Assembly (NCBI GenBank): GCA_022447095.1
Contig: JAKUUP010000008.1
Span: 1-51,889 of the forward strand
Direction: 5' to 3'
DNA from: Candidatus Thalassarchaeum betae
Lineage (GTDB): Archaea; Thermoplasmatota; Poseidoniia; Poseidoniales; Thalassarchaeaceae
DNA length: 51,889 nt
The first letter of the stretch is position 1. Each line of letters opens with the position of its first letter. The notes under the pieces are model-generated. The model was not told the DNA's origin. It saw only the letters and a program-made list of their open reading frames with translations, and did no database searches. Shown piece after piece: positions 1 through 51,889 of the stretch. A program made the position numbers and the translations under genes.

Positions 1-505
1 CTGGGCCGCCATTGTTGGAGTAGTAGCTGTAGCACCAGGCGTTACCCGTGGTCGAGTACAGGCGGTTGGACGTGGTCTCGCCGCCGAAGTAGAGAAGGAA
101 CGCGTAGGTGTCGCCCTGGATGTAGGTTCCAGGATTCGAGTGGTTCCAGCTGAGTGTCGCGGTGACACCGTACCCAGGTGGAGGATCGATGACGTAGTGG
201 TCATTGCAATCTGCGGATGTGTACGAGTACGCAAGACATGCCGCCTCTGCCCCGTAGTAGACGTTGGTCTCGTTCACACCATTCCAGTCGAAGTCCGATG
301 ATAGGTCGATCGCGGTATCGTAAGTGGTTCCCGCGTCAGTCCCACGACAGGCATCCCAGCCTTGACATGGACTCGGCGGAGTCTCCATCTTTTCCTCGGA
401 ATCGCGTAACTCGGGCGGTTCCGTTTGGGCATCGAGCAGCGGTAGCGCGATAGAGGCAATCATCAGTATTGCTAGACAAACGGAGCGTGGGGCGTTCTCG
501 TTCAT
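1..505 (-). CDS. secreted protein, N-terminal part (runs off the window)
   Basis: This is the first 168 codons of a larger gene whose 3' end lies outside the window, read from an ATG at 505. Residues 1-26 look like a Sec signal peptide: a basic start, then a hydrophobic stretch ending near LLDAQ. A cysteine-containing linker follows (CQGWDAC), then TDAGTTYDTAIDLS and a Tyr/Asn-rich beta region. The DAG...T..A opening also begins the beta domains of the next gene (695-3943), so I infer a related pre-peptidase C-terminal-like (PPC) extracellular domain. The two genes share strand and are 189 bases apart. A TATA-like box at 538-547 suggests its own promoter. The function is unknown; it is probably a cell-surface or secreted protein. 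Confidence 0.7.
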   Translation of the reverse strand, partial: MNENAPRSVCLAILMIASIALPLLDAQTEPPELRDSEEKMETPPSPCQGWDACRGTDAGTTYDTAIDLSSDFDWNGVNETNVYYGAEAACLAYSYTSADCNDHYVIDPPPGYGVTATLSWNHSNPGTYIQGDTYAFLLYFGGETTSNRLYSTTGNAWCYSYYSNNGGP

Positions 506-537
506 AGGTGTCACTAGGTCCCATCAGACTATGTGAA

Positions 538-547
538 TCATATAATC
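538..547 (-). promoter_or_regulatory. TATA-like promoter element of the secreted-protein gene
   Basis: On the minus strand the sequence reads GATTATATGA-like, centred about 40 bases upstream of the ATG at 505. Transcription starting about 25 bases downstream of the box would leave a short leader of roughly 15 bases, as is common in archaea. The box is called by eye from AT content and spacing. Confidence 0.45.
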
Positions 548-567
548 GTGTCGCCAGATGCTCGTCT

Positions 568-584
568 CACCCCCTTTAGGGGTG
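568..584. repeat. inverted repeat CACCCC-n5-GGGGTG between two secreted-protein genes
   Basis: Two perfect 6-base arms flank a 5-base loop. The element lies downstream of the calcium-repeat gene (stop at 695) and just upstream of the TATA-like box of the next gene. It could be a hairpin at the end of the first transcript or an operator for the second. Position alone does not separate these options. Confidence 0.35.
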
Positions 585-694
585 GGTTATGAAAAACAGT
601 TCCTGTTGCCCGGTTTTCCGGAATCATGGCCGATAATCACAGAAATATAGTGGAAATTACCATCTCATAGGGTTCTGAACTTCTCCACGCGCCG

Positions 695-3600
695 TTACTG
701 CAACTCCCAACTATCGTCAGGTTGCCGTACCCATGTCCCGCAGTCCTCACCTGTGTACTGCATCGGCTCGGTCTGGACGTAGTCGCCGCCATCAGGCAGA
801 TCCTCCCAACTGTCGACTGTGACAGGGCCCTGGGGCTCAGAGGAGGCAAGGTCCTCAAAACCGGGAGGGGGCGGAGGTCGAGACGTCCCGAAATCAGGTG
901 GAGGAGGAGGTGCTGGAGGTACCTCAGGCTCCTCCATCTCGGGCTCTGCCTCTGGCTCCTCTGCCTCCTGCTCCGGCTCGGGCGTCATCTCCGGCTCTGG
1001 GGCCAAGATGGTGCGAGTTGGGGGCGATGGAGGCACCTCATCGTCGGTCCACCCTTGGGGCTTCTCCTCTCGGAGGGCGGGTTGCCGGTCGTAGCGCTGA
1101 TACTCATCGTCCTTCCAGGTCTCCTCGGCCTGCCCGGTGCGGCGCCCCATAGAGAAGGCGACAACACCCGCGATAATCGCGAGTATGAGGGTGAAAACCA
1201 CGCCCGTGAGCACCGGGTTGAGCTTCATCTTGTCTACAAGGGTCAGCGGGTGGCCGTTGTCGCCAAGGCCGTCGCCGTTTCGGTCCTCCCACTCGGTCCC
1301 ATCGAATGGGAATACGTCGAGCGCGTCGAGTACTCCGTCGTTGTCGTCGTCTGCGTCAATAGCATCGCAAGTGCCATCTCCGTCGTTGTCGGCCGGCATC
1401 ACAGTGGCAACCAGAGCATCTCCTAGGCCGCCGCTGCTGAAGCACAGCACCTCGAGGTTGTCTGGCCAGTCGTCACCGTCATCGTCGGTGTCGGCGTTGT
1501 TGCCGATGCCGTCGCCGTCGGTGTCCTTGGTCTCCGCTGGGTCGAATTGGAATGCGTCGTTGATGTCGAGTACCATGTCGTTGTCGTCGTCATTGTCGAC
1601 GACGTCGCAGACCCTGTCGCCGTCGAAGTCCGCAGGGAACGAGTTGGCATCCATCGGGTCTGTGCCGCAGTTCGGCTCCTCGAGGTCGGACCAGCCATCG
1701 CCGTCGTCATCCTCGTCGGTGTTGTCGCCGATGCCATCGAGATCGAGATCGGCCCACTCCGTGGCATCGAACGGGAACATATCGTCGATGTCGTCGACCC
1801 CATCACCGTCGTCGTCATCGTCCATCGGGTCGTCACAGAGGTGGTCGTCGTCGAAATCATCGGGTGTGCTGAATGCGGAGAAGGGGTCGGACTCGCAGTC
1901 GATCTCATCGGTGTCCGACCAACCATCGTTGTCGTCATCCTCGTCGGCGTTGTCACCAAGGCCGTCGCCGTCGTTGTCCTCCCACTCGGTAGCATCCAAC
2001 GGGAAGGCGTCGCTGTTGTCGGGGTAGCCATCTCCATCATCGTCGATGTCCTCGTTGTCCCCGATCAGGTCACCATCGGTGTCCACCCACTCGCTCGCGT
2101 CGAGCGGGAACGCGTCGGTCACATCGGCGTAGCCGTCGTTGTCGTCGTCGCCGTCAACGGCATTGCAAGAGCCGTCCTGGTCAGTGTCGAGAGGTAGTGA
2201 ATTGGCGTCCAGTGGGTCGGAACCGCAGGTGGCTTCGATGGCGTCGCTGAAGCCGTCTCCGTCGTCGTCGATGTCCTCGTTGTCCCCGATCAGGTCACCG
2301 TCGGTGTCCAGCCACTCCTCGGAGTCGAACGGGAACGCGTCCTCGGAGTCGAGGTAGCCGTCGTTGTCGTCGTCATCGTCCATCAGATCACAGATCTGGT
2401 CATCATCGTAGTCGTCAGGCTGGCTGTTGAAGGAGATTGGATCGGAGCCGCACTGGTACTCCTCGGAGTCGGTCCAGCCGTCGCCGTCGTCGTCCTCGTC
2501 GGCGTTGTTGCCGATGCCGTCGTTGTCGGTGTCCTCCCACTCCGTGTCGTCGAGCGGGAACGAGTCGTTGGCGTCATCGTAGCCGTCTCCATCGTCATCA
2601 TAGTCCATGACGTCGCAGATGCCGTCTGCATCGGTGTCCTGTGGCACGCTGGAGGCATCGTCTGGGTCGGAGCCGCAGGTGATCTCGTCCACGTCGTAGA
2701 ATCCGTCGCCGTCGGTGTCGAGGGTGAATATCCAGATGGTCATGTTGTAGTCGCCCTCGCCTGAACTAGCGTAGATCTCGATCAGGACCGTTTCCCCTCC
2801 GACGTAGGTGCCGTTGGAGGTGACCTCCTCAGGGCTGCTGAACGTCTGGGATGTATCGATAATGTTGCTCGCTGGATTCGGCATCAAGGCCAGTGCTACG
2901 TCGAAGTTGGCCTCGCCGGTATCGAAGGAGACGCTGACAGATATGCCGTAATCGGCAGGGACGTCCACCGAGTACTCATCGGCTGGGTCGTCGGCGTTGG
3001 AAGCCCAGCCAGTGAAGTCGTTCTGGCCTATGTTGGTGATGATCCCAGTGGGGTTGTCGTAGTCGTCGGAGGCATCGTCGCCTGTTCCCGAGTCGTTCTG
3101 GTTGTAGACGGGAGCGGAAGATATGTTGTCGAACCAGATCGTCAGGGTGTAGTCATCACCACCAGTCCATGCCCTGACCATTAGGGCTACATTTGTCCCA
3201 CCAACCGAGGAATTGTTACTGGAGACTGTGTTAGGTGAGTTGCTGTTGAAGCCCTGTCCGCCTGGAAGGTAGGCTCCGTTCTCGTCGTACAAATGGAGGT
3301 GGAAGGTTACACTGGAGGTGTTCCAAGATACGCTTGCGTTGATACGGTGGTAAAGTGGTACAGGGAGGTCATACCAGTCGAACTCGTCAATACTATTGTC
3401 GGCATAGCCGTAGTATGTCGCATTCGTGCCATTTAGGGATGTCCTTGCAGCGTATGTGTCGCCAGCATCGCCACCGGTGTTTGCGTCGTTCTGGGTCGGC
3501 GGCGGGGTGACCGCGAATATCCAGATCTGCAGGGTGTACTGGCCCGAGCCGCTCCAACGGTCGACGTTGATGTAGACAGTGGTACCGCCGACACCGGTCC

Positions 3601-3943
3601 CGTTGGAAGATACGCTATCGTAACTCGAAATCGAGTAGCTGGAGTCTATCGTACTTCCATTCGAGTCGTACAGTAACAGGTCAAAATCGGCTCCTGACGG
3701 GGACGTTAGACCGACCGCTATGCCGGTGTCGGTCGACATGTTGACCCCGTAGTAGTCGTTGTCGTCGCTGCCCGAGGTCAGGTTTCCGTAGTAGGTGTCG
3801 TTCGAAGCAGGAAGCCAGGCGGCCGTGGAAAGGGTGTCGCCGGCATCGCCGCCGGTACCGGCATCGTTCGCTACCACCAACCCGGCCATGCAGGAAATCA
3901 CGAGGAGTGCAGTCAGTGTTCTTGCTGCGCTCGCGCTCGACAT
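695..3943 (-). CDS. large secreted membrane-anchored protein: PPC-like domains, calcium-binding repeats, polyproline cytoplasmic tail
   Basis: This is a 1082-residue surface protein. A signal peptide covers about residues 1-25. Three related beta domains follow (about 26-145, 150-275 and 280-405), each opening with a D-rich DAGDT-type motif and closing with YTLTIW or YNMTIW, resembling PPC domains. Residues about 410-895 are tandem acidic repeats of the type DTDGDGIGDNADEDDDGDGW, as in thrombospondin type 3 calcium-binding repeats. One transmembrane helix (about 905-930) precedes a 153-residue cytoplasmic tail. The tail is rich in Pro and Glu, carries PPPPPDFG and PPPPPGFED, and ends in a Trp/Gly motif (DSWEDLPDGGDY...GTWVRQPDDSWE). 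The ATG at 3943 sits inside a 7-base inverted repeat. An adhesive or structural calcium-dependent role is likely; the tail implies an intracellular partner. Confidence 0.8.
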   Translation of the reverse strand: MSSASAARTLTALLVISCMAGLVVANDAGTGGDAGDTLSTAAWLPASNDTYYGNLTSGSDDNDYYGVNMSTDTGIAVGLTSPSGADFDLLLYDSNGSTIDSSYSISSYDSVSSNGTGVGGTTVYINVDRWSGSGQYTLQIWIFAVTPPPTQNDANTGGDAGDTYAARTSLNGTNATYYGYADNSIDEFDWYDLPVPLYHRINASVSWNTSSVTFHLHLYDENGAYLPGGQGFNSNSPNTVSSNNSSVGGTNVALMVRAWTGGDDYTLTIWFDNISSAPVYNQNDSGTGDDASDDYDNPTGIITNIGQNDFTGWASNADDPADEYSVDVPADYGISVSVSFDTGEANFDVALALMPNPASNIIDTSQTFSSPEEVTSNGTYVGGETVLIEIYASSGEGDYNMTIWIFTLDTDGDGFYDVDEITCGSDPDDASSVPQDTDADGICDVMDYDDDGDGYDDANDSFPLDDTEWEDTDNDGIGNNADEDDDGDGWTDSEEYQCGSDPISFNSQPDDYDDDQICDLMDDDDDNDGYLDSEDAFPFDSEEWLDTDGDLIGDNEDIDDDGDGFSDAIEATCGSDPLDANSLPLDTDQDGSCNAVDGDDDNDGYADVTDAFPLDASEWVDTDGDLIGDNEDIDDDGDGYPDNSDAFPLDATEWEDNDGDGLGDNADEDDDNDGWSDTDEIDCESDPFSAFSTPDDFDDDHLCDDPMDDDDDGDGVDDIDDMFPFDATEWADLDLDGIGDNTDEDDDGDGWSDLEEPNCGTDPMDANSFPADFDGDRVCDVVDNDDDNDMVLDINDAFQFDPAETKDTDGDGIGNNADTDDDGDDWPDNLEVLCFSSGGLGDALVATVMPADNDGDGTCDAIDADDDNDGVLDALDVFPFDGTEWEDRNGDGLGDNGHPLTLVDKMKLNPVLTGVVFTLILAIIAGVVAFSMGRRTGQAEETWKDDEYQRYDRQPALREEKPQGWTDDEVPPSPPTRTILAPEPEMTPEPEQEAEEPEAEPEMEEPEVPPAPPPPPDFGTSRPPPPPGFEDLASSEPQGPVTVDSWEDLPDGGDYVQTEPMQYTGEDCGTWVRQPDDSWELQ

Positions 3944-3958
3944 GGCCTAAGGGCCATG
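3941..3958. repeat. inverted repeat CATGGCC-TAAG-GGCCATG over the start codon
   Basis: Perfect 7-base arms with a 4-base spacer overlap the ATG of the calcium-repeat surface gene. In RNA the element could sequester the start codon; in DNA it could be a palindromic repressor site. A comparable GGCC-rich palindrome lies before the second calcium-repeat gene (47963-47978). No regulator is identified. Confidence 0.4.
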
Positions 3959-4023
3959 AATACCGCTTTGAACTTTGGCACGGAATGATGGTGCAGAAAA
4001 TGCACCGCCACAGCAATGCGGTT

Positions 4024-4875
4024 TCATTCGTATGAGTAGAATCCCTGACCGCTCTTTCGCCCGAGTTTACCCTCATCGACCATCTGCACGAGCAGAGGGG
4101 CTGGGGCGTACTTGTCGTCTGCCAGTCCCTCTTGCAGGACGTTCATGATGTGCAGCAAGGTGTCCAAGCCGATTAGATCGGCCAGAGCGAGTGGTCCGAG
4201 GGGGTGGTTCATCCCGAGTTTCATGATGCCGTCTATGGCTTCCGGCTCGGCCACGCCCTCCTGCAGTGCGAGTACGGCTTCGTTGAGCATCGGGCACAGG
4301 ATCCTGTTGCTGATGAAGCCCGGAGAATCATTGCACGACAGAGCCGTCTTGCCCATCACCTCTGCGGCCCTGACCACTGCCGCATTGACTTCGTCAGAGG
4401 TCTGAGTGCCATTGATGATCTCGACCAGTCGCATTATCGGGACGGGGTTCATGAAGTGCATCCCGATGACCCGGTCCGGCCTGCTTGTAGCCGCGGCGAT
4501 CTCGTCGATACTGATGCTCGAAGTGTTGCTAGCGAGGATGGTTTCGGGCTTGCAGATACCGTCCATCTCGGCGAAGGTCGAGAATTTCAGTTCAGGGATC
4601 TCCGGGATCGCCTCGACGAGGAGGTCGCATTCTGCAGCTGCGCCTTTGTCTGTGGAGGCGCGCACGCGCGCGAGGGCCGAGTCGGCTTCCCTCTGGCTCA
4701 TCCTCTCCTTGGCGACGAGTTTGCCTAGGGAGTTCCCTATTGCCTCCATGCCACGTTCTACGAAAGACTGCTCGATGTCGATCATCGTGACCTCGTACCC
4801 CGCGCACGCCGCGACCTGTGCGATGCCGTTTCCCATCTGACCCGCACCGAGAACGGCGATGCTGCGAATCTCCAC
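4024..4875 (-). CDS. hbd: 3-hydroxyacyl-CoA (3-hydroxybutyryl-CoA) dehydrogenase
   Basis: This NAD-dependent enzyme oxidises 3-hydroxyacyl-CoA to 3-ketoacyl-CoA in beta-oxidation, or acts in reverse in butyrate-type pathways. The N-terminus carries the Rossmann motif GAGQMG, followed by the acidic residue binding NAD ribose in MIDIE. Family motifs LASNTSSISI, GMHFMNPVPIM (with the catalytic His), SPGFISNRIL and the C-terminal GLDTLLHIMNVL and GRKSGQGFYSY are all visible. I chose the GTG at 4875: it gives VEIRSIAVLGAGQ and 283 residues, the usual family length, 31 bases after the protease stop. ATG codons at 4938 and 4923 are in frame but would overlap the protease gene. Together with the acyl-CoA dehydrogenase at 11159, it points to fatty-acid oxidation. 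Confidence 0.88.
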   Translation of the reverse strand: MEIRSIAVLGAGQMGNGIAQVAACAGYEVTMIDIEQSFVERGMEAIGNSLGKLVAKERMSQREADSALARVRASTDKGAAAECDLLVEAIPEIPELKFSTFAEMDGICKPETILASNTSSISIDEIAAATSRPDRVIGMHFMNPVPIMRLVEIINGTQTSDEVNAAVVRAAEVMGKTALSCNDSPGFISNRILCPMLNEAVLALQEGVAEPEAIDGIMKLGMNHPLGPLALADLIGLDTLLHIMNVLQEGLADDKYAPAPLLVQMVDEGKLGRKSGQGFYSYE

Positions 4876-4906
4876 GGAAGAGCCAGAAGCAGGAAGGGGA
4901 TGAGGG

Positions 4907-7900
4907 TTACTCAGTGGCTTCATCGCCGTATTCGGCAACCGGCTGGTTGGCTACGGCCTCGATCTCTGACATAATCTCATCGAGATCGGGGCCGTGCTCC
5001 TCTATCATGAGTCTGCGCGCCCGTCTGCGCCTGAGGACTGTCAGTGGCAGGACGGTAACCGAGAGCAGCGCTATCGCGGCTAGGGAGAACCACCAGAGCA
5101 TCGGCCCAGAGTTACGAGCGTCCTCGATGGCCCAGTCTATCCACTCCTGCTCCAGCACCTCTATCGACATCGAGTTCTGGTTGTTCGCTGCATCGACGGA
5201 GAGTCCGTTGATCGTGTGGTTCCCTGGCGTGGGTGGGATCTCGATGGTGACAAGGAATTCCCCGGTCGAAGGGCACACGAACTCCTCGTCGTCTGCCTCC
5301 GTCCACAGCATCACGGTGGAGCCCTGTTCGCACACGCCGCTCACGACCCGGCTGGTCTCGAGTGTGCTGGTCCGATTGGTCACCTCGTAGAAGTTCAGTG
5401 CGGGCGCTATGGTGTCCTTTACTATGGACAGCGAGTAATTGTCGACATGGTCGAGGGCGTGTATCTCGATCAAGAACTGGTTGTCGCCCTCCTCAAGGTC
5501 GAAGACCACGCTCACTATGCTCGCACCGCGCTCAATCAGGTGCCTCTGGCCGCTTTCGGCCCTGCTCCACCATATCTCTTGATCCGGACCGCGCTGCAGG
5601 ATAGCCTCGACCGTCTCTATCGCCCCGAGCCCGCCGTTCCAGTCAGCGGTGACGTGGGTGCTGTATATCGCGGGGTCGAGTAGTATGCTCCTACACTCGA
5701 GGAACCTGTTGTCGTTCTCCTGGGGCTCGGTCATGTCCACTGCCTCCAGACATACCTCGTGCACACCTGTGTGGTTGAGCTCGAACAACGCGCCACTAGT
5801 GACTCCAGTACGCTCGCTGACTAGCACCCCGTCTATGGTGAACCGGACGTGGGCCTCCTCGCTCGACAGCCAAGACAGGCCCTGCCTGTGATCGAAGAAG
5901 GCCGAATCGGTGCCGGGGCTGATCCCCCATTCCACAATCGGCACCGAGCGGTCTAGCCCTAGGGGCCACTCCTCGACGACCGTGTTGTTGGCCCAATCAG
6001 TCATTTCGAGGAAGATGTTGTAGTCACCGTCGGGCAAGGTAGTCGTGTTGATCTCGTACTGAGAGATGAGGGTGCTCTGCCCCGGTGTGTCCTCCATTGT
6101 GATTTGCGGTATCAGCGAGTCGGATTCGCATTGCACGGTCTGATGCGGCGAGTTCACTGCCTGTAGCCTCAAGCACCAGTCCCGGATGTCCACGGGTATC
6201 GAGACGGTCAGCGTCCCCTCGCTCATGTTGACTGGATTGGCCATCTGCTCCAAGGTGTAGTGATAGCCGGCTTGGTCAGCCACGTCGAGCAGCGTCGCAC
6301 TGGGCGCATGGGGGTCGAACACGACCACGAAGTTCCTAGTGAACGAGTTACCAGCAGCATCGCTGACCTCAATATCGAAGATGCTGCTGCCGTGCACGTA
6401 GAAGAACGACGAGTCGTCGTCGGCTCTCTCTTCGGCCTCGGTTAACTGGAAGGTGAACTCTCCGAAGCCGCTCTCGTCGAGCTCGATCTCGGTATCGCCG
6501 TGTCTCGCACTGGCACCGGGCTCAGTCTGGAGTGTGTAGATCATCGTAGCTTCGTTGGTTATCCACGGGATGTTGGAGATGGACACAATCGGAGCGGTGG
6601 CATCGTAGGACACCGAGAGGTGGGCCTCGTCAGAGTTGTTCGACCTGTCAGTCAGGTCGGCTCTGTAGTCATGCCATTTCTCCACCTGTGGCAGCGTGGC
6701 GTTCACCCAGACCTCCCTGAACGAGACGTTCTCGGGCATGGCGAAGTGGTTGCCGCTGTTCCAGATGGCAGTCAGGTTGTGGTGATTGCCATCGGTGTCG
6801 ATGGCTTCGACGAGGTCAGCGACGGGTACGCTGGTGTCCTCGTCAGCAGGTTCCCAGTTCAGATCGTCGAGGCTGAACCCTATGCCTGTGTCGAGAGCGT
6901 GGAGCCTGACCGGTACGGTGACGTTTGTCTGCGTCAGGTTGGCGGGGACCTCGAAGTCGACCTCCGGATCCAACTCGACCAACTCGTAGGTATACGGCAG
7001 CCGAAGGCTGATGTCGCCCTCGATGATGATGTCGATGAACCCGGTCCATATCCCTGCGGTCTCTGGCATCTCGTAAGCGAGATTGACCTGCAGGGCCGAA
7101 GCTGGCACCTGACCTGCTAGGGTCTCGCTTCCGTTAGGCCATATCGCGTCGATCTCTCCCTGAGTAAGCGAGAGTTGGTCGGTAATCACCAGTTCGTCAC
7201 CACCTACCACCTCGATGTCGATCCAGAACTGTACTGTGCCACTCGGCACTGAGTATCCGTGGACGGCTACCGAGTAGAGTCCGTCATCGGGGTCCACGAT
7301 GCGAATCGTCTCGGCGGAGGAGCCGGACCATGAGCGGGTCACCTCCTCGCCGGAGGAGAATGCGCCGTCCCCGTTAGAGTCGCGGAACAGGAACAGGTCG
7401 AGGTCTGCATCGTCATGTGCGTTCATCCGGATGTTCAGCTCGGTAGAGTTCTGGACGGTCATGTTGTGCCACCAAGATGCGGTCATCTTGTTGCCCGAGA
7501 CGTCCTGATATGCCGTCTCGTTGTCGAAGTGGGCCGGCTGGCTCCAACCATAGGCGGTCACCGAGTCCACAGAGAGTGGGACAGTGGAGACTACGTGGAC
7601 CGCGTCCACCCCACTGCCCTCGGCCCAGTCGGTGACCACGCGCTCGAAGCCGGACTCCTCGGCCGCGATGTAGCCGACGGAGATGTTGAGGGGGTTGTCG
7701 TTGGTGGACACGCCGTGCAGCGCGGTATGCAAGACCATCTGGTGCATGCCCTGGGATGCAGGCACAGCGAACATCTCGCGCGAAGTACCAGTGAATGTGT
7801 CCCAGTTGTGCGAGCCCCCGCCCGCGTGGTTGTTTATCGAACGTGATTCGATGAAGAAGGTCGACTCGCCATAGGCATCAGGGTGGTCCTCGGCGTAGCC

Positions 7901-10900
7901 ATGAGGCATCTCGGACAGCCACATGATGTCGATGTCAGTGTAGGGGTTGTCTTCCCAGTCGACATCGAGGATAGCCGTTCCCCCGGTGTCCCATTCCTCG
8001 GGCCAATCGACAGATAGGAAACGCCAGTCGCCGCTCTCAGCCCGCCAGTCCCATCTGGTGGCGCCGCTGATCCACTCCTCGGTGTATAGAGTCTGATTCG
8101 ACACGTTTCCGTCCAGTGGGCCTGCGTCCAGTGTGAACGGCCCTACCCATGGCACGTTCGTCACCACTGGCAGGGTCCAGTTCCTGTGAGATATGGGCGA
8201 TGTCGTGTTCCCCCCTCCAGCCTCGAGTTCGAAAGTCTCTACTAGCACACCGTGCTGATGCAAGCCGGACCTAGCGTCCTGAGGCACTGAGACGGTCATC
8301 TGAGTCGAACTAGAGTCGTTCGCGGAGACAGCCAAGGAGGTGGGCATAGAGATCCAATCATCGTCGGCGCTGCCAAAGGCAGTCCAATCGATCTCGATCC
8401 TGACCGGGTCGTCCGAGAGATGGCCGTTATAGTTCCAGACTCCGAGGAAGATTCCGTCCCTAGCATCCTCGAAGGGCAGACCTACTCTGACCTCGGCATT
8501 TGGCCCGTTGTCCCACCAGTAGGTGACTTCGTCTAGTTCGCTCCCTTCAGTCCAGTCATCAGAGTCGACCATGGAGTCGTTGTCGAAGTCCTCGACATAC
8601 ACCCCATCTCCGTCATCGTCGGTCCAACGGTATATCTGCAGGAAGACTCGTTCCTCGGAACTGCGGTCCTGATTGGCATCGAATGCAGAGTACTCTATGG
8701 TCGCACGCGCGCGCAGTTGAACCGTTTCCGATGGGAGCCTGAAGGTCGGGTCGTCGGAGATGTGCAGTGGTATCAGCAAGTCCGGCCGGCTCCCCTGATG
8801 GCCGTCCCATGTGTCGTTGGCCCCGTCTTCGGTACCGTTGCCGAGGCTGTGCCAAACCTGCACCGTGTGCTCAAGGGGGGCGAAGGCCGTGGGAGTGTAC
8901 CTGAGGAGCACGTCAGTCTGGCCATAGTTGGTGAACTCGAGGTCGACGACCTGCGACTCGCCTGGGTGCATGACGTTGATGTTGGCATCCCTGTGCTGGC
9001 CTTGGAAGGCGCCGCTGTTCCACTGAGCAGGACTTGCCCACCATGTCCCGTTCACCCCGTCCAGAGTGGCTGTGGCCCTCGACGCGTTGAACCAGCCACC
9101 GCCCTGCACGAATGGCTCGTAGCCCCTATCGTCAGAGGTAGAGAGCACGAAGTCCCTGAACTCCTGCGAACCGGGATGGTCGCCGAGGTTGGCCTGCCAC
9201 GCCTGAGCGACCAGTGCCATCAGTCCGGCTGCTATTGGCGTGGCCAAGCTGGTGCCGCCCCACGAGCTCCATGCCGAGTTGGCGTCTGAGCGGTAGTTGA
9301 GGGGGATGTCTCCGGTCGCGGACCATCCGACGGAAACGATGTCCGGGTCCATTCTGCCGACTACGTTGGGGCCGCGGTTGGACCAAGGGGCGTTCTGGCC
9401 CCATGAGTCGCTGGTGCGGCTGCTGAAGGCACCCACGGAGAATATCCCGTGAGCTGCGCCCGGCACTTTGGCGGTGCCGAAGCCATGGCCTCCGTTGCCG
9501 ATGGCGACAGAGTAGGATGTGTTCTGGTTGTACACCCTCGTCAGCCAGTCGAGATAGAGGGAGTAGCCGTCGGCCCCGGCTTCATCGACAGAGGAGTAGC
9601 CGAACGAGAAAGAGCCGATGTGAGGCTGGTCTCCAACAGTCTGAGTTACGCCGTCATAGCCCTCGGCGATGAATCGCCAGCCGTCGAGGGCGTGCCCGCC
9701 GGAGTAGTGGTTGCCAATCGACGAGATTGTGGCGTTGGGGGCCATTCCTAGGACCTTGCCGTCGCTGATCACCCCCTGAGCGGAGACTGCGCTGGCGCAC
9801 AGAGTCCCGTGGCTGCCGGACTCGAGCATGAACAGGGTGAGGTTACCAGCACCGGGTATTCGGTTGGCGTAGCCGTGGCGGGCCGAGTATGTGTCTGTGT
9901 AAGGTGCGCCGTTGTTCCCGTCTGATATCCAGTACACGAGGCCTCCGGAGATATCCCATAACCCGTCCCCGTTGGTATCCAGCCCCGCTGTCTCCTCACC
10001 GGGCCTCATGGGCTCGTCGTTCTGGAACGCGCCATCGCGGTTGATATCCGGATATACAGTCTCATAGAGACCCGAAACACGGTCGTCGACGACTAATAGA
10101 GGCACATCTCCACCGACCTTGTTCCTCAGGCCTGAATCGGGGTGTTCGCCGAGGTGGTATTCGCCGGAGAGCGAGGCGTTGACCCCGGTGATGTTGTATC
10201 CGGAGGAATCCAGTACGCCGTCGCTGTCGTTGTCGTAGTCGATGAGTGATGTGTCGGCGTACCATGTGTTGCGGGCAGGGTAAGCGTCGCCGTACACCAA
10301 CCAGTAGTACATGCTGTTGTGGTCGAACATCAATGGCCAGCCTTCGTATGGCGACTTCGAATCGGTGACTCTGGCCTGGGTACCGTTGAGGTCGGGATGG
10401 GCGAAGTCGACCCCGGTGTCAGCGATCGCGACCACCATCCCCTCACCTGCGTAGCCACGTTCCCAAGCGTCGTTAGCGCCGTGTATCTCACCGCTACGGA
10501 CAGATTCTGGTTCGTAGTCAGGGGGACTCTCGAAGGGCATGGTATCGTACGGCTCGGGAGCCCTCTCAGCGTCGATTATCGCGATTACCCCCCCTACCAC
10601 GGGGAGCTTGTGGAAGAGCTCGGCCCCCATCCAGAATGTCCTGTGGTCAATCTGACCGTCAACGGGGTCATCGGCCACTAGAGTCTCGCCGTTCTTTGCC
10701 GGCTTCTGCTCCTCGAATGCACCATTGGCATGCTGCCACTCGTTCAGTGTCTGCAGTGAACGTGTGATGACCGTGATTCGGACCTCCGAAGCGCCTTCAT
10801 CGATGCGTTTCCAGAGGCTCGAGTCTACCCACGGTGAACCGCTGGTGATGTCTTCGGTCGCCTCAGTTGGCTGTTGAGCATCAGCATCTATGATGCTGGG

Positions 10901-10996
10901 ATTATGGCTGAGGGAGATACCAGCAGATGCCAGCCCAGTCGACAGAGATGAGAGCAGCATCAGCAGAACCATGGCAGATGCAGTACGCTGACGCAT
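4907..10996 (-). CDS. giant membrane-anchored subtilisin-like serine protease (S8)
   Basis: The product has 2029 residues. A signal peptide (about 1-26) is followed by a propeptide-like segment, then an S8 catalytic domain with all key residues: Asp193 in VVAIADTGVDFAHPDL, His396 in SHGTLCAS, oxyanion Asn501 in AIGNGGHG and Ser583 in GGTSLATPIAAG. The insert between Asp and His is unusually long, about 200 residues, and carries acidic DxNxDG-type loops (DINRDGAF, DTNGDGLWD) that probably bind calcium. Some 1350 residues of beta-rich, Ig-like modules follow. A single transmembrane helix near the C-terminus (MLWWFSLAAIALLSVTVLPL) and a basic stop-transfer RRRRARR anchor it to the membrane. It likely degrades external protein for peptide uptake. 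It precedes the hbd gene on the same strand and may be cotranscribed with it. Confidence 0.9.
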   Translation of the reverse strand: MRQRTASAMVLLMLLSSLSTGLASAGISLSHNPSIIDADAQQPTEATEDITSGSPWVDSSLWKRIDEGASEVRITVITRSLQTLNEWQHANGAFEEQKPAKNGETLVADDPVDGQIDHRTFWMGAELFHKLPVVGGVIAIIDAERAPEPYDTMPFESPPDYEPESVRSGEIHGANDAWERGYAGEGMVVAIADTGVDFAHPDLNGTQARVTDSKSPYEGWPLMFDHNSMYYWLVYGDAYPARNTWYADTSLIDYDNDSDGVLDSSGYNITGVNASLSGEYHLGEHPDSGLRNKVGGDVPLLVVDDRVSGLYETVYPDINRDGAFQNDEPMRPGEETAGLDTNGDGLWDISGGLVYWISDGNNGAPYTDTYSARHGYANRIPGAGNLTLFMLESGSHGTLCASAVSAQGVISDGKVLGMAPNATISSIGNHYSGGHALDGWRFIAEGYDGVTQTVGDQPHIGSFSFGYSSVDEAGADGYSLYLDWLTRVYNQNTSYSVAIGNGGHGFGTAKVPGAAHGIFSVGAFSSRTSDSWGQNAPWSNRGPNVVGRMDPDIVSVGWSATGDIPLNYRSDANSAWSSWGGTSLATPIAAGLMALVAQAWQANLGDHPGSQEFRDFVLSTSDDRGYEPFVQGGGWFNASRATATLDGVNGTWWASPAQWNSGAFQGQHRDANINVMHPGESQVVDLEFTNYGQTDVLLRYTPTAFAPLEHTVQVWHSLGNGTEDGANDTWDGHQGSRPDLLIPLHISDDPTFRLPSETVQLRARATIEYSAFDANQDRSSEERVFLQIYRWTDDDGDGVYVEDFDNDSMVDSDDWTEGSELDEVTYWWDNGPNAEVRVGLPFEDARDGIFLGVWNYNGHLSDDPVRIEIDWTAFGSADDDWISMPTSLAVSANDSSSTQMTVSVPQDARSGLHQHGVLVETFELEAGGGNTTSPISHRNWTLPVVTNVPWVGPFTLDAGPLDGNVSNQTLYTEEWISGATRWDWRAESGDWRFLSVDWPEEWDTGGTAILDVDWEDNPYTDIDIMWLSEMPHGYAEDHPDAYGESTFFIESRSINNHAGGGSHNWDTFTGTSREMFAVPASQGMHQMVLHTALHGVSTNDNPLNISVGYIAAEESGFERVVTDWAEGSGVDAVHVVSTVPLSVDSVTAYGWSQPAHFDNETAYQDVSGNKMTASWWHNMTVQNSTELNIRMNAHDDADLDLFLFRDSNGDGAFSSGEEVTRSWSGSSAETIRIVDPDDGLYSVAVHGYSVPSGTVQFWIDIEVVGGDELVITDQLSLTQGEIDAIWPNGSETLAGQVPASALQVNLAYEMPETAGIWTGFIDIIIEGDISLRLPYTYELVELDPEVDFEVPANLTQTNVTVPVRLHALDTGIGFSLDDLNWEPADEDTSVPVADLVEAIDTDGNHHNLTAIWNSGNHFAMPENVSFREVWVNATLPQVEKWHDYRADLTDRSNNSDEAHLSVSYDATAPIVSISNIPWITNEATMIYTLQTEPGASARHGDTEIELDESGFGEFTFQLTEAEERADDDSSFFYVHGSSIFDIEVSDAAGNSFTRNFVVVFDPHAPSATLLDVADQAGYHYTLEQMANPVNMSEGTLTVSIPVDIRDWCLRLQAVNSPHQTVQCESDSLIPQITMEDTPGQSTLISQYEINTTTLPDGDYNIFLEMTDWANNTVVEEWPLGLDRSVPIVEWGISPGTDSAFFDHRQGLSWLSSEEAHVRFTIDGVLVSERTGVTSGALFELNHTGVHEVCLEAVDMTEPQENDNRFLECRSILLDPAIYSTHVTADWNGGLGAIETVEAILQRGPDQEIWWSRAESGQRHLIERGASIVSVVFDLEEGDNQFLIEIHALDHVDNYSLSIVKDTIAPALNFYEVTNRTSTLETSRVVSGVCEQGSTVMLWTEADDEEFVCPSTGEFLVTIEIPPTPGNHTINGLSVDAANNQNSMSIEVLEQEWIDWAIEDARNSGPMLWWFSLAAIALLSVTVLPLTVLRRRRARRLMIEEHGPDLDEIMSEIEAVANQPVAEYGDEATE

Positions 10997-11082
10997 GTTC
11001 CAAGGGTACTCCGAGAACTCTTCATACTGCCGGCTGGATGTCCCGTCAAATCAAAAGCGAGGACCCGTCAGGAATGGCTCGG

Positions 11083-11158
11083 AGTCCCGTGGTGTAGTGG
11101 CCCATCATACCGGGTTTTGGTCCCGGTGACGGAGGTTCGAATCCTCCCGGGACTACCA
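11083..11158 (+). tRNA. tRNA-Gln (TTG anticodon)
   Basis: The 76-base cloverleaf has acceptor AGTCCCG paired with CGGGACT, an anticodon arm with loop TTTTGGT (anticodon TTG), a T arm with GGTTCGAATCC and an encoded 3' CCA. The CCA ends one base before the stop codon of the convergent acyl-CoA dehydrogenase gene. An AT-rich CAAATCAAAAG at 11046-11056 may be its TATA region. Confidence 0.95.
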
Positions 11159-12577
11159 CTAGCGTTCGATGGCGTCGGAGTCATCGGCGAGGTCTCGGGT
11201 GATGTTCTTCTGATGGCCCTCAAGCGTCCCGCCGCCTATCTCCAGCAGCTTAGCGTCGCGCCACAGCCTCTCAACCACGTACTCGCCGACGTAGCCGTAG
11301 CCCCCCATCACCTGGATGGCTCTGTCTGCGATGTTCTTGGCCGCGGTAGTGCCGTACAGTTTGACGCCGTCAGAGTCCAGACGGTTTCCCGCCTCTGAGA
11401 GGTCGATCTGCCGGGCGGTATCGTAGACGTAAGTCCGCATGGCCCTGTACTCTGCCCATGATTCGCCGATGTGCCTCTGTATCTGCCCAAACTCTCGTAT
11501 CTGCTTCCCAAAGGCTTCGCGCTCACTTGCATAGCGATTCATCGCAGTGAGGCAGCGTCTCGATATGCCCAGCCCCATCGCTGCAAGGCCGAGCCTTTCA
11601 AGCTCGAGGTTTCTCATCATGTGAATCATTGACTCTCCGGGCTCGCCGACGATGTTCTCGGCTGGCACGATGCAGTCGTCGAACACCAACTCGGCTGTGT
11701 TGCTGGCCCTCATGCCGAGTTTATCGTAGATCTTCTGACCTACCGAGTAGCCGGGCATGCCGTTCTCGACGATGAAAGTGGTGATTTCAGCACGGCCCTT
11801 CTTGTTGGTGCCGGTACGCGCGTACAACCAGACTGCGTCGGCAGGTGTGCCGTCATCGTCTATTGAGCCGTTGGTTATCCACATCTTGCGCCCGTTGATC
11901 ACCCAGTTCCCGTCATCGCGCTGTAGCGCACTGGTTTGCATGCCGAGCACGTCAGTTCCATAACCCGGTTCACTCATCGCCATGCAGCCAATCCACTCAC
12001 CGCTGCACAACTTGGGTAGGATCCTGCGCTTCTGCTCCTCGCTACCGTTCTGGGCTAGGTTGTTGGCCATCAACTGGTCGTGGGCTAGGTAGGCAAGGCA
12101 GAAGCCAGGGTCCGAGTAAGATAGTTCCTCGTTGATGATAGCCACTGCAGTGGCATCCATGCCCCCGCCGCCATACTCATCCGGAACGGAGATTCCCAGC
12201 AACCCTTGGTCACCGAGACTTTGGAATAATTCGGCGTTGAACCTCTCGTCACGGTCGTGTTCCAGTGCCTGTGGCTCGACCTCTTTGAGAACGAAATCGC
12301 GGAGCATCTCCCGGAGCATCGCGTGCTCCTCGGTGGGATTAGCGATGTCAAGTTCGCGCCAGTCCCCACTCATGGGCGTGCTCCCTCCTGTCTCTGTATG
12401 AGGTAGATCAGATTTGACAGTGCAACCATTGGCGCATATCCATCCTACGCTCCTGCGCGTGGCAGACGCCATGGACTTGGCCTCCTCGCCAGGAGCAGGC
12501 AGGCGTGACTCGATTCGATACATGATGCGCTGGCAGTGATCGCATCGAGGACGAGGATTGAGTGACTTCTTCGGCAC
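11159..12577 (-). CDS. acyl-CoA dehydrogenase with an N-terminal zinc-ribbon-like extension
   Basis: This flavoenzyme oxidises acyl-CoA to trans-2-enoyl-CoA and passes electrons to ETF. The core starts near residue 69 (MSGDWRELDIANPTEEHAML). It shows AMSEPGYGTDV and KMWITNGS of the FAD/substrate domain, IYDKLGMRASNTAELVFDD, and the C-terminal helical domain with QVMGGYGYVGEYVVERLWRDAK. A GTG at 12577 opens a 68-residue in-frame extension with Cys12-x2-Cys15 and Cys48-x3-Cys52, like a zinc ribbon. The ATG at 12373, preceded by GGAGGG, could instead start a normal-length enzyme of 404 residues. I kept the longer form because no stop intervenes and the paired cysteines look selected. It lies 61 bases after asnS on the same strand. 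Confidence 0.87.
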   Translation of the reverse strand: MPKKSLNPRPRCDHCQRIMYRIESRLPAPGEEAKSMASATRRSVGWICANGCTVKSDLPHTETGGSTPMSGDWRELDIANPTEEHAMLREMLRDFVLKEVEPQALEHDRDERFNAELFQSLGDQGLLGISVPDEYGGGGMDATAVAIINEELSYSDPGFCLAYLAHDQLMANNLAQNGSEEQKRRILPKLCSGEWIGCMAMSEPGYGTDVLGMQTSALQRDDGNWVINGRKMWITNGSIDDDGTPADAVWLYARTGTNKKGRAEITTFIVENGMPGYSVGQKIYDKLGMRASNTAELVFDDCIVPAENIVGEPGESMIHMMRNLELERLGLAAMGLGISRRCLTAMNRYASEREAFGKQIREFGQIQRHIGESWAEYRAMRTYVYDTARQIDLSEAGNRLDSDGVKLYGTTAAKNIADRAIQVMGGYGYVGEYVVERLWRDAKLLEIGGGTLEGHQKNITRDLADDSDAIER

Positions 12578-12638
12578 ACTGTGTGCTCAATCGCCTGATA
12601 TTAGAGGTTTTGGATACAAAGATACCTTTTGAGCACGC

Positions 12639-13967
12639 CTACGGCGTGACCCTTCTGCTGTCTCTCGGGAAGGGGATGACTTCGCGGATGTGGTCGGCAC
12701 CGGACAACCATGCGCATACACGGTCGACTCCGAGTCCGAAGCCGCCGTGGGGAACTCCTCCGTAACGGCGGATGTCGATGTAGAACTCGTACGGCTCGCG
12801 AGGAGTACCCTCCTCATCGATTCGCTCAAGTATCTCCTTCTCGGACCAAGTGCGCTCACCGCCTCCGACGATCTCTCCATAGCCCTCGGGAGCGAGTAGG
12901 TCGTGGCATAGCACGTACTTCGGCTCGTCCGGGTCGGGACGGTGGTAGAACGGCTTGGCGATGCGTGGATAGTGGGTGATGAAGTGAGGCACGTCGAAGT
13001 CAGCGGTGAGTACCTTCTCCTTTGAGTAGTCGAGATCCTGTCCCCACTCCACAGCCACCCCCTTGCTCTGCAGGGTCTCGATAGCCTCGTCGTACCTAAT
13101 TCTAGGGTATGCGCTGTCAGCATAACTGGCAATAAGCTCAAGATCACGGCCCAATTCTGACAACTCGTCCGAACTCTCATCGAGGAGAGTCTTAGCGATG
13201 TGCCTGACGACTCCCTCGCCATACTCCATGATATCCGCATTGGACGCCCAGGCGACCTCCATCTCAGCATGCCAGTACTCGGTCAGGTGTCTGCGGGTCC
13301 TGCTTTTCTCAGCTCTGAAAGACGGTGCTATCGTGTACAACCTCTCCAGAGCCGGAGCGGCCGCTTCGGCGTACAGTTGCCAAGACTGTGTGAGGTAGGC
13401 CTTGCGACCGAAGTAGGGCACCTCAAACAATGTGCTCCCCCCCTCCACTGCACCGGCTACGAAGTTCGGCGCGTGGTACTCGATGAAGTCACGATCGCGG
13501 AAGTAAGAGTGGATGGCTCCGAACAGTGTCGAGCGGAGTTTGAGCATCGTCGTCATCCGACCGGTTCGCAGGTACAGGTGGCGGTTGTCAAGGAGGAATT
13601 CTGTCTCGCCACCATCTGCTTCTGCCATAGCTGACTCTGTTATCGGGAATGGTCGCTCTGGATTGACCCTTCCAACCACCTCGCCCGATGAGACTTGTAC
13701 CTCGTGACCGTGCTCACGGTCGGTCGACTCGACCACCCCGCGCACGATGACACTGGACTCGATCAGGGTCGTGCTGAGTTCCTCGAAGGTATCGTCTCCG
13801 ACTCCATCGCGCTTGATCACGCACTGAACTAAACCTGTGGAGTCACGAAGTACCATGAACCATATCTTGTTGGAGCCACGGGTCCTGTGGACCCATCCCT
13901 TCAACTCGACTTCAGCACCGTCGTGGGAGCCTGCACGTACATCGCCGATCCAATGCTGCTTGCTCAT
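12639..13967 (-). CDS. asnS: asparaginyl-tRNA synthetase
   Basis: This class II aminoacyl-tRNA synthetase has 442 residues. The N-terminal OB-fold anticodon-binding domain reads VELKGWVHRTRGSNKIWFMVLRD. The catalytic domain has motif 2 FRAEKSRTRRHLTEYWHAEME and motif 3 GGFGLGVDRVCAWL. The RRYGGVPHGGFGLG segment resembles AsnRS rather than AspRS. The protein charges tRNA-Asn directly with asparagine, so the tRNA-dependent amidation route may be dispensable for Asn. The ATG at 13967 has an upstream GGAAGGGA purine stretch. AspRS is the main alternative, because the two enzymes are close paralogues in archaea. Confidence 0.9.
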   Translation of the reverse strand: MSKQHWIGDVRAGSHDGAEVELKGWVHRTRGSNKIWFMVLRDSTGLVQCVIKRDGVGDDTFEELSTTLIESSVIVRGVVESTDREHGHEVQVSSGEVVGRVNPERPFPITESAMAEADGGETEFLLDNRHLYLRTGRMTTMLKLRSTLFGAIHSYFRDRDFIEYHAPNFVAGAVEGGSTLFEVPYFGRKAYLTQSWQLYAEAAAPALERLYTIAPSFRAEKSRTRRHLTEYWHAEMEVAWASNADIMEYGEGVVRHIAKTLLDESSDELSELGRDLELIASYADSAYPRIRYDEAIETLQSKGVAVEWGQDLDYSKEKVLTADFDVPHFITHYPRIAKPFYHRPDPDEPKYVLCHDLLAPEGYGEIVGGGERTWSEKEILERIDEEGTPREPYEFYIDIRRYGGVPHGGFGLGVDRVCAWLSGADHIREVIPFPRDSRRVTP

Positions 13968-14036
13968 GCGCTCCCTTCCTGTGGGCTGCTCGTTCGCTTA
14001 TGGGTTAAGAAACCTCGATTCAAAGGTGGGCTAGGA

Positions 14037-14113
14037 TGGCGGGTCTGACGGGGTTCGAACCCGCGACCGCCCGGTTAAGAGCCGGGTGCTCTACCTGACT
14101 AAGCTACAGACCC
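14037..14113 (-). tRNA. tRNA-Lys (CTT anticodon)
   Basis: The 77-base cloverleaf on the minus strand has acceptor GGGTCTG paired with CAGACCC, anticodon loop CTCTTAA (anticodon CTT) closed by CCCGG/CCGGG, T-arm GGTTCGAACCC and an encoded CCA. A TATA-like element lies 27 bases upstream (14136-14144). Confidence 0.95.
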
Positions 14114-14135
14114 AGTCTAACCGACTTGATGCCAC

Positions 14136-14144
14136 TCTATAACC
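14136..14144 (-). promoter_or_regulatory. TATA box of tRNA-Lys
   Basis: The minus strand reads GGTTATAGA, centred 27 bases before the first base of the tRNA, the canonical archaeal TATA distance. The same GGTTATA core recurs at 39691-39699. Confidence 0.55.
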
Positions 14145-14160
14145 GCAACGGAGCAAGTGA

Positions 14161-14928
14161 TTAGTCCAGTCTGCCGCCTTGTTTGACCATGGTCAGTACT
14201 TCTGATGGCGTCGCCATTACCACCGCGTCGCACATCCCAACGAACAGACCCACCTCGACGACCCCCTCGACTGAGAGGATTAGCTGTTCCAGTTGGTCGG
14301 GCTCAAAGATGGTGGGGCCGAACTCGCAGTCGAGGATGTAACCTCCGTTGTCGGTCAAATATGGATAGGGTTCGAGGGGCAGTTTCATATCTTCAAGGCG
14401 ATAGATGCCCCTGCGCAGACTTACCGGACCGGGGCAGATTGTGTCCAGCTCGTCGCGCACCCTCTCCCAGTCATCGGTTCCGACCTCAAGAGGTAGGTCG
14501 AATCCCCCAAGGACGGGTACCTGCTTGCTGTCATCCGCCACCACAACCATGGCTCTGGAAGACGCGGCCACCCTCTTCTCCCGAGTGAGAGCACCGCCGC
14601 CGCCTTTGATGAGTTGGAAATCCGGATCGAACTCGTCCGCCCCGTCTATCGTCAGGTCGAGCTCGCCAGCCTCTTCGAGGGAGAGAAGCGGGATCCCGAG
14701 GCCCTCTGCCAGATGCCTCGTCGCCTCGCTGGTCGGCACCCCGATGACCTCTAGCGCCTCCTCAGCGATCCTGCGTCCGATCTCCAGTATCGTGTAACGC
14801 ACCGTAGAGCCGGTCCCGAGGCCGAGTCTCATGCCGCTGCTGACGAACGAGCAGGCAGCGATGCCGGCCTCGCGCTTGAGTGCCTCGACCTCATCCACGT
14901 TGCGCGCTGGAGGTGCCCCGCGCATCAT
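14161..14928 (-). CDS. rpiA: ribose-5-phosphate isomerase A
   Basis: The 255-residue enzyme interconverts ribose 5-phosphate and ribulose 5-phosphate, supplying PRPP for nucleotides. Family motifs are present in order: GLGTGSTVRYTI (phosphate binding), VPTSEAT, DLTIDGADEFDPDFQLIKGG with the catalytic acidic residues, GGALTREKRVA and VVVADDSKQV. Length is slightly above the usual 220-230 residues because of an N-terminal extension. The ATG at 14928 is used; the ATG in the next codon is equivalent. It is divergent from the RNase P RNA gene that begins about 70 bases away. Confidence 0.93.
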   Translation of the reverse strand: MMRGAPPARNVDEVEALKREAGIAACSFVSSGMRLGLGTGSTVRYTILEIGRRIAEEALEVIGVPTSEATRHLAEGLGIPLLSLEEAGELDLTIDGADEFDPDFQLIKGGGGALTREKRVAASSRAMVVVADDSKQVPVLGGFDLPLEVGTDDWERVRDELDTICPGPVSLRRGIYRLEDMKLPLEPYPYLTDNGGYILDCEFGPTIFEPDQLEQLILSVEGVVEVGLFVGMCDAVVMATPSEVLTMVKQGGRLD

Positions 14929-14984
14929 GGTTTCCGCATGCGTTCGGAGTCAGAATAGGCAAATTACGCGACCGAGAGGTTCAT

Positions 14985-15308
14985 GCGAGGCACCAGCACC
15001 CGTGGGTGCGAGGGAGCAGGAGGGTTGCTGACAGTGTACGACACTGAGGAAAGTCCCCTCTCCGCGATGCAGGTGGTCCGACGCAAGTCGGAGGTCCGGG
15101 AGGGCCGGCTCTGCAACAGAAACGAACCGCGCCAGGCGCACTGTGAACCCGCAAGGGAGAGGTTTCCTGACCGCGGCTGGAACGAGCATCCCCGCCGGAG
15201 CAAGTCCAAGCAGGTCCGCATGGCATCGACAGGACCGGGTAGGATGCATAGTTGAATGCGACCAGCCGAAAGGTGAACAGAAAGGGGCTTACTCCCTGCA
15301 CCCTCGCC
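14985..15308 (+). ncRNA. rnpB: RNase P RNA
   Basis: This is the catalytic RNA of RNase P, which trims tRNA 5' ends. The conserved core reads GAGGAAAGTCC near the 5' side (15047-15057) and ACAGAAAGGGGCTTACT near the 3' side (15278-15293), the two hallmark regions that form P4. The P1 helix is explicit: 15004-15016 pairs with 15292-15303 over 12 base pairs with one bulged G at 15010. A CGCAAG loop segment occurs in between. The size of about 300-320 bases fits an archaeal type A RNA. The exact ends are uncertain by 10-20 bases. Short reading frames across it are not genes. Confidence 0.88.
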
Positions 15309-15335
15309 TTGTCTCAGTAGCGACAGCGTTCGCTG

Positions 15336-18300
15336 TCACTCAAGCACCGCATCCAGCACCACTTGCTCGGAAAGGGCTCCGCTGTCCTCGTAATCGAGCC
15401 AGGGTCCTGCCCCCGTTATCCGGTGGCCTAACTCATGGTACGCTACCACTAGGGCCGGCAGCAGTATGGAACTGGTGAGCAGAGCCAGTATCAGTAGCAG
15501 CATCATCAGTACGAAGAAGTTCTGCAGACCGGGGATAGCGACGAACATACCTGCTGCCAACCCAGCGCAGGTCGTCGTGGTCGTCTCGAAAATGGTCTGT
15601 CCGGTCTTGGCCACTGACTTGACTATGCCAGCAGGGGTCTCGCCTTCGTCCTTGATGCGGTCCACGATGTGGATCGAGTCGTCCACGCCTATCCCGAAGA
15701 CGATGGTGCCTATCATCGCCGTGAACACGTTCACGTTGACACCACCGCCGCGCATCAGCAGTGGCTGCCAAATTACCACTACCCCAACCGCGATCATGGT
15801 GAAAAATGCAAGTCGGGGCGAGCGGAACAGGAAGGCCATGGTGATCAGTAGTATCAGCATCGTCGCGATGGTGGTCTCGGACTGGGCCTCATGTATCCCG
15901 TCGTTGATGTCTATCGATACCGGCAGCCCACCGGTCAGAAGCGAGTTGAAAACCTGTGATATCCCGAGTGCCTGGCAGGTCCAAGCGGAGCCCCCGCAGC
16001 CTGCCGCGCCGGTCAGGTAGCCGTCGATGGCGTTGCGCAGGACACTGGCGTCTGCGAGATTGATGTAAGGCTGGTTGACATAGACCAGAGTCTTGGTCTC
16101 GCCAGTTCCCTGATCGGCGTTCATCAGCATCGACCTCACCTCCGGCGAGAGCGTGTCGAAGGCGATGTTCACCATATCTTCGCGGCTCGATACGGAGTAC
16201 GCCCAGCAGTCTGGCCTCAAGGGGTTGGAAGACTCGTCCCAGCATTCGTCGTGCAGAATCTCCCACAGGCTCTGGTCGTAGATCTCCAGCCCGCCGATGA
16301 CGACGTCGACGTGAATCGATTTCAGAACAGTGACCAGACTGACTGTCGTGGTGTTGGCAACCAGGTCTATCTTCTGCACCTGTATGTATTCTATCGCGTC
16401 GAGAATAGGCAGATCTCGTATGGGTGCTGTGTTGTTCTGGGAGCCCCTGTTCGTTGCATCGACAATGAACATGTTCGTCTGTCCACCCTCGAAGACGTAA
16501 CTGTACTCTCTAAGGGTCTCATATGACTCCAGCCCAGGGGGGACCTCGTCTGAGGAACCGGTTATTCCCTGCCCCAATTCCTCGCTGAGGATACTGGCTC
16601 CCGCTACCGTGAATCCGGTAGCTACCAAGATTACCAGCAACGTGGCCTTGATTGGAATTTCGCCGACCTTCTCCCATAACCTGTCAAACGCCTTGACCTG
16701 TACCCTCCTGTACCGAAGTAGTTGAATCAGCGCCGGTACCATCAGCATCGAGAGGACGAATGTAGTCGAGATTCCGAGCAACAGGGTTGTGCCGACGGTC
16801 CGCATAGGCTCGATAGGGACTAGGCTCGGCCACCTGAGTACGCTGAAACCGATGATGGTGGTTAGTGCGGACAGGAAGATCGCGTGGCCAGTAGTGAGTA
16901 CTGCTCGCACCGTCGCCGTGAGGCTGATGTGGGGGTCCCACGGGTCCACGTCCTCTGTCTGGAAGCCGTCCCTCTGGGCGGCCCACGACATCTCCAAGCG
17001 CTCCTCTATCAACTCTATCCTGTTCTCCTCGATTCGATTCGTCAGATGCAGCGCGTAGTCAACCCCCAAACCAACCAATATGGGGCCAACTGAGATGATC
17101 ATCGGAGTGAGCATGATGTTGGCCCACACGGTGGTGCCGAAGGTTATGGCGAGGCTCATCAGGATGGGTGCGCCGCAGATGATGATGACTTTCGGATTGC
17201 GGTGCAGCACCAGCATGGCTAGAGCGACCAGTACGAGACTGATTGGGAGCATCCGATCCACCAGTTCAAGGTAGATGGCATCGGAGACGTCGTGCAGTAC
17301 GGGAGTCAGCCCAGTGATGGTGATGGCCTTGCGATCCTCGATCGAGGTGAACTCGTCCATGGTCGACATCGGGGTGTTGTAGACCCTATGGCAGAGTTGG
17401 CAGTCCGAGGGGTCCGACTCTTCATAGATCAGCATCTCGGCGTGGATGATGAACGCCTTGTGATCCCTGAGGACACCGTCTGGGTTCTCCTCCGTAGTTC
17501 CCTTGGGGTCCGAACGCGAGGTGATGGCGGTATCCGACATGTCGAACCTGAGGCCCATTACGACCACACCAGTGTCCCATATCCCGTCTGCATTGGTGTC
17601 CCTGACGAAGTTCGAGAGTAGAGGCTCGGCGTCCTCGACGAAGCGGTCAACCCGCTCTTGAGCACCTGAGCCCTCTGGTATGGAGTAGCCCTCATACGGG
17701 TTGAGTGAGGCTAGCATGCAATCCTCGTTGGAGCCTGTCGGGAGACCATGCTTCTCGACAGCGCAGTTGAACCTGTAACTCGAGGAGTTCGCCTCCTTGA
17801 TGATCTGGGCTGGAGAAAGTATCCAAACGACGCCGTCTATGTCGCCCCTGTCTTCCTTGTTGTAGTCGAGGCCGGACTGGTAACCACCTATGCCACGGTT
17901 CTGGTCATCGCCTTCAATCCAAGAGATCTGTTTCAGGATATCCACGTGAGTGATGTTTTCGATGCCGCGAAAACTCTGGTCTGCTATCGCGTTGTCAGTC
18001 TGGACATAGAGGATGAAAATGTCAGTTGCCCATTGTTCACGCACCTCCTTCAGCAGCACCGTCGAATCTGCGCCGTCCGGCAGGTAAATCTCAACATCGC
18101 CGTTGATCTGATGCTCGAAATCCATAGCGTCTCTGCCAATCACCGCGGTCAGCAGTAATAGTAGGATGACTATGCTGGCCGGGCTTCTGAGAATTGAAGA
18201 GTAGGTCAACTCGATGGTTCTCCTAGTGGCCCCTTGGACAGCGTCGCTGGAGTCATCGACGAGTTGTGCGATAGTATCGAGGCCTTCGCCTACGAAACTG

Positions 18301-18443
18301 CTTGCGAATCTCTCTCGAACTCTATCTGAGGTCTCCTTCAGAGGCTTGAGTCTCTTGAAGAAGCCAGCCCAGAAAGCCGCCTCGTCATCACGGTCTTCTC
18401 CATCTGTGATGGAGTACTTGTCAACCGGTTCGGCGTCGGGCAC
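15336..18443 (-). CDS. RND/MMPL-family hydrophobe exporter (first copy)
   Basis: The 1035-residue polytopic membrane protein has the two-fold RND layout: one transmembrane helix, a large extracellular loop, five helices, then the same again. The first half has a helix near residues 90-110, and GLGVDYALHLTNRI, the sterol-sensing/RND TM4 motif. The second half repeats this as GIGVDDSIHIVDRIKDEG, with the charged residues thought to carry protons. No outer-membrane or adaptor partner is adjacent, as expected for MMPL/HpnN-type exporters that move lipids or other hydrophobic cargo. A second, smaller family member lies at 24524-27145. The start at 18443 is divergent from the thioredoxin-like gene. 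The substrate is unknown. Confidence 0.85.
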   Translation of the reverse strand: MPDAEPVDKYSITDGEDRDDEAAFWAGFFKRLKPLKETSDRVRERFASSFVGEGLDTIAQLVDDSSDAVQGATRRTIELTYSSILRSPASIVILLLLLTAVIGRDAMDFEHQINGDVEIYLPDGADSTVLLKEVREQWATDIFILYVQTDNAIADQSFRGIENITHVDILKQISWIEGDDQNRGIGGYQSGLDYNKEDRGDIDGVVWILSPAQIIKEANSSSYRFNCAVEKHGLPTGSNEDCMLASLNPYEGYSIPEGSGAQERVDRFVEDAEPLLSNFVRDTNADGIWDTGVVVMGLRFDMSDTAITSRSDPKGTTEENPDGVLRDHKAFIIHAEMLIYEESDPSDCQLCHRVYNTPMSTMDEFTSIEDRKAITITGLTPVLHDVSDAIYLELVDRMLPISLVLVALAMLVLHRNPKVIIICGAPILMSLAITFGTTVWANIMLTPMIISVGPILVGLGVDYALHLTNRIEENRIELIEERLEMSWAAQRDGFQTEDVDPWDPHISLTATVRAVLTTGHAIFLSALTTIIGFSVLRWPSLVPIEPMRTVGTTLLLGISTTFVLSMLMVPALIQLLRYRRVQVKAFDRLWEKVGEIPIKATLLVILVATGFTVAGASILSEELGQGITGSSDEVPPGLESYETLREYSYVFEGGQTNMFIVDATNRGSQNNTAPIRDLPILDAIEYIQVQKIDLVANTTTVSLVTVLKSIHVDVVIGGLEIYDQSLWEILHDECWDESSNPLRPDCWAYSVSSREDMVNIAFDTLSPEVRSMLMNADQGTGETKTLVYVNQPYINLADASVLRNAIDGYLTGAAGCGGSAWTCQALGISQVFNSLLTGGLPVSIDINDGIHEAQSETTIATMLILLITMAFLFRSPRLAFFTMIAVGVVVIWQPLLMRGGGVNVNVFTAMIGTIVFGIGVDDSIHIVDRIKDEGETPAGIVKSVAKTGQTIFETTTTTCAGLAAGMFVAIPGLQNFFVLMMLLLILALLTSSILLPALVVAYHELGHRITGAGPWLDYEDSGALSEQVVLDAVLE

Positions 18444-18615
18444 GGAGTTGGGCCTCCACGGGAGCCAAATGAAGCGTTCGCATAGGCTTCACGTCGAAGG
18501 CGTGTTAAGGGCAGTTACAGGATTCCTGAACTAACTCACGCTCGAGACAGCCTGCTCAGTGAATCCAGAACAGCGAACTCCTGAAAGTGAATGAGGGCCC
18601 CGCCCCTGTTGTAAC

Positions 18616-19296
18616 ATGTCTAGAAGGAGCAGGGTGACAGCGCCCAAGGGCAAGGACGAGGATGTCCGTCTGATGGCTGCTCTAATCACATTCGGGGTGA
18701 CGAGTATTGTTTTCTTCAGCGTCATATTTCTGGCCCCTCCGGTCAAGGTCGGGCCGTCTGAGGGCGAGCTCGCGCCAGATTTCACAGCTCAAGCTTACAA
18801 TGGAGTAAGTTGGAACGACTTTCGCCTTTCAGAGTTGTTCAACAAGAGTTGGGAAGAGGGTGGTGACGGCAATTGGATCTTGATACAGTACATCGACACG
18901 GACTGCCCGTACTGTTGGACCGAGGGAGGGGAGATGAGTGAGTTGCACTCACAGTGGGGCCAAGATGTTACATTCGTCACAGTAGTTTTGGAATTGAGCA
19001 TAGGGGGGCATGAAAGCAGCACTGCCGAGATCGAGGCCTTCAGGGACAAGACGTCCCACGATGGTTGTAAGGGCGGCTCGGTGAACTGTGCCGACAGGCC
19101 TGGCTCCCCACACTCGTGGCTTTACGTCGATGACCTCGCTGGGAGGACTGATGGGGACTGGGAGATTCCCGGTACTCCGTTCTCGGCTCTGCTGCAGCCT
19201 GACGGTATCGTAGCTTGGAATCACAATCAGCCCGAAAACCATCCCACCGGCGAAGAGATGGGCGGAGCGCTCCAGAGACTGGTCGGTGGTTCCTGA
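18616..19296 (+). CDS. membrane-anchored thioredoxin-like protein (CPYC)
   Basis: The 226-residue protein has a basic N-terminus, one transmembrane helix (about 18-41) and a TlpA/redoxin-type domain outside the cell. The domain starts at GELAPDFTAQAYNG. The active-site motif is DTDCPYC with cysteines 97 and 100, followed by helix residues SELHSQWGQDVTFVTVV. GTPFSALLQPDGIVAW matches the thioredoxin cis-Pro region and the following strand. It overlaps the next gene, a VKOR-family protein, as TGATG, so the two are probably translated together. I infer that it passes disulfides to exported proteins and is reoxidised by the VKOR partner. A reductase role is also possible. Confidence 0.82.
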   Translation: MSRRSRVTAPKGKDEDVRLMAALITFGVTSIVFFSVIFLAPPVKVGPSEGELAPDFTAQAYNGVSWNDFRLSELFNKSWEEGGDGNWILIQYIDTDCPYCWTEGGEMSELHSQWGQDVTFVTVVLELSIGGHESSTAEIEAFRDKTSHDGCKGGSVNCADRPGSPHSWLYVDDLAGRTDGDWEIPGTPFSALLQPDGIVAWNHNQPENHPTGEEMGGALQRLVGGS

Positions 19297-19865
19297 TGGC
19301 AGTTCTAGACCCACCTCTGATGTTATTCATCGCCGGACTTGGAGTTGGATCGGTGATGGCGTCTATCGCTAGGTCGAGGAATGGCGAGGAAGGCACCCAA
19401 ATGATGCTCAATGCCGGCCTCGCATTCATCGGGGTCGGGCTGATGTCTTCAGGCTGGACTTATGCCATTCACAACTCACTACTTGCCTCCGGGGCGTCGT
19501 CTATGTGCGCCTCAGAGGGCCTAGTCCAATGCGGATCTGTAATCGGTGATCCGAACTGGAACAACCTCTTCGGGATCCCTTGGGGAATCACGGGGCTAAT
19601 ATCGTTCAGCCTGCTGCTCTTCCTCTTCCTGTCCCTCCGCATGGACATGCACGCGAAGTGGTCAGAGACGTTCACCAACCTCTCTTGGTACGCAGGCCTA
19701 GCCGGCCTGCCCTTCGTTGCATTCCTCGTTTTCGTCGAACTCACCCAAGTCGACGGAGCACCTCACATCTGCCCCTTCTGCACGGTTGCACACCTATCGC
19801 TGATTGGATTCTTAGTCACCGCTTACCTCCTGCGTGGTCGCAGAGAAAGCAGCAACTGGACTTAG
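19296..19865 (+). CDS. vitamin K epoxide reductase (VKOR) family disulfide-forming membrane protein
   Basis: The 189-residue protein has about five transmembrane segments. The four VKOR cysteines are all visible: Cys71 and Cys79 in SMCASEGLVQCGSV (seven residues apart, as in human VKOR Cys43/Cys51) and the quinone-side Cys159-Pro-Phe-Cys162 in HICPFCTVAH. FGIPWGITG after the first pair is another family hallmark. Such proteins oxidise a thioredoxin-like partner and hand electrons to a quinone. The ATG at 19296 overlaps the stop of the thioredoxin-like gene (TGATG), which decides the start. This pair is the likely route to extracellular disulfides for the cysteine-containing surface proteins of this organism. 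Confidence 0.87.
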   Translation: MAVLDPPLMLFIAGLGVGSVMASIARSRNGEEGTQMMLNAGLAFIGVGLMSSGWTYAIHNSLLASGASSMCASEGLVQCGSVIGDPNWNNLFGIPWGITGLISFSLLLFLFLSLRMDMHAKWSETFTNLSWYAGLAGLPFVAFLVFVELTQVDGAPHICPFCTVAHLSLIGFLVTAYLLRGRRESSNWT

Positions 19866-19924
19866 AAAAAACCACGCGCAACACGACCCGATGGACTCAA
19901 GGGGGGCCCTAGGGTCGCGCGGCC

Positions 19925-20866
19925 ATGGAACTGGTAACAGGCGGTGCCGGGTTCATCGGCTCTCACCTAGTGGATTCCCTAGTAGACCAGGGCAAGCGCG
20001 TGCGGGTGCTCGACAACTTCAGCAGCGGGCGAGAAGAGTTCCTCTCTCATCATTCGGACGCGGAGATGGTCGAAATCGTCAGGGCCGACCTCTTGGACCT
20101 CGAATCGGTGAAGTCAGCGATGAACGGGGTTGAGACCGTCCACCACATGGCTGCCAACCCCGATATCAGGCTCGGCACCGAAGTCACGGATACGGATCTC
20201 AGACAAGGCACCATCGCCACCTACAACGTGCTTGAATCAATGCGTCTCGCCGGTGTAAGTAGGATCTCGTTCTCGTCGTCCTCAGCCGTTTACGGGGAGG
20301 CTGTTCAGATGCCCACACCTGAGACCTACGGCCCGATTAAGCCGATTTCTCTCTACGGCGCGTCAAAGCTGGCCTCCGAGGCCCTCATCACCGCATGGTG
20401 CGGAACCTTCGGTGCTAAGGCCTGGATTCACAGATTCGCGAACATCGTGGGCCCGAGAGGAACACATGGCGTAATCTACGACTTCGTCCACAAACTCAGG
20501 GCAGATCCAACACGTCTCGAGGTTCTCGGCGATGGCCTTCAGGAGAAGTCGTACATGTCTGCTGAAGACTGCGTCAGCGCCATGCTTCACCTCGTCAACG
20601 GCGTCGATGAAGATGTGAACCTGTATAACCTAGGAACCGGCGACACCTGCTCTGTCCGCCGCATCGCCGAGATAGTGGTCGAAGAGAGTGGTCTCGATCG
20701 TGTCTCGATCGAGTACACCGGTGGTAAGCGAGGCTGGGCCGGAGACGTCCCGAAGACCTCTCTTGAGGTACAGTGCCTACTCTCTACGGGCTTCGTTCCC
20801 AATATGCAATCCGAGGCAGCAATAAGGCACACTGCGCGAGCACTCATTGACGAAATCGGCCTCTGA
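19925..20866 (+). CDS. NAD-dependent sugar epimerase/dehydratase (GalE-like)
   Basis: The 313-residue extended short-chain dehydrogenase has the Rossmann motif TGGAGFIGSHL at the very N-terminus, DNFSSG for the ribose, the catalytic SSSAVYGE segment, and YGASK with the catalytic Tyr and Lys. Later, IHRFANIVGPRGTHG and the GLQEKSYM segment match UDP-sugar epimerases. The likely reaction is UDP-glucose/galactose-type C4 epimerisation for surface glycans or lipids. A related dehydratase cannot be excluded from motifs alone. The start at 19925 is the only sensible one, since the Rossmann motif begins at residue 5. Confidence 0.85.
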   Translation: MELVTGGAGFIGSHLVDSLVDQGKRVRVLDNFSSGREEFLSHHSDAEMVEIVRADLLDLESVKSAMNGVETVHHMAANPDIRLGTEVTDTDLRQGTIATYNVLESMRLAGVSRISFSSSSAVYGEAVQMPTPETYGPIKPISLYGASKLASEALITAWCGTFGAKAWIHRFANIVGPRGTHGVIYDFVHKLRADPTRLEVLGDGLQEKSYMSAEDCVSAMLHLVNGVDEDVNLYNLGTGDTCSVRRIAEIVVEESGLDRVSIEYTGGKRGWAGDVPKTSLEVQCLLSTGFVPNMQSEAAIRHTARALIDEIGL

Positions 20867-20944
20867 GCACAAGCGTCGAAGGCATCAACTCGATGGCTGT
20901 TCCGGCATTCCCCTTTCATAACCCAATGACCCGGGGCTCATCGC

Positions 20945-21694
20945 ATGAGTAAGCGGTGGTATCAGGACAACAGGCGCGACGCATGGCGTCGAATAGCCCG
21001 TTCCAAAGGATATCGAACCCGCTCCGCGTACAAACTCAAGCAGATTCAGGAGCGTTTCGGCATCCTCCGCAAGGGAGATGTGGTGCTGGATGTGGGCTGC
21101 CATCCAGGCGGTTGGACTCAAGTAGCGGTCGAGGAAGTAGGAGAAGAGGGATTAGTCATCGGTGTCGACTTGCTCGCGACCTCACCCGTCGAAGGTGCTC
21201 AAATCATCATCGGAGACGTCACCGAGGAGGGGACCATGGGCCAGATCAGGGATGCTCTAGGTGAGCGTGAATTTAACGTGGTCGTCAGTGATATTTCCCC
21301 CAATCTGACAGGACGCTACGATACCGATCAGACCATCTCCCTAGAACTCTCCACTCTGGTTCTGGATGCTTCCATGGAATTCATCCCGTCCGGAGGAAGT
21401 TTCGTCACGAAGATCTTCCAAGGAACAGGGATCGAAGGACTGATTGATGCCGCTAAAGACCGGTTCTCCAACGTACAAAGGTACTCTCCAACTGCAAGCA
21501 GGAGCGCTTCCTCAGAGACTTACCTGATCTGCCAAAACAGACTTTCCCAACCACGGGCTCGGGCTCAGGGCAAGAGCGCCTTGGAGCAGGTCCAACTGCA
21601 TCTCTCCGATTTGGGCATCGTAGTCGAGAAAGAGGAAGACGATATCGAATTCAAAGTCGGTTTCAAACGACTGCGAAAACGTGAGGAAGACTGA
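20945..21694 (+). CDS. rlmE: FtsJ/RlmE-family rRNA 2'-O-methyltransferase
   Basis: The 249-residue enzyme methylates a ribose 2'-OH in 23S rRNA using SAM. The K-D-K-E catalytic tetrad is visible as Lys30 (RSAYKL), Asp116 (VVSDISPN), Lys156 (FVTKIFQG) and Glu191 (SSETYLIC). The SAM motif is VVLDVGCHPGGWTQVA. A C-terminal tail of about 50 residues after the methyltransferase fold (LEQVQLHLSDLGIVVEKEED...) is longer than in bacterial RlmE, and its role is unclear. The stop codon directly abuts the stop of the convergent cupin gene with no base between. Confidence 0.92.
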   Translation: MSKRWYQDNRRDAWRRIARSKGYRTRSAYKLKQIQERFGILRKGDVVLDVGCHPGGWTQVAVEEVGEEGLVIGVDLLATSPVEGAQIIIGDVTEEGTMGQIRDALGEREFNVVVSDISPNLTGRYDTDQTISLELSTLVLDASMEFIPSGGSFVTKIFQGTGIEGLIDAAKDRFSNVQRYSPTASRSASSETYLICQNRLSQPRARAQGKSALEQVQLHLSDLGIVVEKEEDDIEFKVGFKRLRKREED

Positions 21695-22147
21695 TCACTC
21701 TGAATCCCTGTCGTAAGGCTCGATGTTTTGCCATTCTGAAGGGTCCGAGCGAGATACGACAGCATGGACCCAGTCGGTGTCCGAGGTGTTGAATACCTCG
21801 TGAGGCAGTCCTGGCTCGATGTAGAACATGTCGCCCGCACTGTGAATCACGGACTTCCTGCAGCCGGGTCCGTACTCGTGCCTCACGCTCCCCTTCAAGA
21901 GGAAAATCATCACATCGAAATCAACGTGGATGTGAGCCTTGGCAACTCCGCCGGGAGGGATGTAGGCCCTGTTCATAGAAAGCCCCGTAGATGGTGTATT
22001 CTTGCCCGACAAGCCTGCGCCGTACTCGATGTTATTCCAGCCACGTATCTTCTCGATTTGCCTCAGGCTCCATATCCCGCCCTCGTCTTTCACTAATTTT
22101 TCTAGGTCCACCTGTTCGCCTGTCAATGAGACCTCACCCTCGCTCAT
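21695..22147 (-). CDS. cupin-domain protein
   Basis: This small single-domain cupin has about 150 residues. The metal-site motif 1 is AYIPPGGVAKAHIHVDFDVMIFLLKG and motif 2 is GDMFYIEPGLPHEVFN, which together give His residues and an acidic residue for a divalent metal. The C-terminus WVHAVVSRSDPSEW completes the barrel. I prefer the ATG at 22147 (MSEGEVSLTG); an in-frame ATG at 22189 would add 14 residues. Proteins of this type include sugar isomerases, dioxygenases and ligand-binding cupins, and nothing here distinguishes between them. It is convergent with rlmE. Confidence 0.75.
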   Translation of the reverse strand: MSEGEVSLTGEQVDLEKLVKDEGGIWSLRQIEKIRGWNNIEYGAGLSGKNTPSTGLSMNRAYIPPGGVAKAHIHVDFDVMIFLLKGSVRHEYGPGCRKSVIHSAGDMFYIEPGLPHEVFNTSDTDWVHAVVSRSDPSEWQNIEPYDRDSE

Positions 22148-22291
22148 GCTTTCACTTAACCTGCGTAAGGGTACCCGGCTTTGAAACATACTCAGGGCTT
22201 GAAATCGCCCTACTGCTCAGATGTCTCGCCCCTCTACCTCGGTCAACGCTAAAAGGGAGGTGTGGTTCGGCCGCCTCACCGAGGAAGAGCA

Positions 22292-22459
22292 ATGTCAGGA
22301 AGAGCAGTTATCTGCACGTCGTCAGGACTCCCGCTGATTAGCAAGAAGAGTACCGCCTTCCCATGCCCAGAATGCGGCAATTCAATAGGTCGAAGCGAGA
22401 AGTGCAGAGTTCAGTCAGTCATGTACATCTGCACTGAATGTGGCTTCCAAGGCCCTTGA
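22292..22459 (+). CDS. Zn-ribbon RNA-binding protein of translation (COG2888-like), degenerate first zinc site
   Basis: The 55-residue protein is the archaeal Zn-ribbon that typically sits directly upstream of elongation factor 1-beta, as here. It ends in the family signature ICTECGFQGP and has CPEC at 25-28. The family usually carries four CxxC knuckles. Here the first reads Cys8-Thr-Ser-Ser and the third reads Ser35-Glu-Lys-Cys38, so each has lost one cysteine, while the CPEC/CTEC pair is intact. The start at 22292 is fixed by a GAGGAAGAG ribosome-binding-like stretch. The role is presumably ribosome- or tRNA-associated and is not known precisely. Confidence 0.8.
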   Translation: MSGRAVICTSSGLPLISKKSTAFPCPECGNSIGRSEKCRVQSVMYICTECGFQGP

Positions 22460-22472
22460 GAGAGTGATTATG

Positions 22473-22739
22473 ATGGGGCATGTTGTTGTGAAGTACAAGG
22501 TCACTTTTGACCAGCCCGAAGAAGGTAGCCCGGATTACGATGGGATTGCCGTCCAGATAGACGGTTTCGACGAGGTCCAAGCTGTTGAGGTCAAGCCACT
22601 GGCCTTCGGGATGATGTTCATTGAGGTCCAAGCCGTTCTAAGCGAAGGCGAGGGGATTGTGGATGGATTCGAAGACAGGGTCCGTGAGGTAGATCCCCTA
22701 GTGGGGCAGATAGAGGCCCTTGAGATGGGGCGCCTCTGA
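22473..22739 (+). CDS. ef1b: translation elongation factor 1-beta (aEF1B)
   Basis: The 88-residue archaeal nucleotide exchange factor for EF-1alpha is a single ferredoxin-like domain. It starts MGHVVVKYKV, the typical MGxVxV opening. Further along, VEVKPLAFGMMFIEVQAVL matches the conserved PxAFG segment of the family, and the C-terminus GQIEALEMGRL matches the usual VxxxxRL ending. Two consecutive ATG codons (22470 and 22473) are possible starts; the second fits the family. It lies 13 bases after the Zn-ribbon gene and converges on truD with a 4-base gap. Confidence 0.88.
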   Translation: MGHVVVKYKVTFDQPEEGSPDYDGIAVQIDGFDEVQAVEVKPLAFGMMFIEVQAVLSEGEGIVDGFEDRVREVDPLVGQIEALEMGRL

Positions 22740-22743
22740 ACTC

Positions 22744-24141
22744 CTAGTAATGGTCCAACGGAGAGCGCATCAACTCGCGCATCAATACCGTTGCATAGGT
22801 GCCGGGCGGCAGAGTGAATTTGAGTTTGAGGCTGGCCCCGTCAGGATGCCACAGATCGCCCTCCAAAGGGCCCCGCTCCCACCTCTCGGAGAGGGAGGAA
22901 TCCGAGATATATGGAGCCTCCTCGACCGAGAATGACTGGAATGGGACCGACAGCGGCCTGCGAGTCCCCGAGGAGGTCAGCCTCGGAATCCTTGGCACCT
23001 TCCAATTGATGTTGGACAAACCTGTGTCCTCGATGGCCTGCTGCTCCAATTCACCCGGAAGGTCCTCGGCGAAGGATGCACTGTCGCCGGGCAGAGGTCC
23101 AGTGACGGAGAGCCTGCCCAACTGGCAATTTCTCTTGCATCTCTCTAGATTTGACTCACCGACATACGCCATCTTGGAGACATCGATTCTACCGTTGCCC
23201 TGGACGGGGGCCACCAAATCACCGATGATTGGTTCGATGAGTGAGACATCCGCAGCGAGACGAGCTGCGAGAGCATGGTTGAACGTGAGGGACTGCAGGG
23301 AGTGAATTGTCAGCAACTGCAGTGAGTGCGGCAGGCTCCTGTAGGCTTGAAGCCAGTCTTCAGGGTTCTTCAGCAGACTCTCGAGGATTCCCCTTTCGTA
23401 GCCCAGATGGCGAGGTATGATCTCCAAGCATACTTGTGGGTCTCTAGTCTCTCTCCACTTCTCTCTGAAGGCGGCGACGTCCTCGCTCGAATTCTGCCCC
23501 TCCATCCCGAGATAGAGGTCACACGCCCTCTCGTAGTCGTCCTCGACCACGGCCCTTCCAACCTCGGGGGTCACTGGCCTAGTCGCCCCGAACCTCTGAG
23601 GTCCTATCCAGTTGGGGAATGCGTCGGTACCCATTCTCTGGGACATTCTCGACCTGATTTCGTTCACTCTCCTCATAGCCTCCTTACCGTCGATGGGTTT
23701 GCCGTCGGAGTCGCAGCAGCCGCGCAAGGTGATTGTGAATCGGTTCCCGTCGTGGTCACCCATCCCAATCTTCTGATGAGTCCGTCCAATTACCTCTATT
23801 ACTGAGTCTTTGATTGCTATCTGCTCGACCTTGCTTTGAGGGGCGTCAACCACTAGAATCTGAGTTGTCACAGCCCGTTTATCCTTCATTCCGGAAGAAA
23901 AGACTCGCTTCCGAGAGATTCTGCATGCGTCGGCCATGCGCTTGAGGAAGCGATTGGTCTCCCAGTTGGTCAAAGAGGCTCGAACGACTGTGAATCGACC
24001 CTTCGGGTCGAGGGCTGGAATCTTCGCCATCTCCTCAACTCGAAAGTCTTCGACCCGCGACTTGAGGATCCCCCCGGTGCCCTTGCCCTCGGCGGCCCAA
24101 CCAATCAGACCCAAATGCTCCTCTATAGAGGGCTCAGCCAC
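22744..24141 (-). CDS. truD: tRNA pseudouridine synthase D
   Basis: The enzyme isomerises uridine 13 of tRNAs in bacteria, and related sites in archaea and eukaryotes (Pus7). The catalytic motif is GMKDKRAVTTQ with the nucleophilic Asp. Supporting motifs are DFRVEEMA near the N-terminus, GNRFTITLR, and FPNWIGPQRFGATRPVT. I chose the GTG at 24141 (VAEPSIEEHLGL), 13 bases after the rpo11 stop, which gives 465 residues. An in-frame upstream ATG at 24315 would overlap rpo11 by 160 bases and add a low-complexity Ser/Thr/Pro segment that is unlikely to be real. It probably forms an operon with rpo11. Confidence 0.9.
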   Translation of the reverse strand: MAEPSIEEHLGLIGWAAEGKGTGGILKSRVEDFRVEEMAKIPALDPKGRFTVVRASLTNWETNRFLKRMADACRISRKRVFSSGMKDKRAVTTQILVVDAPQSKVEQIAIKDSVIEVIGRTHQKIGMGDHDGNRFTITLRGCCDSDGKPIDGKEAMRRVNEIRSRMSQRMGTDAFPNWIGPQRFGATRPVTPEVGRAVVEDDYERACDLYLGMEGQNSSEDVAAFREKWRETRDPQVCLEIIPRHLGYERGILESLLKNPEDWLQAYRSLPHSLQLLTIHSLQSLTFNHALAARLAADVSLIEPIIGDLVAPVQGNGRIDVSKMAYVGESNLERCKRNCQLGRLSVTGPLPGDSASFAEDLPGELEQQAIEDTGLSNINWKVPRIPRLTSSGTRRPLSVPFQSFSVEEAPYISDSSLSERWERGPLEGDLWHPDGASLKLKFTLPPGTYATVLMRELMRSPLDHY

Positions 24142-24154
24142 GCCGACACCGCCT

Positions 24155-24412
24155 TCATAGTTTGAGTTTGGACAGTTCCTTGGAGATGTCCGAGCAGAGG
24201 CTCTTGAAAACTTTCTCAGCACTCTTGCCTTTGGAGGCCCTGATGTAGAGTTCGGGCTCGTCGAGGTCGGGGTGATTCTGGAAATAGTTTGAGTACTCAA
24301 CATCCTTGCTCTCATTCAGCCTTGAGCGGAATAACTGGAGGGTGGTGTGACTCTCCCCGGAGATCCTCAGGCGTAGTTCGCGACCCTCATTCTTGAGTAC
24401 CTTGACTGGCAT
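24155..24412 (-). CDS. rpo11: DNA-directed RNA polymerase subunit Rpo11 (L)
   Basis: The 85-residue subunit pairs with Rpo3 in the polymerase assembly platform, as bacterial alpha N-terminal domains do. It starts MPVKVLKNEGRELRLRISGE, has HTTLQLFRSRL in the dimer helix, NHPDLDEPELYIRASKGKS matching the family's HPxxxxPxxxIxTxG strand, and a C-terminal Leu/Lys-rich helix. A CTCAAAAGG element centred about 29 bases upstream of the ATG suggests a nearly leaderless transcript. truD follows 13 bases downstream on the same strand. Confidence 0.88.
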   Translation of the reverse strand: MPVKVLKNEGRELRLRISGESHTTLQLFRSRLNESKDVEYSNYFQNHPDLDEPELYIRASKGKSAEKVFKSLCSDISKELSKLKL

Positions 24413-24435
24413 ATGACAGCCGCCCGACCGGCCCG

Positions 24436-24446
24436 CCCCTTTTGAG
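24436..24446 (-). promoter_or_regulatory. TATA-like element of rpo11-truD
   Basis: The minus strand reads CCCTCAAAAGG about 27-30 bases before the rpo11 ATG. A similar GCTAAAAGGG lies upstream of the Zn-ribbon/aEF1B pair (22248-22257), suggesting a shared promoter form. It is called by spacing only. Confidence 0.35.
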
Positions 24447-24490
24447 GGCTTTCCTGACTATGTTGGACCCCCTAGGGTCCAAGTGGAGCC

Positions 24491-24499
24491 TAAGTTATA
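24491..24499 (+). promoter_or_regulatory. TATA box of the second RND exporter gene
   Basis: The motif AAGTTATAC is centred about 28 bases upstream of the ATG at 24524, which would make the transcript leaderless. The same GTTATAC core is found 25 bases upstream of the mini-gene at 34409, so the two sites support one another. Confidence 0.5.
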
Positions 24500-24523
24500 C
24501 ATGGGGTGGTTTTGGCCGCGGCA

Positions 24524-27145
24524 ATGATGAATGGTGCCTCGTCGAGAGAGCCCCTTGTCAGTGCCTTCGAAAGATTGGCTCTGCCAATTGTAGTTGCGGG
24601 TGTTCTGTTGACGGTAGTCATGGCTAATCAGTTGATTTACGATTTCGAAGGATTCACGACCGACCTCGGCTCATTCGCTCCCGAGACGGAGGCTGATGCG
24701 GCCGAAGAGCGGATCAGCGCGGTCATGGATTCATCACCGCACATGATTTACATCCATATCGAGCCTTACATTGATTCTGCAGAAGGAGGTAATGAATGCG
24801 ATGAAACTTTCTGTAACGTGCTGGAGTTTGGAGCCCTCCAGCAACTGTCTTATGACCTAAGTAGAGTCGAAGAATTTTCTGCTGCCAATGGCAACTTCAT
24901 CATATCGCACCTGAATACGGCCGATATGCTGGAGAGGGCTCTTGAGGAGAGGGACGAGCAAGGTCGCAACCTAGCAGACTTCAACGACTGGGAGGGTTTT
25001 CTTGGCGCCGTCACGGACGGGGATAAGTGCACCGACGCGATTGGTAACGACCAAGCCATTGCCTCGGCCTCGTTCGCTGCATCAGCAATGCTCCACGCCG
25101 ACTTCGACTACGAACCGGTGTGTGAGTGGCTGGACACTGGAGAAGGCGACCCCACCCCTCGTGCGTCCAGCACCATGTGGGCAATCGAGATCAGCGGTGA
25201 CATTAGCGACGATGTTCGACAGAACAGGGCATCTCAAATTCGGAGCCTTCTGGACCTGAACGCAAAACACCCGCTCGGTAACAATTCGGCGCTGCAATAT
25301 GGGGTCATCTCGGATGATCTAATCAGCCACGACATCAACGAGTCGACCTTGGACAACCTAGTCTGGCTGCTGCTAATCGCCGTCATGGTCGTAGTCGTGC
25401 TGCTAGCTATGGCGTTTCGCTCCTTCATGATGGTTGCAGCACCTCTGCTGGGACTATCCGCCGCTCTGGTCTGGACCTACGGCATCGTGACCTTCGTCGG
25501 TATGCGATTCTCAATACTCGAGGTCGCTGTGGCCCCCGTGGTTCTTGGATTAGGCATCGACTATTCCATTCACCTACAACGTGGCTACGAAGAGGCAAAG
25601 AATCGGACAGAGAGCGCTGCACTGGCATGGATTAAGTCTGTCTCAGTGCTGCGCTTGGCACTCTCACTAGCTGTAATCACTACGGTTTTCGCCTTCCTCG
25701 CAAACGCGTTCCCCCCTCCATTCGGCTCCGAACTCGCTCCGCTGCGGACCTTTGGATTCACTCTGGCATTGGGTGTGGTCTCAGCTTTCGTGGCTAGCAC
25801 CATATTCGTTGGAGCGGTACATGTGGTGGTTGAGAAAACGGCGGGCGAGATGCGGTCTCGCGGTCTGAAAATGGACAGGTTGGCAGACTTGGCCACGCGG
25901 TTCCAGAGGAGGAATACGGCGAGAGTCTTGCTGGTCGTCGCGCTGATTACCATGGGTTCGGTGATAGTGGCTATCAGGGAGTTGGACACCAGTTTCGAAT
26001 TGACTGATTTCCTCTCGGAGGATGGCATGGACATAATGGAAGTCAGGAACGACATGTACGAGTCCTACGATGCGGCTGCTTGGAAGTCGGTCATCATACT
26101 AATCGAGCCTCTGCCTGGGGAGGATGCCCTGAGTGGCGAAAGAGACCTGCTGAAGGGACTCGGGTTCTTCGACGATAGAATCGCTGGCATCCCAGAAGTG
26201 GTCAACCCGACGAATACAGATTCGCAGCGCCCGTCTTACGACGGGCTCCATCCAATTCTGCGAGATGCTGTCGAGAACGACCCGTCGTTCGGCGATTCAT
26301 ATCACTTGGGGATATTCGACGGCGAACTTGGGGTTGCTGATGGATTCGTAGAGGGCGATTTAGTGGGGGCTATCTCAGACCTGATGTCCAACGAATCGAC
26401 CGGAGATGGACTCAGGGGGCTCAGTTGGGCTGAGAGGATCGACATGCACGTCGCTATGACCGAAGACGGTCAGTCGCTGTTGTATCTCAAGATGAGGGTG
26501 GATGTTCTAGCAAGGAGCAGTGAAGAGGCTCAAGAGGTCGCGGAAGTGTTCGTGAAGCAGGCTGAACTATTGGAGGAAGAGGGACTAGTTGGTGGAGAAG
26601 TGCATGTCACTGGGGATGTCATCGTCCTGAACAACGTACTCTCGGAACTGGTGGTATCTCAAGTGACATCGACTGCAATTAGCCTACTTGTCTCAATGAT
26701 GGTGCTGGTTCTCCTGACGCGTAGATTGGGGCAGTCGCTGGTGGTCATCCTTCCGGTCGGCCTAGCTGGCGCTTGGGTGGTCGGGGCAATGGCCGTGCTG
26801 GGGATGAACTGGAACGTACTGACGATTATGATCACTGCACTGACGATTGGCCTAGGTATTGACTACTCGATTCACGTGTGGAGGCGTTTTGAGGCGAATC
26901 GCCTCTCTGGGATGGGGACTTGGCAGGCCATGCGAGATATGTACGCCACCACGGGCACCGCCCTGCTGCTGTCCGCTGGAACCACAATCTGTGGATTTCT
27001 AGTTCTGAAACTGTCCCCCATCCCGGTCATTCAAGACTTCGGCATAGTTAGTTCGATTTCAGTTCTGTTCTCACTGATGATGGCTCTGTTTGTGGTTCCT
27101 GGAATACAGCCCGCCGAAGTGCGCTCAGGGAACGGCTATGACTGA
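24524..27145 (+). CDS. RND/MMPL-family hydrophobe exporter (second copy)
   Basis: The 873-residue polytopic membrane protein has the same two-fold architecture as the exporter at 15336-18443. The first half has an N-terminal helix, an extracellular loop to about residue 275, then helices containing GLGIDYSIHLQRGYEEA. The second half repeats with GLGIDYSIHVWRRFEANR. Adjacent charged residues in these TM4 motifs are the presumed proton path. I chose the ATG at 24524 because it lies at leaderless distance from a TATA box; a GTG at 24506 is in frame upstream. The gene has no periplasmic adaptor neighbour and ends one base before the convergent DUF2240 gene. Cargo is unknown; lipid export is the family-based guess. 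Confidence 0.84.
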   Translation: MMNGASSREPLVSAFERLALPIVVAGVLLTVVMANQLIYDFEGFTTDLGSFAPETEADAAEERISAVMDSSPHMIYIHIEPYIDSAEGGNECDETFCNVLEFGALQQLSYDLSRVEEFSAANGNFIISHLNTADMLERALEERDEQGRNLADFNDWEGFLGAVTDGDKCTDAIGNDQAIASASFAASAMLHADFDYEPVCEWLDTGEGDPTPRASSTMWAIEISGDISDDVRQNRASQIRSLLDLNAKHPLGNNSALQYGVISDDLISHDINESTLDNLVWLLLIAVMVVVVLLAMAFRSFMMVAAPLLGLSAALVWTYGIVTFVGMRFSILEVAVAPVVLGLGIDYSIHLQRGYEEAKNRTESAALAWIKSVSVLRLALSLAVITTVFAFLANAFPPPFGSELAPLRTFGFTLALGVVSAFVASTIFVGAVHVVVEKTAGEMRSRGLKMDRLADLATRFQRRNTARVLLVVALITMGSVIVAIRELDTSFELTDFLSEDGMDIMEVRNDMYESYDAAAWKSVIILIEPLPGEDALSGERDLLKGLGFFDDRIAGIPEVVNPTNTDSQRPSYDGLHPILRDAVENDPSFGDSYHLGIFDGELGVADGFVEGDLVGAISDLMSNESTGDGLRGLSWAERIDMHVAMTEDGQSLLYLKMRVDVLARSSEEAQEVAEVFVKQAELLEEEGLVGGEVHVTGDVIVLNNVLSELVVSQVTSTAISLLVSMMVLVLLTRRLGQSLVVILPVGLAGAWVVGAMAVLGMNWNVLTIMITALTIGLGIDYSIHVWRRFEANRLSGMGTWQAMRDMYATTGTALLLSAGTTICGFLVLKLSPIPVIQDFGIVSSISVLFSLMMALFVVPGIQPAEVRSGNGYD

Positions 27146-27146
27146 G

Positions 27147-27758
27147 TCAGGCCTCTATCGCTAGGTCCACCGCGTGCATGTCTAGACCTTGTTCCCGGGC
27201 AACCAAGGCGAGTGCCATCCACAGAGTCACTTGGCCGAGTGCTCTTCGCTTCCGCTGGGCCCGACGTATGACTTCCTTGTTCTCCAAACCGGACTTCTCT
27301 CCAATCATTGATATCAATCTAGGTATGCTTCCTTCTGCCCTGTCTGGAGGCATGGAAGTAGATTCGGGGTCAGAAATCCGTGGCATAGGCTGCTGCTTGG
27401 GTGTGGGAGGATCGATTGCCTGCTCGGTATATTCCCGAGGCAGAGGGGGTGTTTCCGCGGGAGGGGTGCGGCGCTTGAATTCGGGAGGATCCATCATACG
27501 CCTTGCCAGAGGGCGCCATCCTAGAGAGGGGCGCAGGAGTTGAAGACCTAGTGGAGGAGACAGCCTGCCTTCGGCCTCAACGAGCCAGCCCCTCTCAGAC
27601 AGCCTGTCTGCAATTAGGTCGGCCTCCTGCGGGGTGAACCACTGTAGTTCCAGCGACCAGATTCGGGAGAGTTCCTCACGTGTCGTTGAATCCCCAGAGA
27701 GTCCGGCCATGCTAATCTGCAGTAGACGTCCAATCTCCTGCTCGTGTGCTTCCGACAT
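27147..27758 (-). CDS. DUF2240-family archaeal protein
   Basis: This 203-residue protein of unknown function has two conserved ends and a variable middle. The N-terminal part, SLELQWFTPQEADLIADRLSERGWL, resembles the winged-helix-like start of DUF2240 proteins (FxLxWFSPEEAxxLVERAxERG). The C-terminal part (SMIGEKSGLENKEVIRRAQRK... LVAREQGLDMHAVDLAI) resembles their helical end. Residues about 85-145 are Pro-rich and probably disordered. Family assignment is from memory of the pattern. A nucleic-acid-linked role is plausible but not shown. Confidence 0.6.
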   Translation of the reverse strand: MSEAHEQEIGRLLQISMAGLSGDSTTREELSRIWSLELQWFTPQEADLIADRLSERGWLVEAEGRLSPPLGLQLLRPSLGWRPLARRMMDPPEFKRRTPPAETPPLPREYTEQAIDPPTPKQQPMPRISDPESTSMPPDRAEGSIPRLISMIGEKSGLENKEVIRRAQRKRRALGQVTLWMALALVAREQGLDMHAVDLAIEA

Positions 27759-27876
27759 CTGGCCCCCCGAAGGAACAACTGAATGAAGGCGCCGTTTGAT
27801 GGTTACTATGTGGAATAATGCACAATTCTACATTTAATTCAAGAGAGGCGGCTACTTGCGCGGGCCGAGGCGAAGG

Positions 27877-29100
27877 ATGTCAAGAGGTTACATCGCACGC
27901 GACCCGCGCACGGGCAAGCCGATCAGACGGCAGCGATTGGATAGAGATGTGGACATCAGGGGGCTCCTCCCTGATGCCGGTCTGTGGCAGAGGATTCCAG
28001 CACACGAGATCCTACCATTGGCTAGTGGTGAGGCAGAAAGTTTGGAACTGTCTCGGAGTGACGGAGGCGGATTCGCTCGCAGAAGCGATGGGATCAAGGC
28101 GCTTCACCGAACTCTAGGTAGCCAAATCGACTCTGCGCACAAAGTTCTGCTCGATGCACTCGATGACGATTCTATCGATATCAGAATAGCCGCTCTGGAG
28201 ATTCTGCCTGTCTTCGCGCTGAAGAAGCACGATGACCTCTTGCACTTCCTCTCCGATCGTCTTCTCGAAGATGAGGAGCGGGTCAGAGAGGCGGCTAGAG
28301 AGTGCTTACTAATTGTCGCTCCAGTGTTCCCCTCAGGCTGTGAGAACATCCTCCGCAGAGAGTTGCGTGATACTAGGGTGGATCATCGCGCTAATGCCTT
28401 TGAGACCCTCCGACGGACAGCCGATAGTTGGCCCGAGGCCGGTTGCCTGCATCTTGATGAATTGATTCGAGAAGAGGATGTCGACTTGAGGCGACGCGGT
28501 TCGAAGATTCTGCGTACGATTGCCGCGAGTGCAGGTGCTACGGGGTGGGACCTGATAGGTTGGTCGTTGGAGGACGAGGACGCGCAAGTCAGGAGGAACG
28601 CTTCCAACACGCTAATTACGCTTACCAAAACTGAACCTGTGATTGCTACCATCTTCATCGAGGCTGCCATCACGGACGATGATGCGGGAGTTAAGAAGTC
28701 AGTAATCAGAGCACTGAAGAAACTAGACATGCAAAGCCCCCGAGTCACGAAGATGGTTGTCGACGGTGCCAGAAGCAGGGATTACACGCTGCGCAAGGCC
28801 TGCATTGACCAACTTTCGATTGTTCTGAGCGGGGAAAGACTCAGGGAGGCTGCTGCCGAGTTGCTGCGCCAGGAGACTCGGGCTGACTTGCGCAAGAGGC
28901 TGACCTCGCTGGCAAAGGATGTGGAAATGGAGGGCTCAGAGGAGGAGAAAAACAAGGCACTGGCTCCATTGGACAAGGTCGTAGTTCTGCTTCCGGAACT
29001 GGAGGAAGACTTGCCCAGGAGTCCGGAATCAGACCCCAATGACTTGCGTGAGGATGATAAACGGGTTTCAGGTCGGCCGCACAGCGAGGATTCGACATGA
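27877..29100 (+). CDS. HEAT-repeat protein, first gene of a helicase operon
   Basis: The 407-residue all-helical protein has repeats of about 30-35 residues: IRIAALEILPVFALKKHDDLLHF, ERVREAARECLLIVAPVF, VDHRANAFETLRRTA, VDLRRRGSKILRTIAASAG, AQVRRNASNTLITLTKTEP and AGVKKSVIRALKKLDMQSP. The A/R-rich helix-turn-helix pattern is typical of HEAT or PBS-lyase-like repeats, which are scaffolds for protein or RNA partners. The C-terminal tail is acidic and charged. I chose the ATG at 27877 (MSRGYIARDPRTGKPIRRQR), because the seven codons before it look non-native. Its stop overlaps the next start as ATGA, so it is translationally coupled to the small basic protein and then the DEAD-box helicase. Its function is unknown. 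Confidence 0.78.
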   Translation: MSRGYIARDPRTGKPIRRQRLDRDVDIRGLLPDAGLWQRIPAHEILPLASGEAESLELSRSDGGGFARRSDGIKALHRTLGSQIDSAHKVLLDALDDDSIDIRIAALEILPVFALKKHDDLLHFLSDRLLEDEERVREAARECLLIVAPVFPSGCENILRRELRDTRVDHRANAFETLRRTADSWPEAGCLHLDELIREEDVDLRRRGSKILRTIAASAGATGWDLIGWSLEDEDAQVRRNASNTLITLTKTEPVIATIFIEAAITDDDAGVKKSVIRALKKLDMQSPRVTKMVVDGARSRDYTLRKACIDQLSIVLSGERLREAAAELLRQETRADLRKRLTSLAKDVEMEGSEEEKNKALAPLDKVVVLLPELEEDLPRSPESDPNDLREDDKRVSGRPHSEDST

Positions 29101-29381
29101 GTGACGAGTTTGATGGTAAACTGGAACGTTTCGAGCGCCTCTGGGATGGCGTCACGCCGAAAGGGGTGAACCGTAGCAAGTCACTGAAGTTCAGGCAATA
29201 TATGCGCCAACACGTACTCCAAAAGTTCCACAAGAGGCGTAAGGACCAGTACGCATCTGCCGACAAGGGCCACTACAACCACAGTTTTTCGAGCAAGGAT
29301 CAGTATCTCACCAAGGAGAACTGCCGCAAGTACTGGATGGGCGAACTGCAGAGGGAAATCCGCGATTCGGAAACCTTCTGA
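29097..29381 (+). CDS. small basic protein between HEAT protein and DEAD-box helicase
   Basis: The 94-residue protein is unrecognised. It is rich in Lys, Arg, His and aromatic residues (KFRQYMRQHVLQKFHKRRKDQYASADKGH, HYNHSFSSKDQYLTKENCRKYWM), predicted largely helical, with no signal peptide or membrane segment. The composition fits nucleic-acid binding. It overlaps the preceding HEAT gene by four bases (ATGA) and ends nine bases before the helicase start, so all three are probably made together. It may be an RNA-binding cofactor of the helicase; this is inference from context only. Confidence 0.7.
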   Translation: MSDEFDGKLERFERLWDGVTPKGVNRSKSLKFRQYMRQHVLQKFHKRRKDQYASADKGHYNHSFSSKDQYLTKENCRKYWMGELQREIRDSETF

Positions 29382-29390
29382 GGCGATACC

Positions 29391-30815
29391 ATGAACGCTT
29401 CCAAGACCGGTTTCAGTAGTTGGGACCTAGAAGCTCCGATTGCCGCAGCCATCGAGGCGCTTGGCTGGACCGAGCCGACCGAGATTCAGCGGGAGGCACT
29501 GCCACCTGCTCGACAAGGAATGAATGTCGTGGGGCAGGCGAGGACCGGTTCGGGAAAAACAGCCGCATTCGGAATCCCGATTCTTGAGAGTTGCTCGCCA
29601 TCTGGCTCTCCTCAGGCCATTATCCTCTGTCCAACTAGGGAGCTCGCCGTACAGGTCGCCAAGGAGATTGACAGTCTGCAAGGAGACAAGGGGCTATCAA
29701 TCCAAACCGTCTACGGAGGCACCGACCTTGAGAAGCAGGCGAAGAAACTCGACAAAGGCGCCGACATCATTGTCGGAACTCCTGGGAGAGTTATTGATAT
29801 GACCAAAAGAGGGCACCTCAAGCTCGAGGACATTGGGCACTTCTGCCTCGACGAAGCGGACCGTATGCTGGACATGGGATTCTTTCCGGATGTCCTGTGG
29901 ATCTTCGAGAAGACTCCGAACCGAGAGCAGACACTACTTTTCAGCGCCACATTCCCTCAGGAGGTTCTCGACGCCTCTGAAGAGTTCATGCTCGATGCCA
30001 CCCACGTGATGAGCGAAGACATGGAAGTCGAGATACCGGAGATTGACCAGTACGCTATTCGGGTCGGACGGGCCAACAAACTCTGGGCGCTCGGCCGTAT
30101 TATAGCGCACATGGGAGGAGATGATCAGATGCTCGTCTTCGCGAACACCAAGCGTATGGTGGACATCCTCTCCGAGAGGCTGGGGAAGTTCAGAATCCGA
30201 GCCATCGGGCTGCACGGGGATCTGCCTCAGAGCAAGAGAGAGAAGATACTCGACTCGTTCAAGGGCGGTGGCGAGAGTATCGTGGTCGCCACCGACGTAG
30301 CAGCGCGTGGCCTTGATGTGGATGGTATCACCCATGTCGTAAACTACGATCTGCCCGATGACACCGAGTCGTATGTCCACAGAATTGGCAGAACAGGCAG
30401 GATGGGTAGAAAAGGCGAGGCTTGGAGTTTCGTCACCAGTGAAGACCGTCAACTCATCGAGAAGATTTCATCGACATGGAATCTCAAAATCCCCTACGTC
30501 GATGCCCCTAGCCTGCCTGAAGGCATGGACAGGGACTCCATCGGGAGGAGGGATGACTGGGAGGAAGTTTCTGACCCATTCGGGATGGTCACCGTCAGAC
30601 TCGCCCTAGGTAAATCGGATTCGACCAAGAGGGCCATAGCAGACTGGATCGCTCGGGAGTCACGGGTCTCTGATATCGTGATTGGGGAGATCTCACAGGA
30701 TGAGGATGAAACGAAAGTCGAAATTCATGTCGACAAGGTCGCCTACGTGATTGATGTGATTAAGGCCCGTGATTTCAATGGACGTTCGCTAGCGCCTTCT
30801 ATCGTGACTCCATAA
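29391..30815 (+). CDS. DEAD-box RNA helicase with a DbpA-like RNA-binding tail
   Basis: The 474-residue ATP-dependent RNA helicase has all family motifs: Q-motif Gln33, Walker A ARTGSGKT (50-57), PTRELAVQ, GTPGRVIDM, DEADRMLDMGFF, FSAT, then VFANTKRMVDIL, VVATDVAARGLDVDGI and HRIGRTGRMGRKG in the second RecA domain. The last 80 residues (from GMVTVRLALGKSDSTKRAIADW) match the DbpA RNA-binding domain, a fold that in bacteria targets 23S rRNA hairpin 92. I infer a role in ribosome assembly or RNA remodelling. TusA follows 12 bases later in the same operon. Confidence 0.93.
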   Translation: MNASKTGFSSWDLEAPIAAAIEALGWTEPTEIQREALPPARQGMNVVGQARTGSGKTAAFGIPILESCSPSGSPQAIILCPTRELAVQVAKEIDSLQGDKGLSIQTVYGGTDLEKQAKKLDKGADIIVGTPGRVIDMTKRGHLKLEDIGHFCLDEADRMLDMGFFPDVLWIFEKTPNREQTLLFSATFPQEVLDASEEFMLDATHVMSEDMEVEIPEIDQYAIRVGRANKLWALGRIIAHMGGDDQMLVFANTKRMVDILSERLGKFRIRAIGLHGDLPQSKREKILDSFKGGGESIVVATDVAARGLDVDGITHVVNYDLPDDTESYVHRIGRTGRMGRKGEAWSFVTSEDRQLIEKISSTWNLKIPYVDAPSLPEGMDRDSIGRRDDWEEVSDPFGMVTVRLALGKSDSTKRAIADWIARESRVSDIVIGEISQDEDETKVEIHVDKVAYVIDVIKARDFNGRSLAPSIVTP

Positions 30816-30827
30816 GGTGGAAAAGAA

Positions 30828-31070
30828 ATGGTCGATGAGGGGGCCACCACACTGAATCTCCTCGGTTTCTTCTGTCCTGTGCCCATACACGAGACTAGGA
30901 GGGCTGTCGAGGCGTCTGATGGGGAATCTATGTTCGAAGTGATATGCGACGACCCTGAGACGTTGCACGACATGCCCGCTCTATGCGACAGGATGGGGCT
31001 TGATCTGCTGGGCGTGAGCGAGCACGCTGGTGAGTACACCTTCCGCATCAGGAGCCCGGCACGGGCGTGA
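30828..31070 (+). CDS. tusA: TusA/SirA-family sulfur carrier
   Basis: The 80-residue protein has the two-layer alpha/beta fold with the signature LLGFFCPVPIHETRRAV, in which the Cys of CPxP carries persulfide in tRNA 2-thiolation, cofactor synthesis or sulfur trafficking. The typical Gly-Asp-stretch VICDDPETLHDMPALCDRMG follows. It is in a tight plus-strand run, 12 bases after the helicase, and its stop overlaps a possible GTG start of ribA (GTGA). The sulfur acceptor cannot be deduced here. Confidence 0.85.
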   Translation: MVDEGATTLNLLGFFCPVPIHETRRAVEASDGESMFEVICDDPETLHDMPALCDRMGLDLLGVSEHAGEYTFRIRSPARA

Positions 31071-31099
31071 GAGATTGTTCAAAGGGAGTGTGCTTCTCG

Positions 31100-31747
31100 A
31101 TGAGTTTCGTGGCCAGCGATATGAACGTCACCGAACTGGGTGAGGTCCCGGCGGATGCACGTCTGCCGACCGACTACGGAAACTTTCGGATACGCGTCTT
31201 CCACGAGGATAGTACGGGATTCGATCACGTCGCACTTACTCTGGGAGACATGGCTGGTCCTGATCCGGTCCTCGTCAGAGTCCACTCGGAGTGCCTCACA
31301 GGAGATGCTTTTGGCAGCTTAAGGTGTGATTGTGGTGCTCAACTCGAAGCTGCGATGAGGCAGATCCACGAAGTCGGATGGGGCTGTCTCGTCTACTTGC
31401 GCCAAGAGGGGAGAGGAATCGGATTGCATGCCAAGATACAGGCCTACAATCTGCAGGATAGAGGAGCAGATACCATGGATGCAAACCTGTTGCTCGGGCA
31501 TCCCGCGGATGCTCGGGACTACCGGATTGCATCAGAGATACTGCGTGCCGTGGGAATAAACGGCGTCTGCCTCTTGACCAACAATCCTGACAAGATCAGA
31601 CAGCTCAGCGAGAATGGGGTCAACGTGGTCCAAAAGATGCCTCTGGTGGTCGGCGTCGGAGAGGAGAACAGGGAGTACCTAGCAGCCAAGGTCGACAGGA
31701 TGGGGCACGAGATAGATGAAGATGATATCAACGGCTCAACCCGTTGA
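31100..31747 (+). CDS. ribA: GTP cyclohydrolase II
   Basis: The enzyme opens GTP to the first intermediate of riboflavin synthesis. Motifs include ARLPTDYGNF at the start, the zinc-binding HSECLTGDAFGSLRCDCGAQLE, and the catalytic YLRQEGRGIGLHAKIQAYNLQD, followed by LLGHPADARDYRIASEILRAVGI and LLTNNPDK. I use the ATG at 31100 (215 residues), because E. coli-type enzymes reach LPT soon after the start. A GTG at 31067 overlapping the tusA stop is in frame and would add 11 residues. Many archaea use GTP cyclohydrolase III instead, so this bacterial-type enzyme may have been acquired. Confidence 0.93.
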   Translation: MSFVASDMNVTELGEVPADARLPTDYGNFRIRVFHEDSTGFDHVALTLGDMAGPDPVLVRVHSECLTGDAFGSLRCDCGAQLEAAMRQIHEVGWGCLVYLRQEGRGIGLHAKIQAYNLQDRGADTMDANLLLGHPADARDYRIASEILRAVGINGVCLLTNNPDKIRQLSENGVNVVQKMPLVVGVGEENREYLAAKVDRMGHEIDEDDINGSTR

Positions 31748-31752
31748 TTCAA

Positions 31753-31828
31753 TGGGGCCGTGACCGGGACTTGAACCCGGGCCGGCGGGACCACAACCCA
31801 CCGTGCTAACCGCTACACCATCACAGCC
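31753..31828 (-). tRNA. tRNA-His (GTG anticodon) with encoded G-1
   Basis: On the minus strand the acceptor GCTGTGA (31827-31821) pairs with TCACGGC (31763-31757). The discriminator is C73, followed by an encoded CCA. The anticodon loop TTGTGGT carries GTG. The base before the acceptor is G (31828), which can pair with C73, so the His identity element G-1 is genome-encoded. T arm is GGTTCAAGTCC. Confidence 0.94.
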
Positions 31829-31851
31829 GTATGTGTGACGGTGGAGGGAAG

Positions 31852-31861
31852 GTCGTTTATC
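31852..31861 (-). promoter_or_regulatory. TATA box of tRNA-His
   Basis: The minus strand reads GTTGATAAAC, centred about 28 bases upstream of the tRNA-His 5' end. The plus strand of the same site (GTTTATCAAC) lies about 80 bases from the ATG at 31936 and is less likely to serve that gene. Confidence 0.45.
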
Positions 31862-31935
31862 AACCGTTACGCATGCTTGCATGGATGCACTGAGGACCAA
31901 CGGATTGAAGCCCTGCACTCTACCGTTGTCTGGAT

Positions 31936-34311
31936 ATGAGGGGGCCCACTGGTGTTACGATTATCCTCCTCCTCGTCTTCTCCTTGGCACCTATGGTGCC
32001 ATTTTCGGCCGCAGACACCGTCATCGGCGCCGAAGGGATCGAACTCATAGAAGCTGGTGACTTCTCGGACTCCGAGCAATGGGAGATAACGGCCACTGCC
32101 GGTTTCTCCGGCGAGCAGGCTGAGTACTCTGGTGGGATGGTCGCCGATGGCGAGCTTTCCTTCACCCACGACCGGCCTGATAACTTCGAACAAGTGACTT
32201 CCTGGGCCAGTTACAGCCCGACTTTGTCTAATGCTACCCTCGGGGGGCCTGATTCTTACTACACCTGGTCGAAGGGCCCGAACATCACGATGAACGGGTA
32301 CGACTTCTCTGGGCTGCACGGCATGCAGATCGCCAACGTCTCAGTGGTCCTGCACTTCTCTATCCCAGATGCGCTATCTCAGGATACTGTGAGAATCGTT
32401 CTGCAGAATCACGGCTCCGACAAGTTGGTCGTGACCTTCGGGCACACCTTCGGCCCTATTCTTAGGATGTCCAACCCTCTCGTGCTACCGTTGGAGGACC
32501 TAGCCCAGATAGACTGGGGCGCATTGGAGGATACCCAATTCACTGTCGATTACGTCTCCCAGGGGACGAGTGATGACTCCGAGGTCCAAGTGGACGCAGT
32601 CGGGTTGCAGGTGAAGTACCATCAGCCGTGGTACTCCTTCGAGACCACTAAGGCCCGCCACACCCTCAATAGTGTCAATTCGCCGGTTGTTGATTTCGGG
32701 CCATACGACGGAGAGATTTCCGGACTCTCGCAAGTTTCCTGCGGAATGACCCCAGACGGCCCTGAGGCAGGAATTTGGACATTCGATGTTGAAGTCCCCC
32801 CTCTACAGCAACTGGGGAGGATACACGTCTACGGAACCGGTAATCACACTATATGGGCTCTGCCCGAAGACGTCGACGGAGACTACAGCGAGAAGCAATC
32901 TGGCGAACTTCTGGACAATCCCGATTCAACCCAGCAAATCCGAATCAACATCGAGGACGGATGCATCTCCGGTGCCAGAGTGGATGTCAACGACCCGCAC
33001 CTCGTGGTACATTGGGTCGTCTCAGGGGAAATCGGAGGACTAGCCAACACGAGTTACATTCGATTAGCCGTCAACAACCACTTGATTGCCGACCTACCGA
33101 TGAAGGTCGGTGCCTTCGTTCTTGATGTCCCCGTTGGTTACGCTCTACCCGAACAGGGGGGTGAGATGGTCGCCGGGGTCGCTGCGAGGTTCCAATGGTC
33201 TTCGAACGGAACTGCTGAAACCACAGTGGTCCATGTTCACTCAATCTCCATCACGGGTGGCTACGATGTCGAGTGGGACTTCGACCCGGAGTGCATGCCA
33301 CTCGAAGATATGTCGTTCAACGAGGATGATGCGGGCGTTCACATCCCTATGGATGTCAGGTGCATCGACGACATCACCTCGCCTGAAGGCCTAGTACTGA
33401 GTACCGTCAGCGGAGACCCAGCCGTCATAGAAGCCACCATCGTCGACCAGTATGTCAGGATTCAGCCTGTCAGGGACGCTTGGGGAGAGGCTTCAGTAAT
33501 GGTCACAGTAGAAGACGAGCGCGGCAACACTTGGGCTGGTGAGATGAATATCACGGTGAACCCGATCGAGGACCCACCAATCCTTGAGGGACTCCCCCTC
33601 ACAGTGTATATCGAATTGGGCGAGACAATGGTAGTAGACATCACGGTGACAGATTCCGATACCCAGTCACTGACCTTCTCGGCCAGTCGCTCATGGGCTA
33701 CCTTCGATACAGCGAACGATCTGATTCTTACTCCGGTGGAATCTGGTTCTCACATAGTGGAGATTGGTGTCAGCGACGGGACAAATGACATCTCGCAGTC
33801 GATTGAAGTCGTAGTGACGGCCAAACCCGACCTTCTCATAGAATCAATAGACGTGAGACGGGATGGATTGAGCGTCTCGAAACTGGTTGACGGGGATGTC
33901 ATTGAGATTTACGCTTACGTCAGAAATGAGGGAAGAGGGGGTGCCGATGCCGTCAACGTCAAGTGCACGGTTGGGAGCATCTTGGTCGGTGTAGTCATGG
34001 TCGAATCCATACCGTCCGGGGGATTAGGTGTAGCAGTTTGTGATGCACAGGTGTCGGGGCCCGATGACGCACTGGAGGTTGAAGTCGTGGCCGACAGTAC
34101 CGCATCCATCGACGAGACTTTGGAGAACAACAACGACCGCTTGATCACTATGATTGTGAGTGAGAGAGAGGCGGACTCGGGCAGTATAATTGATTCACTC
34201 GACCGAGGGCCGGCAATCGTCTTTCTTTCCATTGGAATAATTCTGATTGCCCTCACTGCACTCTATTTCAGCCCGAGCAAGGTGCGCAAACCCTACGAGC
34301 ACAGAAAGTAG
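31936..34311 (+). CDS. secreted, membrane-anchored protein with cadherin-like and CARDB domains
   Basis: The 791-residue surface protein has a signal peptide (about 1-26, hydrophobic IILLLVFSLAPMV). A long beta-rich region with Asp/Gly-rich loops follows (about 30-530), unrecognised. A cadherin/Ig-like domain starts near EDPPILEGLPLTVYIELG (VTDSDTQSLTFSASRSW). A CARDB-type domain starts at KPDLLIESIDVRRDG and ends NNNDRLITMIVSERE. A C-terminal helix (GPAIVFLSIGIILIALTALYF) and a short basic tail anchor it. The architecture suggests adhesion or display on the cell surface. It shares the secreted style, but not the calcium repeats, of the proteins at 695 and 44906. Confidence 0.8.
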   Translation: MRGPTGVTIILLLVFSLAPMVPFSAADTVIGAEGIELIEAGDFSDSEQWEITATAGFSGEQAEYSGGMVADGELSFTHDRPDNFEQVTSWASYSPTLSNATLGGPDSYYTWSKGPNITMNGYDFSGLHGMQIANVSVVLHFSIPDALSQDTVRIVLQNHGSDKLVVTFGHTFGPILRMSNPLVLPLEDLAQIDWGALEDTQFTVDYVSQGTSDDSEVQVDAVGLQVKYHQPWYSFETTKARHTLNSVNSPVVDFGPYDGEISGLSQVSCGMTPDGPEAGIWTFDVEVPPLQQLGRIHVYGTGNHTIWALPEDVDGDYSEKQSGELLDNPDSTQQIRINIEDGCISGARVDVNDPHLVVHWVVSGEIGGLANTSYIRLAVNNHLIADLPMKVGAFVLDVPVGYALPEQGGEMVAGVAARFQWSSNGTAETTVVHVHSISITGGYDVEWDFDPECMPLEDMSFNEDDAGVHIPMDVRCIDDITSPEGLVLSTVSGDPAVIEATIVDQYVRIQPVRDAWGEASVMVTVEDERGNTWAGEMNITVNPIEDPPILEGLPLTVYIELGETMVVDITVTDSDTQSLTFSASRSWATFDTANDLILTPVESGSHIVEIGVSDGTNDISQSIEVVVTAKPDLLIESIDVRRDGLSVSKLVDGDVIEIYAYVRNEGRGGADAVNVKCTVGSILVGVVMVESIPSGGLGVAVCDAQVSGPDDALEVEVVADSTASIDETLENNNDRLITMIVSEREADSGSIIDSLDRGPAIVFLSIGIILIALTALYFSPSKVRKPYEHRK

Positions 34312-34377
34312 TTCGGGCACCTCGGTTTTCCCTGTTGTCGACCCCCCTTCAGGCTGATAATCGGTCATTTTCAGGGA

Positions 34378-34389
34378 ATAGTTATACCA
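34378..34389 (+). promoter_or_regulatory. TATA box of the 38-codon mini-gene
   Basis: AATAGTTATACC is centred 25 bases before the ATG at 34409, the distance expected for a leaderless archaeal mRNA. The core GTTATAC matches the box at 24491-24499. Confidence 0.5.
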
Positions 34390-34408
34390 AGCGCGAAACC
34401 GAAAAGCC

Positions 34409-34525
34409 ATGCCGCGCAAGGGTGCTTCAGGGTGTTTGAGTCGGTGGTGTGTGATTGAAATGATGAAACTAAAGATTCGTTTGGAGACAGAAGAGTGGGT
34501 CTACGAAGAGCATGAGATGGCCTGA
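34409..34525 (+). CDS. possible leaderless mini-protein (38 residues)
   Basis: The frame encodes MPRKGASGCLSRWCVIEMMK and then a charged C-terminal half with KIRLETEEWVYEEH. It is unrecognised. Support comes from an upstream TATA box at leaderless spacing, the ATG being the first after the predicted transcription start, and a strongly basic-then-acidic composition. The stop TGA is four bases before the stop of the convergent cbf5 gene (34530). Alternatively the transcript is a small RNA antisense or convergent to cbf5. Confidence 0.4.
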   Translation: MPRKGASGCLSRWCVIEMMKLKIRLETEEWVYEEHEMA

Positions 34526-34529
34526 GCCC

Positions 34530-35507
34530 TCATTCTCTGGACCAACTCTGTGGATACGTTCCTGTTTCCATCATGACTGCGCGAGCAACGGCCACTTCCC
34601 CCGACTTCATCTCGGAAAGAGAGTCGGTGTCTACCGACATCCTCGCCACAGAGATCGCTTCCCCTTTGATGCTCTGTAGAAGTACCGTTGCGCCCTCTTG
34701 AACGCCCTTAGGCGCTCGTACGACGCCTGGCCTTGCCAATGGAGCACCATGTGAAAGAGCGGCGGCGGCGCCATCCTTCACGGTGATGGCAGGGAGTCCG
34801 GAGAGCAGAGTCTCGACGGGGGCTATCAATTTGACAAGGGCGCTGTCGTCGCCGTGCTCCTTGAACAGAAACGCCGCATCGGCAAGTTGCTGCATGCTGC
34901 ATGACATGCTCTGATCGAAGTTGCCTGTACGGTCCCGGTGGAGTTCGATCAACTCACATCTCGTATCCAGAAGCAGGCCAATGTCCTTGGCGAGAGTCCT
35001 AATGTAGGTACCAGCGCTGGAGGACACCTCGAAAGCAGCGATGCGAGACTCGGGTTCGGTGTCCAAGAGTCGGAGCGAATAAATCGTCCTAGTCCGAACC
35101 TGAATCTTGACCGCTGACTCCAGTGGCGGGACGTTGTATATCACTCCCGTAAGACCTGACAGTATTGCCTCAAGTTCTGCCTCGTCCACAGCACGACCGA
35201 AGCGCAGGACCCCTACATACCTCTTGTCGGCCTTGAGGGTCAACTCTGTGAGCCTCGTCGCCTTGCCACAGAGTAAAGTCAGCAACCCCGTAGCAAAGGG
35301 GTCGAGTGTCCCCCCATGCCCCAATCTGCTGATTCCGAGTAATTCACGGGCCCAAGCAGCCAGTTGATGACTAGACGGACCTCGCGGCTTCTCGACGAGG
35401 ACTATACCGGCAGCTAGGAGTTGGTCCAGCGAGCGCTCCCGGGGGTCTGAGCCGAAGTCGGGATTGGTCGATGCGTCTGCCAGTTCCCAGTAATCGCTGT
35501 CGCCCAT
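34530..35507 (-). CDS. truB: archaeal Cbf5/TruB-type tRNA/rRNA pseudouridine synthase
   Basis: The 325-residue enzyme is the catalytic subunit of archaeal H/ACA RNPs and can also make pseudouridine 55 in tRNA. The catalytic Asp69 lies in GHGGTLDPFATGLL. ADKRYVGVLRFG and SSAGTYIRTLAKDIG are further family motifs. A C-terminal PUA domain (LPAITVKDGAAAALSHGAPLARPGVV...) binds the guide RNA or tRNA end. It is on the minus strand after cmk, an arrangement that is conserved in archaea. Confidence 0.9.
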   Translation of the reverse strand: MGDSDYWELADASTNPDFGSDPRERSLDQLLAAGIVLVEKPRGPSSHQLAAWARELLGISRLGHGGTLDPFATGLLTLLCGKATRLTELTLKADKRYVGVLRFGRAVDEAELEAILSGLTGVIYNVPPLESAVKIQVRTRTIYSLRLLDTEPESRIAAFEVSSSAGTYIRTLAKDIGLLLDTRCELIELHRDRTGNFDQSMSCSMQQLADAAFLFKEHGDDSALVKLIAPVETLLSGLPAITVKDGAAAALSHGAPLARPGVVRAPKGVQEGATVLLQSIKGEAISVARMSVDTDSLSEMKSGEVAVARAVMMETGTYPQSWSRE

Positions 35508-35516
35508 AGAACCACA

Positions 35517-36050
35517 TCATTCAATCAGTTCGGCACTCACCATGCGGAATACCTCGTCGGCGCCGGCCACGTCGGCGTCGACGACGATAGAATAAGGCGT
35601 CATATCGTTCAGGTCGATGTCGTACAACGTGCGGTACCTAGCCATGTCGTCTCTCTGCCTCTGCTGAGACAAGGTCAGACAGGTGGCATAGTCGCCACCT
35701 TCTCGGTTCTGGATTCTCCTCGCTCTCTCTTCGTCAGAAACCGCGATCCAAACCCTAGGGCATTTCAGACCGAGTTGGTAAGCCCACCAACCACACAACC
35801 TACTCTCTACGACTTCGGGGGCGTCAGGATCGGTCAACACTTGCTTTAGCAACGTATCCAGTGAGCGGTCGACGTCGAGATCCTGCTTGCACAAAGCACT
35901 GAATTCCTCAACTGAAAGGCTCCTTTGAGAGGCTTCATTCCTGAAGAGTTCACCCCCGTTGACAGAAGACCATCCCCGATCTTCACACAACTTGCTCACT
36001 AGGGTCGAGGTGCCACTGCCAGGAGGCCCGCTGACTGTGAGTCTGAGCAT
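35517..36050 (-). CDS. cmk: archaeal cytidylate kinase
   Basis: The 177-residue kinase phosphorylates CMP/dCMP. The P-loop GPPGSGTST lies at residues 8-16 and VNGGELFRNEA matches the archaeal NMP-binding segment. SRLCGWW is the typical substrate motif, and DEERARRIQNREG supplies lid arginines. The ATG at 36050 is preceded by a strong GGAGGTGA ribosome-binding site that overlaps the end of the DUF106 gene; an in-frame ATG at 36083 is rejected because it overlaps more and gives a non-native leader. Confidence 0.9.
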   Translation of the reverse strand: MLRLTVSGPPGSGTSTLVSKLCEDRGWSSVNGGELFRNEASQRSLSVEEFSALCKQDLDVDRSLDTLLKQVLTDPDAPEVVESRLCGWWAYQLGLKCPRVWIAVSDEERARRIQNREGGDYATCLTLSQQRQRDDMARYRTLYDIDLNDMTPYSIVVDADVAGADEVFRMVSAELIE

Positions 36051-36054
36051 TACC

Positions 36055-36984
36055 TCACCTCCACTCGTTCCTACACACTTCACATCTCAGTCTGCCTTTT
36101 TGGGTCCTCAAGACCATGTCAGAGTCACATGAGGGGCAGGTAGTCCCCGACTTAGGCGGGGTCGAATGCACGTTGCCGCCCTTCCTTTGCGCTGTCGCAG
36201 CAGTTTGAGGTCCGGTCTTGCGCGGCCCGGCCTTTCTGCGCTGGGCCCTGCGGATCCTCATGTCGTCGCTTGTCTTGGCCTTCTCCTCCTCAAGTAGATG
36301 CAGTAGGGGTTCGGGGATGGGATCTCCCGCGACGACCAGCGGGTGTGTACGGTAGCGGTACAGTTTGATGTGGCGGTCGATGATTCGGCCCAACGGTGCG
36401 CTCATCGTGATGTACGTGGCAATCCAAGCTGGGAAAATCCACATCACCCTGTCGTTGAATGACCACATCGGCGCCCAAGGAAGACTGACGAATGCCACCC
36501 TGAAGGTCTCGACCTCACTGGCCATCCAACTGAAGATGGCGATGATGAAAACCATTGTGAACATCATCGGTCGCATCATCGCTGCCTGCATTGCCATCTG
36601 CTCAGGCATCAACTCCATCTGCAACTTCTGTATCTTGTCCGCCCTAGCTGTGTCTCGGGCAATCTGCGCATCTCTGAGTTTCTTGCGAATCTGGCCCTGA
36701 CGGTGAGTGAAGTGAGCCTGAGTCAATGGATCCATGAAGAATGCCCGAATGATGGTGCTTACGACCATAATGCTGGAGCCGACGATGAACACTGTAGGAA
36801 CGAAGTAGGCAGAGTGGAAAGGAAGGAGTGGTACGAGGACATAGCCCGCCCCATCGGCCAATCCCACGCGGAGTCCCGGGTGGAGCATCAGCACCACCAT
36901 CATCAGCATCAGGAAGAGCATCGGCATCATCATCGAGGACATGGCCTCGGCCTGCGAGTCGCTGCTGGTGCCCGCTGACGCCAT
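36055..36984 (-). CDS. EMC3/TMCO1 (DUF106) membrane insertase-like protein with zinc ribbon tail
   Basis: The 309-residue protein belongs to the Oxa1/YidC superfamily. It has a Met-rich first helix (SSMMMPMLFLMLMMVVLML), a central helix, a cytosolic Lys/Arg-rich coiled-coil (DPLTQAHFTHRQGQIRKKLRDAQIARD), and later helices (MFTMVFIIAIFSWMA). It probably helps insert membrane proteins. The C-terminus adds a zinc ribbon: Cys283-x2-Cys286 and Cys301-x2-Cys304. The ATG at 36984 gives MASAGTSSDSQ. The neighbourhood cmk-truB matches the archaeal secY-adk-DUF106-cmk-truB block, although secY and adk are not in this window. Confidence 0.85.
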   Translation of the reverse strand: MASAGTSSDSQAEAMSSMMMPMLFLMLMMVVLMLHPGLRVGLADGAGYVLVPLLPFHSAYFVPTVFIVGSSIMVVSTIIRAFFMDPLTQAHFTHRQGQIRKKLRDAQIARDTARADKIQKLQMELMPEQMAMQAAMMRPMMFTMVFIIAIFSWMASEVETFRVAFVSLPWAPMWSFNDRVMWIFPAWIATYITMSAPLGRIIDRHIKLYRYRTHPLVVAGDPIPEPLLHLLEEEKAKTSDDMRIRRAQRRKAGPRKTGPQTAATAQRKGGNVHSTPPKSGTTCPSCDSDMVLRTQKGRLRCEVCRNEWR

Positions 36985-37052
36985 GCACCTTCGCTCAACC
37001 AGAACAGGATGAACGCTTCGGTGGACGCCATAGGCGTCCAGCCGGTTCCACT

Positions 37053-39647
37053 TCAGAACGAATAACTGCAGACAACGCACACTGAAGCGCCTATCTCTGC
37101 CTCAGAACCACATATCGGACAGACCGCGCCTTCGGGTTCCTCAGATGCTTCTTCATCTTCTGGCTCCTCTTCAAGGAGTCCTTCATCCTCTGGCTCCTCT
37201 TCAAGAAGTACTTCATCCTCTGGCTCCTCTTCAGGGGGCCCTTCATCCTCTGGTTCTGGTGCAGGTTCTAGACTTAACTCGGGCTGCCTTGGAATCTCAG
37301 GGATCCTCTGCGGATCCACCCACTCTGGGAGATTAGGCTCCTCGTCAACCTCGTCGCCGAAAGTAGCACCATGGAAGTCCTGAGCGTCAGAGACCTTGTA
37401 CTCGGACTCGGGATCTCCTTGAATCTCGTATGTCACCTCAATCCTCTCGCTCTGTTCAATCCTGCCGATACCCCACTCGATGTGAATCCCCTCCGGAGCG
37501 GATTCCTTCTTCAGTTTCACATCCCGCTCACCGTCAACTGAAGAGCGCACAGTTGATTTCTCAAGAGAGAATGTACCAGGGACCACATCATGAAGAGTTA
37601 GTTCGTCTAGCGCGCTGTCGGAGTTGTTGACGAACACCAGCAGGATCTCGTATCTGCCCGCACCACCAGCCGGGAAAACCTCCTTCCCGGAGCTGATGTT
37701 CCTCCGGCGGTGGACGACTCGCATCTGAGGTGGCCTCGCCACTTCCCTAGTGGCCACAGGACCGAACTTCTCAGAGCCGAAGTCGGCCCTTATGGGAGCT
37801 GCTAGGAACTCGTTGGCAGGAGAGGGGTCGGGGGCGTGAAGCGGATACCTGATTACCATGGTTTTGCCGGGTTGGAGACCGAGTGGCGCTGAAGTTCCGA
37901 CAGTGATTCTCAAACCATGACCTGCATTGTCGGGGGATATCATTCTCTCTTCCAATTGAACCCCATCAATCACCTCTATCATGTACTGCTCCTCATTGAG
38001 GTCTGTACCTTCTATCTCTATGCTCACGTTCTCGTGCGAAGGAGGATCGAAGACACCGGGGACGTCATCCATCAGACGTATGACATTGATTGGGGCAGAG
38101 CCGTTGTTCTCAATAGATATCGTCGCCTCGATATCGGAAGGCACAAACGACTTGATCCTGGACTTGTCATACTGTTTGAGAAGGATTGCATCCAGAACAG
38201 TCAGCTCCTGCTCCTTCAAGTCGATCGAACCGGTTGACCCGACGGAGACTCGGGGCAGTATCGAAGACCTGAACTCATGGGTGAAACTGGGGCTGTCAGC
38301 CTCCACTCTCTTCTCCATAGAACTCCAACTTCCCTCAGGGGGGACGTCCTGACGGAGGTCAGAAACGTCTAGGATTGGATTATCCCTGCCAGAAAGCCAA
38401 ACAGTCACTCCCGACAATGTCACTACAAAGGAGGATCTGTTCTCAAAGACGGACTTGCAGTGCCAGATTCCGGGCCTGTCATCTTCGACCTTATCGACCC
38501 TCATCATGTGCAGAGTGGAGCCGGACACACGTTCGAAGTCAGCTCTCGATGCCGTCGCCTCAGCAGCGTAGTTCGCAGATGCGACTCCGGCTGAAATCTT
38601 GTCTACTCCGCCGGTGGTTACTCTCGGTGAGAGAGAGAGTGTCCTGCTCTCACCGACGTTGAGTCTGCCGATATCCCAAGAGATTGATAATTCGTCGACA
38701 TTGTACTCAGGGCCGTCCGGGATGCTGAAGTTATCAGGGAATGTCCTGTTTACCTCTACCTCCAAAAGAGGTACAGGAGAGACGTTCTCGATCACAATCT
38801 GCATCTCGATTTCCTGCTCCTCCTCAGAGAAGACCAAAGACAGGCTATTCTCCTGAGTTCTCTCTGGATTGGTGTCGATTGTCTCCTTCAGGACCAACAT
38901 CCGTGGACCATTGGCTGAGTACGGGATCACCGTGTCCTCGGTGGCCTCTAGTTCTCTCACGGAAATCGACCTACCTCCGATGTCTGTATCACTGGTCGAG
39001 GACAGCAAAACCTCGATGTCCCAGGCCCTGTGCTTCTTGCTCGCGTTCCGTAGTATCAGTTCGCCCTCGATGCTCTGTCTCCTGATTGAGCCATCTGGGT
39101 TCAGTGTGGAGTTCTCCACCTCGCTCAGAGTGGCATGCAACTTATCGCCTGGAATTGCATCCACCTCGCTGGCAGATCTCAGATTGGGAGAGGAAGCAGG
39201 AGCGATTACCGGGGTTGATAGGGCGTCGGCGATAGCAGAGTCCTCATCCTCATCCAATGAGTCAGTAGAGGGTTCTGGTTCGGACCAATCAATCTCGTCA
39301 TCCTCTTTTCTATCTCCGGGAATGCTTAATGCTGCTAAGGAATCATCCAAGGAGGCAGATTCCTCGTCAGAACTCAGTTTAGGAGGTACTGGAGGGGGAT
39401 AATCAGGCTCGGAACTGGATGGCGGGACACCGAAGTCGGGCGGCGGAGGAGGAGGTTCGTCGGGTTCCCCATCAGCCTCATCGGAAATCTCCCGGTCCTC
39501 TATCTCCATCAAGCCCGGCGGAGAAGAGAGAGGAGCTGATGGCGTATCCTCCGAATCGTCATCCTCCTCTTCCTCGAAACCCGGTGGAGGAGGTGGAGGA
39601 GGAGGGAGAGGAAATCCGGGAGGGAAGGGAGGAGGCTCTTCGGACAT
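37053..39647 (-). CDS. cytosolic polyproline / beta-domain / zinc-ribbon protein, unknown function
   Basis: The 864-residue protein has no signal peptide and no membrane helix. Residues 1-90 are polyproline and acidic, with PPPPPPPPGFEEEE (15-28) and PPPPPPDFG (65-73). Residues about 90-170 are acidic. Residues about 190-780 are several beta-sandwich domains of DUF11-like character, with ENVSPVPLLEVEV, IENNGSAPINVIRLMDDVPGVF and FVNNSDSALDELTLHDVVPGTF showing repeated 'asparagine-turn then D(D)VPG' ends. Residues about 785-840 are acidic tandem decapeptide repeats. A zinc ribbon Cys843-x2-Cys846/Cys857-x2-Cys860 ends the protein. The ATG at 39647 is chosen over 39701 because it lies downstream of the TATA box. 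It looks like a scaffold; I cannot assign a known family. Confidence 0.65.
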   Translation of the reverse strand: MSEEPPPFPPGFPLPPPPPPPPGFEEEEDDDSEDTPSAPLSSPPGLMEIEDREISDEADGEPDEPPPPPPDFGVPPSSSEPDYPPPVPPKLSSDEESASLDDSLAALSIPGDRKEDDEIDWSEPEPSTDSLDEDEDSAIADALSTPVIAPASSPNLRSASEVDAIPGDKLHATLSEVENSTLNPDGSIRRQSIEGELILRNASKKHRAWDIEVLLSSTSDTDIGGRSISVRELEATEDTVIPYSANGPRMLVLKETIDTNPERTQENSLSLVFSEEEQEIEMQIVIENVSPVPLLEVEVNRTFPDNFSIPDGPEYNVDELSISWDIGRLNVGESRTLSLSPRVTTGGVDKISAGVASANYAAEATASRADFERVSGSTLHMMRVDKVEDDRPGIWHCKSVFENRSSFVVTLSGVTVWLSGRDNPILDVSDLRQDVPPEGSWSSMEKRVEADSPSFTHEFRSSILPRVSVGSTGSIDLKEQELTVLDAILLKQYDKSRIKSFVPSDIEATISIENNGSAPINVIRLMDDVPGVFDPPSHENVSIEIEGTDLNEEQYMIEVIDGVQLEERMISPDNAGHGLRITVGTSAPLGLQPGKTMVIRYPLHAPDPSPANEFLAAPIRADFGSEKFGPVATREVARPPQMRVVHRRRNISSGKEVFPAGGAGRYEILLVFVNNSDSALDELTLHDVVPGTFSLEKSTVRSSVDGERDVKLKKESAPEGIHIEWGIGRIEQSERIEVTYEIQGDPESEYKVSDAQDFHGATFGDEVDEEPNLPEWVDPQRIPEIPRQPELSLEPAPEPEDEGPPEEEPEDEVLLEEEPEDEGLLEEEPEDEEASEEPEGAVCPICGSEAEIGASVCVVCSYSF
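37152..37258 (-). repeat. 30-base tandem repeat encoding acidic decapeptides
   Basis: Three full copies of a 30-base unit (TTCATCTTCTGGCTCCTCTT-type on the plus strand) and a partial fourth run head to tail inside the gene. They encode the motif EDEGLLEEEP on the minus strand, in frame with the protein. The copies are nearly identical, so copy number probably varies by slippage. Confidence 0.85.
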
Positions 39648-39687
39648 GGCGCGAACACCCCGATGGGTGGCCACGGACGTGGCTTGG

Positions 39688-39703
39688 ATTGGTATAACCA
39701 TTA
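39688..39703. promoter_or_regulatory. shared divergent TATA element
   Basis: GGTATAACC on the plus strand and GGTTATACC on the minus strand are near mirror images at one site. It lies 45 bases before the GPN GTPase ATG (39739) and about 46 bases before the polyproline protein ATG (39647). One TATA site could thus serve both genes. Called by eye. Confidence 0.45.
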
Positions 39704-39738
39704 CTTGTCCGCCACACAGTCAAGACAGGGCGTCGCGA

Positions 39739-40617
39739 ATGGTTGAAGTTCTCTCGCCTTCGGGCGAGAGTGTGAGCAGTCAAGACGGAACGGCCCCCCC
39801 GGTTCTATTCGTCGTCGGTACCGCAGGGGCGGGGAAGAGTTCTCTAGTGACGGCCTTCCAAAGATGGGGGCGATTTCTAGAGGTTGATGTTTTAGCAATC
39901 AACCTCGACCCTGGGGCCGAGAAAGTGGACTACGACACGGAGTTCGATGTCAGAGACCTAGTGTCCCTGTCCGACGTCATGGTGGAGTACGAGCTAGGCC
40001 CTAACGGAGCCCAGATTCTAGCCGCTGACCTAGTGGCGTCCCGGGCTGACGAGGTCTTCAACGAGATTGAGGGATTGTCGTGCGATATGCTGATTGTCGA
40101 CACGCCCGGCCAAGTGGAGTTGTTTGCTTTCAGGGAAGCCTCCAACCACCTAGTCAACGTGATCGGCCAAGGTCGGGCCTGCCTGATATTCCTCTTCGAC
40201 CCGATGCTCTCACAGACTCCGAGCGGCTTTGTCTCGCAGATGCTGCTATCGGCTATCGTTCATTTCAGACTAGGCCTCCCAACCGCGAACTTCCTCTCCA
40301 AGTCCGACTTATTAGAGCCAGAGGCACTCGAGCGGGTGATGGATTGGGGCGATAACCTCGATATCCTCGAGGCTGCGCTGTTTGAGGAGTCTGCCCAGCA
40401 GGCCTTGGACACCGAGTCCGGTAGTCAGAGAGCCGAATTCGCCATAGGCCAGCTCAGAATGATGCAGCACGCGTCGATACAGCCCGGCTTGATTCCTCTA
40501 TCGAGTGAGTATGAGGAAGGGCTTGCAGATGTGCTTACCTTCGCTCAGACAATCTTCGGTGGTATGGCTGATTCTAGAGACGGATTTGCAGGGGACATAG
40601 AGTATGAGCGACAGTGA
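39739..40617 (+). CDS. GPN-loop GTPase
   Basis: The 292-residue GTPase belongs to the Gpn1/PAB0955 family, whose eukaryotic members help assemble RNA polymerase II. The P-loop GTAGAGKS covers residues 27-34. The diagnostic Gly-Pro-Asn insertion is at residues 87-89 in EYELGPNGA. Switch II is DTPGQVE and the base-specificity motif is LSKSDL. I chose the ATG at 39739 because the upstream in-frame ATG at 39646 lies on the other side of the promoter. The stop overlaps the start of the ornithine carbamoyltransferase gene by 14 bases. In archaea the biological role is unproven. Confidence 0.9.
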   Translation: MVEVLSPSGESVSSQDGTAPPVLFVVGTAGAGKSSLVTAFQRWGRFLEVDVLAINLDPGAEKVDYDTEFDVRDLVSLSDVMVEYELGPNGAQILAADLVASRADEVFNEIEGLSCDMLIVDTPGQVELFAFREASNHLVNVIGQGRACLIFLFDPMLSQTPSGFVSQMLLSAIVHFRLGLPTANFLSKSDLLEPEALERVMDWGDNLDILEAALFEESAQQALDTESGSQRAEFAIGQLRMMQHASIQPGLIPLSSEYEEGLADVLTFAQTIFGGMADSRDGFAGDIEYERQ

Positions 40618-41563
40618 TTCCAAGCGGGACCTGATGGCAATCGACGATGTGAGCGATGAGTTGGCTGGCCTAATCGACTGGGGCATCAATTTCAAGCACG
40701 GGAGCGATATCAACTACGACTTCAAACCACTTGACGGGATGTCGATAGGATCGATATACGAAAAGCCGTCGACAAGAACCAGAGTCTCTTTCGAAGTAGG
40801 TGTTAGCAGGCTCGGCGGTCAGCCACTTACTCTGCTATCGAATGATATCCAACTCGGTAAGAGCGAATCCATCGCCGACACTGCTGCAGTCCTCTCCAGG
40901 TACCTCGATGGAATCACCTATCGGTGCTTCGGGCACGGCGACGCGGAGGAACTGGCCAAACACGCCACTGTTCCAGTAATCAACGCCCTCTCTGACCTGC
41001 ACCATCCCTGTCAAGCAGCGGCAGATCTGATGACGATCACCGAACACGGCGAGAACGTAAACGGGCACATCGCCTGGGTTGGCGATGGCAACAATGTGTT
41101 TCACGACCTGTTGCTCGCCGGCGTCGCGCTCGGACACGATGTCTCGTACGCTACCCCTGCTGGATTCGAGCCTGATGAGTCGGTGATTTCGAGGGCTCGC
41201 AGCATCGCCTCCGACACGGGCTCCAGCATCAGCGGTTCTAACGATCCAATCGAAGCCGTGAGCGGTGCCGGGGTCATCTACGCCGACATCTGCGTTTCGA
41301 TGGGAGAAGAGCACATAGAGGGAAAGGTAGACTCCTTCAGGGGTTTCCAAGTCAACGAAGAACTTGTTTCACACGCTGACCCTGACTACCTGTTCATGCA
41401 CTGTCTGCCAGCACATCGCGGCGAGGAGGTGACCGATGCGGTCATCGACTCCCCTAACAGTGTCGTCTTCGACCAAGCTGAGAACAGGATGTGGGCTCAG
41501 ATGTCTCTGCTCACCTACCTCTGTAATGAGGCTGCATGGCACACTTACCGCGACCTTGAGTGA
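40604..41563 (+). CDS. argF: ornithine carbamoyltransferase
   Basis: The 319-residue enzyme makes citrulline from ornithine and carbamoyl phosphate in arginine synthesis. The carbamoyl-phosphate motif is EKPSTRTRVSFE, LHHPCQAAADLMT carries the conserved His-Pro-Cys-Gln, and HCLPAHRGEEV is the ornithine-specific Cys-Leu-Pro loop, which separates it from aspartate carbamoyltransferase. The gene overlaps the GPN GTPase by 14 bases and is probably cotranscribed, although no functional link is known. Its stop abuts the stop of the convergent UbiA gene. Confidence 0.94.
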   Translation: MSDSDSKRDLMAIDDVSDELAGLIDWGINFKHGSDINYDFKPLDGMSIGSIYEKPSTRTRVSFEVGVSRLGGQPLTLLSNDIQLGKSESIADTAAVLSRYLDGITYRCFGHGDAEELAKHATVPVINALSDLHHPCQAAADLMTITEHGENVNGHIAWVGDGNNVFHDLLLAGVALGHDVSYATPAGFEPDESVISRARSIASDTGSSISGSNDPIEAVSGAGVIYADICVSMGEEHIEGKVDSFRGFQVNEELVSHADPDYLFMHCLPAHRGEEVTDAVIDSPNSVVFDQAENRMWAQMSLLTYLCNEAAWHTYRDLE

Positions 41564-42469
41564 CTAGGCCAGCAGAGCGCTTACTAGGAATGCTGCAAGG
41601 CCTAGATACATCGATTTCTTGATTAATTGCTGTGCAGCACGGTCCTCAAATAGTACCAACTTTGGCTTGACCATCAGCAGAAGGACGACAGCCGGAACCG
41701 CCCCAATCAGATGATGCTCTGGGAATACCCCTATTGTGAAGGACAGTAAGATAGCGGCCAGCGTCAGCAACAGCAGCACCCAAGCGACGGCCCGTGCTTG
41801 CTGGGGTCCGCCTCGCATAGCATAGGTGCTCCTTCCCTCGTCCCCCTCCATGTCCTCAACATCCTTGACTATCTCCCGGGCGAGGGTATACAGGACTCCG
41901 ACGGAGAATATGGCCCACGCACGGTGGCTGAATGGCTCGAAAACCCCTGCGGCACCAAACAGCACGACCATTCCAACGGAGAGGCTGATGGCGATGTTTC
42001 CTGGTAGGCCCTTATCCTTGAGGCGCAAGCTGAACGAGCCTGCAGACTCGTAGTTCGCAAGCAGGAACAACGCACCCGCCCATATCGCGAGAGCCGGATA
42101 CCACCCCTCGATCCCCCCTTCCAAACCGCTCGCGGTCACAGCCGCCCAGACAATCGAGAGTATTGAGATCGCCATCATCAGGGCTATTGCCTTTCTTGCG
42201 GTGGTCTCCGAAATTGCACCGGAGGGAAGTGGTCTGTCGGGGCGGTTGACGCGGTCTATTTCCAGATCGAGGTAATCGTTCAACGCGTTCCACGAGCACA
42301 TAAAGCTCCATACCGAAACGGCTTGTAGGACGGTTATCAGCGCGAGTTTGCCCTCAGGCAGTCCCCCTAGGGCTAACATAGCCCCCAGAAAGACCCCTAG
42401 TACCCCTACAGTCGAGTTGCCAACTCTGAACAAGACTGACCAGTCCCTCATCGCACCGCTACTGCTCAC
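41564..42469 (-). CDS. UbiA-family prenyltransferase, probably digeranylgeranylglyceryl phosphate synthase
   Basis: The 301-residue membrane protein has about eight or nine helices. The first aspartate-rich motif is NALNDYLDLEIDRVNRPDRPLPSG and the second is YTLAREIVKDVEDMEGDEG, both binding Mg-diphosphate. In archaea the usual member transfers the second geranylgeranyl group to make the diether lipid precursor, and the RPLPSG plus REIVKDxEDxEGD pattern fits that subgroup. Menaquinone or heme-type prenyltransferase activity remains possible. It is convergent with argF, 0 bases apart. Confidence 0.82.
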   Translation of the reverse strand: MSSSGAMRDWSVLFRVGNSTVGVLGVFLGAMLALGGLPEGKLALITVLQAVSVWSFMCSWNALNDYLDLEIDRVNRPDRPLPSGAISETTARKAIALMMAISILSIVWAAVTASGLEGGIEGWYPALAIWAGALFLLANYESAGSFSLRLKDKGLPGNIAISLSVGMVVLFGAAGVFEPFSHRAWAIFSVGVLYTLAREIVKDVEDMEGDEGRSTYAMRGGPQQARAVAWVLLLLTLAAILLSFTIGVFPEHHLIGAVPAVVLLLMVKPKLVLFEDRAAQQLIKKSMYLGLAAFLVSALLA

Positions 42470-42509
42470 GCCTCAACTCAAAGCCCTTGGGCCTTCATTG
42501 CTTCCCTGA

Positions 42510-42764
42510 CTAGGCGGTAGCTTGAGCGGCTTGCTGACTGAGGCCCCATACGCACACTGTGTAGGTGCTGCCGCGGAACTGCCCACGGACGTGTCCGACC
42601 TTGGAGAATCTCCTGTCCTTGGCAAGTATGTTACCAACCTGATTCATCGTGGCCCCCCAACGGAACCTGCCATTCAGATGATCGAATATCTCGACGGTGT
42701 TGGCGGTGTCGTTCTCCTCGAGGTAGACTCTTACTTCCTCGCGGAGGCGTCCCGTCCTAGACAT
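42510..42764 (-). CDS. small winged-helix-like DNA-binding protein
   Basis: The 84-residue protein has a helical N-terminal half (TGRLREEVRVYLEENDTANTVEIFDHLN), a helix-turn-helix-like MNQVGNILAKDRRFSKVG, and a strand-rich wing (GQFRGSTYTVCVWGL). This resembles a winged-helix regulator. The ATG at 42764 overlaps the stop of the upstream small gene (TGATG), which fixes the start and implies coupling. I infer a regulator of itself or of neighbouring genes; the target is unknown. Confidence 0.6.
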   Translation of the reverse strand: MSRTGRLREEVRVYLEENDTANTVEIFDHLNGRFRWGATMNQVGNILAKDRRFSKVGHVRGQFRGSTYTVCVWGLSQQAAQATA

Positions 42765-43039
42765 CAGGCCACCGCCGTCTGGATAGTTTGACTGGCACGC
42801 AGCCTCTCGCGCAGTCCAGCCCAACTCGATGGGCTGACGTTGATCGGTGCGGCTACGCGTGGCATCGGGCCCCAGGAATCGGCCTCAGAGACTACTCCAG
42901 AGTAACTGACCAGCGTGGTAGACGCTGGTTTCGGCACCGGCCCTTTCGTTCTTCGTAGGGTCGCCAGAGAGACCACCCTACATGGTTCTGGACGCTTCCT
43001 GTAGAGGAGCGCCGCTGTGTCGTTCGTTTGTCTGTTCAT
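42764..43039 (-). CDS. possible small protein coupled to the winged-helix gene
   Basis: The 91-residue frame from the ATG at 43039 reads MNRQTNDTAALLYRKRPEPC and on to SWAGLRERLRASQTIQTAVA. It is unrecognised, basic and has no membrane segment. It is supported by its TGATG overlap with the next gene and a G/C-leaning third codon position like that of its neighbours. It fills a stretch that would otherwise be a gap of about 400 bases before tRNA-Glu. A non-coding leader of the winged-helix gene is the alternative. The rest of the gap (43040-43171) is AT-richer and holds a hexanucleotide repeat. Confidence 0.4.
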   Translation of the reverse strand: MNRQTNDTAALLYRKRPEPCRVVSLATLRRTKGPVPKPASTTLVSYSGVVSEADSWGPMPRVAAPINVSPSSWAGLRERLRASQTIQTAVA

Positions 43040-43090
43040 GGTGGTATGTCTCGACTTCTGCATATCAAGCGAGGCAATAGTCCCGAGAGG

Positions 43091-43108
43091 TGAAAGTGAA
43101 AGTGAAAG
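43091..43108. repeat. three tandem TGAAAG hexamers
   Basis: Three exact copies of TGAAAG lie upstream of the small-gene pair and of tRNA-Glu, followed by the AT-rich AATAACCCAATA. On the minus strand this reads CTTTCA repeats ending about 50 bases before the ATG at 43039. It may be part of a promoter or a regulator site, or simple slippage. Confidence 0.5.
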
Positions 43109-43171
43109 AATAACCCAATAGGCTCTCAAGACATTGTTTTCTTAAGCGGATGTCTGGTGGCCGGGAATCAC

Positions 43172-43249
43172 GCTCGTGTAGTGTAGTTCGGTCCATCATG
43201 ACGGACTCTCGATCCGTCGACCCGGGTTCAAATCCCGGCACGAGCACCA
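43172..43249 (+). tRNA. tRNA-Glu (CTC anticodon)
   Basis: The 78-base cloverleaf has acceptor GCTCGTG paired with CACGAGC, anticodon loop CTCTCGA (anticodon CTC) closed by ACGGA/TCCGT, T arm GGTTCAAATCC and an encoded CCA. The T-rich TTTTCTTAAG at 43137-43146 may serve as its TATA region. Confidence 0.94.
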
Positions 43250-43304
43250 CTTTTGATTCTCATAACGGTCTTAAGTGGTCCTTCGTTGGCGTAGTAAGGT
43301 CTCA

Positions 43305-44357
43305 ATGCGTATAGAGCATGATGTGAAAATGACCTTTGATGACGTCCTGATACGACCTAAGCGCAGTACGCTGGTTTCCAGATCTGATGTGACTCTGTCT
43401 AGGGATTTCAAGTTCCGCCATTCTGACGAAACTTGGAGTGGTGTGCCCATCGTGGCGGCCAACATGGACTCCACAGGACTGTTCCCGGTGGCTAAGGAAT
43501 TGCAAAAGCATGGAATGCTCACCTGCCTACAGAAGTTCTACTCGACTCGCGAGTGCGCGCTGGCATGGGAGGACGGGATAGATCCTGGCTTCGTCGCAGT
43601 GACCTGCGGCTCTACAGACGAGAGTTTTGAGTTGCTACGTCGCAAGATGGCGACCAATGACGGCATCAAGATAATCTGTATAGACGTCGCCAACGGATAT
43701 CGCGAGGTTTTTCTTGATTTCGTCAAGCGGGTTCGCGACGAGTTTTCTAGTAAGATCGTCATCGCCGGTAATGTAGCCACCAGAGAGATGACCGAGGCCC
43801 TCATCCTCGCCGGTGCAGACATAGTGAAAGTCGGTATCGGTCCGGGTTCTGTCTGCACGACCCGGAAGGTGGCTGGTGTGGGCTACCCTCAGCTGTCCGC
43901 CATTTCGGAGTGCTCCGACGCCGCGCATGGTCTGCTGGGACATGTGATGGCTGACGGTGGCTGCTCCTCGCCGGGTGATGTCGCGAAGGCTTTCGCCGCG
44001 GGTGCAGATTTCGTCATGCTGGGGGGCATGTTCGCGGGACACGACGAGTCGGGTGGCGAACTGATCAAGAATGGCGACGGCAGGATGTACAAGTCGTTCT
44101 ACGGCATGTCCTCAGCAAAGGCGATGGAGTCGCACTACGGCGAGATCGCCGGACACAGGGCTCCTGAGGGCAAGGAAGTCAGAGTGCCATACAGAGGTTC
44201 GCTCAGCGTCACCGTGCAGTCCATCCTCGGAGGAGTCAGGTCCGCCTGCTCCTACGTGGGTGCTCGCAGAATCAAGGACCTGCCCAAATGCACGACCTTC
44301 ATCCGAGTGTCAGAGACCAGCAACGAGGTCTACGAGCGTTTTAACGTCGAGGAATAA
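43305..44357 (+). CDS. guaC: GMP reductase
   Basis: The 350-residue enzyme deaminates GMP reductively to IMP with NADPH. The N-terminus [23 protein letters not shown] and [12 protein letters not shown] match the bacterial/eukaryotic GMP reductase. The catalytic Cys loop is [23 protein letters not shown], and [16 protein letters not shown] and [12 protein letters not shown] follow. No CBS domains are inserted, which separates it from typical IMP dehydrogenase. The ATG at 43305 reproduces the family start; a GTG at 43275 is in frame. GMP reductase is not common in archaea, so transfer is possible. Confidence 0.92.
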
Positions 44358-44382
44358 TACGCACATAGGAAAAAGCATTGAG

Positions 44383-44859
44383 CTAAATGTCGAAGACGAC
44401 TTGCGCCATCCACCCCGGGCCCTCGAAGGTCGGTATGTCGGGCTCTATTCCGGACACCATCTCACCGGCTGCAACCTCGCGCAATGACAACTCGTGCAAA
44501 GTCACCGCCTTGACCTCAATCTCGCGCTCGACGAGGTCCGAGTCGACCCATGAGGCCTGCGCCTCGATCCTATCTCCGTCTATCCTTATCACCGCATCTA
44601 CCAGCCACTGGCCTTCGGCGGAGCCACGGTAGAGAACCTCATCGAGCCAGCGCACCAATCCGCGCTCAAAGTCCCCTTCGGGCGCAAGAACGGCCCATTC
44701 GCCGGTCGAACTTGGTAGTGTGTCGAGTGCGGCTAGACCATTATCTGACAGTTGGATCGACTGCAGACCCATGGTCGCCTCGAGAAAAGTCCCCGGGACA
44801 TCTATCGAGAATGCGCGCAGACCTATGTCGGCAGTGGTAGGAAGAATCCACCAAGACAC
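44383..44859 (-). CDS. archease
   Basis: The 158-residue protein is an archease-family member, which in archaea and animals boosts turnover of the RNA ligase RtcB in tRNA splicing. Matching segments are PTTADIGLRAFSIDVPGTFLEAT at the start, with the metal-binding Asp, GLVRWLDEVLYRG in the middle, IEVKAVTLHELSLRE and the C-terminal VVFDI with the second conserved Asp. RtcB itself is not in this window. It lies downstream of guaC in the opposite direction. Confidence 0.85.
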   Translation of the reverse strand: MSWWILPTTADIGLRAFSIDVPGTFLEATMGLQSIQLSDNGLAALDTLPSSTGEWAVLAPEGDFERGLVRWLDEVLYRGSAEGQWLVDAVIRIDGDRIEAQASWVDSDLVEREIEVKAVTLHELSLREVAAGEMVSGIEPDIPTFEGPGWMAQVVFDI

Positions 44860-44905
44860 GCTATTCCCCGCTGTCCGAGAGGCGCATAGCGCAAGAATGC
44901 AGGGG

Positions 44906-47900
44906 TCAGTCGAAGTCGCTGCAGAGTTCGCCCTGACTGGGGAAACTGACCGCCGACTTGGGGTTGGTGTTCCACTTGTTCTCGCACTTGTTTAGGTAGC
45001 CGTCGCCGTCTGAGTCGATGTTAGCGTCTGCTGGGTCGAACGGATCGAAGCCAAAGTAGTACTCCCATCCAGCCCACATGCCGTCGCCGTCCTGATCCTG
45101 GTGATAGACCTCCGAGCCGTCGAACCACTGATCACCGTCGGTATCCGGATCGACGGGATTGGTGCCGTTCTCAAACTCCTCGTAGTTGGTGAAGTTCTCA
45201 AGGTCGTCGTAGAACCTCTGACCGCCTTCTGTGGTCGGGTCGATATGGCACTCGGAGTTCTGAGGGTTGTCCCAGCCGGGGCAGTATCGGTTCATCAGGT
45301 GAGTTCGGTTAAGTCCGTCTCCATCGAAGTCCTCCTGGCCGTCGTCGATGCCGTCGACATCGGAATCGATCATTTTCGGGTCCATCGGACCACGGGCTCC
45401 GACAGCACTCAGGGTATTGTTGTCGACCAGTCCTAAACTGAGGGCTATCTCGGAATAATCGACCTCCCAGCCATCAGGGAGTTTGTCTCCATCGGTGTCG
45501 TCGTCCACAGGGTTGGTGTCCCAGCGGTCGGGGGCCTCCAGAGAGTTCATCAGAGTGTCATTATCGATGTCGAACATCGAGTCCGGCATGGATCCCCAAG
45601 CTGGATTGATGGCCCATCGTCCGCTGGCAGGCACGGTGAATCCTGACAGATTCATCTCGTGTAAGAAAAACTTCGGATCCATGTCGCCATCTCCGTTTCG
45701 GTCCCCAGAGGTCGAGAAGCCCGAAAGGTAACTGCTCCAGACCCAGCCACCCGGGCCGAGTCCACACTCGATCATCGAATCGCAGCCCGGCGGAAGCCAA
45801 TTCGTGACGCTGATCCAGAGGCTGTGGCTCTTCGTGTTGTGCTGGACAGAGAAGACCTGCATCTCCCATCCATCGGGTTGACCGTCGCCGTCAGTGTCGT
45901 TGTTCAGAGGATTGGTGGCACCCTGCCAAGGCCGAGGAATGTTGAGTACCTCACTACCATCGAACAGCCCGTCGTCGTCGCTGTCGGCGTTGTTAGCGTG
46001 GGTGATGTACTGGTCGAGACCATCCACCACCTCCTCTCCGTCAGAAAGACCATCCAAGTCGGTATCATGGGAGGAGGCATTGGTGTAGTAGACTGAACCG
46101 TTCCATACGAAGCCATCCATGGCCTCGGTGAAGTCCTCGAGTCCGTCACTGTCGGTGTCTCTGTCGGTGGCGTTGGTGAAAGTTTCGTAGTACTCGGTAG
46201 CGTCGGACAAGCCGTCCCTGTCGGTGTCGTAGGCACCCGGATCGCTCCTCACTATGACGTCCCTCACACCCTGGTCGACGATGCGGATGGTCCAGCCGAT
46301 TACCTCGATGCCGTCGATGAGTCCGTCTGCGTCGGTATCCGCTACCAGTGGGTCGGTAGAACGTCCGTCGACGAAGCCATCGTTGTCTCTGTCTCTGGCG
46401 TTGTACTCATCGAGATTGGTGAAGCGCTCGTTCTCCTCGACGACTACGGCGAGGTCCTGCAGACGGCTGATGACTTCCTGGTCAATCTCGACGTTGATGG
46501 AGTAGACCCATCCAGCGATCAGGGTCTTAATTGGGATATTGACGTACTGACTCGACTGGACCGTTCTGACCCATAGGATGGTGCTGTTGACTTGTACATA
46601 ATCACCGACCTCGACCGAGATTGCGTGTACGGTGGTCACGCCGACCAACCCTGAGTACCGCACGCCCCCGTCACCGTCGGCGTCGTAGCCGTCGAAGTCG
46701 GGATCGTCGTCAGCGTTGCTGCCATCGTTAGGGTGGATTCCACTGAGATGCTCCCATCCATCAGGCATGCCGTCGTTGTCGGTGTCGAACTCTAGTGGGC
46801 TGGTGAAGTTCTCTGGACCCCAGGTGTAGGCAACCTCATACTCCTCGACGTTGTTCAGTCCATCCTCGTCTGTGTCGCCGTAGGCGTCGGTTGCGTTGGC
46901 GGGATTGAGGAAGCGGGCGCCCGAGTGATCGAGGCTGTAGCAGTACTCGAAGCCGTCGGGCATACCGTCGCCATCAGTGTCCCAGTCCCCGGGCCCGTTG
47001 AGGCGGCCGTCGTTGTCCATGTCTTGCTCAAACCAAGTCCGGTCACCGTGACCACTCATGAAATCGGTGTACGGTGCTTGGAGATTCAGAGTGCCGAACA
47101 CAGGGACGCCGCAGTGGACGCCCAATTGGATCTGTCCGTAGGCAATCTCGTATCTGTCAGCGATGAGGTCACCGTCGCTGTCCTCTTCAAGTGGATTAGT
47201 ATCATACCTCTCCTCGACGTAGTTGCGCAGGCTGTCGGGCTCTGGTTGCTCAAGGTCCAGTAGTGCGTCGCACGAGTGGCCGAACTGGCTACCCATCTCC
47301 TCCCACTCGGACGAGCCTATGTCCTGCTCGATCAATCCCTGTGCCTCGGGAGTCAGCAGATAGCAGTCCCAGTTGCCGTCAAGAGGATCGAGTAGGGTAA
47401 TTGACCCCGTAGGAGTCTCGACGACAAAGGTGTACTCAGACTCCCAGCGGTCGTTCAGACCATCGCCATCGGTGTCTTTCAGATTGGGGTTGGTGCCGAG
47501 GAGCATCTCCTCGGTATTTGTCAGGCCGTCACGATCTGGGTCTCCGAAGGGTCCGTTGTCAGGATTGGGGAAGGTCTCATTCTGCTCTCCGGTGTCCTCC
47601 TCGTTGTCAGGGGCGTTGAAGGATATCTCGCTGATGTCGGGCTCTCCGTTGTCGAGAGGATCCAGTCCGTTGGCTATCTCCCATCCGTCGTCTAGTCCAT
47701 CGTTATCAGTGTCGGCCTCCCTCCAGTCGGTTCCGTAGAGAGTCTGCTCCATCCGGTCCGGCAGCCCGTCGCCGTCGAAGTCCTCTCCACCGACGTGGGT
47801 GTCGTCACCGGACTCAATGTCGCCCGATGCTGACTCGAAGCCGCCAGATATGGTGGTGGAAAGGCCGGCGTCAATGATGGTGTAGAATCCGGCCAGACAC

Positions 47901-47950
47901 AGCGTCGCTGTGATTGCGAGAACAGCATACTGATTGTGATTGAGAGCCAT
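44906..47950 (-). CDS. large surface protein with acidic calcium-binding repeats
   Basis: The 1014-residue protein has an N-terminal membrane segment or uncleaved signal (YAVLAITATLCLAGFYTII) and then numerous acidic repeats such as DGDGLPDRMEQTLYGTDW, DTDNDGLDDGWEIANGLDP and DSDSDGLEDFTEAMDG-like units. This DxDxDGxxDxxE pattern is of thrombospondin type 3/calcium-binding character. No C-terminal membrane anchor is visible, and the protein ends at GELCSDFD. Start ATG 47950 is chosen over 48001, as the TATA-like box lies at 48001-48007. Likely an extracellular or surface protein that needs calcium. It lies next to the duplicated-domain protein and archease on the same strand. Confidence 0.8.
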   Translation of the reverse strand: MALNHNQYAVLAITATLCLAGFYTIIDAGLSTTISGGFESASGDIESGDDTHVGGEDFDGDGLPDRMEQTLYGTDWREADTDNDGLDDGWEIANGLDPLDNGEPDISEISFNAPDNEEDTGEQNETFPNPDNGPFGDPDRDGLTNTEEMLLGTNPNLKDTDGDGLNDRWESEYTFVVETPTGSITLLDPLDGNWDCYLLTPEAQGLIEQDIGSSEWEEMGSQFGHSCDALLDLEQPEPDSLRNYVEERYDTNPLEEDSDGDLIADRYEIAYGQIQLGVHCGVPVFGTLNLQAPYTDFMSGHGDRTWFEQDMDNDGRLNGPGDWDTDGDGMPDGFEYCYSLDHSGARFLNPANATDAYGDTDEDGLNNVEEYEVAYTWGPENFTSPLEFDTDNDGMPDGWEHLSGIHPNDGSNADDDPDFDGYDADGDGGVRYSGLVGVTTVHAISVEVGDYVQVNSTILWVRTVQSSQYVNIPIKTLIAGWVYSINVEIDQEVISRLQDLAVVVEENERFTNLDEYNARDRDNDGFVDGRSTDPLVADTDADGLIDGIEVIGWTIRIVDQGVRDVIVRSDPGAYDTDRDGLSDATEYYETFTNATDRDTDSDGLEDFTEAMDGFVWNGSVYYTNASSHDTDLDGLSDGEEVVDGLDQYITHANNADSDDDGLFDGSEVLNIPRPWQGATNPLNNDTDGDGQPDGWEMQVFSVQHNTKSHSLWISVTNWLPPGCDSMIECGLGPGGWVWSSYLSGFSTSGDRNGDGDMDPKFFLHEMNLSGFTVPASGRWAINPAWGSMPDSMFDIDNDTLMNSLEAPDRWDTNPVDDDTDGDKLPDGWEVDYSEIALSLGLVDNNTLSAVGARGPMDPKMIDSDVDGIDDGQEDFDGDGLNRTHLMNRYCPGWDNPQNSECHIDPTTEGGQRFYDDLENFTNYEEFENGTNPVDPDTDGDQWFDGSEVYHQDQDGDGMWAGWEYYFGFDPFDPADANIDSDGDGYLNKCENKWNTNPKSAVSFPSQGELCSDFD

Positions 47951-47962
47951 GAATACACACCC

Positions 47963-47978
47963 GGCCCCCAAGGGGGCC
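47963..47978. repeat. inverted repeat GGCCCCC-AA-GGGGGCC near the start of the surface gene
   Basis: Two 7-base arms with a two-base centre lie between the TATA-like box (48001-48007) and the ATG (47950), near the predicted transcription start. It may be an operator or a 5' leader hairpin. Compare the GGCC palindrome at 3941-3958. Confidence 0.45.
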
Positions 47979-48000
47979 GACCGAGTGAAATTGGGCACCA

Positions 48001-48007
48001 ATATAAT
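48001..48007 (-). promoter_or_regulatory. TATA-like box of the calcium-repeat surface gene
   Basis: ATATAAT on the plus strand (ATTATAT on the minus strand) lies about 54 bases upstream of the ATG at 47950. Initiation about 25-28 bases downstream would fall near 47977 at the edge of the palindrome. Confidence 0.4.
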
Positions 48008-48033
48008 GTTTCACGGCCACTGAGCGGCCGAAG

Positions 48034-49146
48034 TCAGGAAGCTATCTCTCTTGAAGAGCATAATTCGAGCGTCGTTCTGCCTTCCAAGAAAGCTACCGAG
48101 GAGCGCCCGTTCCTGCCGTAAGCTCGTTCCCAGCAGCCGAGCAGTACTCCACTTACAATGGCTGGATGGAACACTGTGGAGAAAATCATACTGACTCCTC
48201 CGTGCTCGTCGGTCTGCTTTGTCGACTCAATTCTCCCGAGTCCGTGGTAAGACAAATGCCGACGGGCGATACTGCCCCAATCGGAATGCTCGCGGACTAG
48301 AACGTGATGGCCCTCCGAGACGAATCTTTCTCTGGCCGAATCGGCAGCAGCAGTCCACCACGCGGAGCGCTTCTCATCCAAGCCACCCCAAGAGTAGTCC
48401 TCAAACCTTACACCACAGTTGCCATCTAGGTACGGGATGCAGTATTCCTCAAAGCGCAGTATTAGGTCGAGAAGGACGAACATCCTGCGCTCGTTCATTA
48501 TCGACCAGTGACCGGGAGAATCGGCTCGCATATCCAGCCACATCTCATCGTTCGTCTCTGGAATGATATTAGCACCAGAGCCTTGATTATTCCAACTCGG
48601 ACTGAGGGGTTTCGGCCTAGGGACCTGTGTGTCGTCTTGTGTCAGAGTGATGATCAATCCATCGCCTGCACTCTCCGACCAGAGGAAACGGTGCCGCTTT
48701 CCCGTTGCCTTCTCCCAAGTTGCGGCGATGAGTCCGGAGCATATGGGCCCCGAGGCAGGGAGTTCGACCGTTATCCTAGTCTCATCGCCGTCCTCAAGAA
48801 GATCAAATCTTCCGAGGCCGCTCGTCTCCCAGTGCAGGATGGTACGCGACCAGGATGCGGGGTCGCGTCCGGAAGGGATGCTCGATCCTCCCAGTCCCAT
48901 CATGTACTCCTCGTGCTCCACTGCGGCATGTGCGAGGCGCCGTCCGAGGTTCTGCTCGGTCCTCTTCTCAAGCCCCTGGAACCACGACTCGAACCAACCC
49001 ACTCCTACTCGCCAAGCCATCTCATCGTAGTCTTGAAGCATGTCCCTGTAGGTGCCGTCGTCGAACGCTATCCAGCGTTCCTTTACCAACTCCTCTGGGC
49101 TCTCCAGGGGGGAGAAAATTTCTTTGAGGAAGTCAAATATCCCCAT
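48034..49146 (-). CDS. protein of unknown function with an internal duplication
   Basis: This 370-residue soluble-looking protein is unrecognised. It contains two copies of a domain. Copy A (about 109-168) reads SGLGRFDLLEDG, then CSGLIAATWEKATGKRHRFLW and GLIITLTQD. Copy B (about 301-362) reads HGLGRIESTKQT, then IVSGVLLGCWERAYGRNGRSS and TTLELCSS. The GLGR and SG(V/L)(L/I)xxxWE(R/K)A(T/Y)G(K/R) motifs are shared. Each copy is preceded by a helical, Trp-rich segment. It follows the aminotransferase by three bases on the same strand, so cotranscription is likely. Confidence 0.7.
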   Translation of the reverse strand: MGIFDFLKEIFSPLESPEELVKERWIAFDDGTYRDMLQDYDEMAWRVGVGWFESWFQGLEKRTEQNLGRRLAHAAVEHEEYMMGLGGSSIPSGRDPASWSRTILHWETSGLGRFDLLEDGDETRITVELPASGPICSGLIAATWEKATGKRHRFLWSESAGDGLIITLTQDDTQVPRPKPLSPSWNNQGSGANIIPETNDEMWLDMRADSPGHWSIMNERRMFVLLDLILRFEEYCIPYLDGNCGVRFEDYSWGGLDEKRSAWWTAAADSARERFVSEGHHVLVREHSDWGSIARRHLSYHGLGRIESTKQTDEHGGVSMIFSTVFHPAIVSGVLLGCWERAYGRNGRSSVAFLEGRTTLELCSSREIAS

Positions 49147-49149
49147 CAG

Positions 49150-50352
49150 TCATCCATCCAGGAATGCCTCGATGCGGTCGAACGCCTTGGCGAGGACATC
49201 GACAGGCGGCAGGCAGACCATCCTGAAGTGGCCCTGTCCGAACTCTGGCGAGAAGCCGGAGCCGTGAACGAGCAGCACATGGTGTTGTTGCAGCAAATCG
49301 AGTACGAACGTCTTGTCGTCGGCAACTGTGCCTGAGTCCGTGATTCTCACAAACAGGTAGAACGCTCCACCGGGAGCCTCGCATTCCAATCCGTCTATGG
49401 CCTCGATTCTCCTCAAGCAGTAGCCCATCCTGTCAGTGATTCTGGAACGATGGCCTTCCAGCCAGCCCGTCTCGTCAGTCAGGCCTGCGAGGAAGCCATA
49501 CTGCGCTGGCGTGGAAGCACAAAGTCGGCTGCGCAGCAGCCGCTCTACCCCATCCCTGACTAATCCCAGTCTGTCCAGAGGGTCATGCCAAGCCATGTAG
49601 CCGACCCTCCAACCGGGTGCGAAGTAGACCTTGGAGACTCCGTTGAGTGTAATCACCGGTACTTGCCCGGAGCGAGATGCGACCGAACACTGGTGACCGG
49701 TGAAGTCCAGTCCGTCGTATATCTCGTCTGCGATAATCGTGCACTTGGGCCATTGGCTCGCAATCTCAATGAGTGAATCGACCTCCTCAGGGGTGGCGAC
49801 GTTGCCTGTTGGGTTGTTGGGGTTGATCAGAACAAGCAGGCGGACGCTGTCGTTCATCTTTGAGCGGATATCCTCTAGGTCGATGCGCCAGCCATCGTTC
49901 GGGTCCAACCGGTACTCGACCGTGGTGCCCCCGAACATCTGCGGGTAGGCCATGTAGGGGGGGTAATGCGGCCCGGGTGCTAGGACGGTGTCGCCTTCCT
50001 CTAGGAAGGCAGCGAAGATAATCTGTAGGGCCTCGGTCACGCCATGGGTCACATAGACGTCGTCAGCGGAGCAGTCCCATCCTTTCGCGCGTTCGCTTGA
50101 GGCTATGGCATCACGCAACTCGGAAATTCCGTAAGATGGTCCGTAGCCGTTGTCCTGCCGGTCCAGAGCTGCCTTGAAGGCGGCGATCATGTGGCTTGGT
50201 GTCGGAAGTCCGTCATAGGCCAGCGGATCGCCGATGTTGAGTCGGATAATCTCGTGGCCCTGCGCCTCGAGTTTGACTGCGGGAATCACAACGTCGCGGA
50301 TGGCGTACTCTATTGCAGCCGCGCGGGCAGAGACGTCGACCTGTTCGACCAC
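49150..50352 (-). CDS. class I/II PLP-dependent aminotransferase
   Basis: The 400-residue fold-type I aminotransferase resembles AspC/alanine-type enzymes. Visible motifs are RLNIGDPLAYDG near the start, GYGPSYGISELRDAIA, LINPNNPTGNV for substrate and cofactor binding, ADEIYDGL, and the PLP lysine in LNGVSKVYFAPGWRVGYM. FRMVCLPP near the C-terminus carries the substrate-carboxylate Arg. Substrate is unclear: alanine, aspartate or a broad 2-oxo acid range. I chose the GTG at 50352, 49 bases after the alaS stop, since an upstream extension would overlap alaS and gives non-native sequence. Confidence 0.88.
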   Translation of the reverse strand: MVEQVDVSARAAAIEYAIRDVVIPAVKLEAQGHEIIRLNIGDPLAYDGLPTPSHMIAAFKAALDRQDNGYGPSYGISELRDAIASSERAKGWDCSADDVYVTHGVTEALQIIFAAFLEEGDTVLAPGPHYPPYMAYPQMFGGTTVEYRLDPNDGWRIDLEDIRSKMNDSVRLLVLINPNNPTGNVATPEEVDSLIEIASQWPKCTIIADEIYDGLDFTGHQCSVASRSGQVPVITLNGVSKVYFAPGWRVGYMAWHDPLDRLGLVRDGVERLLRSRLCASTPAQYGFLAGLTDETGWLEGHRSRITDRMGYCLRRIEAIDGLECEAPGGAFYLFVRITDSGTVADDKTFVLDLLQQHHVLLVHGSGFSPEFGQGHFRMVCLPPVDVLAKAFDRIEAFLDG

Positions 50353-50401
50353 GCTCGTGCGTGATGAGGTTTGGCCATCAAATCGACGGATTGCAGATTG
50401 C

Positions 50402-51889
50402 TCAGATGTCGAGTAGAGAGCGGGCGGCGTCGAGAGCGTCTGGTATGCCGTCGGGGTTCGAGCCACCGCCCTGCGCGATGGTGGGCCTGCCCCCTCCTCC
50501 TCCTTCGATGTGGCCTGCTATTGCGTTGAGGATCTCCACTGCGTTGTGCTGCTCTGCTGCGATGCTGTCCTCGGTCGAAGCGACAATGAGTGTTCCACCG
50601 CCCTCCCGGCTTCCAAGTACTGCGAGGGTGGGAGTAGATGGATCGCGAGTCAGTTCACCGAGCATCGCCATCATCTGCTTGGCGTCTCCGCCTAATTCCA
50701 TTACCACATATCTGACACCGTCCTTCTCGACCGCTGCATCACCGCCGCCATCTGTCCGCAGTCTCACTATTTCTGCTTCCAATGACTCAATGCGCTTCTG
50801 TTGTGACTTCCACTCGTCGAAGAAGCGAGAAACGGTTCGCGGCAGGTCGTCCGGTTGCACTCCGAGAATCTCCGAAGTCTCTCCAAGAAGGCGCTCCTGA
50901 CGCCGGGCGTGCTCGCGTGCCGTCTCCCCTGCCACGATCTGCAGACGTTCCACCCCGTCTTGGACTTGACTCGACCTGATGATGCGTAACTCCCCAACTT
51001 CGCCGGCTGCGTCGTGATGCGTGCCTCCGCAAGCTTGGGTATCGTAGTCACCGATTTTGATGATGCGAATCTGGCTGTGTTTGGGCGGACCACCTTGGTA
51101 GATATCGAAACCGAACGTCGCGTCAGCGTCCTCCCTGTCCATAACCAGTTTCTCGATTCCAGGGTTCGCCTCGACTATCCCATTGGCCCTGTCCTCGATG
51201 GTATCCAGTACCTCTCTAGATAGCCTCGAGTGGTGGGTGATGTCCAGCCTCGCGTAGCGAGCGCCCTTGTTAGAGCCAGCCTGCCAGATATGGGGGCCTA
51301 GGACCTCTCTGGCAGAGCCGCCGACGATGTGGACGGCAGTATGGTGGTCCATCAGTTGCTTGCGGCGCTCCCAGTCAACCGTGCCACTGGCAGAGCCGCC
51401 GCTCAAGGGGGCATCGGTGAGGTGCAGAATCACGTCGTTCTCGACTCGGGTATCGACGACATTGGCGACCGCGCCGTTCTGGGTCAGCGTGCCTTGATCG
51501 CCCAGTTGACCCCCTCCCTCGGGATAAAACAGGGTGCGGTCGAGCACCACTGCGTGTGTTGGCGCTCCACGCACCTCTGAAGACAGGTTCAGAGACCCCA
51601 CTGCATCGTCTGAAAGTGAGGCGCAATGTAGCACTTCGGCGGTGAATTCGGTGGCGCTTGTATCGCTGTAGTAGTCTGCTAAGGTGGCAGGAATAATCGG
51701 GACTTCGATGACGCTTTTCCTATCCTTGGCCTTGGCCGCCGCCTTGGTCATCTCAGCATTGCGAGCGGCCATGTCGGCTGCGAACCCCACGCGCACGGAC
51801 AGGCTCTCCCAGCCGAGTCCATGCGCTATCGAAGCCACCATGTCGGGATTTAGACCCCTCTCCTCAGCTAGGCGGAACAGCGTCTCGTC
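50402..51889 (-). CDS. alaS: alanyl-tRNA synthetase, C-terminal part (continues past the window)
   Basis: The 495 residues present cover the end of the catalytic half, the editing domain and the DHHA1 tail. The editing metal site is HHTAVH (HxxxH-type) together with CGGTHH (Cys and His). VVLDRTLFYPEGGGQLGDQG is the typical AlaX-like segment. A coiled stretch (RIESLEAEIVRLRTDGG) precedes the glycine-rich DHHA1-type end GGGGGRPTIAQGGGSNPDGI. The frame stays open to the window edge (51889), so the start lies outside. The catalytic core before the editing domain is missing here, so the synthetase assignment rests on editing and DHHA1 motifs; a stand-alone AlaX is excluded by length. Confidence 0.9.
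   Translation of the reverse strand, partial: DETLFRLAEERGLNPDMVASIAHGLGWESLSVRVGFAADMAARNAEMTKAAAKAKDRKSVIEVPIIPATLADYYSDTSATEFTAEVLHCASLSDDAVGSLNLSSEVRGAPTHAVVLDRTLFYPEGGGQLGDQGTLTQNGAVANVVDTRVENDVILHLTDAPLSGGSASGTVDWERRKQLMDHHTAVHIVGGSAREVLGPHIWQAGSNKGARYARLDITHHSRLSREVLDTIEDRANGIVEANPGIEKLVMDREDADATFGFDIYQGGPPKHSQIRIIKIGDYDTQACGGTHHDAAGEVGELRIIRSSQVQDGVERLQIVAGETAREHARRQERLLGETSEILGVQPDDLPRTVSRFFDEWKSQQKRIESLEAEIVRLRTDGGGDAAVEKDGVRYVVMELGGDAKQMMAMLGELTRDPSTPTLAVLGSREGGGTLIVASTEDSIAAEQHNAVEILNAIAGHIEGGGGGRPTIAQGGGSNPDGIPDALDAARSLLDI

Follow-up and report, generated by a model that had tools for sequence, protein, structure and literature searches.

A probable cysteine-bearing N-terminal extension on an isovaleryl-CoA-dehydrogenase-type enzyme in two species of Thalassarchaeum

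Introduction

In isovaleryl-CoA dehydrogenase (IVD) the catalytic base is Glu254 in mature-protein numbering, a position shared by LCAD, and the base of every other known member of the family lies at a different place, according to an excerpt of PMC10925408; in an excerpt of PMC12369846 the IVD base is numbered E286. Archaeal cysteine-bearing segments linked to acyl-CoA enzymes are described for the DUF35 zinc-ribbon/OB proteins (SSO2064; an excerpt of PMC2954200), where the cysteine-bearing segment neighbours an OB fold, whereas in the case described here its neighbour is a dehydrogenase. Our literature searches for a zinc ribbon or zinc finger combined with an acyl-CoA dehydrogenase found no paper, which is not proof of absence.

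Here we analyze a locus in a 51,889-nucleotide stretch of DNA (the window) from a genome of the genus Thalassarchaeum, which belongs to a group of abundant uncultured marine archaea. An earlier note on this DNA had described a cysteine-bearing segment in frame with, and not separated by a stop from, an acyl-CoA dehydrogenase. The segment is present as claimed, in a frame of 472 codons with cysteines at residues 12, 15, 48 and 52; the observation is real and correctly located, and the surprise is modest. Below, G000 is the genome of the window (its contig 69) and G012 the sister species, the other carrier of the extension, which is Ca. Thalassarchaeum betae; an excerpt of PMC6461757 gives PSPG00000000 as the type of that species.

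The locus and the enzyme

The features of the locus are:

11159 to 12577, minus strand: open reading frame of 472 codons (472 amino acids), GTG start at 12577, no stop ahead of the dehydrogenase
12374 to 12577, minus strand: 68-codon N-terminal extension (residues 1–68) with GTG start, Cys12-x2-Cys15 and Cys48-x3-Cys52
11159 to 12373, minus strand: acyl-CoA dehydrogenase of the isovaleryl-CoA-dehydrogenase type (residues 69–472 plus stop) with Glu327, from Pfam and PDB matches
12407 to 12472, minus strand: residues 36–57, with clear protein-level constraint (8 synonymous codons, 1 nonsynonymous)
12371 to 12373, minus strand: internal ATG of residue 69, where the dehydrogenase probably started ancestrally; the sister species has ACG here
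12396 to 12402, minus strand: CTCATAC element; its first base precedes the internal ATG by 29 nt
12578 to 12638, minus strand: spacer 3' of the tRNA-ligase gene, containing CTCTAAT
12639 to 13967, minus strand: asparagine/aspartate–tRNA ligase gene, upstream; best model asnS, above its cut-off
11083 to 11158, plus strand: convergent tRNA-Gln gene, whose end directly adjoins the dehydrogenase stop codon (11159)

Four in-frame start codons lie ahead of the enzyme, namely GTG1, ATG19, ATG36 (12472) and ATG69 (12373), the last with GGAGGGAGCACGCCC just 5' of it.

All three ACAD domains are matched in Pfam (PF02771 6e-37, PF02770 9.7e-24, PF00441 3.6e-35), and the nearest solved proteins in a PDB search are isovaleryl-CoA dehydrogenases (4o5m, E 7e-88). 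In the alignment with 1ivh the stretch LEIGGGT of the window protein falls on YEIGAGT of IVD and, counting along the same alignment, E327 stands opposite E254. We take MCAD to have YEGT at the EIGxGT stretch and to use E376 as its base; the window protein seems to have a glycine at that MCAD-type position. By the aligned position of its catalytic Glu, the protein from residue 69 to 472 is thus an isovaleryl-CoA-dehydrogenase-type enzyme: it shares with 4o5m and 1ivh the ACAD domains, the Glu at the IVD position and the IVD-like EIGxGT stretch, and differs from these solved enzymes in the added 68 N-terminal residues. In the five best solved matches the alignment does not begin until query residues 80–83, and the earliest alignment start among the 60 best PDB matches listed is residue 63 (4irn). 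ETF genes are found in 13 of 13 genomes of the genus, so that an ordinary ETF-linked enzyme is expected. Two pattern matches to the dehydrogenase in viral_contigs were not confirmed as relatives. In G004 a second close copy of the dehydrogenase (78% identical) lies on contig 24, 2865–4103, minus strand.

Gain of DNA upstream of the gene

An orthologue of the dehydrogenase with at least 69% identity is found in 37 of the 40 genomes searched, that of the window included, with the match in G032 ending at residue 414; in G018 a fragment of the gene lies at a contig end, and for G026 and G029 only distant paralogues are listed. In other Poseidoniales these orthologous enzymes are 69–92% identical to the window protein, but outside the two carriers no extension was found on them.

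The upstream side was examined for 30 orthologues, including all 13 members of the genus. The tail of the tRNA-ligase gene lies just upstream in 17 of these loci, carriers included, and was not found in the other 13. From the stop of the ligase gene to ATG69, or to its ACG counterpart, the carriers have 265 and 267 nt, whereas the 15 non-carriers with a recognizable junction have 39–87 nt between ligase and start (41–87 nt in those from other genera: G020, G022, G015 and G021); thus about 220 bp have been added. In a tree of the 30 dehydrogenases the carriers form one side of one branch, recovered in 87% of 200 bootstrap trees with support of 86/69, which is not strong. From tree and spacing we infer, as the simplest account, a single gain in the common ancestor of the two Thalassarchaeum species. 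No further copy of the insert itself was found in the 13 genomes of the genus (best off-locus match E 0.11).

Homologues of the extension were sought in the 40 relatives, the 13 genus genomes and genomes sampled from the family (148), the order (318) and the phylum (389). Strong matches are confined to 2 of the 13 genus genomes, G000 and G012. Three further genus genomes gave weak matches (E 0.003 to 0.2); of the five weak matches at genus level, those in G010, G006 contig 15 and G001 contig 4 all have stops inside. The family, order and phylum samples added one, two and one matches respectively, all weak and all rejected. Three of the four have internal stops: G109 (family), which matches near the second cysteine pair; G190 (order), with three stops; and G430 (phylum), which has cysteines at all four places and three stops inside, and whose match overlies, in the same orientation, a long open frame that encodes a different protein. 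In the fourth, G006 of the order sample (E 0.003, stop-free), the overlapping place read in translation has no cysteine pair. Among the places that were realigned (the matches in the 40 relatives, G109 and G430, most of them translated), not one combines an open frame with both cysteine pairs; L042 has a single C-x2-C pair. Pattern searches gave 29 matches in genome_contigs, of which one, the sister species, is a true relative, and 86 in viral_contigs, none of them a relative. The extension is probably a small, young, lineage-specific change. As to conservation of the cysteines among relatives, the point on which the earlier note had proposed to judge the segment, all four are kept in G012, and the extension carrying them is limited to 2 of 13 genus genomes.

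Evidence for translation

We favour the explanation that the whole extension is translated as a young N-terminal appendage on the dehydrogenase, which the comparison of the two carriers makes fairly probable. The main alternative is that the extension is a non-coding leader or promoter region and that translation starts at ATG12373 (GTG71 in the sister species) behind an ancestral promoter of the leaderless type; we give this a minor share of the probability. Simple conservation does not separate the two. Between G000 and G012 the extension is identical at 58 of 68 residues and at 86.8% of its DNA, but intergenic DNA outside RNA genes is nearly as conserved (82.7%), as a leader would have it, so that DNA identity alone proves nothing. 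Likewise, the segment is stop-free in G012, but all three forward frames are open there and openness alone says little.

The substitutions are more informative. Of 26 codons that differ between the carriers, 16 differ synonymously and 10 nonsynonymously, compared with 17.8 nonsynonymous codons predicted by a neutral simulation with the same number of differences and a transition bias of 4 (P 0.0006). In sub-windows picked by the analyst, residues 36–68 have 11 synonymous and 4 nonsynonymous codons (P 0.0002), which argues against a non-coding leader, whereas residues 1–35, with the first cysteine pair, have 5 and 6 (P 0.26) and look as neutral as a leader should. For residues 58–68 the counts are three and three (P 0.23), and protein-level constraint in this comparison is clear only for residues 36–57.

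A substitution score was trained on the genes of the window against G012. In the frame of the extension it is 0.047, the best of the six frames and above the 95th percentile of off-frame values (−0.419). Among real coding stretches this value ranks only at the 6th percentile, and it is equalled by one antisense frame of real genes (average 0.052) and exceeded by 3 of 60 frame values from intergenic controls, in 2 of the 10 controls (0.425, 0.136 and 0.110). The codon score is low, in line with a leader: in G000 it falls below all 203 coding stretches of the window, and in G012 at the 2.5th percentile, an atypical composition that is due partly to the unusual amino-acid content. Synonymous codon choice is divided, being at the 10th percentile of gene stretches in G000, again as a leader would allow, but at a gene-like 78th percentile in G012.

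The start region also bears on both readings. In G012 the ATG at residue 69 is replaced by ACG and the SD-like GGAGGG is absent, which favours the fused protein and counts against the leader, though a GTG two codons past the lost ATG could replace it. The GGAGGG before 12373, which the earlier note took for a ribosome-binding-like site, is there in the window and is not conserved in the sister species; motifs of this type precede only 8 of 98 roughly called starts.

Another argument for a leader comes from a CTCATAC element. In the 11 non-carriers of the genus its first base lies 29 or 30 nt upstream of the dehydrogenase ATG (in G004 counted from the second ATG, the distance to the first being 23), and both carriers keep it exactly 29 nt before the old start, counted in G012 from the ACG, at a place that is now inside the extension. 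The other-genus genome G015 has it at the same spacing, and G020 and G021 have CTCTTAC at 29; the rest of the 30 loci have no such element at that place, G019 having CTCATAG at 36. In some genomes the start is displaced by one codon, and the distance to the element is kept relative to the start codon and not to the reading frame, with two genomes differing by one base. CTCATAC may thus behave as the promoter of a leaderless message would, as a candidate at this locus. In 128 upstream sequences with roughly called starts CATA is enriched at −31 to −24 (8 against 1.8 expected), which also speaks for a leader, but CTCATAC itself is not enriched within the window (7 against 5.0 expected), so that the promoter role rests on this locus. 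An expectation-maximisation search for promoter motifs found no clear TATA box, and the AT profile across the 98 roughly called starts is nearly flat. Upstream of the long form, CTCTAAT lies 29 nt (G000) or 30 nt (G012) before GTG1; it fits the motif CTCWWAY, which was written so as to include it and occurs at 0.00033 per position, and is suggestive only as a candidate promoter element of that form.

Taken together, the stop-free frame shared with the relative, the substitution pattern and the loss of the internal ATG in G012 indicate that the extension is probably translated with the dehydrogenase, and this part of the earlier note's reading is supported; the zinc ribbon is not. For residues 36–68 at least, translation is likely on the codon comparison, a judgement that sums the favoured explanation and the start at ATG36 considered below. 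Most likely a long form starts at GTG1, and the window's species may still make a short form as well.

Nature of the cysteine segment

That the extension is a true zinc ribbon, by which the enzyme docks to a partner in electron transfer or to some other partner, is a special case of the favoured explanation, with which its probability overlaps, and we consider it improbable. What suggests it is the arrangement of four cysteines in two pairs, kept in both carriers, with zinc-knuckle-like spacing. When the six frames of the window, real gene frames included, are tiled into stop-free stretches of 68 residues, 6 of 572 contain two spaced C-x2/3-C pairs, the extension being one of them; of 20000 shuffled sequences with the extension's own composition, 0.6% contain such pairs. 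At 58/68 identity, all four cysteines would be kept with 52% chance without any special constraint. The second pair is C-x3-C, and inside the first the residues change from DH to NL, both of which count against a ribbon.

Profile searches do not supply one either. The sole Pfam entry listed for the extension is the TOP3B zinc ribbon, a weak match in its favour (E 0.024, 14.7 bits against a cut-off of 27); no match lies above the Pfam cut-off, and none was found in NCBIfam or the PDB. No DUF35 zinc-ribbon/OB model is listed (maximum E 10, with filters that drop most matches above about 0.1), and in PHROGs a single weak match (E 0.021), to a family of unknown function, was obtained. Beta-hairpin knuckles are a mark of zinc ribbons; an AlphaFold2 model from the two sequences is, at low confidence, a helical hairpin of residues 13–25 and 31–50, with pLDDT near 80 there and 66.8 overall, and a PDB fold search with it returned 4 matches, all with E above 5; the full-length model is uninformative (pLDDT 35.8). 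With no profile above cut-off, no PDB match and a low-confidence helical model, the zinc ribbon proposed earlier finds no backing. From the order of the helices, the modelled hairpin would put the cysteine pairs close together at one end, where they would suit a metal site or disulfides.

A start at ATG36 would leave a 33-residue extension with the second cysteine pair only, and hence no four-cysteine site. ATG36 is conserved in both species, and the clearly constrained residues 36–57 begin with it. However, GTG1, ATG19 and the stop-free frame ahead of residue 36 are conserved as well, residues 6–12 and 15–27 are identical in the two species, and CTCTAAT stands at its spacing before GTG1; we therefore regard this start as quite unlikely. 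A separate small cysteine-rich protein upstream of the dehydrogenase, which the earlier note had offered as an option and to which the internal ATG with its GGAGGG lends some appeal, is scarcely credible, because neither carrier has a stop between segment and enzyme and a ribosome starting at the GTG would run on into the enzyme.

Discussion

On the favoured explanation, insertion of about 220 bp between the dehydrogenase gene and the upstream tRNA-ligase gene would have given the enzyme its N-terminal extension. The new DNA would have supplied the upstream start GTG12577, perhaps with a promoter of its own, and the old start would have become an internal codon that was then lost in one species, while in the window's species the short form may still be made from it. 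The extension, if translated, is not expected to alter the chemistry of the enzyme, which from knowledge of the family would remain an FAD-dependent alpha,beta-dehydrogenation in which Glu327 acts as base and ETF receives the electrons. The appendage would most likely be a small helical tail, stabilised by metal or disulfides as the two cysteine pairs come together, and it could serve stability, redox or metal sensing, or partner binding.

If the long form is made, the locus offers a datable case in which intergenic DNA that had recently come to lie before a gene became a terminal domain of the enzyme, and in which the start region of the ancestor can still be recognised within the enlarged coding sequence. 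A bolder interpretation, which we consider rather doubtful, is that a newborn metal- or redox-responsive cysteine domain arose from DNA without detectable relatives and was fused to an IVD-type dehydrogenase within one genus, the old promoter and start being absorbed into the frame, so that one species can make two forms of the enzyme and its sister has abandoned the old ATG. The carriers known are two only.

Other observations in the window

The frame at 22262–22459 (plus strand, 65 amino acids), unlike the extension, resembles a typical archaeal zinc ribbon in its CPEC and CTEC pairs; its substitution pattern is coding-like. On the minus strand, 4907–10996 encodes a protein of 2029 codons with no NCBIfam match at 1e-10, which by its motifs is putatively a secreted subtilisin-type protease. 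The G012 contig is collinear with the window except that no long alignment covers the segment 18558–19871 (about 1.3 kb), and we read it as a probable species-specific insertion or deletion. An archaeal RNase P RNA gene is located at 15012–15303 on the plus strand (RF00373, 229 bits); the gap that contains it has 91% identity with the sister species.
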